Shown: one piece after another, positions 1-64,000 of the stretch
Position numbering within the stretch: position 1 is the first letter of the stretch
How the letters are laid out: every line of letters starts with the position of its first letter
Origin: Hornefia butyriciproducens
Lineage (GTDB): Bacteria; Bacillota; Clostridia; Peptostreptococcales; Anaerovoracaceae
NCBI RefSeq assembly: GCF_009695915.1
Contig: NZ_VUMZ01000011.1
Span: 1 to 64,000, forward strand
Length of the DNA stretch: 64,000 nt
Direction: 5' to 3'
Made by a program: the position numbers and the translations under genes
Notes under the pieces: model-generated
The model's input: only the letters and a program-made list of their open reading frames with translations
What the model was told of the DNA's origin: nothing
The model's database searches: none

Positions 1-265
1 AACTGAATACAGCAAAAGACCACTTGAGCTACGGTGCTACACTTGAATATTGTTTTAGTGTCCGGAAAACCGATCGAAAAGAATAGATGAATTCTACAGG
101 AAACAAATCTTGCGGGATGCTCGGTAGAAGCCAGTGAAAACAGTCATTTTTTCAAAAAATAAAGAGGCTCTGAAATACTTAGAGTATCCTCCACCCCAAC
201 ATATTTAACAGAGCCAAAATAGGCTGCAGCGGTTATACAGGAATCGGCTGCAGCGTTACAAAAAT
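1..265. other. non-coding stretch, no gene recognised
   Basis: No convincing reading frame, ribosome site or RNA gene is visible here. The only structure is a 7-bp inverted repeat (see 166-215) and two copies of CTGCAGCG around 225 and 250. The stretch could be the worn edge of a mobile element lying mostly outside the window. Confidence 0.4.
166..215. repeat. inverted repeat GGCTCTG/CAGAGCC, possible worn IS end
   Basis: GGCTCTG at 166-172 and CAGAGCC at 209-215 are perfect inverted arms. Read on the minus strand the right arm continues as GGCTCTGTTAAATATGTTGG, which loosely resembles the GGCTCTTTGTCAAAT type of terminal repeat that I recall for ISL3-family elements. No transposase fragment is visible to the left, so this is a weak resemblance only. 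Confidence 0.2.
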
Positions 266-310
266 AAAAGCCTTGAAAATTCAACCTAATCGGCTATTTT
301 CAAGACTTTT
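261..310 (-). terminator. rho-independent terminator of the tRNA-Ala gene
   Basis: Arms at 266-280 (AAAAG, one mismatch, CTTGAAAAT) and 296-310 (ATTTTCAAG, one mismatch, CTTTT) pair. On the minus strand the hairpin is followed by TTTTATTTTTG. It lies 13 bases past the tRNA 3' end, so it probably ends that transcript. Confidence 0.75.
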
Positions 311-322
311 CATCAATACATA

Positions 323-398
323 TGGTGGAGATAAGGGGGATCGAACCCCTGACCTCCTGATTGCGAACCAGGCGCTCTCCCAGCTGAGCTATATCCCC
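323..398 (-). tRNA. tRNA-Ala (anticodon CGC), CCA encoded
   Basis: The minus strand folds into a full cloverleaf of 76 bases: acceptor GGGGATA pairs with TATCTCC, D arm GCTC/GAGC, anticodon stem CCTGG/TCAGG around loop TTCGCAA, T arm AGGGG TTCGATC CCCCT, and an encoded CCA end. The loop gives anticodon CGC, reading the alanine codon GCG. The acceptor stem contains the G3:U70 wobble pair that is the alanine identity element, which supports the assignment. It is a single gene with its own promoter (430-458) and terminator (261-310), not part of an rRNA operon in this window. Confidence 0.95.
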
Positions 399-429
399 AT
401 GAGGTCTTTCGTGCGAACCACCAATGAAC

Positions 430-458
430 AGTATAGCGGAACTCAAACCAAAAATCAA
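430..458 (-). promoter_or_regulatory. sigma-A promoter for tRNA-Ala
   Basis: On the minus strand TTGATT (complement of 453-458) is followed by exactly 17 bases and TATACT (complement of 430-435). Transcription would start near 423, about 25 bases before the mature tRNA 5' end. Confidence 0.7.
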
Positions 459-532
459 GACATTTTTTTCGTTTCCGCATTTTTCTAACAGGCATCTGCG
501 CATTATCTTCCCGCACTCTGCCTGACCAGGCG

Positions 533-564
533 GCCGTGCCCTCCTGCTCATCGGAGGGCACGGC
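533..564. terminator. strong hairpin between pepD and the tRNA gene
   Basis: GCCGTGCCCTCC at 533-544 pairs perfectly with GGAGGGCACGGC at 553-564 around an 8-base loop. It lies about 95 bases beyond the pepD stop codon. Neither side has a T run, so it may be a factor-assisted terminator or a transcript 3' stabiliser rather than a classical intrinsic terminator. Confidence 0.5.
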
Positions 565-657
565 TGAGGGTCGTTTCGCGCAGCCCGCATCTTCACGGCC
601 GATGAAGTTAACGGACGGATCGCAGCCGGCGTAACGTCCACAGTTCCCCAGCGTATA

Positions 658-2112
658 TTATCTGCAGTTTTTCAGAATCTCACAGAGAAGCTTCCAGGTG
701 CGCTCCACCGATGAGATCGAAAGCTTTTCATCTGTGGTATGCACGCCGGACATGTCCGGTCCGAAGGAGACCGCATCGAAATCATCTCCCATTTTTCCAG
801 CAAAGAGTCCGCATTCCAGTCCTGCGTGTATCGCGTCGATTTCCGGAGCCTTCCCATACAGTTTTGTGTACGCCTCGATACAGGTATCCCGAAGCGCCGA
901 ATCCTCCCTGTATTCCCAGCCGGGATACGCGCCCGAATACTGCACCGATCCTCCCAGCAGTGCGGAAAGACTTTCCAGCTTATCGCATAGATAATCCTTT
1001 CTCGTTGCCACGGAGCTGCGCACCGCATACACCGCAACCATTTCCGCTTCATCCATACTCAGCGCGCCCAGATTCAGACTCGTTTCCACAAGACCTTCAA
1101 TCTCCGTACTCATATTCTGAATCCCGTTCGGCGTCTGCATCAGATATGCGATGACGCGGCGGGTGCTGTCTCTGTCCAGCGCCTCTGCAGAGACTTCAGG
1201 CGTCTCTGCGGTGAATGTTACGCGGACCTCCGGATCTGAAGAGCGAAGCTCGTGGGCGAAGCTTTTGTTCATCTCATCACAAAGTTCTCTCAGGGCGTCA
1301 ATGTCTGCGGATTCCGTCAGAATCTCCGCCTCAGAGAGTTTGCAGATCGCATTGTCCTTTGTTCCTCCCGCGAGCTTTACAAGCGAGAAATCCACATGTT
1401 CCGACAGCGCATACAGCAGCCGTCCCATCATGATATTGGCGTTTCCGTGCTCCTTGTCAATCTCAATTCCCGAATGACCGCCCAGGAGTCCGTCGATCCG
1501 GATATGGCAGAGAACGCCCCTTCCGGTCTGCCGTCTCACCGGAAGATGAACGGATGCGGTCACGCCGCCCGCGCAGCTGACTGTAATGATCCCCTCCTCT
1601 TCTGAGTCAATGTTGATCATCTTGCGGGCGCTGATCCGGGAAACATCGATAGCTTCCGCGCCCAGCATGCCTATTTCTTCGTCCACGGTAAAAACCGCAT
1701 CTATCCCGGGGTGCTGCAGCTCGTCGGAATCCATTGCGGCAAGCGCCATGGCAACGGCAATTCCGTCATCCCCGCCGAGGGTCGTATTCTCTGCATAGAG
1801 CCAGTCCCCGTCCACGGCCAGCGTCAGGCCGTCCTTTTCCATGTCAATTGCACTGTCAGGAGTTTTTTCACAGACCATATCCATGTGTCCCTGAATCATC
1901 ACCCGGGGAGCATCCTCATAACCCGGTGAAGCTGGTTTGAAAATCACGACATTATTGGCTTCATCCTGATAATATTCCAGTCCCCGGTCCTTCGCGAACT
2001 TTACGAGATAATCGCTGATCTGTCCGGTATTTCCGGAGCCGTGCGGGATAGCCGCAATCTCCCTGAAGAAATCAAATACCGCCTCAGGCTGCAGGTTTTT
2101 AAGCTCGTCCAT
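658..2112 (-). CDS. pepD: aminoacyl-histidine dipeptidase (Xaa-His dipeptidase, M20 family)
   Basis: This 484-residue protein has the length and motif order of PepD/carnosinase-type zinc dipeptidases: HMDMV with the metal histidine near residue 76, LGGDDGIA near 112-119 with the bridging aspartate, and DEEIGMLGA near 144-152 with the catalytic glutamate. The family cleaves dipeptides in the cytoplasm, classically Xaa-His. It is the last gene of a leftward operon with an OPT peptide transporter, a PqqD-like protein and a small membrane protein, two bases after the preceding gene. Uptake of oligopeptides followed by intracellular hydrolysis is the natural reading. The ATG is preceded by AAAGGAGAG. 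Confidence 0.93.
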   Translation of the reverse strand: MDELKNLQPEAVFDFFREIAAIPHGSGNTGQISDYLVKFAKDRGLEYYQDEANNVVIFKPASPGYEDAPRVMIQGHMDMVCEKTPDSAIDMEKDGLTLAVDGDWLYAENTTLGGDDGIAVAMALAAMDSDELQHPGIDAVFTVDEEIGMLGAEAIDVSRISARKMINIDSEEEGIITVSCAGGVTASVHLPVRRQTGRGVLCHIRIDGLLGGHSGIEIDKEHGNANIMMGRLLYALSEHVDFSLVKLAGGTKDNAICKLSEAEILTESADIDALRELCDEMNKSFAHELRSSDPEVRVTFTAETPEVSAEALDRDSTRRVIAYLMQTPNGIQNMSTEIEGLVETSLNLGALSMDEAEMVAVYAVRSSVATRKDYLCDKLESLSALLGGSVQYSGAYPGWEYREDSALRDTCIEAYTKLYGKAPEIDAIHAGLECGLFAGKMGDDFDAVSFGPDMSGVHTTDEKLSISSVERTWKLLCEILKNCR

Positions 2113-2114
2113 TG

Positions 2115-2483
2115 TTATCTCTCCTTTTTTGGCAGGGTGTACAAAGTCTCACCCTTTTCATCCTTTATCCTGCTGATATAATCATGTCTCATCATATATT
2201 CGATCAGCTGCTTCTGAAAATCCGCCCCCCGGGCGATTACCGCCGTTTTCTTGGAATGAAATTCCCGGGCATGGACATCTTCGATGATATAACCGATTCC
2301 GTCCTCAGTGACGGTTTCATGCTGCTTAAGATATTTTCTGACGCGCAGCGCGCCGTTGTTCAGGAGCATCTCTGTGAGACGTTCCTCTTCATTCATCTTC
2401 TTGCGAAGCCCGATGGCGTAGAGCACTGCGGTTGCCAGGGCAAACAAAATCACGCCGATCACGATGATCACTGTCTGATTCAT
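2115..2483 (-). CDS. small membrane-anchored protein, unknown function
   Basis: A 122-residue protein with one N-terminal membrane segment (about residues 4-26) and a charged cytosolic part. The region from about residue 43 to 118 looks compatible with a winged-helix-like fold (GALRVRKYLK, then AVIARGADFQKQLIEYMM, then a hairpin-like DEKGETLYTL), but I recognise no family. It overlaps the upstream PqqD-like gene by four bases and pepD starts two bases after it, so it is translated as part of the peptide-use operon. The coupling suggests a role with the transporter or the PqqD-like protein; that is inference. Confidence 0.75.
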   Translation of the reverse strand: MNQTVIIVIGVILFALATAVLYAIGLRKKMNEEERLTEMLLNNGALRVRKYLKQHETVTEDGIGYIIEDVHAREFHSKKTAVIARGADFQKQLIEYMMRHDYISRIKDEKGETLYTLPKKER

Positions 2484-2857
2484 TCCTTCTTCTCCGCCTC
2501 TACATATTCCACATATTTCACATTCTCCAGCGTATAGAAATAAGTACAGAGTCTCTCGTACAGGGGCTCCGCTCTATCGCCGAATTCTTCCCGGATCCGC
2601 TGCCCGATCTCATAGATCGTCCGCGTTCCGTCAATCTGACACCATACAAAACTGCCGAACTCATCTAGATCGATGTTGCTGACAGCCGGCGTCCCGAACA
2701 GCTTTTGCGCGATACGGTTGTACGCGCCGGTATTCTGCTGTTTCACCGTCACAAAGCCGTTATTTTCCACCCAGTCAAGACCCCCGCGGATTGCGGGGAT
2801 CTTGTCCAGGTAGTTCGTTAATTCGGCATTCTGTTTTTTTCTAAGCCGCTTCGTCAT
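2480..2857 (-). CDS. PqqD-family protein without a local radical SAM partner
   Basis: The 125-residue product matches the PqqD-like pattern, which is a peptide-binding chaperone fold in RiPP and PQQ pathways: a conserved FGTPAVSNIDLDEFGSFVW stretch (about 53-71), then DGTRTIYEIGQRI and EPLYERLCTYFYTLE helices. In PQQ and sactipeptide systems such proteins present a precursor peptide to a radical SAM enzyme. Neither a precursor nor a radical SAM peptide maturase is next to it. Its start lies 17 bases inside the OPT transporter gene, so translation is probably coupled. A role in handling imported peptides is inference only. Confidence 0.75.
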   Translation of the reverse strand: MTKRLRKKQNAELTNYLDKIPAIRGGLDWVENNGFVTVKQQNTGAYNRIAQKLFGTPAVSNIDLDEFGSFVWCQIDGTRTIYEIGQRIREEFGDRAEPLYERLCTYFYTLENVKYVEYVEAEKKE

Positions 2858-4784
2858 ACGTTGTATATACCTTCTTGTTCCAGATGGACCATTTCAGCAG
2901 AGTCAGAACAAGTATCGCGAAGCAAATCAGCGCGCCGATGTTGCCGAAACTGATTCCCTTTGCAGAAATATCAATAACAGTTCCGACAGTGCCTCCCTGA
3001 ACCGGAATGATCGCGAAGAGCGCCAGCAGGATTCCGACGATTCCTTCACCGGCAATCATACCGGAAGAATAGAGAACGCCGCTTGTGATGACGTTGTTTC
3101 TGTCCTGCTCGTTCTTGAACGACCGTTTCTCAAACCACAGTTTGACCAGACCGCCGACCATCAGCGGAGTGGACAGATGAATCGGGAGATACAGTCCGAT
3201 CGCTACCGGCAGAACCGGAATTCCCAGAATTTCAATGATGACCGCAAAGAATACTCCGACGAAGACCAGGGTCCACGGCAGATTCGCGTTCATAACGCCT
3301 TCGATAACCATCTTCATCAGTGACGCCTGCGGCGCGGGCAGTTCTTTGCTTCCGTATCCCCAGGCCGCATTCAGCAGATAAAGCACTCCCGCGATAGCCA
3401 GACCGGAAGAGATCGTGCCGATAATTTCACCAATCTGCTGTCTGTAAGGCGTAGCGCCTACGATATATCCCGTCTTCAAGTCCTGAGACATGTCGCCCGC
3501 CATAGCTGCGATGATGCAGATGACTGTACCGATCATAATGGCGGTTACCATTCCGCTGGGACCGGTGGTTCCGGTCGCCTTCAGCAGGATTGTCGCGATC
3601 AGCAGCGTGGCGATCGCCATTCCGGATACCGGATTGTTGGAGCTTCCGACAAGTCCTACCATTCTGGAGGATACCGTCGCGAAGAAGAAACCGAAAATTA
3701 TAATGATAATTGCGCTTCCGAAGCTCATCGGGATCGACGGAACAAAGATCAGAATCGCCAGTACGATCAGAAGAATCAGCCCGAGCCATTTCATATCCAG
3801 GTCCTTGTTCGTTCTGTTCAGATCGAGAACCACTCCGTCTTTGTTTCTCAAGCTTCCCATGGATTCGCGGAATGTGCGGATAATAATCGGCAGCGACTTG
3901 ATCAGGGACATGATTCCACCCGCGGCGACCGCGCCGGCTCCGATGTATCTGACGTAGCTGCTCCAGATTGCCCAGGTGTCCATCTCGCTGATCGGAACTG
4001 TTGATGGGAACATCACCATGTTTCCGCCGAACGCCTTGATCATCGGCATAATGATGAACCACGCCGTGACGCCGCCTGCCAGCATGTAGGAGGAAATCAC
4101 CGGTCCGCAGATGAAACCGACTCCTGCCAGTGCCGGGAGAACGTCCATTCCGATTCCGGAGCCGTCATATTTCTTGAAGGCCCAGTCTGCTTCGCTCGGG
4201 AAAAGCTTGATGCCATCCGCAATAAACTTGTAGATAGCCGCAATGCCCAGACCCCAGAACACTGTACTTGCAGCAGTACCGCCTTCTTCACCTGCCATCA
4301 GGACCTCTGCGCAGGCGGTGCCTTCCGGATACGGAAGAACTCCGTGTTCCTTCACGATCAGCGCACTCCTCAGCGGAACCATGAATACTACGCCCAGCAG
4401 ACCGCCGCTGATGCAGACCAATGCGATGGTGAGAAAGTTCGGAGCGGTCCCGGTTCCCTCTGCGACCCACATGAACACAGCAGGAAGCGTAAAGATTGCG
4501 CCTGCCGCAAGAGATTCTCCGGCAGATCCGATGGTCTGAACCACGTTGTTCTCAAGGATGGAATCCTTCTTCATGATGAGACGGATCACACCCATGGAAA
4601 TGACCGCCGCCGGAATTGACGCGGAAACCGTCATGCCGACACGCAATCCCAGGTATGCATTTGCTGCGCCGAAGACGACAGCCAAAAGGATACCCATGAT
4701 GATGGATGTGGCCGTGAATTCCGGCATAATCTTGTCCGCCGGAACATACGGTTTAAATCCACTTCCTGGATTCTTGTTTTCCAT
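2841..4784 (-). CDS. OPT-family oligopeptide transporter
   Basis: A 647-residue polytopic membrane protein with about 14-16 hydrophobic segments and typical OPT family signatures such as NAYLGLRVGMTVSASIPAAV near the N-terminus and GDMSQDLKTGYIVGATP near the middle. Members bring oligopeptides or metal-chelating peptides into the cell with protons. I chose the ATG at 4784 because it has AAAGGAG seven bases upstream; an in-frame extension to 4868 would run through the promoter at 4840-4868. It is the first gene of the operon with pqqD-like, membrane protein and pepD. Confidence 0.92.
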   Translation of the reverse strand: MENKNPGSGFKPYVPADKIMPEFTATSIIMGILLAVVFGAANAYLGLRVGMTVSASIPAAVISMGVIRLIMKKDSILENNVVQTIGSAGESLAAGAIFTLPAVFMWVAEGTGTAPNFLTIALVCISGGLLGVVFMVPLRSALIVKEHGVLPYPEGTACAEVLMAGEEGGTAASTVFWGLGIAAIYKFIADGIKLFPSEADWAFKKYDGSGIGMDVLPALAGVGFICGPVISSYMLAGGVTAWFIIMPMIKAFGGNMVMFPSTVPISEMDTWAIWSSYVRYIGAGAVAAGGIMSLIKSLPIIIRTFRESMGSLRNKDGVVLDLNRTNKDLDMKWLGLILLIVLAILIFVPSIPMSFGSAIIIIIFGFFFATVSSRMVGLVGSSNNPVSGMAIATLLIATILLKATGTTGPSGMVTAIMIGTVICIIAAMAGDMSQDLKTGYIVGATPYRQQIGEIIGTISSGLAIAGVLYLLNAAWGYGSKELPAPQASLMKMVIEGVMNANLPWTLVFVGVFFAVIIEILGIPVLPVAIGLYLPIHLSTPLMVGGLVKLWFEKRSFKNEQDRNNVITSGVLYSSGMIAGEGIVGILLALFAIIPVQGGTVGTVIDISAKGISFGNIGALICFAILVLTLLKWSIWNKKVYTTYDEAA

Positions 4785-4839
4785 TGTTATAACTCCTTTC
4801 AAAACATAACTTTCCAATAAGAAAAAACTATAGTACCTA

Positions 4840-4868
4840 AGTATACCATTTTTGTTTTTTTGGCACAA
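4840..4868 (-). promoter_or_regulatory. sigma-A promoter of the OPT-pepD operon
   Basis: On the minus strand TTGTGC (complement of 4863-4868), 17 bases, then TATACT (complement of 4840-4845). The transcript would begin near 4833 and have a leader of about 50 bases before the OPT start. Confidence 0.6.
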
Positions 4869-5149
4869 GTTTTCGTCAATTCTGGAAAAGAAATTTTAGT
4901 CGTGTCATAAAACCTACATTGAAATTGATATTTTTGTTTAATAATGCATATTTCTGGGATTTTAAAATCGCATTATTCAGATTGCACCGTTTTTTTATGA
5001 ATTATAAATGTATAAGTATTAACAGCAATATTCACCGACATTTCTCGCCTGACGGCAGGACGCAAAATCAGTCAAAAAGTATACAATTTTATTTTGGGCA
5101 ACGCGACCATTCTTTCAAACATTCGTTGTTGAAATTTAACAAAATATAT

Positions 5150-5246
5150 AATTCGTGTCTGCTCATTAAGTCCGCGGCGCACCATCCAATGGAAGAGCGC
5201 GCCGGCAGACACTAATTAATGCTTGTGCTCAGGGATTCGGCCGTTT
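5150..5246 (+). repeat. MITE-like repeat, short form (partner at 46856)
   Basis: The core 5150-5217 is bounded by AATTCGTGTCTGC and GCAGACACTAATT, imperfect 13-bp inverted ends, and contains CTCATTAAGTCC followed by CGCACCATCCAATGGAAG. The same sequence with the same ends recurs at 46856-46967 but with 44 extra internal bases. Similarity continues past the right end as ATGCTTGTGCTCAGGGATTC to CCGTTT near 5246 in both copies. No coding capacity. Confidence 0.85.
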
Positions 5247-5258
5247 CCGAATTCCTCT

Positions 5259-5367
5259 GCCGCAGGTTTTTCGGATGAAACGCTTGAAAACCTTGCGGCA
5301 GGCTACCGAATATGCTCTTTGTATTATTGATATTTCAAGCATATTCGGTAACTGAGCACGCATTAAT
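5259..5367 (+). repeat. interspersed repeat B (copies at 36210 and, partial, 20289)
   Basis: Segments GCCGCAGGTTTTTCGGAT, GCGGCAGGCTACCGAATATG, ATTGATATTTCAAGCATAT and AGCACGCATTAAT recur in the same order on the opposite strand at 36210-36317, and the last part recurs at 20289-20338. The unit has internal dyad symmetry (CCGAATATG against CATATTCGG), and the CTGAGCACGCATTAAT end is nearly the reverse complement of ATTAATGCTTGTGCTCAG at 5214-5231, so 5214-5367 may be one element with inverted ends. Confidence 0.8.
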
Positions 5368-5428
5368 TCGTGTCCGTTCATCAGCACGCATTAATTTCAT
5401 TTGTCTGTCGTGCACCCGTCGGGCGCAC

Positions 5429-5493
5429 AAAAAAAGGCTGTCTCCCTGCGAACGAACCATGCAGTTCTTTGTCCGTTCCGGAAGACAGCCCTT
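5429..5493 (-). terminator. terminator of ppdK
   Basis: GGCTGTCT (5436-5443) pairs with AGACAGCC (5483-5490), extended by partial pairing of the inner arms. On the minus strand the hairpin is followed by a run of seven T bases (complement of 5429-5435). It lies about 70 bases past the ppdK stop. Confidence 0.85.
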
Positions 5494-5518
5494 CTTATTC
5501 AGTTGTCTTCAGTTGTCA

Positions 5519-5552
5519 GCGCTTCTTCAAGTCCGACGGGAACTTAATGAGC
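5519..5552. repeat. short palindromic repeat, degenerate copy
   Basis: The right arm ACTTAATGAGC (5542-5552) matches the family seen at 29519, 34262, 40055 and 46867; the left arm GCTTCTTCAAGTCC differs at a few positions from the usual GCTCATTAAGTCC. It sits between the ppdK stop codon and its terminator. Confidence 0.65.
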
Positions 5553-5561
5553 ACCCACTGA

Positions 5562-8192
5562 TTACTTCTGCTCCTGCTTAATCGCCGCCTGCGCAGCCGC
5601 CAGTCTGGCGACCGGTACACGATACGGTGAGCAAGAGACGTACTGCAGCCCGACTTTGTTGCAGAATTCAATAGATTTCGGATCGCCGCCGTGCTCGCCG
5701 CAGATTCCCAAATGGATGTTCGGACGAGTCTTCTTGCCCAGTTTCACAGCATTCTCAACCAGCTTGCCGACGCCGTTCTGGTCGATGGTCTTGAACGGAT
5801 CGGACTCCAGAATTCCTTTGTCCACATAGGAGCGAATCAGCTCGGCAGTGTCGTCTCTGGAGAAGCCGAAGGTCATCTGCGTAAGGTCATTTGTACCGAA
5901 GGAGAAGAACTCCGCTTCCTCTGCGATCTCATCTGCGGTCAGTGCCGCTCTCGGAATCTCGATCATGGTTCCGACGAGATAATCAATCTTCTTTCCGGCC
6001 TTCTCGAAGCATCTGTTAATCGTATCAACAACAGTCTTCTTGACATTCGCAAGTTCGTTCTTTGAGCCGACCAGCGGAATCATGATTTCCGGAACGATCT
6101 CGATGCCTTCTTCATCGATGACTTCCAGTGCCGCCGTGATGATCGCTTCGGTCTGCATTTCAGCGATCTCCGGATAGGATACCGCAAGTCTGCAGCCTCT
6201 GTGTCCCAGCATCGGGTTGAATTCCTTCAGTTTGGCCGCTTCGGCCTCAATCTTCTCAACGGACACGCCGCTGCTCTCAGACAGCTGCTTCACTTCCTCA
6301 GGAGTCTTCGGCAGGAACTCGTGAAGCGGCGGATCCAGCAGACGGACAGTCATCGGACGGTCACCCATCGTCTTATACATCGCCTTGAAATCGCTCTTCT
6401 GGAAAGGCAACAGTTTCGCCAGCGCCTTTCTTCTGGCCTCCTCAGTATCTGCGATGATCATTTCGCGAATTGCCGGAATTCTCTCTTCCTCGAAGAACAT
6501 ATGCTCTGTACGGCAGAGTCCGATTCCCTCCGCACCGAATTCGATTGCCTGTTTTGCGTCTCTCGGAGTATCTGCGTTGGTTCTTACCTTCATGGTGCGC
6601 AGTTCGTCGGCCCAGCTCATGATCGTATCGAAGTTTCCGGAAATGTCCGGCGGAACCAGTTTCAGCAGACCGCTGTAAACGTCGCCTGTCGTGCCGTCTA
6701 CCGAAATGTAGTCATCCGGTCCATAGACTTTGCCGCCGACTTCCAGGGTTTTCTCCTCTTCGCTGATCTTCAGTGCGGAGCAACCGGTAACGCAGCATTT
6801 CCCCATGCCGCGGGCAACGACCGCAGCGTGAGAGGTTGCGCCGCCGTGTGCGGTCAGGATTCCCTGTGCGGCAACCATGCCGGCCAGATCTTCCGGTGAA
6901 GTTTCCGTCCGAACCAGAATCGCTTTTTCGCCGGCTTCCGCAGCAGCCGCCGCCTCATCCGCGGAGAAGCAAATCTTTCCGCAGGCTGCCCCCGGGGAAG
7001 CATTCAGTCCATGTGCGATCGGTGTTGCCGCCGCCTCTTCATCCGCGTCGAATCTCGGGTGAAGAAGGTGCTCTACAAAGTCGGGTTCAATTCTCAGAAC
7101 CGCTGTTTTCTTGTCGATCAGACCTTCATTTACCATATCCACCGCAATATTGACTGCGGCTTCAGCAGTTCTCTTTCCGTTTCTGGTCTGCAGCATGAAC
7201 AGTTTCCCGTTCTCAACGGTGAACTCCATGTCCTGCATATCTGTATAGTGCTGCTCCAGCTTGGAAGCAATCTCTTTGAACTGTGCATACACTTCCGGGA
7301 AGGTCTCTGCCATCTCGGAAATCTTCTTCGGCGTCCTGATGCCGGCTACCACGTCTTCGCCCTGTGCGTTGACCAGGAATTCACCGTAGAGGACATTTTC
7401 TCCCGTCGCTGGGTTTCTGGTGAAGGCAACGCCGGTGCCGGAATCATTTCCTTTGTTTCCGAACACCATGGACTGTACGTTGACAGCAGTTCCCAGATCC
7501 TCCGGGATGTCGTTCAGTTTTCTGTACAGGATCGCCCGGTCATTTCCCCAGGAACGGAAGACCGCTTTGATGGCTTCCATCAGCTGCTCCTGTGGATCCT
7601 GCGGGAATTCGCGTCCGAGAACCTTTACGTACAGTTTTTTGTATCCCTCAATAATATCCTTCAGATCTTCAGTCTTCAGGTCAACATCGAACTCTGCGCC
7701 GACTTCTGCCTTCTTGCCGTCAAAAATCTCGTTGAACTGTTTCATCGGGACTTCCATTACAACATCGCCGAACATCTGCAGAAATCTTCTGTAGCTGTCA
7801 TAGGCAAATCTTTCATTATCTGTCTGCTTCGCCAGCGCAACGACAGTCTCGTCATTCAAACCGAGGTTCAGAACCGTATCCATCATGCCCGGCATGGAGA
7901 TAGGCGCTCCGGAACGAACGGAAACCAGCAGGGGATCCTCAGGATCTCCAAGCTTCTTTCCCATGACCGATTCCAGCTCATCCTGATGCGCTTTGATCTC
8001 TTCAATGATGCTGTCGTCGATTTTTCCACCGTCTGCATAATACTGTTTGCAGGCGTCGGTCGTAACGGTGAATCCAAACGGCACCGGCATGCCGGATTTT
8101 GTCATCTCAGCCAGATTCGCTCCCTTTCCGCCGAGCAGGGCTCTCATGTCCTTGGAACCCTCGTTGAATGAGTAAACAAATTTTTTCTCCAT
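5562..8192 (-). CDS. ppdK: pyruvate, phosphate dikinase
   Basis: 876 residues, the usual length of PPDK. It interconverts pyruvate, ATP and phosphate with phosphoenolpyruvate, AMP and pyrophosphate in the cytoplasm. Visible landmarks are the N-terminal ATP-grasp start GGKGANLAEM, the swivelling phosphohistidine domain with GGATSHAAVVARGMG, and the C-terminal TIM-barrel with the catalytic cysteine in GICGEHGGDP. I chose ATG 8192, which has GAGGT upstream; an in-frame extension to 8240 would run back into glyS. It follows glyS by 25 bases and ends the long leftward housekeeping run, with its own terminator at 5429-5493. Confidence 0.97.
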   Translation of the reverse strand: MEKKFVYSFNEGSKDMRALLGGKGANLAEMTKSGMPVPFGFTVTTDACKQYYADGGKIDDSIIEEIKAHQDELESVMGKKLGDPEDPLLVSVRSGAPISMPGMMDTVLNLGLNDETVVALAKQTDNERFAYDSYRRFLQMFGDVVMEVPMKQFNEIFDGKKAEVGAEFDVDLKTEDLKDIIEGYKKLYVKVLGREFPQDPQEQLMEAIKAVFRSWGNDRAILYRKLNDIPEDLGTAVNVQSMVFGNKGNDSGTGVAFTRNPATGENVLYGEFLVNAQGEDVVAGIRTPKKISEMAETFPEVYAQFKEIASKLEQHYTDMQDMEFTVENGKLFMLQTRNGKRTAEAAVNIAVDMVNEGLIDKKTAVLRIEPDFVEHLLHPRFDADEEAAATPIAHGLNASPGAACGKICFSADEAAAAAEAGEKAILVRTETSPEDLAGMVAAQGILTAHGGATSHAAVVARGMGKCCVTGCSALKISEEEKTLEVGGKVYGPDDYISVDGTTGDVYSGLLKLVPPDISGNFDTIMSWADELRTMKVRTNADTPRDAKQAIEFGAEGIGLCRTEHMFFEEERIPAIREMIIADTEEARRKALAKLLPFQKSDFKAMYKTMGDRPMTVRLLDPPLHEFLPKTPEEVKQLSESSGVSVEKIEAEAAKLKEFNPMLGHRGCRLAVSYPEIAEMQTEAIITAALEVIDEEGIEIVPEIMIPLVGSKNELANVKKTVVDTINRCFEKAGKKIDYLVGTMIEIPRAALTADEIAEEAEFFSFGTNDLTQMTFGFSRDDTAELIRSYVDKGILESDPFKTIDQNGVGKLVENAVKLGKKTRPNIHLGICGEHGGDPKSIEFCNKVGLQYVSCSPYRVPVARLAAAQAAIKQEQK

Positions 8193-8217
8193 TGGTACTA
8201 CCTCACTTTTTGATTCT

Positions 8218-9627
8218 TTAGAACTGCAAGCGTTCTTCAATATAACCCTTCACGTCCTCGATCGGAATACGGATCTGTTCCATCGTATCACGATCTCGGA
8301 TCGTTACGCATCTGTCCGTCTCCGTATCGAAGTCAACACAGATGCAATACGGCGTACCTATCTCATCTTCTCTGCGGTATCGCTTTCCAATCGAACCTGT
8401 AACATCGTAGTCCACATTAAAATATCTGGACAACTCTTCATATATGGGCTCCGCCTGGTCCGCCAGCTTCTTCGCCAGCGGGAGCACAGCCGCTTTATAC
8501 GGCGCAAGCGCAGGGTGGAAATGCATGATTACACGGGTATCCTCCTTGCCCTTTGCGTCGGTTACAGTCTCCTCCTCATATGCATCGATCAGAAACGCCA
8601 GGGCGACACGATCCGCACCCAGCGACGGTTCGATGCAGTATGGGATATATGTTTCTCTGTCCTTGCCCTCACCCTCTGTGAAGGTCAGCTGTTCACCCGA
8701 GTATTCACTGTGTCTGCTCAGGTCGAAGTCGGTTCTGTCCGCAATGCCCCACAGTTCGCCCCATCCGAAGGGAAAACGATATTCAATATCGGTGGTCGCG
8801 TTGCTGTAGTGCGAGAGCTCCTCCTTCTCATGATCTCTGAGGCGAACATTTTCCATGTTCATATTAAGGCTCTTCAGGAAGTTTTCGCAATAATCCTTCC
8901 AGTAGGCGAACCATTCCAGATCGGTTCCGGGCTTGCAGAAGAATTCACACTCCATCTGCTCGAACTCCCTGGTCCGAAACGTGAAATTTCCCGGCGTGAT
9001 TTCGTTGCGGAAGGATTTCCCGATCTGACAGATTCCGAACGGAATCTTCTTTCTGGAAGTCCTCGCAACATTTTTAAAGTTTACAAAGATTCCCTGTGCC
9101 GTCTCAGGCCTCAGATAAATCTGCGATTTGCTGTCTTCCGTTACTCCCTGGAAGGTTTTAAACATCAGGTTGAACTGCCGGATATTCGTAAAATCACTTT
9201 TGCCGCAGTCCGGGCACTGAACCTTATGCTCGCGGATATACGCCTCCATCTTCTCATTGGGCCATCCGTCGATAACAGGCTGTTCCTGTCCGTTCGCCAT
9301 CATGTGATCTTCGATCAGCTTATCCGCACGGAAGCGGGAATGGCAGTTCTTGCAGTCGATCAGCGGATCCGAAAATCCGCCGACATGACCCGACGCCTCC
9401 CAGGTTCTGGGATTCATCAGAATCGCTGCGTCCAGTCCAACGTTATATTTGTTCTCCTGAACAAATTTCTTCCACCACGCTTTCTTGATGTTGTTCTTGA
9501 ACTCGACTCCCAGTGGGCCGTAATCCCAAGTGTTCGCAAGTCCTCCGTAAATCTCTGACCCAGGGTAAACGAACCCTCTGCCCTTGGCCAGAGCTACGAT
9601 TTTTTCCATAGTAACTTCATTGCTCAT
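8218..9627 (-). CDS. glyS: glycyl-tRNA synthetase, single-chain type
   Basis: 469 residues of the dimeric, eukaryote-like class II GlyRS (glyQS type), not the two-gene alpha/beta form. Motifs include [18 protein letters not shown] at the N-terminus, motif 2 [21 protein letters not shown], and motif 3 [14 protein letters not shown]. An inserted zinc-binding part with CKNCHSRF and CPDCGKSDF is visible near residues 85-145. The exact start is uncertain: TTG 9642, ATG 9627 and ATG 9609 are all in frame and none has a strong ribosome site. ATG 9627 fits family N-termini. Confidence 0.96.
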
Positions 9628-9647
9628 TAATCTGTCTACCAACTTTC

Positions 9648-10856
9648 TTAGAAAAATTTAAAACGATTCAGCTCGTCTTCTGTCTCTTCGGGTTTTTCCG
9701 CCTTCTCGGATTCATTCTGAATTTCTTCCCGGGCCTTCTCGGCTTTTTCCATCGCCTCGCCTAGAGTATCCTTGACCTCCGGAATATTGTCATCTACCGC
9801 CGCAGCAACGTCGATTTCGCCGGTATTGTCAAGCACCGAGCCGCCTGTCTTCTCCAATCCGGGGAAATCCACCGGTTCGGCAGGAGTCTTCCCGTCAACG
9901 GCTTCGACTGCTTCAGGAGCCGCCACCGGCGCGGTTTCCGGTGCCGTCTCAGGCGCAGTTTCCGGCGTGACTTCAGCCGCTGTTTCGGGTGCGGCTTCCG
10001 GCATCGTCACCGGCGCAGTTTCGGCTGCTGCTTCGGGCGCGGTTTTCGACGCGGCCTCAGATACGTTCTCCGGTACTTCTGCGGCCGCTGCGTCCTCCGC
10101 AACCGTGTCCTCTGTCCCGACAGGTTCCTCCGGTTCTTTCTCCGGCGCAGCAGCTGCCTCCGGATGTACTTTGCCGAACCCGCAGTCGTCGCAGGGTTCT
10201 TCACAGGGTTCCTCACAGCTTTCGCAGTCTTTGTCGCATACATCGATATCGACAAAGTCATCTCCGCCTCCGAACCCGCGGATGCGCTGAGCCATATCTT
10301 TCGCTGCATCCGTGGCATCTCTTGCCATATCTCTGGCTCTTCCGGCCACATCTCCGCTCTTTTCTTTCACAGTCTCATAGACGTCGGGCGCCTTTCCCCT
10401 TATATCCTCGTACAGCCCGGTTCCCCGGCTGACTGCCTCGTCATACAGATTTCCGGCTTTATCGGAAATGTCAACGACTTCGCCGTTGTCTTTGACCATC
10501 TCCACCTGGCACTTGAAACTGAACGCCGCGAGCACGCCGATCACGATTCCCCAGGGCGCGACGATCGCCCCAAGCACGCCCGCGTTCAGCGGAATGTTCA
10601 GGATCGTTTCGCCCCTGCGCTTTACCACAATTCTGGCAATGTTGCCCTTATGCACAACGTCCTTCATTTTGGAAAGGAATTCCTCACCCTGAGCGCCGAT
10701 CTTTCTGGAGGACGATGTCTCGTCAATATTGTCCTCAATGGCTATGATCGCCTCTACAACATTGCCGTCCGCCTTTTCCAGCGCTTCCTTTGCTTCCTTA
10801 TAGGTTACCCCCGTTCTGTCCTTCACCAGTTCGATCTTTTCCAATGTAATCTCCAT
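9648..10856 (-). CDS. DUF4342-type protein with UBA-like head and Ala/Pro/Glu-rich tail
   Basis: 402 residues. Residues 1-45 form a UBA/TS-N-like helical domain ([21 protein letters not shown]); residues about 60-113 match the DUF4342 pattern with a hydrophobic segment near 89-113. Residues 130-190 are an amphipathic helix with [18 protein letters not shown] cluster of six cysteines follows (207, 211, 214, 218, 222, 225), suggestive of metal or disulfide bonding. Residues 230-335 are low-complexity repeats of AAPETAPE type. Function unknown. It lies between recO and glyS with GGAGGGC before its ATG. The repetitive tail may vary in length between strains. Confidence 0.8.
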
Positions 10857-10883
10857 AACTGCCCTCCAAATCCGGTGGTTCTC

Positions 10884-11645
10884 TCAATTCAGCCCACCCG
10901 TCAGTATACTCTCGCTTTTCAAGTCTCCCACATCCAGATGATAGGATATGTAACTGCGGAGAATCGACCGCAGTGCAGCCGCATCCTCCTCATTCAGCGC
11001 AATATTCCGAAAAGACTTTAACGGATTCGACGCAAAATAATTAATTACATTTACTATATCAAATTTTGTACGGTAAATCAATGTTTCATCGCCTGAAGAC
11101 AGGATTTTTTCAGCGCATTTTTCGCATATCATACCGCCTCGGGTCACACTGAAATGCGTAAGGTTCTGCTTTGTCCCACAGACCGCGCATTCCCCCAGCT
11201 CCGGAAATGTCCCGAGCAGACGGAGCAGGCGGATCTCATATGCCAGCACCAGCGTCAGGTGCTGCTTTTTTCTCTGCTCCAGCTCCTCCAGGAAACCGAT
11301 CAGCAGATGAAACACCCCCGGCTGCGCCGCCTCTTCCGGAACGACCTTCTCCGTCAGTTCCAGAATATAGGCCGCCGCCATATATTTATCGATATCCTCG
11401 CCGATACCGTAATAACTCCGAATGGTTTCCGCACGGTCGAGATTGTAGTAATTCCGTCCCTGAAAGATCTGATAATTCCCATAGGTAAACGGGCGCAACG
11501 CAAGAGAGGACCGGCTTTTCCCCTTTTCCGTCATGCTCGTTCCCACGCTCAGTTTCCCGTATTTCGCTGTAAAAAGAAGGATCATCCTTCGACCGGACGC
11601 GGTTTTCGTCTGCCGGAAAATGATCCCTTCCGAGTTCAGATACAT
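10884..11645 (-). CDS. recO: DNA repair protein RecO
   Basis: 253 residues, normal length. RecO loads RecA onto SSB-coated single-stranded DNA with RecR in recombinational repair. The N-terminal OB-fold is followed by a helical part and a zinc-binding site with CAVCG near 157-161 and CEKC near 175-178. Its ATG overlaps the era stop codon by one base (TGATG), the standard era-recO arrangement. Confidence 0.95.
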   Translation of the reverse strand: MYLNSEGIIFRQTKTASGRRMILLFTAKYGKLSVGTSMTEKGKSRSSLALRPFTYGNYQIFQGRNYYNLDRAETIRSYYGIGEDIDKYMAAAYILELTEKVVPEEAAQPGVFHLLIGFLEELEQRKKQHLTLVLAYEIRLLRLLGTFPELGECAVCGTKQNLTHFSVTRGGMICEKCAEKILSSGDETLIYRTKFDIVNVINYFASNPLKSFRNIALNEEDAAALRSILRSYISYHLDVGDLKSESILTGGLN

Positions 11646-12547
11646 CAGTCTTTTTCCTTATAGCCGAAATTGCTCAGATCAAAATCACTGTCACGCCAGT
11701 TTTCTCTGACTTTGACAAAAAGCTCCAGATATATTTTTGTGCCTAGCAGCGCCTCCAGTTCCAGACGGGCCGCTTTTCCGACGCCCTTGATCTTTTTTCC
11801 GCCGCTGCCGATAATGATGCCCTTGTGGCTCTTCTTCTCGCAGTAGATCACCGCACTTATCCGAGTGATCTTCGGTTCCTCCCGGAACGATTCGATCTCC
11901 ACCGCCACGCCGTGGGGCACCTCCTCCTGCAAGTATAGAAGAAGTTTCTCACGGATCACCTCACTGACCAGGAACCGCTCCGGATAATCAGTGATCATAT
12001 CCTCCGGGAAATACATAGGGCCTTCCTCCAGGAAGTCCTCGATCCTCTCCACGAGTTCCGGAACATTGGTCCCGTTCTTTGCAGAAGTTCCGTAGATATC
12101 GTCAAACAGTCCCAGTTCCTCATATTCGTTATAAATCTGCAGGTACTTCTCAGGCTGCATGGTATCCGTTTTGTTCACCACAAGAATTTTCGGCGTATCC
12201 ACCGTCCGCATCATCTCCACAATGTAGCGGTCTCCGGGACCCGCCGACAGCGGTCCGTCGATCAGGAACAGAATCAGATCCACCTCGCGCAGTGTTCCGG
12301 CAGCCATGTCGGTCATCGCGGTCCCCAGCTTGTTTTTTCCCTTGTGAATACCGGGTGTATCGATGAACACCATCTGAACGCCTTCCCTGTCTTCCGTCTC
12401 ACTCCTGGTATAAATCCCGCGGATAGTATTTCTCGTAGTCTGCGGTTTGTCGCTGGTAATGGCGATCTTCTCTCCCATGATCTGGTTCAGCAGTGTGGAT
12501 TTTCCCACATTCGGCCGCCCCACGATTCCGATAAATCCAGATTTCAT
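11645..12547 (-). CDS. era: GTPase Era
   Basis: 300 residues. Era binds the 3' end of 16S rRNA and assists 30S assembly. G1 GRPNVGKSTL near residues 10-19, G3 DTPGIHKGKNKLG near 63, G4 VNKTD near 124 and a C-terminal KH domain with IIGSGGKKIKGVG are visible. It is between cdd and recO, the gene order found across Firmicutes. Confidence 0.97.
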   Translation of the reverse strand: MKSGFIGIVGRPNVGKSTLLNQIMGEKIAITSDKPQTTRNTIRGIYTRSETEDREGVQMVFIDTPGIHKGKNKLGTAMTDMAAGTLREVDLILFLIDGPLSAGPGDRYIVEMMRTVDTPKILVVNKTDTMQPEKYLQIYNEYEELGLFDDIYGTSAKNGTNVPELVERIEDFLEEGPMYFPEDMITDYPERFLVSEVIREKLLLYLQEEVPHGVAVEIESFREEPKITRISAVIYCEKKSHKGIIIGSGGKKIKGVGKAARLELEALLGTKIYLELFVKVRENWRDSDFDLSNFGYKEKD

Positions 12548-12562
12548 CCTTCCTCCATTCCG

Positions 12563-12946
12563 TTACAGCGTAAAATTCTCCGGCAGCAGTTCTGCCAGAG
12601 TCTTCACTTCCAGATGCTCCTCGTCGTCGCCTGTGATCACCTTCATCTCCGTCGAAAACTCCGACAGAAACTGGCGGCAGATCCCGCACATCGGTGCAGC
12701 TCCCCGGTCGGAGACCGTTGCGATCGCCGTGAAATCCCGTTCTCCCTCCGACACCGCCTTGACGCAGGCGGTACGCTCCGCGCATATCGCAGCTCCGTAA
12801 GATGCGTTCTCCACATTGACGCCGGTGAACACTCTGCCTGTCCTTGTCAACAGAGCAGCACCCACCCGAAACCTCGAGTAAGGTGCATAGGCGTTTTCCC
12901 GCGCTTCCCGGGCAATCCTGTATAATTCTTTGTACTCTAAAGCCAT
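12563..12946 (-). CDS. cdd: cytidine deaminase
   Basis: 127 residues of the tetrameric zinc cytidine deaminase, which turns cytidine and deoxycytidine into uridine forms for salvage. The catalytic CAERTA motif (zinc cysteine plus catalytic glutamate) and the second zinc pair in CGICRQ are intact, and NVENASYGA is the substrate-binding segment. It follows ybeY by two bases. The diacylglycerol kinase gene often found between ybeY and cdd in Firmicutes is absent. Confidence 0.96.
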   Translation of the reverse strand: MALEYKELYRIAREARENAYAPYSRFRVGAALLTRTGRVFTGVNVENASYGAAICAERTACVKAVSEGERDFTAIATVSDRGAAPMCGICRQFLSEFSTEMKVITGDDEEHLEVKTLAELLPENFTL

Positions 12947-12948
12947 GA

Positions 12949-13431
12949 TTACCTCTCAACTCCAAGATATTTCATGATTTCTTCCTCTCTTACGCGCATA
13001 ACGCTCTTCTCCTCCGGCTCCATATGATCGTATCCGAGGAGATGGAGAACACTGTGAACAAACAGATAGAGAAGTTCTCTTTCCACCGGATGTCCGAACT
13101 CCTCCGCCTGTTCCTCAGCCCGTTCCCGGCAGATCACCACATCGCCGAGCGCCACGGGCTCATCCCCTGTCCGGCGCTGTGCCTCCAGAATCGCCCCGGG
13201 GCTCTCATACTGCGGAAACGAAAGCACATCGGTCACCCTGTCAATCCCGCGGTAATCCCGGTTCAGCTCCCTGATCTCCTCAGGAGGAACAACACTTACG
13301 CTGACTTCGCACCGAGACGCGTCGAGTCCCTCCAGCACGGAGCACCTCTCTGCCGCTTCCTGCATCGCTGCAGAAATTCCCTGCGAAACACCTGCGCCCG
13401 CGCCGTCATCCTCTGTGAAATAAACCCTCAT
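12949..13431 (-). CDS. ybeY: endoribonuclease YbeY
   Basis: 160 residues. YbeY is a single-strand-specific zinc RNase for 16S rRNA 3' maturation and ribosome quality control. The zinc motif HSVLHLLGYDH with three histidines and the RVTDVLSFP segment are both present. The start overlaps the end of phoH by four bases (ATGA). Confidence 0.95.
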   Translation of the reverse strand: MRVYFTEDDGAGAGVSQGISAAMQEAAERCSVLEGLDASRCEVSVSVVPPEEIRELNRDYRGIDRVTDVLSFPQYESPGAILEAQRRTGDEPVALGDVVICRERAEEQAEEFGHPVERELLYLFVHSVLHLLGYDHMEPEEKSVMRVREEEIMKYLGVER

Positions 13432-14396
13432 CGCCGTTCTCCTTTTCTGTAATAGGCATCGTAAGCCTTGATGATTCGCTTAACCATCTCATGGCGCACC
13501 ACATCCACATCCTTCAGATAACAGAAGTCGATTCCCTTTACATTCTTCAGAATCTTCGCCGCCTCCGTCAGACCGCTTTTCTTTCCCTTGGGCAGATCGA
13601 TCTGGGTCACGTCCCCGGTCACAACCACCTTGGAACCGAAGCCCATACGAGTCAGAAACATTTTCATCTGTTCCTGCGTCGTGTTCTGTGCTTCATCCAG
13701 AATAATGAACGCATCGTCCAGAGTCCGTCCGCGCATGTATGCCAGCGGCACAACCTCAATAGCTTCTTTCTCCTTCAGACGCAGGGCGTTCTCACGCCCC
13801 AGAATATCATACAGACCGTCATAAAGCGGACGCAGATACGGATCCACCTTCTCCTGCAGATCACCCGGCAGAAATCCCAGGTTTTCACCTGCCTCCACCG
13901 CCGGACGCGCCAGGATAATCTTCTGGACCTCTTTGTTCTTAAACGCACTGACCGCCATCGCCACCGCTATATAAGTCTTGCCGGTCCCCGCAGGGCCGAT
14001 GGCGAAAACCACATCCTTCTGGCGGATGCTGTTCACATATTCCTTCTGTCCGATCGTTTTCGCCTTAATTGGTTTCCCGCGGCTCGTAAAGCAGATCACG
14101 TCCCTGCTGACATTCTGCTCTGCATAGGACATCCCGCTCTCCTGCAGAGAGATGATATAGTTCACTTTCTGTTCGTCTACCCGCTCTCCGCTCCTCACCA
14201 GAGCAATCAGTTCCTCCAGGATCCTCTCCGCGGCATCCGGCTGTTCTCCCCGGATCAGCAGGTAATCCTCCCGCTGGATGATCTCCGCTCCCGTCGCTTC
14301 TTTGATCAGTCTCAGATTCGCGTCAAGGTTCCCGAAAATATCCTCTACATCGATTGTATCATCGATTTTTATTTTCCTGAATTCCGTTTCCGTCAA
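13428..14396 (-). CDS. phoH: PhoH-family ATPase
   Basis: 322 residues with a KH-like N-terminal part and a P-loop ATPase: Walker A GPAGTGKTYIAVAMA, Walker B AFIILDEAQNT. Members are RNA-associated helicase-like ATPases and are nearly always next to ybeY, as here. The term phosphate-starvation protein is historical. Confidence 0.95.
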   Translation of the reverse strand: MTETEFRKIKIDDTIDVEDIFGNLDANLRLIKEATGAEIIQREDYLLIRGEQPDAAERILEELIALVRSGERVDEQKVNYIISLQESGMSYAEQNVSRDVICFTSRGKPIKAKTIGQKEYVNSIRQKDVVFAIGPAGTGKTYIAVAMAVSAFKNKEVQKIILARPAVEAGENLGFLPGDLQEKVDPYLRPLYDGLYDILGRENALRLKEKEAIEVVPLAYMRGRTLDDAFIILDEAQNTTQEQMKMFLTRMGFGSKVVVTGDVTQIDLPKGKKSGLTEAAKILKNVKGIDFCYLKDVDVVRHEMVKRIIKAYDAYYRKGERR

Positions 14397-14477
14397 TCGC
14401 TTCTCCTCATCATTTTATTTTTCTCCGACAAAGCCGGTTTTGCTTCTATTATAGCGCAAACCCGCCGGTTTGACCAT

Positions 14478-15170
14478 TCATTTCATGACAATCAGCGCGA
14501 TGATGTTGTTCGCCGCGTGAACAAGAACAGGGACGATAAGATGACCTGTTTTTTCGTAGACATAACAAAGCACAATTCCCGTGACCAGCGCCGCGGCTGC
14601 CGCCAGACCGATCCCGTGCATCAGGGCGAACAGGACGCTCGACAGCAGAGCGGCTGTAACAAAACTGTACCGGCAGCGTATTCCAATGAAAAAAACGCCG
14701 CGAAATACAAGTTCCTCCGTTACCGGCACACACACCGCATAAACTGCAAACATCCGCACCGGATAACCGGCCGTCGCGGCTGCACTCATGCCGGATGCAT
14801 CGCCGAATCCGGCAGCCGCGCCTCCTCCCCAAAGCCGGGCAAGAAGCGATATCAGAGAATCCGCCGCCAAAATAACCGCCAGCGCAGTTATGAAAAAAAA
14901 TACCATTTCTCCTGTATTTCTTCTGTCCCGCAGCAGCATATCCCTGCGGATCAGCGTTGTAAGTGTATAGGGAATCATCACAGCAGCCGTGCAGAGATGA
15001 ATCACTGCCGTATCCACAGTGCCACTCCACTGCGGACAAATGGAAATCAGCATTTTCCCTGCTCCCCTCCCTGCGAAAAACAGCAGCACCGTCAGAACGA
15101 AAAGCGATTCCGGTCTTTTATTTTCTGTCGGAGGATCTCCGAGTCTGACTGTTTTGTTCTTTGCCATCAT
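14478..15170 (-). CDS. CPBP-family intramembrane glutamic protease
   Basis: About 230 residues with several membrane segments. The family's catalytic motifs are visible: EELVFRGVFF (Glu-Glu and Arg) and, 30 or so residues later, FALMHG and VLVHAANN histidine segments. Members cut membrane proteins, including CaaX-like or immunity substrates. In-frame coding extends to 15314, but that region is odd in composition and crosses the yqeY terminator, so I chose the adjacent ATG pair at 15170/15167. It sits between yqeY and phoH on the same strand. Confidence 0.8.
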   Translation of the reverse strand: MMAKNKTVRLGDPPTENKRPESLFVLTVLLFFAGRGAGKMLISICPQWSGTVDTAVIHLCTAAVMIPYTLTTLIRRDMLLRDRRNTGEMVFFFITALAVILAADSLISLLARLWGGGAAAGFGDASGMSAAATAGYPVRMFAVYAVCVPVTEELVFRGVFFIGIRCRYSFVTAALLSSVLFALMHGIGLAAAAALVTGIVLCYVYEKTGHLIVPVLVHAANNIIALIVMK

Positions 15171-15309
15171 CTCTCTGCTTTCTGTGACAAACCGTTCCTG
15201 TATGTCGGGTCCCTGCCGACCAGTCGTTGAATGTCGACGGACACCGACGCGCAGCAGCAGCCGGCCGGTTGCCGAATAACCCCGGTCACCGTACAGCAGC
15301 CGCACGATT

Positions 15310-15344
15310 ATCAAAAAGGGCTGTCACCAGCGGGACAGCCCTTT
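15310..15344 (-). terminator. terminator of yqeY
   Basis: AAAGGGCTGTC (15315-15325) pairs with GACAGCCCTTT (15333-15343). Read on the minus strand the hairpin ends in TTTTTGAT. It lies just past the yqeY stop, so the protease gene to the left must use read-through or its own promoter. Confidence 0.9.
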
Positions 15345-15349
15345 GCAAT

Positions 15350-15814
15350 TTACTCATTTTTTCCGTCTCCGGAAAGAAACTCCATAACGACAGCTTTAAC
15401 ATCATTTCCGTCCGCAAGTCCTCTGACTTTGCCCATGACGGGTCCCATGAGTTTCCCCATGCTTTTCTTTGTTCTCTCAATGTTAAGAGCAGTCGCCGTT
15501 TCCTCAACGATTTCTCGGATCTTTTCCTTCGACAGCTGCTCGGGAATGTACTTCTTCAGAACCTCGATCTCTTTGTTATATGCCTCTGCCAGATCGCTCC
15601 TTCCGGCCTTTTCAAAATCAGCGAGGGCATCCTTGCGCATTTTGATCTGCTTCTGCAGGATTGCTACGACACCATTGTCATCCAGTTCTTCCCTCTCGTC
15701 TATCTCGTGCTGCTTGATCGCAGCCCGCGCCAGACTGATCGTGTTCTTCCGAACCTCATCGTGAGCCTTCATCGCTTCCTTGAAGTCGTTCATGAGTTCT
15801 TCTTTTAAGCCCAT
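15350..15814 (-). CDS. yqeY: GatB/YqeY-domain protein
   Basis: 154 residues, the whole of a free-standing YqeY domain, the helical tRNA-binding tail domain found in GatB. The N-terminal MGLKEELMNDFKEAMKAHD and the C-terminal MGKLMGPVMGKVRG are typical. Its precise role is unknown. It follows rpsU by 38 bases, the usual rpsU-yqeY order. The ATG has GAGGTG upstream. Confidence 0.93.
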   Translation of the reverse strand: MGLKEELMNDFKEAMKAHDEVRKNTISLARAAIKQHEIDEREELDDNGVVAILQKQIKMRKDALADFEKAGRSDLAEAYNKEIEVLKKYIPEQLSKEKIREIVEETATALNIERTKKSMGKLMGPVMGKVRGLADGNDVKAVVMEFLSGDGKNE

Positions 15815-15852
15815 TTATTTCACCTCGATTCGTTGATAAACCGGCCTAAAAA

Positions 15853-16038
15853 CTAATATCTCTTACTCTTAGCCTTTTTTCTCGCGGCTTCAGACTTTTT
15901 CTTTCTCTTGACACTTGGCTTTTCATAATGCTCTCTTTTTCTGACTTCCGCCATGACGCCGTCTCTTGCGCAGGATCTCTTGAATCTCTTCAGAGCGCTT
16001 TCCAAGGTCTCGTTATCTCTGACGATAACCTGTGCCAT
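15853..16038 (-). CDS. rpsU: 30S ribosomal protein S21
   Basis: 61 residues, very basic, with the family start [20 protein letters not shown] and a lysine/arginine tail. AGGAGGTG lies ten bases before the ATG at 16038; the longer frame to 16086 would begin inside the leader. Confidence 0.96.
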
Positions 16039-16102
16039 ATTCCATTCACCTCCTGACCTGTTGAAATATTCGCCGTGGGCGATCAAAGCCTATAACAGAT
16101 TG

Positions 16103-16131
16103 ATTATACTATTTTTGCGATTGTTAGGCAA
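16103..16131 (-). promoter_or_regulatory. sigma-A promoter of rpsU-yqeY
   Basis: On the minus strand TTGCCT (complement of 16126-16131), 17 bases, TATAAT (complement of 16103-16108). Transcription would start near 16096, giving a leader of about 58 bases. Confidence 0.75.
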
Positions 16132-16217
16132 GTTTTTTTTAACGCCTGCTGAACCGCCTTTTCCGGCACCGGCAGAACCGCCTGTGCAGTCTTTCCGCGC
16201 AGCGCCTTCCGTTCCCT

Positions 16218-17225
16218 CTATTTCTGTTTCCCGAAGGTCATTTCCGGTCCCCGGTAGTCCTCCAGGCCTTTAAAGCTGTAGCCTCTGGCTTTGTAGTACT
16301 TCAGAATCCCCTCCAGTGCCGCCGGTGTTCTCTTCATCGATGCGGAATCATGAAGCTCCACTACCGGTACCTTGAAGGACTTGATCGCCTCATCGATAGT
16401 CTTGATCCCGTATTTTGTCATCTCGGCGGAGGTGTATTTCACTCCCACCGCATCGTTAATCATAGCATTATAATCCATCTCTGTGTAGCCCCTCCGGTGC
16501 AGACGCTTCATAATCTCTTTTTCATCGGACGCAGAGAGGAAATCATTGTTGCCGCCTCCGGGAAATCTCCAGTAGGACGGTTTCTTTCCCGAAATTTTCT
16601 TCAGCAGCTTCTCTTCTTTATTAAAATCCTTTATGTAAGAGTCCACGCTCTTATATAATATGTTATAGTCTTTTTCATAGCAGAGGATCCCCACCGTGTG
16701 GCCCTCCGCGATTTCCCGACGGATCACATCCTGCTGGATTTCTGCGTTCTTTCCAACGACAAAGAACGTTGCCTTTGCATTATACTTCTTCAGGATCTCC
16801 AGAATGCTTCCTGTAACAGTCTCATCCGGCCCGTCCTCAAAGGTCAGATAGATGGTTTTAGTATGTTCCGGCGCTTTTACCTGCACCTTTGCGGAAACGT
16901 CCTGCCCGCCCCGCGTCTTACAGTGGATTCTGCAGGTCCCGGCCCGTTTCGCGGTAATCGTTCCGTTCTCACTGACCTCCGCCACTGTTTTGTTGCTGGT
17001 GGAGTAGGCGACCTTCACCGCTCTGCCCTTTTCTTTGTCGAATACAGTCTGCAGCGTTGCAGTATCGCCGATTTCAAGAGAATACGAGGTTGTCTTCAGC
17101 GAAAGCGTCCCCTCCCTGAGGAAAATCATACCAAGAACAGCTCCCGTCAGGATAACGATCAGAAGGACGATCCCAAAGAACAGGACCCGCTGTTTTCTTA
17201 CCGTATTATGTTTTTTTTCACCCAT
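16218..17225 (-). CDS. membrane-anchored BIG2 plus polysaccharide-deacetylase-like protein with altered metal site
   Basis: 335 residues: an N-terminal membrane anchor (about 13-35), a BIG2-like immunoglobulin domain (about 40-117, ending in SENGTITAKRAGTCRI), then a CE4/NodB deacetylase domain. The domain keeps RFPGG (near 220) and LHDSA (near 290). Motif 1 reads TFEDGP (128-133) instead of TFDDGP, and motif 2 reads GHTVGILCYEKDY, where canonical members have a GNH-x3-H zinc pair. Both zinc histidines are thus replaced. It may be a non-catalytic sugar-binding relative or use another metal site. The next gene on the strand starts right beside it. Confidence 0.85.
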   Translation of the reverse strand: MGEKKHNTVRKQRVLFFGIVLLIVILTGAVLGMIFLREGTLSLKTTSYSLEIGDTATLQTVFDKEKGRAVKVAYSTSNKTVAEVSENGTITAKRAGTCRIHCKTRGGQDVSAKVQVKAPEHTKTIYLTFEDGPDETVTGSILEILKKYNAKATFFVVGKNAEIQQDVIRREIAEGHTVGILCYEKDYNILYKSVDSYIKDFNKEEKLLKKISGKKPSYWRFPGGGNNDFLSASDEKEIMKRLHRRGYTEMDYNAMINDAVGVKYTSAEMTKYGIKTIDEAIKSFKVPVVELHDSASMKRTPAALEGILKYYKARGYSFKGLEDYRGPEMTFGKQK

Positions 17226-17486
17226 TTAATCCTCCACATCGATGCGGAACACGTTGATCACATCCGCATCCGGACAGCAGAACCGGATATCCCCGTCCTT
17301 TCCTCTGGGCAGTTCGCCGCCGTATCTCAAAATGTCAATATAGGGGAAAGCCACGTGCATGACCATCGGACACAGTTTTCCCCGATCTGTATCAAAGTCA
17401 AACCGGTCGCCGATCTTATGGCCGTGATGGCACCCCATCGGACCTTTTTTGTCAATTAATGTCATTGTCACTTTTTTTCTGGACAT
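17226..17486 (-). CDS. TIGR04076-family protein
   Basis: 86 residues with the pattern of the small TIGR04076 family: a start of VTMTLIDKKGPMGCHHGHKIGD, then LCPMVMHVAFPYIDILRYGGELP, and CCPDADVINVF near the end. Function unknown; conserved Cys and His residues suggest metal binding. Its stop codon is directly followed by the deacetylase-like gene's start. Confidence 0.8.
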   Translation of the reverse strand: MSRKKVTMTLIDKKGPMGCHHGHKIGDRFDFDTDRGKLCPMVMHVAFPYIDILRYGGELPRGKDGDIRFCCPDADVINVFRIDVED

Positions 17487-17517
17487 GAAACCCTTCCTTT
17501 CCGCACAAACCGCCGGA

Positions 17518-17859
17518 TCAGCCCGGTGGCCAGGTCATTTTGCGCTTTCCAAGGATATGGAAATGCAGGTGCTTTACTGTCTGAAAAGCGTCTTCACCGT
17601 TGTTGATGACTACGCGATATCCGTTTTCCAGTCCCAGATCTGCGGCGATTTCCGGGATCTTCAGCATGATATCCGCAATCAGACCGCGATCCTCCTCCTT
17701 CAGATCATCCAGACACGCGATATGTTTTTTCGGAACCACCAGAACATGAACCGGCGCCTGCGGCTCCAGATCGTGGAAGCAGATGATGTTGTCATCTTCG
17801 TATGCCGTGTTCGACGGAATCTCATGATTCGCGATTCCGCAGAAAATGCAGTCAGCCAT
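17518..17859 (-). CDS. HIT-family purine nucleoside phosphoramidase-like protein
   Basis: 113 residues with the histidine triad HLHFHILG near the C-terminus and the zinc-type start CIFCGIANHEIPSN. HinT-type members hydrolyse AMP-linked phosphoramidates. I start at ATG 17859 with AAAGGAG upstream; the gene overlaps the 3' end of mtaB by eight bases. The set prmA, mtaB, hit, then rpsU is common in Clostridia. Confidence 0.93.
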   Translation of the reverse strand: MADCIFCGIANHEIPSNTAYEDDNIICFHDLEPQAPVHVLVVPKKHIACLDDLKEEDRGLIADIMLKIPEIAADLGLENGYRVVINNGEDAFQTVKHLHFHILGKRKMTWPPG

Positions 17860-19174
17860 TATTCTCTCCTTTCCTCTCCTGCCCGGCGATCTCGCCAAGC
17901 ATTCCATCTTTATATTTTCTACAAAGCTTTACTTCGTAAAACCTGTCGAACGAAATATTCTGCGCCGGCGCATACACCTTGATATAGTTATCTGTGTACC
18001 CGCTGACCATGCCGTCCTCCTCCTGCTCGAACAAAGTCTGCCTCGACTCGCCTGCGCTCCTCTCGAAGAACCGCTCCGCCTGCCGCTCCGCCGCTTCTGT
18101 CAGCAGACGGCTGCGACGGGCACGCACCTCTCCCGGAACCTGAGCGTCCATCCGGGCGGCCTTTGTTCCCTCACGGGCAGAGTATTTGAAAACATGAACG
18201 CGGCTGAACCCCGCTTCCTGCACCATACGCACGCTGTCCAGAAAATCCTCCTCTGTCTCCGACGGAAATCCCGTGATGATATCCGTGGTAATTCCGTAGT
18301 TGGGATCAAACTCCCGAAGGACATTTACAATATCAAGATAATCACTCCGGCTGTACCCCCGGTTCATCGCAGTCAGAACGTGATCCGACCCGCTCTGAAC
18401 AGAAAGGTGCAGATGATGACAGAGTTTATCATACCGCAGCAGACGCTGTACATACGTCCTGTCGATGACCGTGGGTTCCAGGGAACTGAGCCTTATCCGG
18501 AAATTCCCCTCCAACCTGTTCAGCCTTCCGAGCAGCCCGTCGATTTCCAGGCTGCCGCGGTCCGCGCCGTAAAGCGCGGTATTGATTCCGGTCAGAACAA
18601 TTTCCCGGTACCCTCGATCCAGAAGCCCCCGAACCTCTTCCTCAATCTCAGACTCTCCGCGGCTGCGGACATTTCCTCTCGCATAGGGGATGACACAGTA
18701 AGAGCAGAAGCGGTTGCAGCCCTCCTGTATTTTCACGAAAGCCCTACTCCGGGACTCCATCGCCTCGATGACTCCCAGATCTTCATACCGAACCAGTTCT
18801 TCATAAGGACGAACCGCCACAGCGCCTCTGTGATTCCGCATATATTCTTCAATCATCGGAAGCAGGCTGCTCTTCTCATCAGTTCCGGCGACAATCTCCA
18901 CGCCTTCGATCGACGCAACCTCCTCCGGTTTCATCTGCGCATAGCATCCGGTTACAGCAATCACCGCTTCCGGATTGCGCTTCCTCGACCTGCGGATGAA
19001 CTGCCGGGATTTCCGGTCCGCCAGACTGGTCACCGTGCAGGTGTTGATCACATATACGTCGGCTGCCTCGTCTTCATGCACAATCATATGACCCGCCCGG
19101 GAAAATTTTTCCCGCAGGGCCTCTGTCTCATACTGGTTGACCTTGCAGCCCAGCGTATGAAACGCCACCCTCAT
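17852..19174 (-). CDS. mtaB: tRNA (t6A37) methylthiotransferase MtaB
   Basis: 440 residues. MtaB adds a methylthio group to t6A at position 37 of tRNAs reading ANN codons, using radical SAM chemistry. In order: the N-terminal UPF0004 domain with FHTLGCKVNQYE, the radical SAM motif CNRFCSYCVIPYARG, and a C-terminal TRAM domain. ATG 19174 overlaps the prmA stop (ATGA) and is preceded by GGAGAAGGA. Confidence 0.96.
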   Translation of the reverse strand: MRVAFHTLGCKVNQYETEALREKFSRAGHMIVHEDEAADVYVINTCTVTSLADRKSRQFIRRSRKRNPEAVIAVTGCYAQMKPEEVASIEGVEIVAGTDEKSSLLPMIEEYMRNHRGAVAVRPYEELVRYEDLGVIEAMESRSRAFVKIQEGCNRFCSYCVIPYARGNVRSRGESEIEEEVRGLLDRGYREIVLTGINTALYGADRGSLEIDGLLGRLNRLEGNFRIRLSSLEPTVIDRTYVQRLLRYDKLCHHLHLSVQSGSDHVLTAMNRGYSRSDYLDIVNVLREFDPNYGITTDIITGFPSETEEDFLDSVRMVQEAGFSRVHVFKYSAREGTKAARMDAQVPGEVRARRSRLLTEAAERQAERFFERSAGESRQTLFEQEEDGMVSGYTDNYIKVYAPAQNISFDRFYEVKLCRKYKDGMLGEIAGQERKGENNG

Positions 19175-20151
19175 CGCGCGCCGTCCTTCTCCGGAAGCCG
19201 GGCCGCGATGCAGCACCATTCTCCTTTGTCACGAATCCTGTCCACGGCAAATCCGGCGTCCAGCAGGTGTTTCACCACCATTTCCTTTTTCTCTGTCAAG
19301 ATCCCGGAGGTGATGAAAACTCCTCCCGGAGCGAGATGTGCCGGAATATCCGGAGTGATCATGCAAATCAGCTCCGCCATCAGGTTCGCCACCACCAGAT
19401 CCGCAGTGAAATCCACACCCTTTGTAACATCACCACAGGCCGCCATGGCCGTCGAATCCACACGGTTCTGCACCAGGTTCGCCTTCGCGACCTCTACTGC
19501 GGTTTCGTCAATATCAATGCCCAGAACTTCCGACGCACCCAGTTTCGCTGCAGCGATGGAAAGGATTCCGGATCCGCATCCCGCATCCAGAACACGCATT
19601 CCCGGCTTCACATATTCCTCCAGCATCTGAATGCACATGGCGGTCGTCTCATGGGTTCCGGTTCCGAACGCCATTCCGGGGTCGATCTCAATGACCGCAT
19701 CCGCATCCGCCAGTTCCGCCGGAAGAGGTTCCCATGTGGGGCGGATCACGATTTTTTCCGATACCTTGAACGGGCGGAAATACTCCTTCCAGCGATCCTT
19801 CCATCGGGAATCGTCCTGTTCTGTCACCGTCACCTCCAGGCTGCCCAGATCTGCACCGGATCCGAACATTCCTTCCGCCGCCTCCAAGGCGAGTTCCCTG
19901 ATGGCGACCCTGATCTCCCGTACCTGTGCAGGATCCTCCGTGTAAACTGTAACACGCGGCGTTTCTTTCATCCGCTCCGTAACCTCTCCGTCAATATAAT
20001 CCCATTCGTAGGATTCCTTTTTATCCATGATCTCCTGAATGTCACGGGGATCGCTCACCTCGGTATCTTCAATACCGATGGACAAAAGCTTTCCGACTGC
20101 CGCTTCGATTCCCGCTTCGGAGGTTTCAATGTCAATCTGATAATATTTCAT
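19171..20151 (-). CDS. prmA: ribosomal protein L11 methyltransferase
   Basis: 326 residues. PrmA trimethylates ribosomal protein L11. The SAM-binding motif VLDAGCGSGILSIAAAKLGA, the acidic loop IDIDETAVEVA and the DLVVANLMAEL active-site segment are intact. It is the first gene of the prmA-mtaB-hit unit. Confidence 0.95.
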   Translation of the reverse strand: MKYYQIDIETSEAGIEAAVGKLLSIGIEDTEVSDPRDIQEIMDKKESYEWDYIDGEVTERMKETPRVTVYTEDPAQVREIRVAIRELALEAAEGMFGSGADLGSLEVTVTEQDDSRWKDRWKEYFRPFKVSEKIVIRPTWEPLPAELADADAVIEIDPGMAFGTGTHETTAMCIQMLEEYVKPGMRVLDAGCGSGILSIAAAKLGASEVLGIDIDETAVEVAKANLVQNRVDSTAMAACGDVTKGVDFTADLVVANLMAELICMITPDIPAHLAPGGVFITSGILTEKKEMVVKHLLDAGFAVDRIRDKGEWCCIAARLPEKDGAR

Positions 20152-20288
20152 TTGTTCGCTCCTTCACGCAGAATTATACCATTTTCACCTTCCTGAGGCT
20201 ATATTTTTTTGAAAAACTTCGTAAACCGTCACAAAAAACGCCGCACACGGGCTCTCGCCACACCCCTCTCCGTATGATATAATGATGT

Positions 20289-20338
20289 CTGTATTATTGG
20301 TTTTTCAAGCATATTCGATGGCTGATCACACATTAACA
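20289..20338 (+). repeat. partial copy of repeat B ahead of the MerR gene
   Basis: GTATTATTGGTTTTTCAAGC, then ATATTCG, then TGATCACACATTAA matches the right part of the repeat at 5259-5367. It lies between a TATAAT-like box (20276-20281) and the MerR ribosome site, so it forms the 5' leader of that gene. Confidence 0.7.
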
Positions 20339-20356
20339 AATTCCGGGAGGTTCGCA

Positions 20357-21187
20357 ATGCCAGATTCCAAAGATTATTTCACCACCGGTGAATTCGCCGC
20401 ACTGTTCGGCGTCCCCAAACAGACTCTGTTCTATTACGACGAGATCGATATCTTCAAACCGGAACGCGTCGGCGAAAACGGCTACCGCTACTATTCTTTC
20501 ACGCAGCTGGAAACCTTCGAAACTCTGCTGATGCTCCGGGAACTTTCGGTTCCGCTGAAGGATATCCGCCGTCACATGGAGCATCGCTCTCCTCAGGCGC
20601 TGATCGAGCTGATGAACAAATGGAAGGACGATGTGGATCAGAAAATCCGCCGGCTGGAACTTGCCCGGGACTATATTGATGCCAAAGTCAGAACGACACA
20701 GGAAGGAATACGCGCCGTCATAGACGAGGTCATCATTGAGGATCTTCCGCCCGTCCGCCTGATCACCTCGACCTACACCGGCAACGGCGATGAGGCCAGC
20801 GTTGCTGAAGCCGTCAGCCGCCATTTCCGGCGTTACAGAGATCTCGGGCTCGCCGGCAGCGTCGCTGTCGGCGGCATCATTCCGATTTCTGACGTCCGGG
20901 AGGATTCCTATTCTTACTCCCGCTTCTACAGTACCCTCCCCGCGAATCTCACTCCGGACGAGTGCATCAATCTGGAAACAGTTGATTATGGCGGACGGTA
21001 TCTGTGCATCTACGGAAACCGGGGATACGGCGGTGTGCTCTCCATGTGCCACCGGCTTCTCACATATATAAAAGAGAACCATCTGAAAACAGATGATTCT
21101 CTCTATGAAGATCTGATCCTCGACGATCTGTCCGTCGAAGGATATTATCACTATGTCGTCAAGCTTTCCGTGAAGCTTTTTCAATGA
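20357..21187 (+). CDS. MerR-family transcription regulator with effector domain
   Basis: 276 residues. The N-terminal winged helix ([22 protein letters not shown] then GYRYYSF) and a dimerising coiled coil are followed by a C-terminal GyrI/BmrR-like ligand domain (about 125-276). ATG 20357 has GGGAGG seven bases before it. The gene is convergent with the transporter at 21159-22613 and overlaps it by 29 bases. The transporter promoter carries a textbook MerR operator, so this regulator probably controls it, perhaps in response to the transported compound. Confidence 0.92.
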
Positions 21188-22613
21188 ACTTTCTGCCATA
21201 TATATCCTCAAACTCCGCGAGATCTATCGTCTCCCCCGCTCTTCGCCGTTCCAGCGCCTTCATGATGCGGGCAAACGATATTTTGTTCACCGGATGCCTG
21301 GCAATGATCACTGCGACGACAACCATACACACCCCCGGAATCAGAGTAAAACTGTTGCTGATCCACGTCAGTGCGGAATCTGCCTGTTGACTTGCTGTTT
21401 CATCGAAGCGCGCTACCTGAAGAATCACGCCCAGTATCTGTGATCCGACGGCCGTGGCCAGGGATTCCGACAGCGCCTGAAGAGAAATGACCTGCCCGGA
21501 ATGCTTCTCGCCCGACGCCAGTTCCTCCGCCTCACAGACATCGTAAATCATCGACGGCATCAGCTGCCAGTAGCAGGTATTTCCGATAGAATAACAGAGA
21601 CATACCAGACAGCACGCACCGAAGGAATTCACGCCGACAAACCGTGAAGCGATCAGTAGCAGTCCCGTCAGCCCCACGCCGCCGAGCAGTACCTTCTTTT
21701 TGTCGCTTCTGCTGCAGATTGCGGTGACAACAGGTGCAAACGCGATACCGGACGCCGTGATGACCAGCATGATCAGAGAGATCCGGCCTGCAGAGAGCCC
21801 AAGATTATAGGTGAAATAATAGACTCGGTCTGATGAAAACAGAGTGTTCGCCACCAGGTAGAGCAGACTGGCGCCGATGATATACTGAATCGGACGCAGC
21901 TGAATGATCTCCCCGTAATCACGGAACATCACCCCGATTTCCTTCAGAGAGAACCGGCTCTTGCGGTTCGGATCTTTCTTGAAATCCGGAACATCAGTCT
22001 CATGAATTGTCAACGCACAGATCAGCAGTGCGGCGCCGCTGGAAACTCCGACGATGATTCCCGTCATGGACCAGGACATTTCCCGGGTTCTTCCCATATT
22101 CATCAGAAGATCCACCATCGCCGTAGGCAGTACCATTCCCAGCGCCATTCCGACCTGATTGAACACATAAGCGTAAGACCGCAGCACCGTCCGTTCATGG
22201 TAATCCTCCGTCAGATCGGATCCCCACGCCATATAAGGTACAAAGAACAATGCGAAGGCCTGCCAGAACAGCAGCGTCATCACAAAGTAATAGACGAGCT
22301 TGACCGCATATCCGGCATCGATCGCCGTAAACAGCAGACTGGTTACGATGGCGACCGGAAACGCCGCAGCCATCAGAAACGGTTTTCTTTTTCCGTAACG
22401 GGTTTCTGTATTGTCCGACAGGAATCCGGTAATAGGTCCGCAGATCACCTCCCACACTGATCCGATCGCGACGATTGCTCCGGCGGCAGCCGGCTGTATG
22501 CCCGCCACTGATGTGAGAAAGAACAGCAGGAAGGTTCCCGCCATTGTATACATTGCGTTGTCCGCAACACCGCCGATCCCATAAGAAAGCTTGGTATGGA
22601 ATCTCAGCTTCAT
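21159..22613 (-). CDS. MFS transporter of the GPH (glycoside-pentoside-hexuronide) type
   Basis: 484 residues with 12 membrane segments and GPH-type motifs: [17 protein letters not shown] at the start, [17 protein letters not shown] between segments 2 and 3. The family moves sugars or glycosides with a cation. The substrate is not clear from sequence; regulation by a BmrR-like MerR protein could also fit an efflux role. ATG 22613 has GGAGGT upstream. The last nine codons overlap the MerR gene tail-to-tail. Confidence 0.88.
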
Positions 22614-22635
22614 AATTAACACCTCCAATGATTCT

Positions 22636-22666
22636 ATATTAATCTATACAGTTACTGTATAGTCAA
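22636..22666 (-). promoter_or_regulatory. MerR-type promoter and operator of the MFS transporter gene
   Basis: Read on the minus strand: TTGACT (complement of 22661-22666), a 19-base spacer, TAATAT (complement of 22636-22641). The perfect palindrome CTATACAGTTACTGTATAG (22644-22662) occupies the spacer. A long 19-bp spacer with a dyad between the boxes is the hallmark of promoters untwisted by MerR-family activators. Confidence 0.85.
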
Positions 22667-22676
22667 GTATTTTTTC

Positions 22677-22704
22677 ATAAAAACAAGAGGCTTCCGCCTC
22701 TCTT
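22677..22704 (-). terminator. terminator of the CarD-like gene
   Basis: AAGAGGC (22685-22691) pairs with GCCTCTCTT (22696-22704) around TTCC; the minus strand continues TGTTTTTATG. Confidence 0.75.
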
Positions 22705-22717
22705 CCTGTAATAACGT

Positions 22718-23239
22718 TTATTCTCTGGTCTCCTCAATCCGCAGACCTGTGCGTTCGCGGATATAAGATAAAACCTCTTCTCTTGGAATCTGCAGTGCGG
22801 CTGCGATTTCTCCAAACAAGAGATCCTCTGCCCGTTTCATGAATTTCCTATCGATCTGTCCGAGATGACGATTCTGCTTCACAGCCTCCTCCTTCTTCAG
22901 ATGAATCGATTTGGTGAGTTCAACCAAGCCCTCACATTCATGGGTGTCGATGACTTCCTGATAATGCTTTGACAACTGCTGAATACTGCTGGACTTAAAA
23001 ACCTCCGAGTGAATTTCCGGCATACTGTCGATAAGCGCGTTTGCCTCATCCTCCGATATAATCGGACGCGTAAACACCTTGTTATTATCGATCGGCGCGT
23101 AAATCGTGCCGGTCTGATATAACGGCTGCAGTACATAATACTGTCTGTCATCATCCGGATCGAAAACTCCTGTTGAAACTGCATCCACTCTGCAGACGCC
23201 TGTAGCACCATACATAATCAGATCGCCTGCTTCATACAT
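22718..23239 (-). CDS. CarD-like transcription regulator
   Basis: 173 residues. The N-terminal CarD/RID domain, YEAGDLIMYGATGVCRVD to about residue 65, binds RNA polymerase beta in this family; the C-terminal helical part contacts promoter DNA and stabilises open complexes. ATG 23239 has GAGGAG upstream. It is a single-gene unit with its own terminator. Confidence 0.9.
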   Translation of the reverse strand: MYEAGDLIMYGATGVCRVDAVSTGVFDPDDDRQYYVLQPLYQTGTIYAPIDNNKVFTRPIISEDEANALIDSMPEIHSEVFKSSSIQQLSKHYQEVIDTHECEGLVELTKSIHLKKEEAVKQNRHLGQIDRKFMKRAEDLLFGEIAAALQIPREEVLSYIRERTGLRIEETRE

Positions 23240-23585
23240 TGAGTCACTCCTCTCTGCGTATGTGTCACAATTTTCCAAAATTATTATACACCATTTCGCA
23301 GAAAAATGTAAGTCCTATTTCTGAATTTTCCCATCATGGGTCAGTTACATTTTATTGGCACTTGTCCTTCTCCTCAAGCTTATCCAGACATCGCACGGCA
23401 TCAAGAGCCGCCCAGACATAAACCAATGCCGCTCCTCCACGTGCCAGTTTCGCAGAAAAGCCCGACAGATCGAGTTGTATTTTTCTTGTCAATAATTAAT
23501 GCGTGTCTCAGCAGGCTGGTTATTTCTTAATATCCGTGGTATTATATAATCAGAACTGTCAGATAGAGATTGGGAGGAAAAAGCT
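23240..23585. other. 346-base spacer with a short gene remnant
   Basis: The left end is the CarD gene leader, 23352-23495 contains a short minus-strand frame treated as a remnant, around 23488-23510 lies TTAATGCGTG resembling the end of repeat B, and the right end (GTGGTATTATATAATC, then GGGAGG) is the promoter and ribosome site of the next gene. Confidence 0.55.
23352..23495 (-). pseudogene. possible gene remnant, 45 codons
   Basis: A minus-strand frame ending at 23352 reads LDLSGFSAKLARGGAALVYV and continues WAALDAVRCLDKLEEKDKCQ. Its composition is coding-like (amphipathic, alanine-rich, then charged), but it has only a TTG as possible start, no ribosome site, and its upstream edge meets a piece of repeat-B-like DNA. 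It may be the 3' end of a gene whose 5' part was lost. I do not recognise the family. Confidence 0.3.
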
Positions 23586-23963
23586 ATGGTTGACAAAAAA
23601 GTATACCAGCAGGCTTTCGAGGAAGCCCTGAAGGATCCGGACGTGAAGTCCAACGAAACAGACAATGCAGACGAGCAGATCCGTGCGGCGATGATACGCT
23701 ACATGGAGAAGCAGAATGAGGAGGTTCGCCTGAAGGAGATCGGCGACTATATCCGAGAACGAACCTTGGCGGAAGATGAACTGCTCCCGAAGTCCTTTAA
23801 AGAGGCGAAGGCAGACAGAGCCGCGCTGGAGGAAGCTCAGGAGCGGGAGCGTGTCGAACGGGAGATGCGCAATTACTTCGAGAAGAAAGAAGAGGCCATC
23901 CGTCTCAAACGGATTCAACTGTACATCAAAGAGCAGGCCGCCAAAGAGGACTCCGGGAAATAG
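23586..23963 (+). CDS. small charged protein with two internal repeats, unknown
   Basis: 125 residues, very rich in Glu, Lys, Arg and Ala, predicted helical throughout. Two copies of one motif are visible: MIRYMEKQNEEVRLKEIGDY (about 36-55) and MRNYFEKKEEAIRLKRIQLY (about 93-112), each followed by IRER or IKEQ and an acidic turn. No signal or membrane segment. GGGAGG precedes the ATG and a strong terminator follows, so it is a single-gene unit. The repeated helical module suggests a protein- or nucleic-acid-binding scaffold; function unknown. Confidence 0.8.
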   Translation: MVDKKVYQQAFEEALKDPDVKSNETDNADEQIRAAMIRYMEKQNEEVRLKEIGDYIRERTLAEDELLPKSFKEAKADRAALEEAQERERVEREMRNYFEKKEEAIRLKRIQLYIKEQAAKEDSGK

Positions 23964-24045
23964 CGCAGACGCCGCACGCCAACAGTGTGTTGTGCCAAAA
24001 ATCGTCCAGAATAGAAATAGTTTCAAATGCTATCACTGAATTACA

Positions 24046-24097
24046 AACGCCGGAGCACGCAGCGGTATATCAACCGCTGCGGCCCGGCGTTTTTTTG
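24046..24097 (+). terminator. terminator of the repeat-protein gene
   Basis: Two stacked stems: AACGCCGG (24046-24053) with CCGGCGTT (24084-24091), and inside it GCAGCGG (24059-24065) with CCGCTGC (24074-24080), followed by TTTTTT. Confidence 0.9.
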
Positions 24098-24131
24098 TCC
24101 TGTTTTTTGTATATCGACGACGATGAAGATC

Positions 24132-24692
24132 TCACTGGATTTCCTTCACCAGATCCGAAATCCCTCTGAACGCCGGATCTCTGGAATCCACCAGAAGCTC
24201 GAACAAAATCGATTCCAGCGTCGTCACCGTGGCGCCGGAATTTGCCAGCCGCTCCAGTCCCCGCTCATGATTTTCTCTGAAGCGGGCGGAAAGGCAGTCC
24301 GCAATCAGATAGACACTATAGCCTTTCTCCATCAGATACAGCGCAGTCTGCTGAACACAGATATGCGTTTCAATTCCGATCAGAATCACGCTTTTTCTGC
24401 CCGTTGCCTCCAGCGCCTCCATGAACTCCGGGCACCCCGTGCAGCTGAAGGTTCTTTTGTCGATAGGAACAAAATCACCCAGCGCCTCTGCGACAGCTGC
24501 GGTTGTATTCCCAAGCCCCTTCGCGTACTGTGTGGTCGCGATAATCGGCACGTCAAGGATCCGAAATCCCCGGATTGCCTGCACCAGACGGGTTTCAAGC
24601 TTCTCATGATCATAGATGACCGGTACGAACCCGTCCTGATAATCAACCTCCACCACCACGGCGTCGTCTCTCTTCATAATAAGACTGCTCAT
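24132..24692 (-). CDS. isochorismatase-like cysteine hydrolase
   Basis: 186 residues of the isochorismatase/nicotinamidase fold. The catalytic triad positions are visible: Asp in VDYQDGF, Lys in DKRTFSC, and Cys in HICVQQTALYL. Substrate not predictable; many such hydrolases in gut Clostridia are annotated only to fold. It overlaps the upstream SseB-like gene by four bases, so the two form an operon. Confidence 0.88.
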   Translation of the reverse strand: MSSLIMKRDDAVVVEVDYQDGFVPVIYDHEKLETRLVQAIRGFRILDVPIIATTQYAKGLGNTTAAVAEALGDFVPIDKRTFSCTGCPEFMEALEATGRKSVILIGIETHICVQQTALYLMEKGYSVYLIADCLSARFRENHERGLERLANSGATVTTLESILFELLVDSRDPAFRGISDLVKEIQ

Positions 24693-25132
24693 GCTTCTGC
24701 ATCTCCTTTCTCCTCTTCCTTCGGATGAAGCCGGGAGGGAATCCGCAGAATCGCATCCGTAAGATCATACTCGATGATCATGGCCTCCGTAAACCCGTCC
24801 AGCACCAGTCCGCTGCAGTCAGGATACTCCTTCGCCAGCCCGACGCATTCCTCGATCCCCATCCTCCTAAGATCAAATTCCTCCATGTAATCCGGCGGAA
24901 GCTGCTTTTCCTGAGAAAAGACCGGCAGAAAACGCACTCCGTCGTCACTTTCCAGAAAATCCGGTTTTCCGCTCACCGGAAGGGTGGGAACAATCAGTAC
25001 AGAATCCCGCAGACAGGCCAGCAGCCAGTCCAGCTGCTCTCGTGTCTTCTTGGAAAGGAATCTGTGCTTCAGATAACAGAGCGTGCTCCCATCCTTCAGC
25101 ATTTCTTCTGTAAAATTCTTATATTCATCCAT
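24689..25132 (-). CDS. SseB-like protein
   Basis: 147 residues with a pattern that fits the SseB N-terminal domain (LACLRDSVLIVPTLPVSG, LPVFSQEKQLP, SGLVLDGFTEAMIIEYDL). The role of SseB-type proteins in Firmicutes is not established. ATG 25132 has GGAGA upstream; the frame is open to 25198 without a ribosome site. Overlaps the hydrolase gene by four bases. Confidence 0.65.
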   Translation of the reverse strand: MDEYKNFTEEMLKDGSTLCYLKHRFLSKKTREQLDWLLACLRDSVLIVPTLPVSGKPDFLESDDGVRFLPVFSQEKQLPPDYMEEFDLRRMGIEECVGLAKEYPDCSGLVLDGFTEAMIIEYDLTDAILRIPSRLHPKEEEKGDAEA

Positions 25133-25286
25133 TTTCTGTCTCCATTCACTACTGCGATAACCTCTTGTCCATTCTAACAAAATTCGCGGAAAAATCAATC
25201 ATCAAATGATAGACACCTCTGTCATAATCGTAGTATAATTAACATGAAAGGTAATTATTACTGATATGAAAGGAAAGGTACTGAAA

Positions 25287-26507
25287 ATGAAACCGGGAAT
25301 TCATAATTTTTCGGAGATCGGAAGGCTGAACAAAGTCCTGATCCACCGCATCGACCACGAGGTAGAGGGCCTGGTGCCGGAAAACTTTGAACGTCTTCTG
25401 TTCGATGATATCCCGTTCCTGAAAGTCGCACAGCAGGAGCACGACCACTTTGCCGAAGTCTTGAGGAACTGCGGCGCCGATGTGGTCTACCTGGTGGACG
25501 AAGCCGCGAAGGCGCTGGCGAATGAGGACGTCCGCGCCCGGTTTATTCGGGAACTTCTGGATGAAAGCGGCATTACCAGCGAAGGCACACTGGAGGCTCT
25601 GACGGAATATCTGACGGCAATGGATGCGGAAACCCTCGTGAAGACCACTATCGACGGGATCAAGAAGGAAGATGTAGTAGTGAACAACGCCAAGTCTCTC
25701 TCTGACTTCATCATGTCCGCCTACCCCTTCTATCTGGATCCCATGCCAAACGCCTATTTCACCCGGGATCCCATAGCGGCTATCGGAAAGGGCATTTCCA
25801 TCCATCACATGAGCACCGCCACCAGAAGACGGGAAGCACTGCTGATGAAATACATTTATGAAAACGACCGCGACCTTATTCCGGAGAATACGCCGCTCTA
25901 CTACGACTACAACGACCCATACTCCCTGGAGGGCGGCGACATTCACGTTCTCAGCAAAGACGTTGTCGTACTCGGACTCAGCGAGCGCACCACCGCCAGA
26001 GGAATCGAAGCCCTGTCAAAACGCCTGCTTACCGACGGCGGATTCAAAAAAATTCTTGTTCTGGACATTCCCAAAACGCGGGCATACATGCATCTGGACA
26101 CGATTTTTACAATGGTGGATTATGACAAATTTGCGGTTTATCCGGCCATGGGCAACCTGAACCAGAAATTCGAGATCACGATGGGCAAGGGCGGTGAACC
26201 GAAGCTGACCACCGTCACCGATTCGCTGGAGGACATGCTGAAGAAAGCGCTGAAACTCCCCGCGGTGAATCTGATCCAGTGCGGAGGCAGCGATTACCTC
26301 GCATCACAGAGGGAGCAGTGGGGCGACGCGGCCAACGCTCTGGCGGTTGCACCGGGCAAGGTCGTCTCCTATCAGAGAAACTACATCACTAATGAACTCC
26401 TGTCCGAAAACGGCGTTGCGATCATCACGATTCCGGGCTCCGAGCTTTCCCGCGGCAGAGGCGGCACACGCTGCATGGTCTGCCCGCTGAACCGCGACAG
26501 TCTGTAG
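25287..26507 (+). CDS. arcA: arginine deiminase
   Basis: 406 residues. It hydrolyses arginine to citrulline and ammonia, the first step of the arginine deiminase energy pathway. Motifs [22 protein letters not shown] and the catalytic cysteine in [12 protein letters not shown] are intact. ATG 25287 has AGGAAAGG nine bases upstream; ATG 25266 is a weaker alternative. The pathway partners arcB (ornithine carbamoyltransferase), arcC (carbamate kinase) and arcD (antiporter) are not adjacent, and the gene has its own terminator. Confidence 0.96.
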
Positions 26508-26624
26508 TTTTCAGAACAAAGGACACTCTGCGGCTTTCAGCACAAAGAACACTTCGGATTCCTCAGGTGCTCCACACTCCCCTTCAGGGCAGGCGGGAGC
26601 ACCGCGAAAAACCTGATATTGCGA

Positions 26625-26660
26625 CGGAGGCGCCGGAAATAATCCGGCGCCTCCGCTTTT
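26625..26660 (+). terminator. terminator of arcA
   Basis: CGGAGGCGCCGG (26625-26636) pairs perfectly with CCGGCGCCTCCG (26644-26655), then CTTTT. Confidence 0.88.
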
Positions 26661-26718
26661 CTGCACTGCACAGATAATCACAGGCGCATTCAACGGCTGA
26701 ACACGCTGAAGTAATCCT

Positions 26719-27942
26719 TTATTTTCCCCAGGCGAGCGTTCTGAGGTACTCCCGCAAAAGAATGTATCCTTCTTCCAGATCCTCTCTGGACGTATACTCC
26801 AGCGGGGAGTGGGCGATTCCCTTCTCGCTGGGAACAAAAATCATATTTGTGGGGAAACAGTCTGCAACGATCTGAGCGTCATGCCCGGCTCCGCTGTCGA
26901 TCCTCATATACTTCATGTTATGCTCCGCCGCGATATCGCGCATCGCCAAAATCCCGTCTAGATCCATATCCGCCGGTGCGTCGTAGGCGGCGATTTTGTA
27001 ATCCACTGAAAATCCCGGTCCGGCGCTGTTCCGGAATTCCTGCAGGATAGAACGCGCCTCGCTGAGAAGAGATTCGTTGGTGGAACGGATATCGAAGGTA
27101 ATCGTAACGGAGTCAGCGATGATATTCGGCTTACCGGGCTGCACCTGAATGTTACCAAAGGTGACGACAACCCGATCGTTCCTGCTGTTGGCCCATTTAG
27201 TCAGGGACGCGATAATCTCCGCCGCGTAGGGAACAGGATCCTTCCGCATACTCATCGGAGTGGTGCCGGCGTGGTTCTGTTCCCCGTGGATTGTGATGCT
27301 CCCCACCTCCAGTCCGACAATGGACTGCACCAGCCCCACCTTTTTCAGAGATTTCTCCATTACCGATCCCTGCTCGGCGCTGAGCTCCACAAAACGCTCA
27401 ATGTCCTTTCGAGGCTCCGGAAGGCTTCCTTTGTAATATCCGGCGTCCTCCATCGCCTGCTTCAGAGTTATTCCCTGTGCATCCTCCTCTTCCAGATGCT
27501 CCGGCTTCAGTTTCCCGGCGATAGCCCTGCTTCCGGTATAACTTGAAATGAAACGGCTTCCTTCTTCCTCTACCGTTGCCACGATTTCCACGGTTTTCAC
27601 CGGCTGTCCCAGTTCCTGATTCAGCCCGGTAACAGCCGCAACAGCAGATAAAAGCCCCAGTGCGCCGCCGTATTTGCCGTCGTGTTTAACCGTATCCCGA
27701 TGTGAGCCGGTCAGAATAACGCCGCTTTCCTTACCTTCCAGCCGGCCGTAGAGATTTCCGACCTCGTCCGTGTAGGCTTTGAAGCCACGCTCCGTATACC
27801 ATCCGGTCAGCATTTCCACCGCCGCCCTGTCCTCATCTGTATAGGACGCGCGCCAGTACTCGCCGCCCCGGATGGAAGTCTCCGCGAATTCGTCGATGGC
27901 TGCCTCCAGCCAGTCCAGTTCTCTGCTTATTTTTGCATCCAT
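26719..27942 (-). CDS. M20-family amidase (hydantoinase/carbamoylase type)
   Basis: 407 residues of the family that includes N-carbamoyl-L-amino acid hydrolase and allantoate amidohydrolase. Seen: GSHRDTV (first metal His), VEEEGSRF (catalytic and metal Glu), GEQNHAGTTPM (substrate His) and SGAGHDAQ near the C-terminus. The usual bridging aspartate lies in GGxFDG, but here the segment reads HDGKYGGALG, with Gly at that position. Whether the preceding Asp replaces it is unclear. The substrate could be an N-carbamoyl amino acid or allantoate. A single-gene unit convergent with arcA. Confidence 0.85.
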   Translation of the reverse strand: MDAKISRELDWLEAAIDEFAETSIRGGEYWRASYTDEDRAAVEMLTGWYTERGFKAYTDEVGNLYGRLEGKESGVILTGSHRDTVKHDGKYGGALGLLSAVAAVTGLNQELGQPVKTVEIVATVEEEGSRFISSYTGSRAIAGKLKPEHLEEEDAQGITLKQAMEDAGYYKGSLPEPRKDIERFVELSAEQGSVMEKSLKKVGLVQSIVGLEVGSITIHGEQNHAGTTPMSMRKDPVPYAAEIIASLTKWANSRNDRVVVTFGNIQVQPGKPNIIADSVTITFDIRSTNESLLSEARSILQEFRNSAGPGFSVDYKIAAYDAPADMDLDGILAMRDIAAEHNMKYMRIDSGAGHDAQIVADCFPTNMIFVPSEKGIAHSPLEYTSREDLEEGYILLREYLRTLAWGK

Positions 27943-28052
27943 AGTAGCACCCCGTCACTTCGTTTTATTCTGATAACGTACTGCTATTTTAGCATAATAT
28001 ATTCTTCCTGTACAGAAATGCAGCGCAGAAATTTGTGAAATAAAAAACAAAG

Positions 28053-28081
28053 TTGCCCGCAGCCCCGGGTTCGTGTACAAT
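28053..28081 (+). promoter_or_regulatory. sigma-A promoter of the TSCPD gene
   Basis: TTGCCC at 28053-28058, 17 bases, TACAAT at 28076-28081, about 30 bases before the gene start. Confidence 0.6.
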
Positions 28082-28112
28082 GTCTGTTAGAAATTAATCG
28101 AGGAGGCAATAA

Positions 28113-28370
28113 ATGAACAACTATACATACAGAACCAGCGGAACATGCTCTCAGCTCATACACTTTAATCTTGACGAAAGTGGAAAGCTGCACGATCTGA
28201 GTTTCTACGGAGGCTGCGACGGGAACCTGAAGGCCCTCGGACTTCTCCTGGAGGGCACGGATGCCAGAGAAGCCGCAGACCGGCTTCGGGGAAACGACTG
28301 CGGCGGACGTGGAACCTCTTGCGCCGACCAGCTCGCCCGCGCCATTGATCAGGCTCTTGATAATGCGTAA
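28113..28370 (+). CDS. TSCPD-domain protein (TIGR03905 type)
   Basis: 85 residues. The pattern TYRTSGTCSQLIHF, GGCDGNLKALGLLLEG and GRGTSCADQLARAI matches the stand-alone TSCPD domain, a cysteine-containing module also found at the end of B12-dependent ribonucleotide reductase and near redox genes. Function unknown. GAGGAGG precedes the ATG and a terminator follows. Confidence 0.88.
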   Translation: MNNYTYRTSGTCSQLIHFNLDESGKLHDLSFYGGCDGNLKALGLLLEGTDAREAADRLRGNDCGGRGTSCADQLARAIDQALDNA

Positions 28371-28418
28371 GCACGCTTTTACACGATATAAGCATGTTTT
28401 TCATCACACATAAGCGCA

Positions 28419-28466
28419 GGACTGCTGCTTCGACTCTTGAAGGTCTATTGCAGCAGTCCCGTTTTT
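28419..28466 (+). terminator. terminator of the TSCPD gene
   Basis: GGACTGCTGC (28419-28428) pairs with GCAGCAGTCC (28450-28459), followed by CGTTTTT. It runs up to the stop codon of the convergent fusion gene. Confidence 0.8.
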
Positions 28467-29482
28467 CATCCATGGTTTATTTTCTCCAGCGTCTCTGCCA
28501 TGATTCCGTCCACGTCCGCACCCCGGATATCCAGACCCTCCGCGCGGTATTCCCGGAAATTCCTGATGCCCAGCATCCGTCCCACTCCACGGATATAGTC
28601 ATAGCCAAGATCCATTTCACCGACGGGACCTCCCGCCGTCGTAATATAAGTCAGCTCCCGGCAGGGACACAGTCCCTCATATCCCTGCTCTGTCTCGCGG
28701 AAGGTCAGGTCAGCCACTACGATATTTTCAATGTAGATTTTCAGGACGGACGGAAAAGAACAGTCCCAGTAAGGTGCTCCCACAAGGATGTAATCTGCCC
28801 GGCGGAACTGCCGGGCGAGATCGAACATGGGCGCCTCCCAATCCCTCTGCTGAATCAGTTCATTACGCAGCAGAATCAACTCCCGGTCCATCGGCTGCAC
28901 CACACCGGGCTCTGCCATCGCGATATCTGTCACCGCGCCGGGATGCTCCTTCCGGAACCTTCGGATCCATGCGTCACAAAGCTGTCGTGTGCGGGAACGG
29001 TGCGTGGAAACGCAGCTGTCCACAAACAGGAGTCTTTCTTTTGTCAGCTCCATCACCATAAACTCGGGCGTGCACTTTGTTCCAAAAGACTCACACTCCT
29101 GGCAGTGAAACAGCCCCGGCACTTCGTCAGCGTCAATTTCCGAAAAGCCATAGTTCCGGAAAAACGCCGGCGCCTTCGCCGCCAGGCAGACCCGTTCCGC
29201 ACCCATATCCTGAAACGCAGCCATCACACTGCAGAGCAGCCGCCTGCCCACGCCTTTACCTCTCAGCGCTTCCGTCACCGCGATATCGTGCAGGACATAC
29301 TGATTGCCAGCTTTCACCAGAGCTGCGCCCCCTGCGAGCGCGCCGTTCTCATCCTCCGCCGCGAACCCGAACCGGAACCCCTCCGGTACACGTTCTGTGT
29401 TTTCAAGCCCCGCGGCAGCAAACAGCGGCGCCAGCTCTCTATAATCGCCGGTTTTACGAATCGTAAGCTTTCTGATATTCAT
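28466..29482 (-). CDS. GNAT acetyltransferase fused to flavodoxin-fold NAD(P)H oxidoreductase
   Basis: 338 residues in two parts. Residues 1-148 are a GNAT N-acetyltransferase: HDIAVTEALRGKGVGRRLL is the acetyl-CoA loop and APAFFRNYGFSEID the end of the fold. Residues 150-338 resemble FMN-dependent NADH:quinone or azo reductases (LFVDSCVSTHRSRTRQLCDA, ADYILVGAPYWDCSFPSVLK, YITTAGGPVGEMDLGYDYIR). The two enzymes are normally separate; the join is in one frame with no stop. A shared substrate, or modification of a reduced product, is inference. GGGGAGGAG precedes the ATG. Confidence 0.85.
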   Translation of the reverse strand: MNIRKLTIRKTGDYRELAPLFAAAGLENTERVPEGFRFGFAAEDENGALAGGAALVKAGNQYVLHDIAVTEALRGKGVGRRLLCSVMAAFQDMGAERVCLAAKAPAFFRNYGFSEIDADEVPGLFHCQECESFGTKCTPEFMVMELTKERLLFVDSCVSTHRSRTRQLCDAWIRRFRKEHPGAVTDIAMAEPGVVQPMDRELILLRNELIQQRDWEAPMFDLARQFRRADYILVGAPYWDCSFPSVLKIYIENIVVADLTFRETEQGYEGLCPCRELTYITTAGGPVGEMDLGYDYIRGVGRMLGIRNFREYRAEGLDIRGADVDGIMAETLEKINHG

Positions 29483-29518
29483 AGGCTCCTCCCCTCAGTT
29501 CAATACGCACCGGTCAGC

Positions 29519-29576
29519 GCTCATTAAGTCCTGCGTGGCTTAATGAGCGGATACTGTTATTTATGATATCACAAAG
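29519..29576 (+). repeat. short palindromic repeat copy
   Basis: GCTCATTAAG (29519-29528) pairs with CTTAATGAGC (29539-29548). The following bases ACTGTTATTTATGATATCAC are close to those after the copy at 34262, so the repeated unit is about 58 bases. It lies between the fusion gene and the PHP gene. Confidence 0.8.
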
Positions 29577-29645
29577 AAGCTTCCGTGACAAAGCGTTCCG
29601 CTGTTACGGCGGTACTTCTGTGACGAAAACATTACGTTCCCATGA

Positions 29646-29674
29646 TTGCAAAAACACAGTTTTGTGTATAAAAT
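29646..29674 (+). promoter_or_regulatory. sigma-A promoter of the PHP gene
   Basis: TTGCAA (29646-29651), 17 bases, TAAAAT (29669-29674); the gene begins 26 bases downstream with GAAGG as ribosome site. Confidence 0.55.
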
Positions 29675-29699
29675 AAAAGACAAGAAAGAAGGTCTGCGT

Positions 29700-30488
29700 A
29701 TGAAATTTGATATGCACTGCCACACCAGAGAAGGGTCTATCGATTCCCATGTGGCAATCAGAGAGTATATTACGATTCTGAAGAGCCGGGGGTTCGGCGG
29801 GATGCTGGTCACCGACCACGACTCATACCGGGGATACCGGTACTGGGAAAAGCATCAGGACACGATGCCGGATGATTTTGTTGTGCTGAAGGGGATCGAA
29901 TATGACACCCGGGACGCCGGGCATTTCATCGTCATCATGCCGGACGGCGTGAATGTACGGCTGCTGTCAGTCCGCGGCATGCGCGCGGAGATCCTCTCCA
30001 AACTGGTTCACCATTACGGAGGTATCCTGGGGCCGGCTCATCCGTACGGAATGCGCAGTTCCAGCGCCATGTTCTTCCGCAAGATCAGAAAGCATCCGGA
30101 GATTATGCGGAGATTCGACTTCCTCGAAGGCTTCAACACCTGCGAGCTGGTGAGCGCGAACGTCAAAGCCCGCGGACTCGCCCGGGAATATGATCTTCCC
30201 TGTATCGGCGGCTCCGATTCCCACAAAGCCATGTACGTAGGCACGGCGTTCACGGAATTTGACCGTGACATCACCTGCAACAACGATCTGATCGACTGCA
30301 TCAGAAACAATGGGATTGTAGCCTTCGGCGGAAAAGAGCGAGCCTTCCTGCGGCACCATAACAAGCGTTACTGGAAGGTCACCAACTATACGCTGAAGAC
30401 TTTGAACCGGAGCGCCAGCCTGCTGTTGAAGCCTTACCGGAAAATTAAAGTCCTGCGAATGGGTCTCTACGACGAAAACATCGAATAA
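29700..30488 (+). CDS. PHP-domain metal-dependent phosphoesterase
   Basis: 262 residues. The PHP metal motifs are complete: FDMHCHTREGSID at the N-terminus, LVTDHDS near 38-44, GPAHPYG near 113, and GGSDSHK near 172. Members hydrolyse phosphate esters, for example nucleoside bisphosphates or histidinol phosphate; the substrate is not predictable here. The C-terminal 40 residues are basic. The start at 29700 was chosen over an in-frame ATG at 29646 that coincides with the -35 box. Confidence 0.9.
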   Translation: MKFDMHCHTREGSIDSHVAIREYITILKSRGFGGMLVTDHDSYRGYRYWEKHQDTMPDDFVVLKGIEYDTRDAGHFIVIMPDGVNVRLLSVRGMRAEILSKLVHHYGGILGPAHPYGMRSSSAMFFRKIRKHPEIMRRFDFLEGFNTCELVSANVKARGLAREYDLPCIGGSDSHKAMYVGTAFTEFDRDITCNNDLIDCIRNNGIVAFGGKERAFLRHHNKRYWKVTNYTLKTLNRSASLLLKPYRKIKVLRMGLYDENIE

Positions 30489-30508
30489 CGTAATTGAACT
30501 GCCTGGAA

Positions 30509-31708
30509 CTACCGGGTTTCCAGAGAATATTTTTCTGCGACCCGGCGGAATCCCGGCAGGGAATTTACAATCGTATCATAGGCGACACAGTACGAGATTC
30601 GAATATATCCGGGACCGGCAAAGGCGCTGCCCGGGGTCACTAGGATATGCTCCTCTTTCAGCCGTCCGACGAATTCGGTCTCATCCTCATCCGGGGATTT
30701 CACCCAAAGGTAAAACGCCCCCCGGGGCTCCAGGCAATCATAACCGGCCTCAGTCAGCCCGTCGTACAGCGTCCGCCCGTTCTTTTCATAAAAGGCGATA
30801 TCCGCCTTGGCATCCAGACAGCGTGTAATCGCCAGCTGAATCAGAGACGGCGCGTTGACAATTCCGATAATCCGGTTGGCAATCGTCGCCGCCGTAATGA
30901 ATTCCTGTGAATCATCTGACGCATCGGGAACCAGAACATATCCGATCCGCTCCCCCGGCAGGGAAAGTGATTTACTGTAGGAATAACAGATAATCGTATT
31001 GTCATAATAATCCGGGATATGCGGAACCTCTGCATCGCCGTAAACCAGTTCTCGGTACGGCTCGTCCGAAATCAGATAGATTGGATGCCCGATCCTCTCT
31101 GATTCCTCCGCCAGAATTTCCGCCAGCTGCCGGATCACCGTCTCCGGATAGACCACTCCCGTGGGATTGTTCGGCGTATTGACGATGATTGCCTTTGTCT
31201 TTTCTGTGACCGCCTTCCTCAGCCCTTCCATATCCGGCAGGAAGGATCCGTCTGGCCGCGGTGCGACTTCCACCGTCTCCGCATAGAAATTTCCGATGTA
31301 ATTTTTGTATTCCACAAAGTACGGTGCGAAGACGATGACCTCGTCCCCGGGATCCAGAATCGTCTTCAGCGCGACATTCAGCGCTGAGCCCGCCCCGGCG
31401 CTCATAATCACATTTTCCGCGCGATAGGCCGTGCCGTACCGACGGTTCAGATCCTCCGCAATCGCCTGCCGCGTCTCCTCAAAGCCCGCGTTGGACATGT
31501 ACCCGTGCACCCGGATCGGATCCTCGTTCTGCAGAATATCGACAATGGCGTCGCTGACCGCCCGGGGCGCCGGCACGTTGGGATTTCCCAGGCTGAAATC
31601 ATAGACGTTTTCCGGTCCCACGACCTGCGCCATTTTCTTCCCTTCCTCGAACATCTGCCGGATTACAGAGTTTCCGGCAACTCTCGGTTTCATATTTTCC
31701 GCGATCAT
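30509..31708 (-). CDS. PLP-dependent aminotransferase, class I/II
   Basis: 399 residues of fold-type I. NTPNNPTGVVYP is the PLP-ring Asn region, YSYSKSLSLPGERIGYV holds the Schiff-base lysine, and YIRISYC the substrate arginine. It overlaps iorB by four bases, so it is co-translated with the indolepyruvate:ferredoxin oxidoreductase. It most likely transaminates aromatic (or other) amino acids to the 2-oxoacids used by IorAB. Confidence 0.92.
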   Translation of the reverse strand: MIAENMKPRVAGNSVIRQMFEEGKKMAQVVGPENVYDFSLGNPNVPAPRAVSDAIVDILQNEDPIRVHGYMSNAGFEETRQAIAEDLNRRYGTAYRAENVIMSAGAGSALNVALKTILDPGDEVIVFAPYFVEYKNYIGNFYAETVEVAPRPDGSFLPDMEGLRKAVTEKTKAIIVNTPNNPTGVVYPETVIRQLAEILAEESERIGHPIYLISDEPYRELVYGDAEVPHIPDYYDNTIICYSYSKSLSLPGERIGYVLVPDASDDSQEFITAATIANRIIGIVNAPSLIQLAITRCLDAKADIAFYEKNGRTLYDGLTEAGYDCLEPRGAFYLWVKSPDEDETEFVGRLKEEHILVTPGSAFAGPGYIRISYCVAYDTIVNSLPGFRRVAEKYSLETR

Positions 31709-32283
31709 TTCATCTGCTCCTTTCCGACGGCGAACGCCTTCAGGTTCAGCTTGACAAACTTCTCCTTTACTGTTTTGCGGATGATTTCCTCCCAGTCGAT
31801 ATCATCCAGCCCCATGGCCTGTACCAGCGCACCCAGCAGAATCACGTTGGCTGCCTTCACGTTGCCCAGTTCTTCCGCCTTCCGGGACGCATCAATGACC
31901 ACCACCTTCTTTGCCGTCTTCTGCAGTTCTTCAATCACGTCCGGTGCATATTCCTCCTCTCCGGTCAGCACCGTCATCGAAGGAATCTCTTCACTGTTCA
32001 CCACCACGGTTCCGTCCGCGCGGATGTAGTCCAGATTTCTCAGCGCCTCCATCTTCTCGAAGGAAACGATGATGTCGGCGGTTCCCTTCTCGATTACCGG
32101 CGACCATACCCGCTCCCTGCTGTATCTCACCTGGGAGGTCACGTCTCCCCCCCGCTGGCTCATTCCGTGAATTTCGCTCATCTTCACGTCGTAGCCTTCC
32201 TCCATCAGTCCGATGGTCAGCATCTTTGCGGCAAGGATCGTTCCCTGTCCCCCGACTCCCGTCAGCAGTATATTCTTTGTCAT
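31705..32283 (-). CDS. iorB: indolepyruvate:ferredoxin oxidoreductase, beta subunit
   Basis: 192 residues with the gamma-type domain start NILLTGVGGQGTILAAKML. Together with IorA it oxidises aryl pyruvates to aryl-acetyl-CoA while reducing ferredoxin. It is six bases downstream of iorA and overlaps the aminotransferase. Confidence 0.94.
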   Translation of the reverse strand: MTKNILLTGVGGQGTILAAKMLTIGLMEEGYDVKMSEIHGMSQRGGDVTSQVRYSRERVWSPVIEKGTADIIVSFEKMEALRNLDYIRADGTVVVNSEEIPSMTVLTGEEEYAPDVIEELQKTAKKVVVIDASRKAEELGNVKAANVILLGALVQAMGLDDIDWEEIIRKTVKEKFVKLNLKAFAVGKEQMK

Positions 32284-32289
32284 CTCTCC

Positions 32290-34071
32290 TTACCTCCCTG
32301 TTTCCTTTGTGATAGCGTCCACAGGACATACCTGCATGCAGACGTCACAGCCCACGCAATCCGCTCTGTTGATGCGCACCTTCTTCTCTTCCTTCTCAAA
32401 GATCAGCGCAGGACATCCTGTACCCATGCAGGCGCGGCATCCGATGCATTTCTCCGGATCTACCGTGTCCTTCGTGCTGAACAGACCGTCGAATTCCTCC
32501 AGATCCGCTTCAGAGAATTTCTTCAGTACACAGGGCCAGCGCGTGATGATCACTGACGGCTCCTTCAGCGGCAGAAATTCATCCAGCGCCGCGTCTACCG
32601 CCGCAAGGTCGTTGGGGTCGATCACCTTCACATGACGGATTCCGAGTGCCTTCACCAGCTCTTCTATATCGATAATCGGTGCAGGCTCCATCTTCACGGT
32701 GAATCCCGAACCCGGATTCTGCTGGTGTCCTGTCATTCCCGTAATCCGGTTGTCCAGAATGATATTGACTGTATCACTTTTGTTGTATACCGTGTTGATC
32801 AGGGATTCCACTCCCGTATGGAAAAAGGTGGAATCTCCCAGCACCGTCACTACCTTGCGTTTCACCCCTGCGCGGTTGAACGCCTGCTGTGCTCCGTGGC
32901 CCACCGAGATAGATGCTCCCATGCACACTGTGGAATTCATCGCGTTATACGGTGCTCCCGCTGCCAGCGTGTAGCATCCGATATCTCCGCTGATCATTAT
33001 ATCCTTTCTCTTTCCCAGGCGGTAGAACAGTCCTCTGTGGGGGCATCCCGCACAGAGGGACGGCGGTCTCCGGATCACCTTGCTCCGGTCGTATTCCACC
33101 TCCGGCAGCGTGCTCCCGGTCAGGCTCTTCCGCAGTACATCTGGCGTCATCTCCCCGTAAGGCGGGAAAGTATCTTTTCCGTGCACCTCAAATCCCAGTC
33201 TCTGGCAGAATTCTTCAATGTACGGATCATCTTCCTCCACGATGTACACCCGGTCCATTTTCTCACAGAATTCCCGGATCATCTTCTCCGGCAGAGGATT
33301 GGTAAATCCCAGTTTCAGGTAGGATGCCTCTTCACCGAACACCTCTCTGGCGTAATAATAGCTGACGCCGGAGGCAATCACGCCGGTCTTTGTTCCATTG
33401 ATCTCCGCGTGGTTGAAGGATGAGCGTTCACTGTACTCCGCAAGTTTCTTCATCCTCTCCTCAATCTGCACCCGCAGGATCCTGGAGTGCGCCGGCAGCG
33501 CCACGTATTTCATCGGATCCGGTTTCCATTCCTTCACCGGCACTTCCTGTCGTTCGCCGCATTCCACCAGGGATTTGGAGTGACAGACCCGAGTTACCAT
33601 GCGGATCATGAAAATCACATTATAGGTTTCCGACAACTCGAACGCCGCCTTCATCATATCCAGACACTCCTGGCTGTCCGCCGGCTCCAGCATCGGGATC
33701 TTCCCCATTTTCGCATAGTTGCGGTTATCCTGTTCATTCTGGGATGAAAACATTCCCGGCTCATCCGCCGTCACGATCACCGCTCCTCCGTTGACACCCA
33801 TATAAGCAAACGTCATCAGCGGGTCAGCCGCCACATTGACTCCCACATGCTTCATGGACGCCATGCTCCGGACTCCCGCCATGGAGGCTCCGATCGCGGA
33901 TTCCATCGCCACCTTCTCATTGGGCGCCCACTCCGCATAGATCTCATCATATTTCGCGATATTTTCCAGAATCTCCGTGCTGGGAGTCCCCGGATAGGCT
34001 GACGCGTGTCTTACGCCCGCCTCATATGCTCCTCTCGCGATAGCCTCATCGCCTGTTAACAGTTTCTTCAT
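32290..34071 (-). CDS. iorA: indolepyruvate:ferredoxin oxidoreductase, alpha subunit
   Basis: 593 residues: pyrimidine-binding domain with HASAYPGTPSTEILENIAKY, TPP-binding domain with GDSTFFHTGVESLIN and NRITGMTGHQQNPGSG, then a C-terminal two-cluster ferredoxin domain with CIGCRACMGTGCPAL and CVGCDVCMQVCPVDAI. The first cluster has the slightly unusual CxxCxxxxxCP spacing typical of IorA. GGAGG precedes the ATG. Operon order iorA-iorB-aminotransferase fits aromatic amino acid fermentation with ATP gained from the CoA ester. Confidence 0.96.
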   Translation of the reverse strand: MKKLLTGDEAIARGAYEAGVRHASAYPGTPSTEILENIAKYDEIYAEWAPNEKVAMESAIGASMAGVRSMASMKHVGVNVAADPLMTFAYMGVNGGAVIVTADEPGMFSSQNEQDNRNYAKMGKIPMLEPADSQECLDMMKAAFELSETYNVIFMIRMVTRVCHSKSLVECGERQEVPVKEWKPDPMKYVALPAHSRILRVQIEERMKKLAEYSERSSFNHAEINGTKTGVIASGVSYYYAREVFGEEASYLKLGFTNPLPEKMIREFCEKMDRVYIVEEDDPYIEEFCQRLGFEVHGKDTFPPYGEMTPDVLRKSLTGSTLPEVEYDRSKVIRRPPSLCAGCPHRGLFYRLGKRKDIMISGDIGCYTLAAGAPYNAMNSTVCMGASISVGHGAQQAFNRAGVKRKVVTVLGDSTFFHTGVESLINTVYNKSDTVNIILDNRITGMTGHQQNPGSGFTVKMEPAPIIDIEELVKALGIRHVKVIDPNDLAAVDAALDEFLPLKEPSVIITRWPCVLKKFSEADLEEFDGLFSTKDTVDPEKCIGCRACMGTGCPALIFEKEEKKVRINRADCVGCDVCMQVCPVDAITKETGR

Positions 34072-34396
34072 CCTTGTCTTTTCCTCCTGCTATATTAAAG
34101 ATGTTCTTTCCCGATTTTACCACTCCTCGCAGACGGATTTCCCTCCTGCGACCGATACAGATAATTCTCCGCCTTCTGTGACCGGCGACGCTGACAGCCA
34201 TCTGTCACACGCCCTGTTTATGCGGTACCTGCCGCGTCAGTGCAGAAAAACTGCCGTAAGCGCTCATTAAGTCCAACGGAAGCTTAATGAACAGACTCTA
34301 TTATAATATCACAAAATATAGTTCCTGTTGCCTTTGTCACAAAAAAATCTGTGTGAAAACGACCGGCTTTTTTCGATTCCCCGTCCGCATACGGAA
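34072..34396. other. 325-base spacer with one palindromic repeat
   Basis: Contains the iorA leader (34072-34100), a non-coding GC-rich stretch, the palindromic repeat at 34262-34320 and the end of the hxlR transcript. No other gene seen. Confidence 0.5.
34262..34320 (+). repeat. short palindromic repeat copy
   Basis: TCATTAAG (34264-34271) pairs with CTTAATGA (34283-34290) and the right flank CTCTATTATAATATCACAAA repeats that of the copy at 29519. The flank contains TATTATAATA, which could act as a -10 box. Confidence 0.8.
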
Positions 34397-34735
34397 TTAC
34401 CGTTCCGCCTCATACGCTTCATACCACTCCGACAGCTGGTCGAGAATCGGAATCAGTGCGTCGCAGGCTTCGGTAGTGCTGTATTCCACGCGCACCGGCA
34501 CCTCCATGTATTCTCTGCGTTCCACAAGCCCTACCGACTCCAGTTCCCGCAGCGCTCTGGCGAGCACTGTGTTCGACACGCCATCCATGCGGCGCTTCAG
34601 TTCATTGTAGCGAGTCGGTCCGCCGTTGTTCAGAGTGCAGATGATCTGCATCTTCCATTTTCCTCCGATCAGATCCATGGAGCGGCTCAGGGGGCAGGTT
34701 TCCAGACACGGGCAATTGTAATGCGTTTCAATCAT
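34397..34735 (-). CDS. HxlR-family transcription regulator
   Basis: 112 residues: CPCLETCPLSRSMDLIGGKWKM start with the cysteine pair region, then winged helix with RYNELKRRMDGVSNTVLARA. Such regulators respond to electrophiles or other small molecules and often sit divergent to the gene they control, here the LysE-type exporter. ATG 34735 has AGGAGG eight bases upstream; the earlier in-frame ATG at 34741 overlaps the ribosome site. Confidence 0.92.
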   Translation of the reverse strand: MIETHYNCPCLETCPLSRSMDLIGGKWKMQIICTLNNGGPTRYNELKRRMDGVSNTVLARALRELESVGLVERREYMEVPVRVEYSTTEACDALIPILDQLSEWYEAYEAER

Positions 34736-34774
34736 GGTCATCTCCTCCTTACCAGGTAACAAAAAAATGCGTTA

Positions 34775-34803
34775 TTGCGTTTTCTCTCCTGCTGCCATAT
34801 TAT
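34775..34803 (+). promoter_or_regulatory. sigma-A promoter of the LysE-type exporter
   Basis: TTGCGT (34775-34780), 17 bases, TATTAT (34798-34803). A direct repeat TGCGTTATTGCGTT (34768-34781) overlaps the -35 box and could be part of the HxlR-type regulator's site; that is a guess from position. Confidence 0.6.
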
Positions 34804-34852
34804 ATAAATAGCAAAAAGAAATCAAGTGCTAAATTACTACTTAGGAGAAAAT

Positions 34853-35479
34853 ATGAGCGCATTTATTCAGGGATACACGCTTGGACTTGCCTATGTAATG
34901 CCCATCGGAACACAGAACATCTTCGTCATCAATACGGCGCTGACACAGCGGCGCAGCCGTATCTGGCTGACGACATTCTGCGTCTTCTTCTGCGACATCG
35001 TCTGCGCGCTGGCATGCTTCTACGGAGTGGGTGGGATCATGCAGTCCTCTCGTTGGCTGCAGCTGGCGGTTCTCGGCGCCGGTTCGCTGGTGGTCATGTG
35101 GATCGGATTCTCGATTTTTCGGGACAAAAGTACCCTCGAGGGCGATGAGGGTAAATCTGAGCTTTCTGCTGCGAAGGTATTCACTACCGCCTGTTTCGTG
35201 ACCTGGGCCAATCCGCAGGCATGGATCGACGGAAGCATGATGCTGGGCGCCTTCCGCACCTCTCTGAACGGCGCAGACGGCGCACGGTTCATCATAGCTG
35301 TCTGTCTCGCCTCCCTGTCCTGGTGGGTGGTGATGCCGACGGTTGTTTCGCTGCTCCAGTCCCGCATCAACAACAAAGTCTTCCGCGCCATCAACATCAT
35401 CTGCGGCGCGATCATCATGGCCTACGGAGCAAAACTGCTGGTCAGCTTTGTACGACTGGCCGCTGTGATGTTCGGATAA
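34853..35479 (+). CDS. LysE/ArgO-family amino acid exporter
   Basis: 208 residues with six membrane segments and the LysE pattern: LGLAYVMPIGTQNIFVINTAL in the first part, FVTWANPQAWIDG near 115. Members export basic amino acids such as lysine or arginine. AGGAG precedes ATG 34853. Divergent from the HxlR-type regulator, which probably controls it. Confidence 0.9.
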   Translation: MSAFIQGYTLGLAYVMPIGTQNIFVINTALTQRRSRIWLTTFCVFFCDIVCALACFYGVGGIMQSSRWLQLAVLGAGSLVVMWIGFSIFRDKSTLEGDEGKSELSAAKVFTTACFVTWANPQAWIDGSMMLGAFRTSLNGADGARFIIAVCLASLSWWVVMPTVVSLLQSRINNKVFRAINIICGAIIMAYGAKLLVSFVRLAAVMFG

Positions 35480-35516
35480 GGGCTTCGCTCTTTAAACTCA
35501 CGCCCTGTCCGGCGTA

Positions 35517-35565
35517 CATACAGAAAAGGAGGCCGCGCGCTATGCGTGACCCCCTTTTCTGTATG
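35517..35565. terminator. shared hairpin between lysE-type and hsp20 genes
   Basis: CATACAGAAAAGG (35517-35529) pairs with CCTTTTCTGTATG (35553-35565), 13 perfect pairs. It lies between the convergent stop codons, so it probably ends both transcripts; T runs are weak on both sides. Confidence 0.65.
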
Positions 35566-35571
35566 GGAAAA

Positions 35572-36000
35572 TTATCCTTCGATTGCAATGTATTTATTCT
35601 GCTCGATCTCCGGTTTGGCCTCTGCCTTCGGCACATCGATTTTCAGAACGCCCTGGTCGAATCTGGCCTTAATATCCTCCTGTCTGACATCATCGCCGAC
35701 ATAGAAGCTCCTGGTGCAGGTTCCCTGGAATCTTTCTCTTCTGATGTAGGAACCATCCTCGCCCTTCTCGTCATTGTTTGTGGACGTGGTTGCCTCTACC
35801 TGCAGAACGCCGTCATTCAGTTGGATTTTAACATTGTCCTTGTCAAATCCCGGCAGATCCATATGCAGTTCATAATGGTCTCCGGCGTCTTTCACGTCGC
35901 TCTTCATCAAAGTGTTTTCTACACGGTTTCCACGGAACGGCGGGAAATCCATAAAATCATCGTTGAAAAATCTGTCTCCAAAAATGCTCGGTAACAACAT
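35572..36000 (-). CDS. Hsp20/alpha-crystallin small heat-shock protein
   Basis: 142 residues with the alpha-crystallin domain: DHYELHMDLPGFDKDNVKIQ, then RRERFQGTCTRSFYVGDDV and GVLKIDVPKAE. It holds unfolding proteins. A CIRCE element in its promoter shows HrcA-type repression. GGAGG lies before the ATG; the leader is long, about 120 bases. Confidence 0.95.
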   Translation of the reverse strand: MLLPSIFGDRFFNDDFMDFPPFRGNRVENTLMKSDVKDAGDHYELHMDLPGFDKDNVKIQLNDGVLQVEATTSTNNDEKGEDGSYIRRERFQGTCTRSFYVGDDVRQEDIKARFDQGVLKIDVPKAEAKPEIEQNKYIAIEG

Positions 36001-36130
36001 AGTAAATACCTCCTTTTAATATCGGCATCTCTGCCTGTTTGTCTGTCTGTTCTGATCAGGCTCTCCCGATCTCTGTTAATCTCTGTCTCCCTATCTCTTT
36101 CTGTTTCCTTCGTTCCTCCTTACAAGTATC

Positions 36131-36158
36131 ATTATACTCATTTTGTTAGCACTGTCAA
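36131..36158 (-). promoter_or_regulatory. sigma-A promoter of hsp20
   Basis: On the minus strand TTGACA (complement of 36153-36158), 16 bases, TATAAT (complement of 36131-36136), consensus boxes. The -35 lies inside the CIRCE element. Confidence 0.8.
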
Positions 36159-36172
36159 TAGGTGAGTGCTAA
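36146..36172. promoter_or_regulatory. CIRCE operator (HrcA site)
   Basis: TTAGCACTG at 36146-36154, nine-base spacer, GAGTGCTAA at 36164-36172. The CIRCE consensus is TTAGCACTC-N9-GAGTGCTAA; only one base differs. It covers the -35 box of the hsp20 promoter, so HrcA binding would block transcription. Confidence 0.93.
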
Positions 36173-36209
36173 TTTTTTTAAAAAATTTTTCTTTTGCTTT
36201 TTTCGGTAT

Positions 36210-36317
36210 TTAATGCGTGCCCGGCCATCGGATATGCTTGAAATATCAATCATGCAGAGAGTATATTCGGTGGCCTGCCGCAGGGCTTCAGAGAACTTTA
36301 TCCGAAAAACCTGCGGC
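36210..36317 (-). repeat. repeat B, full copy, reaching into a coding region
   Basis: Reverse-strand match to 5259-5367 over its whole length with scattered differences. Its far end (36298-36317, CTTTATCCGAAAAACCTGCG region) overlaps the last codons and stop codon of the YibE/F gene. Confidence 0.8.
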
Positions 36318-37452
36318 TCCATCGCACCGCTAACGCCGTCAAAAACGCGGAAAACGGCACTGTCAGAATCACCGCTATCGCCGCGGTCATCCCTCCGAGC
36401 AGTTCAATGCTTATGAAATCCGCGTTTATCAGTTGGTTAAACTGATAGCCATAGGAAATTATCACCATCAAAGTTGTTATCACGGAGCCTGTAAACGCCA
36501 GAATCAGCGTCTGACAATTCGCGCCGGCCAGATCTCTCCCGATATTCATCCCCGAACGAAACAACTCATTGCTTCTGATATCCGGTTTCTGTTCCCATAT
36601 CTCAAACAGGGCCGAAACCACCGACATCGCTATGTCTATCAATGCACCGAGACTTGACACCGCAATGCTGACAAAGAGCAGACCGGATACGCTAAGACCC
36701 GATTTCTGTCGGATCAGGATCAGTTCCTCCGCCGCCTCCAGATTATATCCGTTTACATACATGATTCCTGAGAAAACCACATATACGGCTGATGCCACAG
36801 CCATACCGAGAACCGTTGCCGCAACTGCGACCCATGTTTTCCGACTCCAGCCGTTCAGCAGCGTCATGGCGCTGACGATAATCACCGTTGCCGTGATGAA
36901 TGTCACCACCGCAGGCGAATACCCGTGAAACAGTGCCGGCAGCAGAAATCCCAGAATCATAACCATCGCGGAAGCAAGACCGAGCAGCGAACGCAGTCCT
37001 TTGTGCCCTGCGACAACAATCAGCAGCGCTGCAAATACTCCCAAAAGAAGAATTCTTCCCAGAGTACGGTCATAGTTATATATATTGTAGAACGGCTTCA
37101 CTCCCGGGGAACTGTCAACCTTGACGATCACACGGGTTCCCTTGCTGCAGATAATATGATGCGTGTTAGTGACATCATTGTCTATCATGAGTTTTCTGCC
37201 CTTCAGCGGTCCCTGATCAATGTGAACCTCCAGCTTCTGGTATCCCAGTCTGCGTGCTCCCTCATTGTCTCTGCCGGTCAGCGATTCCTCAGCGACTCTG
37301 GTTACATATCCCTTATAATAATTGAGTGAATCAGACTCATAGATCCTGCTGTCGACCGGATTTGCGTGATTCCAGATCAGCACAGCAAGGACAATGACTG
37401 TCATTGCCCCTGCAGTTATCAGATCTTGTATTTTGTTACATCTTTTTTTCAT
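36298..37452 (-). CDS. YibE/F-family membrane protein
   Basis: 384 residues: one N-terminal membrane segment (about 13-30), an extracytoplasmic soluble domain (about 35-130, with KGYVTRVAEESLTGRD and VDSSPGVKPFYNI), then seven or so membrane segments (GLRSLLGLASAMVMILGFLL to the C-terminus). The family's function is unknown. The final codons SRRFFG-stop lie in repeat B, so the natural C-terminus may have been replaced. It follows the secreted phosphoesterase gene by five bases. Two more family members lie at 55664-57549. Confidence 0.88.
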   Translation of the reverse strand: MKKRCNKIQDLITAGAMTVIVLAVLIWNHANPVDSRIYESDSLNYYKGYVTRVAEESLTGRDNEGARRLGYQKLEVHIDQGPLKGRKLMIDNDVTNTHHIICSKGTRVIVKVDSSPGVKPFYNIYNYDRTLGRILLLGVFAALLIVVAGHKGLRSLLGLASAMVMILGFLLPALFHGYSPAVVTFITATVIIVSAMTLLNGWSRKTWVAVAATVLGMAVASAVYVVFSGIMYVNGYNLEAAEELILIRQKSGLSVSGLLFVSIAVSSLGALIDIAMSVVSALFEIWEQKPDIRSNELFRSGMNIGRDLAGANCQTLILAFTGSVITTLMVIISYGYQFNQLINADFISIELLGGMTAAIAVILTVPFSAFLTALAVRWSRRFFG

Positions 37453-37457
37453 CAGCT

Positions 37458-39671
37458 CTATCTGACTTTTACAGTCTTGCTTTCAGACCATTTCCCATAG
37501 TAGGTTTTACCGTTCACTGTCTTATAGCCTCTGACCCTAACCTTGTATCTGCTGCCGGATTTCAAGTTTTTGATCGTTTTATAGGTCCGGGTGCTCCTAA
37601 TGCTCTTCCACTTGGAGCTTCCGGCCTTTCTGTAACTGATCTGGTACTTTACACCCTTCGCAAGCTTACTGTAACTGACAGAAATCTTTTTCTTTCCCGC
37701 TTTAGCTTTCTTGATTTTTCCTTTGCTGATTTTTACCTGCTCCGGTTTTTGCTCCGTATCTGTACGCGAGATCTTGAAGGAATCCAGAACCGGCATTTCT
37801 TTCGTATCCGTAAAATATGTCGTAAAGGTCAGGCTCGTCCGTGTCACTTCGACATTGGTAATGTTCGGTCGATTACTCTGATCCTTCATCGCAATGAAAT
37901 CTGTTAAAGAATCATTGTTGTATTTGTAATACTTACTTCCGGATGCAGAATTGGCAGTAAGATAGAATACCTGCCCGTCTTTCGGATCCATAACGGAGGT
38001 GCTGTCCGAAGTCTGCGGATCATTTGCGTCCATCAGATAGGTTCTGGTATAGCAGTGATCATGCCCCATCAGTACAGCGTCGATGTCCAGATCGGAGAAA
38101 ATCCGGGGGAGCTCTGATCTGCGTTCCAGAATGTCATCGTCTGTTGCATGACTCGCTGCACTGTAAATGGAATGATGGAAACTGACTATTTTCCACTGAG
38201 CGTCCGGATTTGCCTGCAGCGCCTGTTTCATAAATGCTCTGTGCTCACTGGTGCTTCTGTTATTGGAGTTGAGATTCATAAACAGAACCCCGTTATACAT
38301 ATACCAGTAGTCTCCGCTTGCTTTGCCGGAGCTGTCCACACGTCCCAGGAAAGATACGTTAGGAATATTTCCATGCGCTGTGTACAGTGTGCTTCCGGAA
38401 TCATGATTTCCTTCATTCAGCGCCAGTGCATAGGACTGCAGCTCGTCCGGCGTAAAGAATCCCTGATACTGAGATTCTTCTGAAGCGCCTTTATCGTTAA
38501 TCTGATCCCCGGCACTAAGAATGAAACTTGTCTGCGGAAACTTCTCCGTTGCGAAATCCAGTGTATTGACCCAGCCCTTTGTGTCATTTTCTGCATTATG
38601 GCTGGCACCGATCTGCGGATCTCCGGCAAACAGAAAACTGAAAGAATCCTTTTCTCCCAGATCCTGCGTTGCAAAGGTATAAGTATCCGACCATCCGTCA
38701 TCATTTCCTACTCTATAAATATATGTTGTGAATTCATCCAGATTCTTCAGCACTGCTTTGTTGGAATAGAATCCGCCGAGTCCGCTCTTTACCTGATCGG
38801 CTCTGCATTTTCTGGCGGAAGTTTCCGGGAACTCATCGCCATTTTTCCATCCGGACGGTTTGACCGCCACCTGCACATAAGACGCTTTTCCGGATTCTCC
38901 CAGCCAACTCAGATTTCTCTTTGTTTCATCCGTCCCGATCTGCAAAGACACGTCGCGAACTTCTTTCTGCGGAAGAACCGTGCTCACTGTAAGATCCTGA
39001 AGATCAACATAGATATCCGAGCTGCTCGCTCTTCCCTGGTGCAATTCCACTGCCAGAACATTATCTTTCGCCTTCAGGTTCAGACTGCTGATGTCTATAC
39101 CGTCGCTGACCGCTGAAACTGTGCCGGTCTTCGGTTCTCCGGCGTTGGAGCCTCCGTAACCGTTCTCATCGAACGAGCTGTCATCGAATCCGGCTATCTT
39201 CTTTCCGTTGATCGTTACAATCGCTGCGTCATCATATAAAACAGTTCCTGTGATTTCCTTTATCTGACTGACATCAACATCATCGATATCAAATTTTGTT
39301 CTCAGATAATAGACCGGCACGTCGTTTGAAGTTCCACTGATGTACTGATTCAGAAGCACATTCGGAACGAAACCGCTGCCCAGATCGGCTTTCTGACCGT
39401 TCTTCGCTCCAAAGCTTCCCTTCCCGGAAGACCAGGCGGAATCATCGAAATCTGCATCGCTGTTCCAGCCGGCCTCAGGTTTAGTGTTATTGTCAAGATA
39501 GCGCCAAGTTGTCCCGTCAGTGCTCACTACCCTGTCTGTCGTCGCCGTACCCGACGCAGTTCCCGCATATACGTCTGAATTCGTCATTTGCGCCAGGTTT
39601 CCCGTTCCCGCCACGATCATGACGGAAAGTGCGAGGGCAGAAATTTTGTACAAACCTCGTAATTTAACCAT
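37458..39671 (-). CDS. secreted purple-acid-phosphatase-like metallophosphoesterase with Fn3 tail
   Basis: 737 residues. A signal peptide (about 1-37), a beta-rich N-terminal domain (about 45-215, GTTWRYLDNNTKPEAGW), a PAP-type Fn3 domain, then the metallophosphatase core with GDPQIG, GDQIND, GNHDSG, FHHSIYS and GHDHCYTRTY, i.e. all five metal motifs. The C-terminal 95 residues are a basic Fn3-like domain (KISVSYSKLAKGVKYQISYR) that may bind the cell wall or a polymer. It likely releases phosphate or acts on nucleotides outside the cell. ATG 39671 was chosen because the signal peptide follows. Confidence 0.9.
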   Translation of the reverse strand: MVKLRGLYKISALALSVMIVAGTGNLAQMTNSDVYAGTASGTATTDRVVSTDGTTWRYLDNNTKPEAGWNSDADFDDSAWSSGKGSFGAKNGQKADLGSGFVPNVLLNQYISGTSNDVPVYYLRTKFDIDDVDVSQIKEITGTVLYDDAAIVTINGKKIAGFDDSSFDENGYGGSNAGEPKTGTVSAVSDGIDISSLNLKAKDNVLAVELHQGRASSSDIYVDLQDLTVSTVLPQKEVRDVSLQIGTDETKRNLSWLGESGKASYVQVAVKPSGWKNGDEFPETSARKCRADQVKSGLGGFYSNKAVLKNLDEFTTYIYRVGNDDGWSDTYTFATQDLGEKDSFSFLFAGDPQIGASHNAENDTKGWVNTLDFATEKFPQTSFILSAGDQINDKGASEESQYQGFFTPDELQSYALALNEGNHDSGSTLYTAHGNIPNVSFLGRVDSSGKASGDYWYMYNGVLFMNLNSNNRSTSEHRAFMKQALQANPDAQWKIVSFHHSIYSAASHATDDDILERRSELPRIFSDLDIDAVLMGHDHCYTRTYLMDANDPQTSDSTSVMDPKDGQVFYLTANSASGSKYYKYNNDSLTDFIAMKDQSNRPNITNVEVTRTSLTFTTYFTDTKEMPVLDSFKISRTDTEQKPEQVKISKGKIKKAKAGKKKISVSYSKLAKGVKYQISYRKAGSSKWKSIRSTRTYKTIKNLKSGSRYKVRVRGYKTVNGKTYYGKWSESKTVKVR

Positions 39672-39761
39672 CTCTTTACCATCCTTTACTTCTGTCAACT
39701 TCAGATCTGATACAGAGAGAATATCATATGTCTGTAAGAACCGCATGCTTGTCAGCGTTAA

Positions 39762-40054
39762 TTATTTGTAAACAAAGAACTCTCTCAGAAAGTATTCATG
39801 AAGTCTTTTATCGCCTGACACCTCCGGATGAAATGCGAGGGCAAGCTGATTCTTGTATTCCGCCGCAACGATGTGCCCGTTCACCTCCGCAAGAGTCTGC
39901 ACAGCAGGATCATCCCTGCACAAGTCCCCAGAACCGGCATTCCTCCCTGAATAAACGCTCTGATCGGTTCGAGCATTCCCGTCTCTTGCAGCAGCCGCTT
40001 CTGCGATTCTAGCCTGTTCGGCATTGGTAACATCCATAATCACTCTGCCTTTCA
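39762..40054 (-). pseudogene. decayed pdxS-pdxT remnant
   Basis: Three pieces of the vitamin B6 synthase pair follow one another. First, VIMDVTNAEQARIAEAA matches the N-terminal region of PdxS. Second, in another frame beginning at 39976, MLEPIRAFIQGGMPVLGTCA followed by GMILL is the PdxT glutaminase nucleophile region. Third, back in the first frame, GHIVAAEYKNQLALAFHPEV and the following SGDKRLHEYFL are the PdxT C-terminus with its catalytic His-Glu region. Large parts of both genes are missing, so this is a double-deletion relic. A palindromic repeat abuts its 5' edge. Confidence 0.85.
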
Positions 40055-40088
40055 GCATCCATTAAGTCCCGGCAAGGGCTTAATGAGC
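40055..40088. repeat. short palindromic repeat at the pdxST break
   Basis: ATTAAG (40061-40066) pairs with CTTAAT (40079-40084) within GCATCCATTAAGTCC and GGGCTTAATGAGC arms, a family copy with a two-base change in the left arm. It directly follows the PdxS fragment. Confidence 0.75.
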
Positions 40089-40157
40089 AGGCACCATTTA
40101 ATATACGGAAAAACTGTTCTTTCCAAAAGATGCAAAAGCTTTTATTTTTTAGAGTAG

Positions 40158-40189
40158 AAAAGCCCGCAGAACAACGCCTGCGGGCTTTT
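40158..40189. terminator. bidirectional terminator
   Basis: AAAAGCCCGCAG (40158-40169) pairs perfectly with CTGCGGGCTTTT (40178-40189); T runs lie on the plus-strand side and TTTTC on the minus-strand side. It ends the small membrane protein gene to its right. Confidence 0.85.
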
Positions 40190-40209
40190 TATCGATTTCA
40201 TATACAGTT

Positions 40210-40368
40210 TCAGTTGAAAAGCAGTGCCGGTATTGAAAACATGATTGCCATGACGACACAAAGTCCAACAATAAAAATCTTCAGCGCCAGACTTTTTCCA
40301 TTGCTCTTTTTTTCTGCGTAAACCGGCTTCTTCTCCGGATTACGATAATTTTTAGGTTTATTGCTCAT
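40210..40368 (-). CDS. small single-span membrane protein
   Basis: 52 residues: a basic, lysine-rich N-terminal half (SNKPKNYRNPEKKPVYAEKK) and a C-terminal membrane segment (LKIFIVGLCVVMAIMFSIPA). ATG 40368 has GGAAGGGAG nine bases upstream and a terminator follows, which supports a real gene. Function unknown; the inside-positive topology suggests a cytosolic tail. Confidence 0.7.
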   Translation of the reverse strand: MSNKPKNYRNPEKKPVYAEKKSNGKSLALKIFIVGLCVVMAIMFSIPALLFN

Positions 40369-40479
40369 TCGCGGTTCGCTCCCTTCCTGCACCATGATTA
40401 TATATGATATTGCGGTTTTTTGCAATCAGACTTTGAAAAACATCGCAACAGACTGCAGCAATCTTTTTTTATCTTTCTC

Positions 40480-40509
40480 TTGACAATCTCCCCCGTCTGT
40501 ATGTATAAT
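40480..40509 (+). promoter_or_regulatory. sigma-A promoter of the riboswitch-ATPase transcript
   Basis: TTGACA (40480-40485), 18 bases, TATAAT (40504-40509), both consensus. The transcript would begin near 40516, ahead of the riboswitch. Confidence 0.85.
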
Positions 40510-40540
40510 TTCGGAAACGAAAGCTTGTGCACTGCGCACA

Positions 40541-40676
40541 GAAGAGGGAGTAGTCAGAATACAGTATCAACAATCGCGGTAACATACCTGGTACTGTAGC
40601 CATTGATTCGATATGGTGACGAGACTTTTCATGCCGGTTCCGAACACGGAAGCCGGATGAAGAGTCTCGTTTTTTA
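40541..40676 (+). promoter_or_regulatory. yybP-ykoY manganese riboswitch with terminator
   Basis: The leader has conserved pieces of the yybP-ykoY class in order: GAGGGAGTAG (40544-40553), GGTAACATACC (40578-40588) and GATATGGTGACGAGACT (40610-40626). The last piece continues into a long terminator hairpin. In this class Mn2+ binding stabilises the aptamer and prevents termination. The gene controlled is a P-type Ca/Mn-like ATPase, a known partner of this riboswitch. The assignment is from motif memory, not a covariance model. Confidence 0.8.
40619..40676 (+). terminator. expression-platform terminator of the Mn riboswitch
   Basis: ACGAGACT (40619-40626) pairs with AGTCTCGT (40663-40670), with inner pairing TTCAT/ATGAA and CCGG/CCGG, then TTTTTT. 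Its 5' arm overlaps the conserved end of the aptamer, so ligand binding and termination exclude each other. Confidence 0.88.
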
Positions 40677-40721
40677 TCAGCCGCCGGCGCCAATTGCGGC
40701 AAGGCGGGAAAGGAAACAAAC

Positions 40722-43328
40722 ATGAAGGAATATTATCAGCAGACAGTCTCGGAGGTATTGAAACGGGTAGGACAGACCCAGGCCGGATGGAGCAGTTCTC
40801 AGGCATCTGAATTGCTGGAAAAACACGGGCCGAACGCGCTGCAGGCGGGGAAGCGGAAAACCGTATTGCAGATGTTTGCAGAACAGTTCCGGGATCTGAT
40901 GGTCATCATTCTCATCATCGCGGCGGTCATTTCCATGATCTCCGGCAATGCAGAGAGCACACTGGTGATCTTCGCAGTACTGATCATCAACGCGGTACTC
41001 GGCACCGTACAGAACAGGAAAGCTGAAAAATCTCTGGACTCCCTGAAGTCTCTGGCTTCTCCGAGTGCCAAGGTCATCCGCGGCGGCGTGACGCAGGAAA
41101 TCAATTCCACACAGGTTGTGCCGGGCGACATCGTTGTTCTGGAGGCAGGCGATATGGTGGTTGCGGACGGACGCGTCATTGACAGCTTTTCACTTCAGGT
41201 AAACGAAAGCTCCCTGACAGGAGAATCCACCAATGTAGACAAAAGCTCCGGTGTGATCGACGGGCAGGTCCCTCTCGGTGACCGCGTCAACATGGTATAT
41301 TCCGGCTCTCTGGTCACCTACGGCCGTGCTGTAATCGCCGTAACCGCCACCGGAATGGACACGGAAATCGGCCGGATCGCTTCCATGATGAACGCCACCA
41401 AAGAGAAGAAGACACCTCTTCAGCGAAGCCTTGATCAGTTCAGCAGCCGTCTGGCCGTCGTCATCATGATGATCTGCGCCATCGTATTCCTTCTGGGGCT
41501 TTTCCGCGGCGGACTCTCCATTCTTGATTCCCTGCTGTTCGCTGTGGCACTGGCTGTCGCCGCAATCCCAGAGGCCCTCAGTTCCATCGTCACAATCGTT
41601 CAGGCGATGGGAACACAAAAGATGGTTCGGGAACACGCCATCATCAAAGAGCTCAAGGCTGTTGAAAGTCTGGGAAGCGTCTCAGTAATCTGCTCCGACA
41701 AAACAGGAACACTGACACAGAACAAAATGACCGTTCAGGATGTCTACATTGATGAGCACGTTATTCCCTCCTCCAAGCTTACGCTGGACGATCCGATTCA
41801 CCGGATGCTCCTGTACAACGCCATTCTGACCAATGATTCTTCCCTGCGCGACGGGCAGACAATCGGCGACCCAACCGAATTCTGTCTGCTGGAAATGGCC
41901 GAAAAAATAAATGTTCCTCATCAGAATATCCGCGCGCAGCTGAGCCGTCTGGAGGAAATCCCCTTCGATTCTGACCGTAAACTGATGACCACCCGGTATG
42001 AAATTGACGGAAAGGAGCTTCTGCTCACCAAAGGCGCTCCGGACGTCCTGCTGAATCGCTCCGGAAGACTGCTGACATCAGACGGAATCCGCTCCATCAC
42101 CGACGCAGACAGAAATCGGATCGTACAGGCCAACATGCAGTTCTCGCAGGACGGACTGCGAGTTCTGGCCTTTGCCTACAAAGACGCTCCTGCCGACCGC
42201 GAAATCGGGCCGGAGGACGAACACGACTATACATTCATCGGACTGATTTCCATGATGGATCCTCCTCGGGAGGAATCCATGGAAGCCGTTGCAGAGGCAA
42301 AACGCGCCGGAATCCGCCCGGTCATGATTACCGGTGACCACAAAATCACCGCTACTGCCATCGCGAAGAAAATCGGGATCTTTGAGGAGGGCGATCTCGC
42401 CGTAACCGGCCTGGAGCTGGATGCGATGTCAGAGGATGAGCTGAATGAGAAGGTGGAGAAAATTTCTGTCTACGCCCGCGTTTCCCCGGAAAACAAAATC
42501 AGGATCGTTGATGCGTGGCAGAATAAAGGACACATCACCGCGATGACCGGCGACGGAGTCAACGATGCGCCCGCGCTTAAGAAGGCCGATATCGGCGTCG
42601 CCATGGGAATCACCGGAACAGAAGTGTCCAAAGACGCCGCCGCCATGATTCTGACAGACGATAATTTTGCGACAATCATCAAAGCTGTTGCCAATGGCAG
42701 GAATGTATTCCGCAATATCAAAAATTCCATCGAATTTCTGCTTTCCGGAAACATGGCCGGAATCTTTGCGGTACTTTACGCTTCCCTGGCCGCTCTTCCG
42801 GTTCCCTTTGCCGCAGTGCATCTGCTGTTCATCAATCTGCTGACAGATTCACTTCCGGCTCTGGCAATCGGCATGGAAAACCCCGAAAAAGATCTGCTGA
42901 ATGATAAGCCGCGTGACCCGAACCAGGGAATTATGACAAAAGACTTTCTGCACAGGATCTTCTTCCAGGGCGCTCTGATCGCCATCGTAACGATGACCGC
43001 ATTCCATCTGGGGATGCAGGTCAGCCACATGACCGGCATGACAATGGCCTTCTCCACACTGACGATAGCACGTCTGTTCCACGGCTTCAACTGCCGCAGC
43101 AGACACTCGATTTTCCGGCTCAGGCTGACCAGCAACAAATATACCATCGGTGCGTTCTTCCTGGGGCTGCTCCTCCTGAACCTGGTTCTGTTCGTGCCGT
43201 TCCTGCGTCCGCTGTTCATGATCGCGGATCTCACCGCATGTCAGTACGGCATGATTTACGCCCTGGCCTTTCTTCCTACCGTAGTCATCCAGACTGTCAA
43301 GGTAGTTCAGGAGTACCGGAAACAATAA
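40722..43328 (+). CDS. P-type cation ATPase (Ca2+/Mn2+ type, PacL/PMR1-like)
   Basis: 868 residues. Actuator TGES (LTGESTNVDK), phosphorylation DKTGTLTQNK, nucleotide-binding KGAPDVLL, hinge MTGDGVNDAPALKKADIG and about ten membrane segments, with the IIA-type PEAL segment (AAIPEALSSIV) and a C-terminal cation_ATPase_C domain. It pumps Ca2+ or Mn2+ out of the cytoplasm. Control by a manganese riboswitch points to Mn2+ efflux. The ATG has AAAGGA upstream. Confidence 0.95.
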   Translation: MKEYYQQTVSEVLKRVGQTQAGWSSSQASELLEKHGPNALQAGKRKTVLQMFAEQFRDLMVIILIIAAVISMISGNAESTLVIFAVLIINAVLGTVQNRKAEKSLDSLKSLASPSAKVIRGGVTQEINSTQVVPGDIVVLEAGDMVVADGRVIDSFSLQVNESSLTGESTNVDKSSGVIDGQVPLGDRVNMVYSGSLVTYGRAVIAVTATGMDTEIGRIASMMNATKEKKTPLQRSLDQFSSRLAVVIMMICAIVFLLGLFRGGLSILDSLLFAVALAVAAIPEALSSIVTIVQAMGTQKMVREHAIIKELKAVESLGSVSVICSDKTGTLTQNKMTVQDVYIDEHVIPSSKLTLDDPIHRMLLYNAILTNDSSLRDGQTIGDPTEFCLLEMAEKINVPHQNIRAQLSRLEEIPFDSDRKLMTTRYEIDGKELLLTKGAPDVLLNRSGRLLTSDGIRSITDADRNRIVQANMQFSQDGLRVLAFAYKDAPADREIGPEDEHDYTFIGLISMMDPPREESMEAVAEAKRAGIRPVMITGDHKITATAIAKKIGIFEEGDLAVTGLELDAMSEDELNEKVEKISVYARVSPENKIRIVDAWQNKGHITAMTGDGVNDAPALKKADIGVAMGITGTEVSKDAAAMILTDDNFATIIKAVANGRNVFRNIKNSIEFLLSGNMAGIFAVLYASLAALPVPFAAVHLLFINLLTDSLPALAIGMENPEKDLLNDKPRDPNQGIMTKDFLHRIFFQGALIAIVTMTAFHLGMQVSHMTGMTMAFSTLTIARLFHGFNCRSRHSIFRLRLTSNKYTIGAFFLGLLLLNLVLFVPFLRPLFMIADLTACQYGMIYALAFLPTVVIQTVKVVQEYRKQ

Positions 43329-43355
43329 ATTCCAAAACCCGGTCAGGCTGTGTTC

Positions 43356-44498
43356 TCATTCAAACGGAAATTGATACGGGAGACTGAACCGGTCACGAAG
43401 CTCCCTGAATTCTTTCTGCAGTGATTTCCCTACCGGAACGCCCCTGTTTTTCCGGTATTCGCGGATCAGATGTGCCTTCTCGCCCGGCGTGAATATGCGG
43501 ACTGCTCCCGGAGCTTTGGCGGAGGAGCGAAGTGCTCGCAGAATATCTCCGGTTTTCTTCCGGAAGACGTCCTCACCGCTGAAAAACTCCGGATTAATAA
43601 CCAGGAAAAAGTGTCCGAGATGATAGGGGCGCCGAGAGCCGTCCGTATTTTTGTCGGTCAGGTCCTTCATGAACAGTCCGTCTGCCAGTGCCGCACTGAG
43701 AATTTCCACAACAGCGGCGTAGCCATATCCTTTGTAGCCCGCCAGTTCCTCGCCGATTCCTCCCAGAGGAGCAAGAGACGCCTCTCCCTCCGTCAGCGCC
43801 TTCAGGATCGCTTCACTGTCGGTCATGGCGCGTCCGTCCCTTCCGACCACCATGCCTGCCGGAGTGTCCCGGCCGTTCCTTGCGAAAAATTCAATCTTTC
43901 CTCTTTGGGTGATGGAGGTCGCACAATCCAGAATAAACGGAAATCCTTCGTCGGTGGGAAGTGAGAAAGTCAGCGGATTAGTTCCCATCATATTGTCCAC
44001 GCCGAAGGTGGGGGCGATAGACGGGCGCGCATTAGTTCCGGAAATCCCGATCATCCCACGGTCGGTCGCCATGGTTGTCCAGTACCCGGCAATTCCGTAG
44101 TGCGAAGAATTGCGTATCGCTCCCATCGCCAGTCCATACCGCGAAGCTTTTTCCAGCAGCATCTCCATAACCCTGCGGGACGCCACCATGCCCATTCCGT
44201 CATGTGCGTCCGCCACCACCGTCGTCGGCGTATCCTTCAGAATCTCGAGTTCTGTGACCGGACGAAGAATTCCGGCGTCGATCCGGTCGATGTAAATCGG
44301 CTTGAACCGATTGCATCCATGGCTTTCAACTCCTCTGCGGTCGCTCTCAAGCAGAACGTCCGTACAAATTTCAGCATCCTCCTCCGGTACGCCCACTGCC
44401 CGGAAAACATCCGTCATGAATCCGCCGGCTGTCTCCCATGGAACAAAGGGACGCGTCTCATTATCAATTACTCCGTTTTCATCAAACTGAATTGCCAT
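43356..44498 (-). CDS. Ldh2-family (malate/L-sulfolactate/ureidoglycolate-type) dehydrogenase
   Basis: 380 residues from ATG 44498. The NADP(H)-dependent Ldh2 fold shows SDRRGVESHGCNRF, SSHYGIAGYWTTMA (catalytic His), GTNPLTFSLPT and GYKGYGYAAVVEIL. The usual length is 330-360; here 20-30 extra residues follow at the C-terminus. Substrate cannot be set between malate, ureidoglycolate and related 2-hydroxyacids. Sixty further in-frame codons are open upstream to a TTG at 44678 without a convincing ribosome site. Confidence 0.85.
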   Translation of the reverse strand: MAIQFDENGVIDNETRPFVPWETAGGFMTDVFRAVGVPEEDAEICTDVLLESDRRGVESHGCNRFKPIYIDRIDAGILRPVTELEILKDTPTTVVADAHDGMGMVASRRVMEMLLEKASRYGLAMGAIRNSSHYGIAGYWTTMATDRGMIGISGTNARPSIAPTFGVDNMMGTNPLTFSLPTDEGFPFILDCATSITQRGKIEFFARNGRDTPAGMVVGRDGRAMTDSEAILKALTEGEASLAPLGGIGEELAGYKGYGYAAVVEILSAALADGLFMKDLTDKNTDGSRRPYHLGHFFLVINPEFFSGEDVFRKKTGDILRALRSSAKAPGAVRIFTPGEKAHLIREYRKNRGVPVGKSLQKEFRELRDRFSLPYQFPFE

Positions 44499-44902
44499 AA
44501 CTCTTTCATACTCCTGTTTTTCATTAATTCTATTTTCTACGAATTTCAGTGGGAAGCCGAACGGAAAACGTGATTCAGCTGCTTTCTGATGAAAATCCCT
44601 CAGAACCCTCTCGGTCAGATCAACAGCCTTTAATGTCAATTCCTTTTTCATGCTGTATGTCTGCAATTTCCTCGTCAAAAACTTTGTAGTCTGTAGTAAA
44701 GTTTAATCCATATCCCTCGTATTTTCAACCGATCCTGTGGAGAAAAACACCGGGAAAACAAAAAGAAGAGAACCTGCCGGGAACCGCTTCGAGATCAAAA
44801 GACGAACATTCCCGCATCCGTTACGAACGCGGGAATGTTTTTTGTAACTGTCGTAATCACGCAATCTGAAGCCGCACCTGCGGTTCTTCAAGTCTCCGAT
44901 GA
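44499..44902. other. spacer between the dehydrogenase and symporter genes
   Basis: 44499-44678 is an in-frame upstream extension of the dehydrogenase, possibly translated. The rest holds no gene; a hairpin is at 44805-44843. Confidence 0.45.
44805..44843. terminator. hairpin terminator after the alanine symporter
   Basis: AACATTCCCGC (44805-44815) pairs with GCGGGAATGTT (44829-44839); the plus side ends in TTTT, the minus side in TTCGTCTTTTG. It most likely terminates the symporter transcript, about 60 bases past its stop codon. Confidence 0.6.
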
Positions 44903-46432
44903 TTATTTAATCGCCTCGGCCTCAGTAACTCCGGTTTTGGATTCCGCCGCTTTCTTGGCCGCTTTCAGATCGGAATACTTCTCCTCTACGATCTCATCCC
45001 AGAGTTCGCAGTTGTCAAAGCCGATATCCTCCGGAATAAATACCGGATCCAGACCAAGATGTTTCTGATACTCGTAATCCTTAAGGAGCCTGAAGGACTT
45101 GGGCGCCATCAGCGCCAGCACCGGCAGGTTGAGCCAGCACATGATTCCGACGCCGACATCCGCGTAGTTCCATGCTGTAGTCATATCCTTCATGGATGCG
45201 AACAGCGACAGAGTCGCAATGATGATAACGCCGATGAAATATGCGTATTTCTTCGCCTTGTCGGAAACCGCATTCATAATATACTGGATGTTCGCATCCG
45301 CATAGACTGCGAAAGACAGCAGCGTTGTGAACGCGAAGAAGAAGATTGCAATGGTGATGAACGGTGCTCCGAATCCCGGAATCAGGGTATCAATCGCTCT
45401 CTGAACATAACCGGGGCCTGCTTCTACGCCGGGAAGATTTTCGACGATGAAGCTCTTTCCATCCAGCGCCAGAACGTTGTAGCATCCGGTGGACAAAATC
45501 ATCAGCGCAGTTGCGGTGCAGACCATCAGTGTATCAACGTAAACGGAAAACGCCTGTGCCAAACCCTGCTTAGCCGGATGGGAAACCTCTGCCGTAGCAG
45601 CAGCGTGTGCTCCGGAACCCCAACCTGCTTCGTTGGAGTAGATTCCTCTCTTAACGCCCATCATGACGCACTGTCCAAAGATTCCTCCGAACAAAGCCTC
45701 CTGATTGAACGCGGAACGGAAAATCAGAGCAAACATCGGTCCGATCTGTTTTGCGTTCGCAACCAGAATAATGATCGCGAGTACGATGTATACAATCGCC
45801 ATGATTGGCACGACATACGATGCGAAGGAGCCGATTCTCTTCAGTCCGCCGATGGTAACCAGCAGGAACAGTACGAAGATCACTATGCCGACAACCAGCG
45901 GATTGATATTGAGGTTCAGGCCTTTGAATGCGGTGGAAATCGCGTTTGCCTGAACGGTCGGGCCTGTGATGGTCATCGCCAGGATCGTCGCGCAGGCAAA
46001 GATGATCGCCAGCGGCTTCGCCTTCAGTCCTTTTTCGATGTAGTAAGCCGGGCCGCCTCTGTACTGATTCAGTACCTTTCTTTTGTACACCTGCGCAAGT
46101 GCAGACTCAGAAAACGCAGATCCTGCACTTACCAGCGCGATTATCCACATCCAGAACACCGCACCCGGACCCCCGGTTCCGATAGCGCTCGCCACACCGG
46201 CGATGTTTCCGGTTCCGACTCTGCCACCCAGTGCCATAGCAAATCCCTGGAAAGAGGAAACTCCGTTCTCACTGGATCCTCCTCTTACGAGCTGATGCAC
46301 CATATCCTTGATCAGCCTGAACTGAGGGAACTTCATCCCGATCGACAGGAAAATTCCTACGCCCAGAGCGAGGTAGACAAGTGCCGGAGCCCACAGAAAG
46401 CCGTTCAATGTACTTGCTAAGCTGTCTAACAT
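44903..46432 (-). CDS. alanine or glycine:cation symporter (AGCS family)
   Basis: 509 residues with about ten membrane segments and family signatures GGRVGTGNIAGVASAIGTGG near 69-88 and SNEAGWGSGAHAAATAEVSH near 276-295. It imports alanine or glycine with Na+ or H+. AAAGGAG precedes the ATG. No glycine riboswitch was found in the leader. Confidence 0.95.
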   Translation of the reverse strand: MLDSLASTLNGFLWAPALVYLALGVGIFLSIGMKFPQFRLIKDMVHQLVRGGSSENGVSSFQGFAMALGGRVGTGNIAGVASAIGTGGPGAVFWMWIIALVSAGSAFSESALAQVYKRKVLNQYRGGPAYYIEKGLKAKPLAIIFACATILAMTITGPTVQANAISTAFKGLNLNINPLVVGIVIFVLFLLVTIGGLKRIGSFASYVVPIMAIVYIVLAIIILVANAKQIGPMFALIFRSAFNQEALFGGIFGQCVMMGVKRGIYSNEAGWGSGAHAAATAEVSHPAKQGLAQAFSVYVDTLMVCTATALMILSTGCYNVLALDGKSFIVENLPGVEAGPGYVQRAIDTLIPGFGAPFITIAIFFFAFTTLLSFAVYADANIQYIMNAVSDKAKKYAYFIGVIIIATLSLFASMKDMTTAWNYADVGVGIMCWLNLPVLALMAPKSFRLLKDYEYQKHLGLDPVFIPEDIGFDNCELWDEIVEEKYSDLKAAKKAAESKTGVTEAEAIK

Positions 46433-46855
46433 AAAAAACTCCTTTCAATTATTGCGAAAAAGACTCACCGCCATACGGCAAATAATAACTCTGTGTTATA
46501 TAATAGATGTTCAATTCAAAAAAACTCAAAAAAAATCGAGTACATGCGAGATATTTCGGAAAAAAACCACGATTCAACCAATTGCAGAACCGCCGCAGCG
46601 GCGGATTCCCACGAGCGCGCGAGGCTGTAGCCACCATACAACTACTCTCCCATGGAATTTATAATAATTTAATAAATTATTTACATAATATTTTCGTTGA
46701 CGTGATAGGCTGAACTTCAGAATATCCGATCTCCCGACGCTGCCTGACTGAATTGACTGCAACAGTCGTGAAGAGAAACTGTTTTCGCCGTTCACCATCT
46801 TCACATCGACCATGCGAATCCGGGGATTTCAATCAACGCTCAGATATAGTATAAT
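46433..46855. other. spacer upstream of the symporter, no gene seen
   Basis: Contains the symporter promoter area (around 46480-46520), the perfect palindrome CCGCCGCAGCGGCGG (46592-46606 region), a strongly AT-rich stretch (46655-46700) and no credible coding frame. Confidence 0.45.
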
Positions 46856-46996
46856 AATTAGTGTCTGCTCATTAAGTCCCCGTCGGACTTAATGGGCGCT
46901 GACGGCAGTTTTTCAGCAGCGCCGCGACGCACCATCCAATGGAAGGGTACGCCGGCAGACACTAATTGATGCTTGTGCTCAGGGATTCGGCCGTTT
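46856..46996 (+). repeat. MITE-like repeat, long form (partner at 5150)
   Basis: Perfect 13-bp inverted ends AATTAGTGTCTGC (46856-46868) and GCAGACACTAATT (46955-46967). Inside, GCTCATTAAGTCC (46867-46879) pairs with GGACTTAATGGGC (46885-46897), i.e. a complete short palindrome. Relative to 5150-5217 it has 44 more internal bases. Similarity to the other copy runs on to CCGTTT at 46996. No coding capacity. Confidence 0.88.
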
Positions 46997-47097
46997 GTTA
47001 ACACACAGCTCGTAAGTGTGCCGGAGTCGTGCAGAACTTCTCCTGCTCGGCGTGCGCCGAATCCGCACCGGATCTCCGATACGAAGGAGGTATTTTT

Positions 47098-48219
47098 ATG
47101 ACAATCAGGAAACGACTGATTCTTTCCAATTTGCTGATGATCCTGCTGCCGGCTGTCATGGCGCTGGCTGCTTCTGTGGTAATCGGGGATATATTTGAGA
47201 ACCGGATGGACGGGCTTGAAGAAATTTTCGAGGAGGGACATCTGGATATCGGAGATTTTGAAGACCTGAAAACATCGCTGCTTGCACTTGCCGGCGGAAT
47301 CGCGATGATTTTCATCGGCGCAGTTATTCTGATCAGCGTTATTCTGACCGGAATCATAAGCCGATCCATCATCCGTCCGCTTGAGGAACTTCGGGAAGGA
47401 GCGCGACGCATAGGAAACGGAGATCTGGATGCAGAGATCGCCTACAGAAGAAACAATGAAATCGGCGAAGTGTGCAGGGATTTCAATGAGATGCGCATCC
47501 GTCTGAAGCAGTCGGTAGAGGAACGAATCCGATACGATCAGTACAGACGTGAGATGATCAGTGGAATCTCTCACGATCTCCGCACGCCTCTGACCTCCAT
47601 CCGCGGCTACGTCGAGGGTCTGCGGGACGGCATTGCAGATACAGATGAAAAGCGGGAGCGTTACTATGCGGCGATACAGCGGCGCACCTCCGACCTGGAA
47701 TCGTTAGTCGAGACCCTTTCTTTGTTCAGCAGGCTTGAAAATTCATCCTTTCATTACAACCTGCAGAGAACCGAGCTCGGCACGTACATTTCCTCCCTTA
47801 TCGACGACTATATGAGCGGCGCAGAGCGCGACCGGATAAATATTTTGTACAAAGCGCAGTCACCCGAACCTGTGGCCATGATTGATCCCCGGGAAATGAA
47901 GCGGCTCTTCGTCAATCTCTTTGAAAACAGCCTACGATACAGCCAGAAGGACTTAGTCACCGTCAGCGTGGATGTCCGTTCGGACGGTCAGTCGGCGCTT
48001 ATCACAGTTTCCGACGACGGTCCCGGCGTTCCGGAAGACGAGCTTGAGAGAATATTCGACAGCTTCTACCGGGGCGACAAAGCCAGATCCAACGCCGGCG
48101 AAGGAAGCGGCCTGGGGCTCTCCATCGTGAAGAGCATCGCGGAGGGGCACGGCGGCAGTGTGCGCGCCTTCAACCGAGACGGCCTGAGCATTGAAATCGA
48201 GCTGCCGGCTGTGCGCTGA
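47098..48219 (+). CDS. sensor histidine kinase
   Basis: 373 residues: two membrane segments (about 8-30 and 62-88) enclosing a short acidic external loop, HAMP domain (90-143), dimerisation domain with SHDLRTPLTSIRGY and phospho-His near 159, and the ATP-binding domain with NLFENSLRYS, DDGPGVPEDELERIF and GSGLGLSI. AAGGAGG lies eight bases before ATG 47098. The kinase gene precedes its regulator, the reverse of the more common order. Confidence 0.95.
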   Translation: MTIRKRLILSNLLMILLPAVMALAASVVIGDIFENRMDGLEEIFEEGHLDIGDFEDLKTSLLALAGGIAMIFIGAVILISVILTGIISRSIIRPLEELREGARRIGNGDLDAEIAYRRNNEIGEVCRDFNEMRIRLKQSVEERIRYDQYRREMISGISHDLRTPLTSIRGYVEGLRDGIADTDEKRERYYAAIQRRTSDLESLVETLSLFSRLENSSFHYNLQRTELGTYISSLIDDYMSGAERDRINILYKAQSPEPVAMIDPREMKRLFVNLFENSLRYSQKDLVTVSVDVRSDGQSALITVSDDGPGVPEDELERIFDSFYRGDKARSNAGEGSGLGLSIVKSIAEGHGGSVRAFNRDGLSIEIELPAVR

Positions 48220-48286
48220 AATCGAACTGCCGATTATCTGTTGAATTCGAATCACCGACTGCCATTGAAGTTAAGAGGAGTAACCT

Positions 48287-48985
48287 ATGAAGAAAATACT
48301 GATTGCAGAAGACGATGAACTGATTGCGGCGCTGGAGCGGGATTATCTTGAAGCCGCGGAATTTGAGGTGGTCATCGCATCCGACGGATTTGAGGGCATG
48401 CGCCTGGCGACGGAGGAGGAATACGCGCTGATCCTGCTTGACGTCATGCTCCCCGGCCCCAGCGGTTTTGACATCTGCCGTGAGGTGCGCAGGAACAAAA
48501 ACACACCGATCATCATGGTGACAGCAAGGAAAGAAGACGTTGACAAAATTCGCGGACTCGGTCTGGGCGCGGACGATTACATAATCAAGCCGTTCAGCCC
48601 CTCTGAAATGGTGGCAAGAGTCCGGGCACACATCCGGATACACGAAAGACTGCTCAGCGAGGCGCGCGAGCCGGTGAAAACGCAGGTCATCGAGGTCGGC
48701 GGACTGAAAATCGATACACTTTCCCACCGTGTCTTTGTAAACGGCTCGGAGGTCGCTCTGACGAACAAAGAATACGAACTGCTTTGTTTCCTCGCATCAA
48801 ACCCGAACATCGTGTTTTCGAAGGACGCCCTGTTCGACCGGATCTGGGGCATGGACGCCTGCGGGGACACCTCTACCGTGACGGTTCACATCAACAGAAT
48901 CCGGGAAAAAATCGAAGACGACACTGCAAACCCCCGTTACATCGAGACCGTCTGGGGCGCCGGATATCGATTTACAATTCTGTAA
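48287..48985 (+). CDS. OmpR-family response regulator
   Basis: 232 residues: receiver domain with acidic pair EDDE (8-11), phosphorylation Asp52 in LLDVMLPGPSG, Lys in IIKPFSP, then a winged-helix DNA-binding domain ending WGAGYRFTIL. GAGGAG precedes the ATG. It forms a two-component system with the kinase, 67 bases upstream. Confidence 0.96.
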   Translation: MKKILIAEDDELIAALERDYLEAAEFEVVIASDGFEGMRLATEEEYALILLDVMLPGPSGFDICREVRRNKNTPIIMVTARKEDVDKIRGLGLGADDYIIKPFSPSEMVARVRAHIRIHERLLSEAREPVKTQVIEVGGLKIDTLSHRVFVNGSEVALTNKEYELLCFLASNPNIVFSKDALFDRIWGMDACGDTSTVTVHINRIREKIEDDTANPRYIETVWGAGYRFTIL

Positions 48986-49036
48986 CCGCCGCCGCGAATT
49001 CCGTATCCGTGAAAAAAATTCCGGAGTTTATAAAAT

Positions 49037-49080
49037 ATTAATAAGCTGTTAAAATCAGTTTAATTTTTTTCCTCTATACT
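49037..49080 (+). promoter_or_regulatory. putative response-regulator binding region of the PepSY-like gene
   Basis: ATTAAT (49037), GTTAAA (49048) and GTTTAA (49058) repeat at 11- and 10-base steps, followed by TATACT at 49075-49080. No good -35 box lies 17 bases upstream of TATACT, which fits an activator-dependent promoter. OmpR-type regulators bind such phased direct repeats. Inference from pattern and position. Confidence 0.45.
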
Positions 49081-49159
49081 ATGTCCAACAGTTGAAAATA
49101 CTTACTAAACAGGAGACTGTGACGTAAACGTCGCAGCAGACACAAAGGAGGAAAATTTT

Positions 49160-49753
49160 ATGGAGGATAAGAATAAGAAGAAGGGAATTTCCGGGAAACT
49201 GACAATGACTGAGGCACGGAGTTTTATCGGCAGGCACAAAAGACTGATGACTGCCGCCGCCGCATTCGTCATAATCGCGGCGATCACACTGCCCGTTGCC
49301 AATTACGCGCTGGAGCGTTATGAAGACAAGCTGGAGGCACGGTATGAAACAAAACTGAATGCGCAGGCTGCCGGTCAGACGGATACTCTGCAGACAACAG
49401 CGACAGACGCTCAGACCTCCCCGACCCGACTCACGGATGACAACAACGATCCGGAAGACGCTCAGGAGCAGCGCGCACTGGCCGAGCTTGCGAAAAAAGC
49501 CGGCTGCACGGAAAGCGAAGCTCTGTCGGTGCTCAAAAAGCATCTGAATCTCAAGGACAGCGCGGACATCGTGTCAGACGGACTGGAAGAAGAAAACGGC
49601 GCGCTCTTTTACGAATTCAAATACCTCGATACAAAGGGAGTCGTGCACAGTTATATGGTGAATGCTTCCACCAGGGCAGTCGTTGAAGAAATGGACGATG
49701 ACCATGACGACCGGAACGACATCGACGACGACCGCTATGAATACGACGACTGA
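49160..49753 (+). CDS. membrane-anchored PepSY-like protein
   Basis: 197 residues: cytosolic head, one membrane segment (about 32-48), a low-complexity linker (Thr, Gln, Asp) and a C-terminal PepSY-like domain (about 110-180, with ALFYEFKYLDTKGVVHSYMV then NASTRAVVEEMDDD). It ends in an Asp-rich tail. PepSY-type proteins often neighbour two-component systems and act outside the membrane on proteases or signals. Likely regulon member of the adjacent system. AAAGGAGG precedes the ATG. Confidence 0.8.
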   Translation: MEDKNKKKGISGKLTMTEARSFIGRHKRLMTAAAAFVIIAAITLPVANYALERYEDKLEARYETKLNAQAAGQTDTLQTTATDAQTSPTRLTDDNNDPEDAQEQRALAELAKKAGCTESEALSVLKKHLNLKDSADIVSDGLEEENGALFYEFKYLDTKGVVHSYMVNASTRAVVEEMDDDHDDRNDIDDDRYEYDD

Positions 49754-49775
49754 TCAGCACTGTCCGGCACTGACT

Positions 49776-49820
49776 AATGCGGCAGAGGGCTTCGGAAACG
49801 GCGAAGCCCTCTGCCGCATT
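49776..49820. terminator. perfect 19-bp hairpin
   Basis: AATGCGGCAGAGGGCTTCG (49776-49794) pairs without mismatch with 49802-49820. It is just past the PepSY-like gene and just before a second, T-tailed hairpin. Confidence 0.75.
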
Positions 49821-49827
49821 TAACAGC

Positions 49828-49852
49828 AAGACTGCCTTCGCAGTCTTTTTTT
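49828..49852 (+). terminator. second terminator after the PepSY-like gene
   Basis: AAGACTGC (49828-49835) pairs with GCAGTCTT (49840-49847) around CTTC, then TTTTT. A classical intrinsic terminator in tandem with the hairpin at 49776. Confidence 0.88.
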
Positions 49853-49958
49853 GTGATGCGGTTCACGGAAAAGGCAATCGGAATAAGTCCCACCGGCGGA
49901 GAAAAAGCAAACGCCCCGGCTGGAATTATGGTACAATACGAAGCAGGAGGTTTCTTCT

Positions 49959-50360
49959 ATGAACGCAAAGAAAGAAAATACGGATGCCCTGAGCCGAAAG
50001 GTTCTGACGGGCATCCGTGATGAAATTCTGGACGGGCTGTATGCGGAGTTCGGCGAACACCCTGCAGAAATGGCGCGCCAGCGCCGGATTGCCGCGGCAA
50101 AATACGTCTTCGACCGACGTCAGGTCGGGATACGTTCCGGCATCGTCGCCATTGATTTCGCCATGCGCGATCTCCGTCTTCCTTCGGAAGACGCCCAAGC
50201 CTATAAAAACATCTTCCGGCTGTGCCAGTACTTTGTTTTCCGGGACGGTGATCTGCGGCAGCAGGTTCTGGACTTCAGTCAGACGCCGGACGCCGCACGG
50301 ATCCCGAAAAGCATGGACTGGATTCTGAAGAATCTGGACAGTTTCTGCGAATCCGTGTAA
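49959..50360 (+). CDS. hypothetical protein, 133 residues
   Basis: No family recognised. The protein is mostly helical and charged, with no membrane segment or signal (DEILDGLYAEFGEHPAEMAR, MRDLRLPSEDAQAYKNIFRL). AGGAGG lies before the ATG, so it is likely expressed. It is convergent with the nucleoside phosphorylase gene. Confidence 0.75.
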   Translation: MNAKKENTDALSRKVLTGIRDEILDGLYAEFGEHPAEMARQRRIAAAKYVFDRRQVGIRSGIVAIDFAMRDLRLPSEDAQAYKNIFRLCQYFVFRDGDLRQQVLDFSQTPDAARIPKSMDWILKNLDSFCESV

Positions 50361-50413
50361 TGCCGCAGCCGGCTTTATACACTGCCCTGCAAGAGCCGCC
50401 GCAATACCGCAGT

Positions 50414-51721
50414 TTATTTCCCGACGATTTCCTTTATCAGCGTTGGTTTTTCCGGTTTTTTCTTATCGATGATGTAAGCCTTCCGGGCCTGCTCGGCCGC
50501 AGCATCCGCCTTCTTGCGTCCGCTGCTGAAGACAGACGCGAGAACGTCCCCTTTCGACACATGATCCCCTACCTTCACATGCAGCAGAATTCCCGCGCCG
50601 GGGTCGATGCTGTCTTCCTTTGTCGCCCGGCCCGCGCCGGAATGCTGTGAAGCGATGCCGATCTGCTCCGCGTCGATCTGCCGGATGTATCCGGTTTCCT
50701 GTGCGATAACGTCGCACTCGGACGGACTCACAGTCAGAATCGAGGGATCGTCACACACCAGCGGATCGCCTCCCTGAGCCGTGATCAGCGCACGGAGTTT
50801 CTCCAGTCCGGCGCCGCTGACCAGCGCCTGCCTGGCCACATACGCTCCCTCTTCATAAGTCCTGACCCGGCCGCCCAGGTAAATCATGGCGCCGGCGATC
50901 TCCACAGAAAGCTCAGTGATATCCTCCGGACCCTCGTTCCGCAGCACATGAATAGCCTCCTGCACCTCCAGCGCGTTTCCTACTGCGTCACCCAGCGGCT
51001 GACTCATATCCGTAATTATTGCGATCGTCCGGCGCCCGGCGTCAGCGCCGATATCCACCATAATCTGCGCAAGCCTGCGGGCATCCTCCTGCGATTTCAT
51101 AAACGCCCCTCTCCCGCACTTCACATCCAGAACGATGGCGTCGCTGCCGGCAGCCAGTTTTTTGCTCATGATGGAGGACGCGATCAGGCTCATGTTTTCC
51201 ACCGTGCCTGTCACATCGCGCAGGGCGTACAGTTTTTTGTCGGCCGGCGTAATATGTCCCGACTGCCCGATCAGCGCAATTCCCGTTTCCCGCACCTGCT
51301 TCATGAACGCCTCCGGCTCCAGTGTCGTCCGAAGCCCCGGAATGGATTCCAGCTTATCCACCGTTCCTCCGGTAAACCCGAGGCCGCGTCCGCTCATCTT
51401 GGCGACAGGCACGCCGCAGGCCGCGGCGATCGGACCGACGATCAATGTAGTTTTGTCCCCCACTCCTCCCGTAGAATGCTTGTCAACTTTAATTCCCGGA
51501 ACAGAGGAAAGATCCACCGTATCCCCGGAGCGTCGCATCGCCTCGGTCAGCTCCATTGTTTCTCCGCGGTCAAGTCCCTGAAAATAAATCGCCATCAGCA
51601 GTGCGGAAGCCTGATAATCCGGAATTTCCTCCCGGACATATCCGTCTACGAAAAATCTGATTTCCGCCGGTGACAGCACGCCGCCGTCCCGCTTCCTGAT
51701 GATAATATCCTGCATATCCAT
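50414..51721 (-). CDS. pdp: pyrimidine-nucleoside phosphorylase
   Basis: 435 residues. It phosphorolyses uridine and thymidine to base and (deoxy)ribose 1-phosphate. Landmarks: KVDKHSTGGVGDKTTLIVGP (phosphate site), KMSGRGLGFTGGTVDKLE, and the C-terminal domain with VKVGDHVSKGDVLASVF. The deoxyribose phosphate product is the substrate of the next gene's enzyme, DeoB. AGAGGTGG precedes the ATG. Confidence 0.96.
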   Translation of the reverse strand: MDMQDIIIRKRDGGVLSPAEIRFFVDGYVREEIPDYQASALLMAIYFQGLDRGETMELTEAMRRSGDTVDLSSVPGIKVDKHSTGGVGDKTTLIVGPIAAACGVPVAKMSGRGLGFTGGTVDKLESIPGLRTTLEPEAFMKQVRETGIALIGQSGHITPADKKLYALRDVTGTVENMSLIASSIMSKKLAAGSDAIVLDVKCGRGAFMKSQEDARRLAQIMVDIGADAGRRTIAIITDMSQPLGDAVGNALEVQEAIHVLRNEGPEDITELSVEIAGAMIYLGGRVRTYEEGAYVARQALVSGAGLEKLRALITAQGGDPLVCDDPSILTVSPSECDVIAQETGYIRQIDAEQIGIASQHSGAGRATKEDSIDPGAGILLHVKVGDHVSKGDVLASVFSSGRKKADAAAEQARKAYIIDKKKPEKPTLIKEIVGK

Positions 51722-51784
51722 AAAATCCCACCTCTCAGTGCAAGGGAAAGCCCGGGGTAAACTTCTCCGGGCTCTGCCTGCTGG

Positions 51785-52963
51785 TCACTCAGTTATATCC
51801 TTCAGAAAACTCTCGCCCATAGCGGTTTTCTCCACACCCAGATACTCGGCGATGGTCTGGCCGCAGTCTGCGAAGGTTTTTCTGGTCCCGATGCTCACGC
51901 CCGCGCGCACGCCGGCGCCGCAGATCAGAATCGGCACATATTCCCGCGTATGGTCAAATCCGCTGTGAACCGGATCGTTTCCGTGGTCCGCGGTAATCAC
52001 AAGGATGTCCTCTTCCTTCATCGCTGCCAGAATCTCCGGCAGCCGTCCGTCATAGTCCATAATCGCGCGCCCGTATCCGGAAGGGTTCCGGCGATGTCCG
52101 TATAAAGAATCAAAATCCACCAGGTTCGTGAAGATCAGTCCGCCGAAGTCCTCCTTCATCGCCTCCAGGGTTTTATCCACGCCGTCCATGTTTCCGTCGG
52201 TGTGAACGGAGACTGTGCAGCCCTGACCGTCAAAAATATCATGAATCTTCCCGACCGCATATACCGTCTGCCCTGCCGCCGATACCTTGTCAAGCAGCGT
52301 CGGCTCGGGCGGTGCCACCGCATAATCTCTGCGGTCCGCGGTTCGGATCCGTTTTCCGTCTCTGCGGATATACGGCCGGGCAATCACTCTGCCGCAGGCC
52401 CAGTCTCCAACCAGCATTCCCCGGGCGGTTTCACAGATTTCATACAGACGTTCCAGCGGAATCACGTCTGTGTTCGCCGCAATCTGAAAAACGCTGTCTG
52501 CGGATGTATAGACAATAGGCTTTCCTGTAGCCTCGTGTTCATCTCCCAGTTCCTCGATGATGACCGTTCCGGAGGCCGGGTAGTTGCCCAGCACTTCAGT
52601 TCCGATGGCCGCCTCAAACTTTTCAATAAATTCCTTTGGAAATCCGTCCGGATAGGTTTTAAACGGTGTGAGTGTTTCAATGCCACAGATTTCCCAGTGT
52701 CCTGTGATGGTGTCCTTTCCCCGTGACATTTCACGCATGCGTCCGAAAGAGCCGGTGATTTTTTCTTGCGGAAGTACAAAATTCCCGCCTCCGGCGTTTT
52801 CGATGTTTCCAAGTCCCAGCTTCTGCAGGTTCGGAATACGGAATCCTTCCGTATTCTCCGCGGCGTGCAGAAAGGTATTCGCGCCGGCGTCTCCGTACGC
52901 CGGCGCGTCCGGCTCCTCGCCTACTCCCATGCTGTCCATAATCATAAGAATGACTCTCTTCAT
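51785..52963 (-). CDS. deoB: phosphopentomutase
   Basis: 392 residues of the alkaline-phosphatase superfamily. It turns (deoxy)ribose 1-phosphate into the 5-phosphate. Metal motifs LMIMDSMGVGEEPDA at the start, VDFDSLYGHRRNP and ITADHGNDPVHSGFDHTREY are complete. It is upstream of pdp on the same strand, a nucleoside salvage pair. Confidence 0.97.
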   Translation of the reverse strand: MKRVILMIMDSMGVGEEPDAPAYGDAGANTFLHAAENTEGFRIPNLQKLGLGNIENAGGGNFVLPQEKITGSFGRMREMSRGKDTITGHWEICGIETLTPFKTYPDGFPKEFIEKFEAAIGTEVLGNYPASGTVIIEELGDEHEATGKPIVYTSADSVFQIAANTDVIPLERLYEICETARGMLVGDWACGRVIARPYIRRDGKRIRTADRRDYAVAPPEPTLLDKVSAAGQTVYAVGKIHDIFDGQGCTVSVHTDGNMDGVDKTLEAMKEDFGGLIFTNLVDFDSLYGHRRNPSGYGRAIMDYDGRLPEILAAMKEEDILVITADHGNDPVHSGFDHTREYVPILICGAGVRAGVSIGTRKTFADCGQTIAEYLGVEKTAMGESFLKDITE

Positions 52964-52996
52964 AATCGATTCACCTCAGTTCATGCATTTTCTTTG

Positions 52997-53698
52997 TCAC
53001 CGGATTTTTTCCGGCATACTTTCCAGATAATCCAACGATACCAGCCGGTATTCCACTCCGTTCATCGTTCCCTGCAGTCCGCGTCCGAAATTCACTTTCC
53101 CGTGCAGGTGTCCGTAAACACAGGTATTCACCCCGTACCGCGATAGCATCTCCGTAAAATCCGAAGGCTGCAGCTTATCATTGGTGGGAGGATAGTGAAG
53201 CGCCGCGACAATGTCCCGCGCACCCATAGACCGCGCCTCCTCCAGGGAGAATTCCAGACGGATCAGTTCCCGGTCGTAGATTTTCCGATCATGTTCGTCG
53301 AAGCCTTCCGTTCCGGGGCAGATCCAGCCCCGCGTCCCGCAGATGACGGTCTCCGTTCCGGGAACAGCATAACAGTGATTCTGAAGAAACAGAATGTCGT
53401 CGAACATCTGATTCATCTTGTTGATGGATGTCCACCACAGATCGTGATTTCCCTTTGTAATCACCTTTCGTCCCGGAAGCTCGTGAATCCAGCGAAAATC
53501 CGCCAACGCTTCATCCAGACGCAGCCCCCACGAAACGTCTCCCGGAATCAGCACCGTGTCGCCGTCGCGAACCTTACTGCGCCAGTTCTCTTTGACACGT
53601 GCGGAATGATCCGCCCAAAGATCACCGAAGATGTCCATTGGTTTCTGAATCCGTTCATCGAAAGACAGATGCAGATCCCCGATCGCATATATGCTCAT
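52997..53698 (-). CDS. cytosolic metallophosphoesterase
   Basis: 233 residues. Calcineurin-like motifs: AIGDLHLSFD, IPGDVSWG, TKGNHDLWW, VAALHYPP and VYGHLHG. Substrate unknown; this subgroup is usually annotated only as phosphoesterase. It starts five bases after the next gene upstream, with GGAGAA as ribosome site. Confidence 0.9.
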   Translation of the reverse strand: MSIYAIGDLHLSFDERIQKPMDIFGDLWADHSARVKENWRSKVRDGDTVLIPGDVSWGLRLDEALADFRWIHELPGRKVITKGNHDLWWTSINKMNQMFDDILFLQNHCYAVPGTETVICGTRGWICPGTEGFDEHDRKIYDRELIRLEFSLEEARSMGARDIVAALHYPPTNDKLQPSDFTEMLSRYGVNTCVYGHLHGKVNFGRGLQGTMNGVEYRLVSLDYLESMPEKIR

Positions 53699-53703
53699 TA
53701 ATT

Positions 53704-54279
53704 TTATTCTCCGTTCTGCTCGTTCGCGGCTCCTTCACGATTCTGCCCGCAATCCTGAGCCTGCTCGTCATCCGATGCCGTGTCTCCGTCTGTCTCGCGC
53801 TCCGAATCAGGATCCTGCCGCACCGGTTCCCCGTGAAGAACGCGATCGGCTGTTTCCAGAGCGTTCAACGACTCTACCGATTTCATCATCGCCGCGTTGA
53901 CTCCAGTCACGGACAGCCTGAAGTCTTCCATGGAGACGTGATTTTTCCGGTACTGCCGGCGGTCCATCAGGTCATAGTGGGACATATTCCGCTCGCAGAG
54001 CAGGATGAAATCGCGCAGACTCGCGACGAGTGCCCGGGCGACAGTCCGCTCCTCCTGCGCCAGAGCGGGGATATCGATTTTCTCCGCAACCGGCAGCAGT
54101 TCCTGCGCCGCAGACTTCATCTGCCGAAAGTTCTCAATATGGCCGCTGAAATCCGTCTTATGAAACACCGGAAGCTTCTTTCCGGCATTCGCAGCCGCCA
54201 CAGTCACTTCTTTATATTTCGGAAGGATCTCCTCAAAGTATTTGCGAATCAGTCCTTCCAGCTGTCCTCTGTTCTCCAT
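53704..54279 (-). CDS. hypothetical protein with acidic tail
   Basis: 191 residues, no family recognised. Residues 1-150 look helical and folded; the last 35 residues are a low-complexity acidic tail (RETDGDTASDDEQAQDCGQN). It lies between metY and the phosphoesterase with small gaps, in one leftward run. The ribosome site GGAGG overlaps the metY stop. Confidence 0.75.
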   Translation of the reverse strand: MENRGQLEGLIRKYFEEILPKYKEVTVAAANAGKKLPVFHKTDFSGHIENFRQMKSAAQELLPVAEKIDIPALAQEERTVARALVASLRDFILLCERNMSHYDLMDRRQYRKNHVSMEDFRLSVTGVNAAMMKSVESLNALETADRVLHGEPVRQDPDSERETDGDTASDDEQAQDCGQNREGAANEQNGE

Positions 54280-54287
54280 AATCGTTC

Positions 54288-55562
54288 TTAAACCTCCGCA
54301 AGTGCCTGCGCCAAATCGTCGATGATATCGTCTGCGTTCTCAATTCCTACGGAGAGCCGGATCAGATCCGGTCCTACTCCGCCTGCGGTCAGTTCCTCGT
54401 CAGTCAGCTGCTTGTGTGTGGAGTTCGCCGGATGCAGAATGCAGGTGTGCGCGTCCGCCACATGCGTCGCAATGATCGCCACGTTCAGATGCTTCATGAA
54501 TTCCTCCGCGGCGGCACGTCCTCCGCGTAGACCAAAGGAAATGACTCCGCATGTTCCCTCCGGCATATACTTTTTCGCCCGGTCATAATATTTGTTTCCC
54601 GGAAGTCCCGGGTAATTGACCCAGGCCACCTTCTCGTTTTTCTCCAGGAATTCCGCGACCTTCTGCGCATTTTCCACGTGACGTTTCATACGCACGTCCA
54701 GCGACTCCAATCCCAGGTTCAGGAAAAACGCGTTCATCGGCGCCTGAATGGCTCCCAGATCCCGCATCAGCTGTGCGGTGCATTTTGTGATAAACGCGCC
54801 CTCTTTTCCGAATTTCTCTGCATAGGTGATTCCGTGATAGGATTCATCCGGAGTGCAGAGACCCGGGAATTTTTCTTTGTGGGCCATCCAGTCGAAATTA
54901 CCGCTGTCCACTATACATCCGCCTACGGAGGTGTCGTGGCCGTCCATGTACTTCGTCGTGGAGTGGGTCACGATGTCGGCGCCCCATTCAAAGGGTCTGC
55001 AGTTGATGGGTGTGGCGAAGGTGTTGTCTATGATCAGAGGAACGCCGTGAGCGTGGGCCGCATCAGCGAACTTCTCAATGTCGAGTACGATCAGCGCCGG
55101 ATTGGCGATGGTTTCGCCGAACACCGCCTTTGTATTCGGCCGAAAAGCAGCCTCCAGCTCCTCCGCGGAGCAGTCGGGGTCGACAAAGGTGAAATCCACG
55201 CCCATTCTACGCATAGTCACGTTGAAGAGGTTGAATGTTCCCCCGTAGATTGTGGATGAGGAGATCACATGATCCCCCTCGCCCGCGATATTGAAAACTG
55301 CGAAAAAGGACGCCGCCTGTCCGGAGGACGTCAGCATTGCCGCAGTTCCTCCTTCAAGCGCCGCGATCTTGGCGGCCACCATATCGTTCGTCGGGTTCTG
55401 AAGACGCGTATAAAAATAGCCCTCCGCCTCCAGGTCGAACAGTTTTCCCATCGCCTCGCTGCTGTCATATCTGAAGGTTGTGCTCTGGATAATCGGAATC
55501 ATGCGCGGATCACCATTCCCCGGCGTATATCCCGCCTGAATGCATTTTGTTTCTTTTCTCAT
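54288..55562 (-). CDS. metY: O-acetylhomoserine sulfhydrylase-type PLP enzyme
   Basis: 424 residues of the Cys/Met metabolism PLP family. The PLP lysine lies in HSTTKYMDGHDTSVGG, and YFYTRLQNPTNDMVAAKIAAL and SSSTIYGGTFNLF are typical of O-acetylhomoserine aminocarboxypropyltransferases. It makes homocysteine from O-acetylhomoserine and sulfide. No SAM riboswitch or T-box is visible in the 100-base upstream region. GGAGG precedes the ATG. Confidence 0.93.
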   Translation of the reverse strand: MRKETKCIQAGYTPGNGDPRMIPIIQSTTFRYDSSEAMGKLFDLEAEGYFYTRLQNPTNDMVAAKIAALEGGTAAMLTSSGQAASFFAVFNIAGEGDHVISSSTIYGGTFNLFNVTMRRMGVDFTFVDPDCSAEELEAAFRPNTKAVFGETIANPALIVLDIEKFADAAHAHGVPLIIDNTFATPINCRPFEWGADIVTHSTTKYMDGHDTSVGGCIVDSGNFDWMAHKEKFPGLCTPDESYHGITYAEKFGKEGAFITKCTAQLMRDLGAIQAPMNAFFLNLGLESLDVRMKRHVENAQKVAEFLEKNEKVAWVNYPGLPGNKYYDRAKKYMPEGTCGVISFGLRGGRAAAEEFMKHLNVAIIATHVADAHTCILHPANSTHKQLTDEELTAGGVGPDLIRLSVGIENADDIIDDLAQALAEV

Positions 55563-55627
55563 CGATGCGTAGCCTCCCTATCGTAAATTCTTGTACACCT
55601 AAATATTCTATACCATTCGGGGGCTGA

Positions 55628-55656
55628 TTGCAAATATAACACGAGCGGTGTATAAT
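55628..55656 (+). promoter_or_regulatory. sigma-A promoter placing the start site at the yibE ATG
   Basis: TTGCAA (55628-55633), 17 bases, TATAAT (55651-55656). A start about seven bases past TATAAT falls at 55663, and the ATG is at 55664, so the mRNA would have almost no leader. Confidence 0.7.
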
Positions 55657-55663
55657 ACCGCTT

Positions 55664-56779
55664 ATGAATAAAAAAAGACTCATTCCTGAAATTCTGATTT
55701 TTATCGCTGTGGTCTGCGCCGTATGGATTTTCACGACCAACGATGCGTTCCTGTACAAAACGGGCGTCGCAAAGATCACGAAGGTCCGCAGCGAATACAC
55801 CGGCTCCCGGACCGGAACGGACGGCTCCCGCAGTTTCCGCGAAAGATATTACCGTCAGACGATTACGGCAGTCATGAAGAACGGCTCCCACAAAGGCAAG
55901 ACTGTGACGCTGACCGCGTCCTTCGCCGAATCAGGAGTCTACGACACCGAATACAGCACCGGCGACTTTATCTTTGTCGAAGCACTGAAACCTTCCGAAA
56001 ACGGATTGACGGGTACCGTGACCGGAACGAAGAGGGACGCCCTCGTCATTACGATTCTTACAATTTTATTCGGATTGTTTCTGCTCGTTGGCGGCAGGCG
56101 GGGCGCGCTGACTGTCTTGAGTCTGGTGCTGAATATGGCGGCGTTCTATGTTGTGCTGATGCTGTATACAAAAGGAATCAATATGCTGGTCACCACAATT
56201 CCGATGACCGTTTTCTTCACTGCCATGCTGCTGTTCTTCATGTACGGAAAAAGTGAACGAACCGGAATTTCCTTTGTCGCCACCCTGGTCACCGTCGCAG
56301 TTACAACCCTCATCGCAGCCGCGGTAATCCACTTCGGCGGGCGAGTGGATTACGACTTCATGGACTACCTGAACCAACCCTATGAACAGCGAGACGCGAA
56401 TCTCATCTTCCTGTCCGAGATTCTTGTAGGCTGCCTGGGCGCGGTCATGGATGTAGTCGTCACGATGGTAATGACTGTGGATCAGATTGCGGAAACAGGG
56501 CAGGCTCCTGACCGCGGAGACTTCATCGCCTCCTGCAGAGCTGTCGGGGACGATCTGATCGGCACGATGATCGGCCTGATGTTTTTCACCAACATCGCCG
56601 CCAGCCTTCCCTTTTTCCTGCTCTCACTGCGCAACGGGATCGGCCTGCAGACCGTCATCCGTTACAACATCTTCTTTGAGCTGGCCCGCTTCCTGACCGG
56701 CTCCATCGGCGTCGTACTGGCGATTCCGGTGTCTGCGTCTATCGCCGTATATTATTACAGAAGGAGGACGACTCGATGA
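55664..56779 (+). CDS. YibE/F-family membrane protein (first of pair)
   Basis: 371 residues: N-terminal membrane segment (about 7-25), external domain (about 30-125) and about seven membrane segments (VITILTILFGLFLLVGGRRG onward). It carries the family segment ILVGCLGAVMDVVVTMVMTV. No ribosome site precedes the ATG and the next in-frame Met is residue 73, past the first membrane segment. It overlaps the second pair member by four bases. Function unknown. Confidence 0.9.
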   Translation: MNKKRLIPEILIFIAVVCAVWIFTTNDAFLYKTGVAKITKVRSEYTGSRTGTDGSRSFRERYYRQTITAVMKNGSHKGKTVTLTASFAESGVYDTEYSTGDFIFVEALKPSENGLTGTVTGTKRDALVITILTILFGLFLLVGGRRGALTVLSLVLNMAAFYVVLMLYTKGINMLVTTIPMTVFFTAMLLFFMYGKSERTGISFVATLVTVAVTTLIAAAVIHFGGRVDYDFMDYLNQPYEQRDANLIFLSEILVGCLGAVMDVVVTMVMTVDQIAETGQAPDRGDFIASCRAVGDDLIGTMIGLMFFTNIAASLPFFLLSLRNGIGLQTVIRYNIFFELARFLTGSIGVVLAIPVSASIAVYYYRRRTTR

Positions 56780-57549
56780 TACTCGGAATACTCACCGCAA
56801 TTCTCATCATTCTGATTCTGCTGATCAGCGGTGACAAGGGTTCCCACTCCATTGTAACCACGGTTCTGAACGCTGGGCTTCTGCTCGCGGCAATTTTTCT
56901 GATCAACCGCGGCGCTTCACCGGTCCCGGTCACCATCGGCTGCTGCGTACTGATCACAGGGATTACTCTGTATTATCAGAACGAGGGCGGCGTCAAATCG
57001 CGCGCTTCCTTTCTGTCCGTTCTGACTGTGATTTTAATCATGATTCCGCTGGTTTACTGGTTCGCACTGCACGCAAACGCCTCCGGCATCCCCGGAGAGC
57101 AGTATGAAATCACCGATTCCAACGGCTATACCCGGAACATCGGAATCAGTATGCTGTCCCTGCAGATCTCCATCATGTTCATTGCGCTGATCGGCACGGT
57201 AATCGATACCGCGGTCGCCATTACCGCCGCAATCTATGAAATCCGGGCAAACAATAAGGACCTTCCTCTGCGGGCTCTGATCGAATCCTCGTTCACAGTC
57301 AGCAAAGCGGTCCTCAGTACGTCCATCCATACAATTTTCTACATCTATATTGCGGAATACATGACGCTATTCATCCAATACCTCACGGATTATTCCTTCG
57401 CAACGGTACTGAACAGTCTGTCTCTCTCCCGTGAGCTGATCACCATCTCCATCAGCGGCATCGGCTGCTGTCTGGTGGTCCCTGTCGCAACTGTTCTGGG
57501 CGCCATTATGGTCACTCGCGACCGGCGCAGTGATTCAGCAGAAGCTTGA
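56776..57549 (+). CDS. YibE/F-family membrane protein (second of pair)
   Basis: 257 residues, about seven membrane segments, without the large external domain. The conserved IGTVIDTAVAITAAIYEI parallels LGAVMDVVVTMVMTVDQI of the first protein. The yibE-yibF overlap (ATGA) implies coupled translation and a two-protein complex. Its 3' end overlaps aroQ tail-to-tail by 38 bases. Confidence 0.9.
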   Translation: MILGILTAILIILILLISGDKGSHSIVTTVLNAGLLLAAIFLINRGASPVPVTIGCCVLITGITLYYQNEGGVKSRASFLSVLTVILIMIPLVYWFALHANASGIPGEQYEITDSNGYTRNIGISMLSLQISIMFIALIGTVIDTAVAITAAIYEIRANNKDLPLRALIESSFTVSKAVLSTSIHTIFYIYIAEYMTLFIQYLTDYSFATVLNSLSLSRELITISISGIGCCLVVPVATVLGAIMVTRDRRSDSAEA

Positions 57550-57952
57550 TTCCCTCTACATATCCATCGAAACCTTTTCCGGTTATGGTTCCGATGCAGG
57601 CATCGCGCACAAAGGATACCCGACGGAAATCCTCGCGCTGATCCACATCGGAGAGATGTACCTCCACCGCAGGCAGTCCGACCGCCTTCAGCGCATCCAG
57701 AATCGCGATGCTGGTATGCGTATAGGCAGCAGGATTGATGACGATGCCGTCCGCATGTTCATATGCATTCTGGATCATGTCCACCAAATCCCCCTCATGA
57801 TTGGACTGGAAATATTCCACCGTAACATCCAGAGCCTGCGCCGCTCCATCGATGTAATGAAGAAGATCCTGGTAGGTCTTTTTCCCGTAAATATCCGGCT
57901 CCCGAATCCCCAACATGTTAAGATTCGGCCCGTTGATAACAAATACTTTCAT
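57512..57952 (-). CDS. aroQ: 3-dehydroquinate dehydratase, type II
   Basis: 146 residues, standard size. Motifs: INGPNLNMLGIREPDIYG (flexible loop with catalytic Tyr region), SNHEGDLVD, INPAAYTHTS and EVHLSDVDQREDFR. Third step of the shikimate pathway. Last gene of the aromatic operon, one-base overlap with aroEK (TAATG). Confidence 0.96.
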   Translation of the reverse strand: MKVFVINGPNLNMLGIREPDIYGKKTYQDLLHYIDGAAQALDVTVEYFQSNHEGDLVDMIQNAYEHADGIVINPAAYTHTSIAILDALKAVGLPAVEVHLSDVDQREDFRRVSFVRDACIGTITGKGFDGYVEGIKLLLNHCAGRE

Positions 57953-59142
57953 TATCTCATCTCCTGATTATTGTCAATGTAGTAGTCGCTCCAGCTTTCA
58001 TAAGCATCCTTGCGTTCATCGTACAAAATCTCAACCGGAGTTGTCAGGAGAATCGGTCTTCCGTCGGTTTCCAGTTTGTCCAGATCCCGCTTGATCCAGA
58101 TTACACTGCCGTTCTGCCGGATAATATTGTAGTTTGCCTTGTTCTTGACGATTCCGCCGCCCGTGGCAATCACCAGCCCGCGACGCATACACGCCTTACG
58201 AAGCATCTCCGTTTCCACACGACGGAAATAGGGCTCGCCCTTCTTCTCGAAAATTTCAGGAATGCTCATTCCTTCGCTTTCCGCCACCATGTCATCTATA
58301 TCCACAAATTCCCGGCCCATGCGTTCCGCCATTTTACGCCCCAGCATAGTCTTTCCCGAGCCGGGCATCCCGATCAGGATTTTGTTCAGCATTGCATCCC
58401 TCACCTCGTCTACTGCGACGGGGATTTCTTCCGGATCGATTTCCGTTCCCTGAAACAGCTCACTGGCCTCCCATGCCTGCGCCACCAGCATTTCAAGACC
58501 GCTGGTGCAGGGGATTCCCCTTTCCATGGCGTCCAGAATCAGCTTGGTTCGGTTCGGATTGTAAATTAAGTCCACTACGCCGCGGCAGTCGGTGAACAGG
58601 TCCAGATCCACCAGAGACACCAAGTTGTTCGGATACATTCCCACCGGAGTCGTATTGATGATAATCTGCGCGTCGAAATTTCTGTCCATGTTCTCGTAAT
58701 TGTTCTCACCGGTTCTGGAAACAGTGACAATCTCCCTCGCTCCCAGATCCTCCAGCACGGTCCTTACTGTATGTGAAGATCCACCGGATCCGAGGATCAC
58801 GCACTTCTGCCCTCCCGGATCAATTCGGTTTGTTTCCAGCATATAACGGAATCCAAAATAGTCCGTATTATAACCGGTCAGCCTGCCGCTGTCATCCCGG
58901 ACAATGGTATTGACACTTCCGATCCTCCGGCTGTCGTTGCTGATCTCATCACAAAACTCCATCACCTTCTGTTTGTACGGAATCGTCACATTGAACCCGT
59001 CGTAGAGTCCGGATCGAAGAAGTGTTTCCAGATCATCCGGCTCCACCTCGCAGAGCTCATACTCATAGTCTCCGAATTTGCTGTGAATCAGCGGTGAATA
59101 GCTGTGTCCCAGTCTGCCGCCGATCAGTGCGAACTTATACAT
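57952..59142 (-). CDS. aroEK: fused shikimate dehydrogenase - shikimate kinase
   Basis: 396 residues. Residues 1-250: AroE with HSYSPLIHSKF, NVTIPYKQKVM, GYNTDYFGF and NAD(P)-binding LGSGGSSHTVRTVL. Residues 252-396: AroK with P-loop IGMPGSGKTMLGRKMA, DIDDMVAE and ATGGGIV. The junction PVAVDEVRDAMLNKILIGMP has no stop or frameshift. Both activities act one after the other in the pathway (dehydroshikimate to shikimate to shikimate 3-phosphate). Confidence 0.95.
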   Translation of the reverse strand: MYKFALIGGRLGHSYSPLIHSKFGDYEYELCEVEPDDLETLLRSGLYDGFNVTIPYKQKVMEFCDEISNDSRRIGSVNTIVRDDSGRLTGYNTDYFGFRYMLETNRIDPGGQKCVILGSGGSSHTVRTVLEDLGAREIVTVSRTGENNYENMDRNFDAQIIINTTPVGMYPNNLVSLVDLDLFTDCRGVVDLIYNPNRTKLILDAMERGIPCTSGLEMLVAQAWEASELFQGTEIDPEEIPVAVDEVRDAMLNKILIGMPGSGKTMLGRKMAERMGREFVDIDDMVAESEGMSIPEIFEKKGEPYFRRVETEMLRKACMRRGLVIATGGGIVKNKANYNIIRQNGSVIWIKRDLDKLETDGRPILLTTPVEILYDERKDAYESWSDYYIDNNQEMR

Positions 59143-59167
59143 ATATCTACTCCATGTCTTTTCGGCA

Positions 59168-59434
59168 TTAGCGGTTCAGGAGACGCCGCTGGTAATCGCG
59201 ACTCATCTCCAGAATCTTATTATACAGCATTTTGCAGTATTGCGCCATATCTTCATCGGCAAGTTCACCTATCTGACGCATTTTTTCTCTTTCACGGTCT
59301 CTGTCCAGAACAGGCGCACCCGTCTCCTGCTTGCAGCGTGAGATATCTCCCGCCACGCGCATACGCTGCTGAAAGAGTTCTACAATCTGTCGGTCGATCG
59401 CGTCGATTTCTTCTCTGTATTCGGTCAGTCCCAT
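59168..59434 (-). CDS. chorismate mutase, AroQ-class helical type
   Basis: 88 residues: YREEIDAIDRQIVELFQQRM, AGDISRCKQETG and LDRDREREKMRQI match monofunctional AroQ-type chorismate mutases. It resembles the first 90 residues of the upstream pheA. ATG 59434 has GAGG six bases upstream. Confidence 0.9.
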   Translation of the reverse strand: MGLTEYREEIDAIDRQIVELFQQRMRVAGDISRCKQETGAPVLDRDREREKMRQIGELADEDMAQYCKMLYNKILEMSRDYQRRLLNR

Positions 59435-59448
59435 ACCCTTCCTCACTG

Positions 59449-60591
59449 TCAGATTTCACTGTAACTTCCAAGATAACGCAGTTCCTGCGAGAGTTCCTCC
59501 GTCTGATTCATCAGACGGATAAATTTTTCGGAATATGCCTCAGCTTCAATATCGAAATAGAACCGGTACACAAAATCCCGCGTCGGAATCGGGCGACTCT
59601 CAAGCTTGAACAAATTGATGTCCAGCGCGTAAAAACGAGCAAGAACATTGTACAGCGAGCCCGGCTTGTGGGAAACCGTCAGCATCAGCGAGGTCTTATT
59701 GGCGCCCGGATAAATTTCCAGGTTCTTGCTGATACAGATGAAACGCGTGTAATTGTTCCCGCTGTCCTGCACAGATTCCTCCAGACAATCAAGGTCGTAA
59801 AGTTCGCCGCACTCATAGGAGGCCAGAGCTGCGGCGTCTCTGCGTTCCGACCGGGAGACCAGTTCCGCCGCCTCTGCCGTATTCGCGCACACGGTCACCT
59901 TCACGTCACGGAAGTTCTTGAGATAGTCCTCGCACTGGAGAATCGCCTGCTCGTGAGAGAAGATTTCGCGTATTTCATCCCGCCGTACCCCCTTTTTGGC
60001 CAGGAGGCAGTGATTAATCTTCAGCCGGACGCTTCTGACGATATAGAAGTTATATTTTGTCATCAGATCGTAGATCGTGTTGACCGAACCCGCGGTGCTG
60101 TTTTCCAGGGGGAGTACGCCGTACTGGCACAGACCCTGATCGATAGCGGCGAAAACGCCGTTAAAATTTTTCGTATAGAGAATCTTCGGAGTAGAAAACA
60201 GTTTGTCACAAGCCTGCTGCTGATAAGCGCCCTGTACTCCCTGACACGCTACCAGCGCCCGCTCCGGAAACACCCTTGGCGTGGTTTCACATGCCTTCTT
60301 GATTTTCTTCACAAGGGGAGTATCTTCCAGCACCACCTTGCGCTGATGATCCTTTGTCAGCTCATTCAGCGTATTATACATCAGCTTTGTATAAACGGCC
60401 ATATCCTCCGGCGCACGGGCGGTGATATCCTCCAGTTTCCGCCGCTCTGCCACGGGATCGTGAACGGGAAGTCCCTTCTCCTTCTTCAGACGGGCCTCCT
60501 CCTCCGAAAGCATGAGACGCTCCTTCAGCATCCGCATGATTTCATCATCGACCTGACTGATCTTTTTTTCATAGTCCGAAATTTCATTCAT
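59449..60591 (-). CDS. pheA: bifunctional chorismate mutase/prephenate dehydratase
   Basis: 380 residues: chorismate mutase-like head (about 1-85, YEKKISQVDDEIMRMLKERL), prephenate dehydratase (about 105-285, with VLPLENSTAGSVN), and a C-terminal ACT domain with the ESRP motif (KLESRPIPTRDF) for phenylalanine feedback. ATG 60591 lies within aroC's end (eight-base overlap), so translation is coupled. Confidence 0.95.
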   Translation of the reverse strand: MNEISDYEKKISQVDDEIMRMLKERLMLSEEEARLKKEKGLPVHDPVAERRKLEDITARAPEDMAVYTKLMYNTLNELTKDHQRKVVLEDTPLVKKIKKACETTPRVFPERALVACQGVQGAYQQQACDKLFSTPKILYTKNFNGVFAAIDQGLCQYGVLPLENSTAGSVNTIYDLMTKYNFYIVRSVRLKINHCLLAKKGVRRDEIREIFSHEQAILQCEDYLKNFRDVKVTVCANTAEAAELVSRSERRDAAALASYECGELYDLDCLEESVQDSGNNYTRFICISKNLEIYPGANKTSLMLTVSHKPGSLYNVLARFYALDINLFKLESRPIPTRDFVYRFYFDIEAEAYSEKFIRLMNQTEELSQELRYLGSYSEI

Positions 60592-61618
60592 TATTCCTGT
60601 CCTCCATTCTGTATTCCCTCTCCGGCCTGATTTCACCAGCCATCAGATCGTAAATCGCCATCGCGGCGGCCGCTTCCACGCAGGGAACCGCTCTGGGTAC
60701 GATGCAGGGATCGTGACGGCCCTGCACTGTCATTTTCACGTTCTCTCCCGTGTCATATCGGATGCTGTCCTGTTCTTTCCCTATGGACGGTGTCGGCTTG
60801 ACGGCGACGCGGAACACGATGGGCATTCCGCTGGAGATACCGCCGAGAATCCCACCGTGATTATTGGTTCTGGTCTTTATGGTTCCGCCGTCAAAGTAAA
60901 ATGCGTCATTGTTTTCACTGCCCCGGAGTCTGGCAGCCTCGAATCCCCTGCCGAACTCGATTCCCTTTACGGCCGGGATTCCGAATACGGCGAGAGAAAT
61001 GCGGTTTTCCAGACCGTCGTATATGGGATCGCCGATTCCGGGAGGCATCCCGTTCACAACGCATTCGATAATTCCTCCTACGGAATCCTTCTCAGCCATG
61101 GCTTTCTCAATCTCACCGCGGGGATCTTTCGTGTTTCCGCCGATTTCCAGTATCCTCGCACGGACTGTAATTCCCTCCGCTTCAAGGGCCTGAAGAAAAA
61201 TTCCGCCCGCGACGCACAGCGGAGCCGTCAGACGTCCGCTGAAATGACCGCCGCCTCTGCAGTCTTCATTTCCGCCGTACCGCACTCTCGCGGCGTAATC
61301 CGCATGCCCCGGGCGGGGAATGTTTTCCATCTGCGAATAATCTCGCGACCGGATATCGCGGTTTCGGATAATGGCGGTAATGGGAGTGCCGCAGGTCACG
61401 CCGCCCCGTATTCCGCAGAGAAACTCCGGACGGTCCTCCTCCCTTCGCGCTGTCGTAAACCGGCTCCGCCCCGGCGCCCGCCGGTCGAGAAAATGCTGAA
61501 GCCGCTCCATATCGACGGAAACTCCCGCCGGCATCCCGTCGATGCTGACGCCGATGGCCGCGCCATGAGATTCCCCGAAAATCGAAACTCTGATGTTTTT
61601 TCCAAATTCTGATGCCAT
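60584..61618 (-). CDS. aroC: chorismate synthase
   Basis: 344 residues. It turns EPSP into chorismate with reduced FMN. GESHGAAIGVSIDGMPAG, the arginine-rich RAPGRSRFTTARREED, and GRHDPCIVPRAVPCVEAAAA are typical. It starts three bases after aroA. Confidence 0.96.
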   Translation of the reverse strand: MASEFGKNIRVSIFGESHGAAIGVSIDGMPAGVSVDMERLQHFLDRRAPGRSRFTTARREEDRPEFLCGIRGGVTCGTPITAIIRNRDIRSRDYSQMENIPRPGHADYAARVRYGGNEDCRGGGHFSGRLTAPLCVAGGIFLQALEAEGITVRARILEIGGNTKDPRGEIEKAMAEKDSVGGIIECVVNGMPPGIGDPIYDGLENRISLAVFGIPAVKGIEFGRGFEAARLRGSENNDAFYFDGGTIKTRTNNHGGILGGISSGMPIVFRVAVKPTPSIGKEQDSIRYDTGENVKMTVQGRHDPCIVPRAVPCVEAAAAMAIYDLMAGEIRPEREYRMEDRNNE

Positions 61619-61621
61619 ATT

Positions 61622-62821
61622 CTACTTCAGATTCCCCGCCAGTCCGGCCCGTTCCAGCTCCTGAAAAAAACCGGGCCAGGATTTGCTGACGGCCTCCTTT
61701 CCTCTGATGATTACTTTGTGCTCACATACCAGCGACGCCATGGCCTCCATCATCACGATGCGATGATCCCCCCAGGACTTCACATAGCCTCCGATCAGAC
61801 TCGCTCCACCGGAACCGCGAATCACAAGCTTGTCCTTTTTTTCTCTTACCCGCGCCCCCAGCGCGTTCATCGACTCTGCGACAGATGTCAGACGATCGCT
61901 TTCCTTCAGTCTGAGGCGCCCGGCATTGTTGATGTCCGTTCTTCCGGACGCCACCGATGCCGCAAGCGCGATGACCGGAGCCAGATCCGGAACGCCCGAG
62001 ACGTCCACCTCCGTTCCCGTGAGACGGGAGGGAAATGCGGTGATTTCACTGCCATCCCAGCGAAGCTCCGCTCCGAAGTCCCGCAGAATATCCACAATCC
62101 TGCGGTCCCCCTGCAGCGAGTCCTTTCGCAGCCCCCGCACCGTCACCGGTTCTTTTCCGATCACTCCTGCGCAGAGCCAGAATGCGGCGTTCGACCAGTC
62201 ACCCTCGACCACATACTGCCGGGGGCCCTGATACATCTGCCCTCCCGGAATTTCGTAACAGCATCCATCGCCAGTGATCTTCTTGACCCAGCCGATTCCG
62301 AACTTCATCAGAACCTCTGTGGTGATATCCACATATGCTGAGGATTCCAGCGGCCCTTCAATCACAACAGTGCTGTTTCCCTTCAGCAGGGGCAGAGCCG
62401 TCAGGAGACCACTGATAAACTGAGAGGACACATTTCCGGGAATGACATATTCGCCGGATGTCAGCTGCCCCTCGATGGTCACCGGAGACGTTCCGGGAGG
62501 ACTGAGCCTGCACCCGTGCCGTTCCAGTTCTTCCCGCAGTGGAGACAAAGGCCGGTCAGCCAGTCTTCCCTTTGTCATAAACACGCCTCGCCTCCCCAGC
62601 GCACCCATGACCGGAAGCAGAAACCGAAGGGTGGATCCGCTCTCTCCGCATTCCATCACGGATTCCCCCTCCCGCAACGCACGCACGCACTCCCGTGTGG
62701 CTTCAATATCTTCTGATGTAAAGCGGCAGATCACCTGGCTGGGATGATCCGATAGCGCCGAACACAGATAAGCCCTGTGTGCAAATGATTTTGAAGGAAT
62801 GATGTCTATAATTATACTCAA
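61622..62821 (-). CDS. aroA: 3-phosphoshikimate 1-carboxyvinyltransferase (EPSP synthase)
   Basis: 399 residues. PSKSFAHRAYLCSAL, GESGSTLRFLLPV, GNVSSQFISGLLTALP and RLKESDRL are the substrate-binding motifs. The start is a TTG at 62821 that overlaps the tyrA stop (TTGA) and has GGAG upstream; the reading frame continues further up, but inside tyrA, and family N-termini begin just before PSKS. The SGSTLRF segment has Gly-Ser rather than Gly-Asn after the first Gly. Confidence 0.92.
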   Translation of the reverse strand: MSIIIDIIPSKSFAHRAYLCSALSDHPSQVICRFTSEDIEATRECVRALREGESVMECGESGSTLRFLLPVMGALGRRGVFMTKGRLADRPLSPLREELERHGCRLSPPGTSPVTIEGQLTSGEYVIPGNVSSQFISGLLTALPLLKGNSTVVIEGPLESSAYVDITTEVLMKFGIGWVKKITGDGCCYEIPGGQMYQGPRQYVVEGDWSNAAFWLCAGVIGKEPVTVRGLRKDSLQGDRRIVDILRDFGAELRWDGSEITAFPSRLTGTEVDVSGVPDLAPVIALAASVASGRTDINNAGRLRLKESDRLTSVAESMNALGARVREKKDKLVIRGSGGASLIGGYVKSWGDHRIVMMEAMASLVCEHKVIIRGKEAVSKSWPGFFQELERAGLAGNLK

Positions 62822-63687
62822 TTTCGTTCTCCGTTGATCTGTGCGGGACCGCACTTCTCCAGCACCGCGCTCTTGCATTTTTTGCCCTCTGCCAGCAGCT
62901 GCTCCAGGCGTCCGCGGTCGCCGTCCGCAATCGCGTCACGGTACCGGGTCAGTTCCCCGATCAGGCTGTCGATTTCCTTTGTCAGATAATCTCTGTTTTC
63001 CAGGAAGAGCTCGGACCACATCTTCTCGTCCAGGTATGCCACACGGGTGAAGTCCTGATAGCTCCCGGCAGAGATCATCTGGCTGTCTGCAAGTGCAGTG
63101 TCGCTTTTTATGAATCCGTTTGACACGAGATGCGGCATCTGAGAGGTAAATGCGATGACCCGGTCATGCTCCTCCGCTGTGGTAATTCCAATGCGGCCGA
63201 AGCCTGCCAGCATCAGCATCCCCTTCACTTCCATCAGCAGTTCCATGTCGTCTGCATGCTCCGGAACCAGAATAAAGGGTGCATCCCGAAAGAGATCATC
63301 CGAGCTGTGCTTGATACCGCCCCGTTCCTTTCCCGCCATGGGATGACCTCCCATATAGGTCAGTCCGTGCTCCGCGGCGATGGGGAAGCAGTGACTGCAG
63401 ACGTACCGCTTGGTCCCGCAGCAGTCGATGACAATAGTCTGTCCGGAAATTTTCTCCGCATTCTCCTTAAACCATTTTACCGCCTGTACCGGTGTGACTG
63501 CAATCAGAATCAGGTCACATTCCCGGATATTTCCGTCGGTAAGTTCTGCGTCGATCGCCTCCGCCATCAGTGCATACTGAGTTGTGAGAGGATCAATATC
63601 CTGTCCGTATACAGTGACGCCGGCGCTGCGGTATGCTTTTCCGAGTGAGCCTCCGATCAGACCCAGACCTACGACTCCGACCTTCAT
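62818..63687 (-). CDS. tyrA: prephenate dehydrogenase
   Basis: 289 residues without an ACT domain. NAD-binding [20 protein letters not shown] and catalytic [13 protein letters not shown] are present. It makes 4-hydroxyphenylpyruvate for tyrosine. It overlaps aroA and aroF by four bases each. Confidence 0.95.
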
Positions 63688-64000
63688 GCTACCACCTCCC
63701 GGATCCTGCGAACCTTTTTCATCGTCTCTTCAAACTGCAGCGGTGTCAGGGACTGCGCTCCATCGCACAAAGCCATGGGCGGATTGTTATGCACTTCAAT
63801 CATCAGGCCGTCTGCCCCGCCCGCGGTAGCCGCCATAGCCATCGGCTCCACCAGATCCGAGTGCCCCGTCGCATGACTGGGATCTACCACCACCGGAAGA
63901 TGCGTCAGATTATGCAGGACCGGAATCACGGAAAGATCCAGAGTGTTTCGGGTGTAGGTCTCGAATGTCCGGATTCCGCGTTCACAAAGAATCACGTTCT
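63684..64000 (-). CDS. aroF: 3-deoxy-7-phosphoheptulonate synthase, type I-beta, C-terminal part
   Basis: The last 105 or so residues of DAHP synthase; the 5' part lies beyond the window. [26 protein letters not shown] and [20 protein letters not shown] are typical of the beta (KDO8P-related) class. First committed step of aromatic biosynthesis. Overlaps tyrA by four bases. Confidence 0.94.

Follow-up and report, generated by a model that had tools for sequence, protein, structure and literature searches.

The window considered here is the 64,000-nucleotide stretch at the start of contig NZ_VUMZ01000011.1 of Hornefia butyriciproducens (assembly GCF_009695915.1). At positions 39,762 to 40,088, some 300 bases of the minus strand hold, in operon order, a piece of the vitamin B6 synthase protein PdxS, a piece from the middle of PdxT, and the PdxT C-terminus, and the PdxS piece is fused to the end of a repeat that recurs elsewhere in the window. 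The features are as follows.

39762..39902, minus strand: PdxT remnant, C-terminus to the stop codon (TIGR03800 1.8e-9, profile positions 144–183 of 184)
39899..40000, minus strand: PdxT remnant, middle, 34 codons with a GTCAGMIL motif (TIGR03800 2.0e-10, profile positions 51–85 of 184)
39987..40058, minus strand: PdxS remnant, near the N-terminus, 24 codons, MLKGRVIMDVTNAEQARIAEAAAA (TIGR00343 9.1e-6, profile positions 8–32 of 287)
40045..40099, minus strand: left ~55 nt of the dispersed element (its end and first hairpin), fused to the PdxS remnant (78% identity to element positions 1–53)
40100..40126, minus strand: possible remains of the pdxST promoter (TTGGAA, 15 bases, TATATT), by eye only
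46856..46996, plus strand: better-preserved copy of the element, positions 1–141 of 261 (98% identity)
5172..5366, plus strand: copy of the element, positions 67–261 (94% identity)

The pdxS and pdxT remnants

Read on the minus strand, the PdxS remnant runs as MLKG..EAAAA from 40058 to 39987, and is followed by the PdxT middle piece (KRLL..GTCAGMILLC, 40000 to 39899), whose frame differs from those of both neighboring pieces, and then by the C-terminal piece (VQTLAEV..HEYFL, 39902 to 39786), whose frame continues to the stop ending at 39762. An earlier note on this DNA had described the same succession, with the nucleophile region of PdxT (GTCAGMI) displaced into another frame, and both the order and the displacement are borne out by the profile matches and their coordinates. 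With Pfam, the two PdxT pieces were matched to SNO (8.5e-9 and 1.2e-6) above its gathering score, and the PdxS piece to SOR_SNZ (9.8e-6) just under its own (25.9 against 27), while no piece reaches the full-length NCBIfam cut-offs of TIGR00343 or TIGR03800. Three colinear matches on the same strand are very unlikely to have a chance origin.

The coding capacity of this stretch has been destroyed, only small portions of either profile being left, in two frames. The deletion of most of both genes, also claimed beforehand, is evident from the profile ranges given above, and an estimate from the absent profile positions puts the loss at ~1.1 kb of pdxS and pdxT in total. The junctions are tight: the PdxS and PdxT middle pieces both claim the same 14 bases (39987–40000), the PdxT middle and C-terminal pieces have 4 bases in common, and bases 40045–40058 can be assigned to the repeat fragment as well as to the PdxS piece. 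The fragment at 40045–40099, which matches the left end of the dispersed element, is the repeat that had been noticed at the edge of the relic. Altogether, the stretch is very probably a unitary pseudogene, that is, a pdxS–pdxT operon cut to three fragments by internal deletions, and what it records is the ordinary decay of vitamin pathway genes.

The same site could be compared in a sister species, G007, whose assembly consists of three contigs and is 98% complete. The flanks of the relic, ~1.5 kb on each side, are 91–92% identical in the two genomes by BLAST, and the G007 site is bordered by a 762-residue and an 868-residue frame, which are as long as the phosphoesterase and the P-type ATPase of the window. 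Between these genes, only 57 bases of G007 still align with the relic, at its end, where they comprise the final PdxT codons together with the DNA beyond them; a search of the G007 genome gave no match for PdxS and, for PdxT, none over the cut-off. At the place of the TATATT box it carries TATAAT. Because the flanks, the neighboring genes, and the PdxT tail are common to both genomes, the common ancestor probably had the operon at this site, intact or in an already broken state. Read from these sequences, the locus is eroding in both species, to different degrees.

It is conceivable that the relic has instead given rise to something new, since a 98-codon open frame (39762–40058) holds both the PdxS piece and the PdxT C-terminus and could encode a small working protein fused from the ends of the two enzymes. 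However, the middle of this frame is PdxT in the wrong frame, both enzymes are mostly missing, and the frame's stretch is gone from G007 but for the 57 bases at its end. A working fusion was rejected on the last of these grounds, and as an explanation it is barely credible next to a decayed operon.

As a separate observation on the window, a 396-residue frame on the minus strand (57952–59142), with shikimate dehydrogenase N-terminal and shikimate kinase domains, looks like an AroE–AroK fusion; it adjoins a chorismate mutase–prephenate dehydratase frame.

Vitamin B6 synthesis and salvage

The earlier note had drawn attention to enzymes in the window that use pyridoxal phosphate (PLP), and an aminotransferase (30509–31708) and an enzyme of Cys/Met metabolism (54288–55562) are indeed encoded there; PLP is therefore needed. 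Its further suggestion, that de novo synthesis of the cofactor may have been lost, came with a check set beforehand, namely a search for intact pdxST elsewhere in the genome. In the H. butyriciproducens assembly (G000; 2.44 Mb in 28 contigs, 98.46% complete, not closed), family searches found no intact PdxS, the relic being the sole match, and no intact PdxT, no match exceeding the cut-off. The PdxT family was represented by the two relic pieces and by two weak partial matches in open frames of 520 and 207 residues, which are taken as other glutamine amidotransferases. An intact copy elsewhere was rejected on the strength of these searches. Moreover, PdxJ, the signature of the other, DXP-dependent de novo route, gave no match in G000 or G007 and was positive in four of 14 control genomes, so that synthesis by way of PdxJ was likewise rejected.

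Of course, an assembly of 28 contigs and 98.46% completeness leaves room for a working pdxST in an unassembled part of the genome, in which case the relic would be the decayed second copy. Against this stand the absence of any PdxS match but the relic and the three-contig genome of G007, which also lacks PdxS and any PdxT over the cut-off, and this alternative is highly improbable. With no intact PdxS or PdxT and no PdxJ in the assembly, the proposed loss is supported: de novo PLP synthesis looks lost in this organism, which is probably a B6 auxotroph living on salvage, the auxotrophy itself being a prediction from the genome searches.

Across a wider sample, PdxS exceeded its curated cut-off in 23 of 119 genomes searched, the H. 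butyriciproducens genome counted among them. Within the genus, PdxT was found over the cut-off in two of 17 genomes (G002 and G016), and PdxS in the same two; absence is weaker evidence for G001, G004, G008, G010, and G011, which are 83–92% complete. The intact operons of G002 and G016 lie beside a divergent MocR-like regulator gene (by eye) and among other genes than those of the relic site, and the regulator of G016 shares 31% identity with the PdxR equivalog of H. butyriciproducens, described below. Among the genus genomes compared, no intact operon was found at the relic's own site.

Candidate genes for the salvage of pyridoxal, whose presence had also been proposed as a check, were found. 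A kinase-like protein of 277 residues is matched by NF005491 (pyridoxamine kinase) over residues 4–276 with 221 bits, under the curated cut-off of 231, and its best solved relative is a putative phosphomethylpyrimidine kinase (3mbh), followed by a pyridoxal kinase (3h74). Such a second kinase match (at or below 1e-20) occurs in four of the 17 genus genomes, G000, G006, G007, and G015, of which the NCBIfam scan covered that of G000 alone. In eleven of the 17, neither pdxST over the cut-off nor a second kinase match was found; this group includes incomplete genomes, as well as genomes in which a ThiD-like match could provide for PLP supply.

The second candidate component is a transporter subunit of family PF07155, which is the family of PdxU and PdxU2/HmpT (PMC9997740). 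This ECF S-component scores 136.2 bits against 26.7 for PF07155 and falls under the cut-offs of all four NCBIfam models that it matched; among solved structures it has a single relative at E 0.01, chain S of 4HZU, which is HmpT/PdxU2 (4hzu_S, E 2.1e-10). Divergent to the frame of the S-component, and 268 bases from it, lies the frame of a MocR-type protein that is a PdxR equivalog (NF052282, 439 bits against a cut-off of 320), and PdxR regulons are described as including pdxST, pdxK, and pdxU (PMC5320631). HmpT has been reported to carry pyridoxamine (PMC4860826), and at the seven pyridoxamine-contacting HmpT residues named in that report the S-component is identical at four (Trp76, Tyr120, Asn140, and Gln143), has Asp for Glu41, and has Lys for His84 and Ala for Ser136, the last two being changes without likeness. 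The abstract of the same report gives "Gln 43", where 4hzu_S has Gly at position 43, and Gln 143 was probably meant.

Genes of PF07155 were found in all 17 genus genomes, with four matches in H. butyriciproducens, and the family alone therefore says little about B6. In G006, a PF08543 kinase gene is the direct neighbor of a PF07155 gene, and the S-component of that pair is 46% identical to the one described here; three EcfT-family matches were also found in the H. butyriciproducens genome. Together, the kinase and the S-component would constitute the salvage route that replaced synthesis, with substrates that are inferred, that of the S-component from its gene context.

The dispersed 261-bp element

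The repeat at the edge of the relic belongs to an element whose full copy (L199) measures 261 bp. Besides the copies listed above, further pieces occur in the window at 36210–36317, 34231–34300, 29513–29555, 5515–5563, and 5150–5182. At least 52 element pieces were matched in G000, at least 51 in G007, and three in G005, although a piece is not a copy (one copy yields several pieces) and 40 of 112 candidates were scored in G000 and 40 of 129 in G007. The other 14 of the 17 genus genomes gave no match at E 0.001. Full or nearly full copies number at least 13 in G000, at least 13 in G007, and one in G005 among the 30 loci returned. Several of those in G000 and G007 are 94–98% identical to the query copy, which suggests that the spread of the element was probably recent. 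A shorter form, without positions ~104–190, is found in both genomes (e.g., G000:C12:203774-203938 and G007 2644468-2644619).

The element ends in terminal inverted repeats, TGTCTGCTCA and TGAGCACGCA, which agree at 8 of 10 positions by eye. Strings of 7–8 bp common to both sides were seen, also by eye, in at least five of 27 copies (L199, L202, L205, L215, and L221); the sequence is AT-rich and the strings were read with no control for chance, and they are not clear in other copies, such as L213 and L217. Being short, dispersed in many copies, and bounded by inverted ends, the element is MITE-like. Some left flanks end in TATAAT-like boxes, and a preference for 5′ untranslated regions was considered and rejected, the neighborhoods of the 27 copies being mixed. 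As a weak test of viral origin, viral contigs were searched for one exact 34-base core pattern of the element, and it did not occur there. At one site common to G000 and G007 (L210, G000:C23:231911-232171; L206, G007:C1:1168210-1168470), the loop of the first hairpin is inverted relative to other copies, as might result from a single flip of the hairpin in the ancestor. At G000:C26:118133-118740 (L220 and L222), element copies stand in a head-to-tail tandem.

Folded as RNA, the plus strand of L199 reaches −154.3 kcal/mol, whereas 200 shuffles give −81.5 (sd 5.2), a z of −14.1. The predicted fold consists of two tandem cloverleaf-like domains, each of them made of three hairpins enclosed by a stem, and the fold of the opposite strand is almost as stable. 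The 51-nt fragment at the relic, folded alone, is not unusual (z −1.06, with 31 of 200 shuffles as stable). Among the 27 aligned copies, standard pairs fill 93.4% of cells, against 91.9% in shuffles, and pairs changed on both sides number 23, against 8.9 in shuffles, of which 0 of 500 reach 23. Sliding the partners by 1–3 columns lowers the paired cells to 34–40%. The structure was taken from one of the 27 related copies, a choice that favors high values in general but rarely inflates the tally of pairs in which both partners have changed; many of these paired changes are held by the G005 copy, which is 70% identical. The pairing of the element is kept, although this does not imply an RNA function, since the pairing could also be maintained by repair within inverted repeats. 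A known structured RNA was rejected as the identity of the element, no Rfam family having matched it at gathering score in five element-bearing loci and the window, where a tRNA alone reached that score.

The folded repeat is the more unusual and less expected part of the locus, relative to the relic. A compact, covarying, multi-copy element of this kind could serve the study of how small folded mobile sequences spread and what part they take in gene loss.

Proposed course of the loss and comparison with known systems

In the proposed course of events, an ancestor would have carried pdxST at the relic site, and the uptake and phosphorylation of B6 vitamers would have made de novo synthesis dispensable, so that the locus could decay. 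The deletions may have joined short similar stretches, as the 14 shared bases at 39987–40000 would fit. One deletion would have had one end within the small mobile element that lay ahead of pdxS and the other near codon 20 of that gene.

Whether the element merely arrived in a dead locus, or initiated the loss by inserting itself between pdxS and the promoter of the operon, is a question of order. Its left end abuts the TATATT box, and it is fused to pdxS, as would be expected of an insertion at that point; however, the order of events is unreadable, the promoter was read by eye only, and elsewhere the element is found next to open frames of intact appearance (as mechanical frames only). A triggering insertion is possible but rather unlikely. 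A wider proposal makes the 261-bp double-cloverleaf element a structured type of mobile DNA whose family is undescribed and which may be transcribed and work as RNA, its insertion having triggered the loss of B6 synthesis. As a whole this is distinctly improbable; "undescribed" here rests on the Rfam scan and a limited literature check.

The loss of a vitamin pathway is readable stepwise here, with two stages of decay at one site, relatives that hold the operon, and a candidate salvage route next to a PdxR-type regulator. The fragments of the relic match the families of the DXP-independent PLP synthase operon PdxST, often found next to PdxR, and stand in the same order. Unlike that operon, the relic lacks most of both genes, and no regulator gene lies beside it in the listed frames.

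About 10% of analyzed organisms are reported to rely on B6 salvage (Denise et al. 2023, PMC9997740). H. butyriciproducens resembles them in showing no sign of the DXP-dependent or the DXP-independent pathway and in possessing a kinase and a candidate PdxU, and it differs in that a remnant of the lost operon can still be read, at two stages of decay in two species.

Finally, the 261-bp element is comparable to prokaryotic MITEs such as QMITE2 of Coxiella, as presented in PMC10969869, in being short, in its many copies, in its similar inverted ends and stable predicted folding, and in the 7–8 bp strings seen by eye at both ends of some copies. What sets it apart from QMITE2-type elements, as they are presented there, is the prediction of two tandem cloverleaf-like domains within its length.
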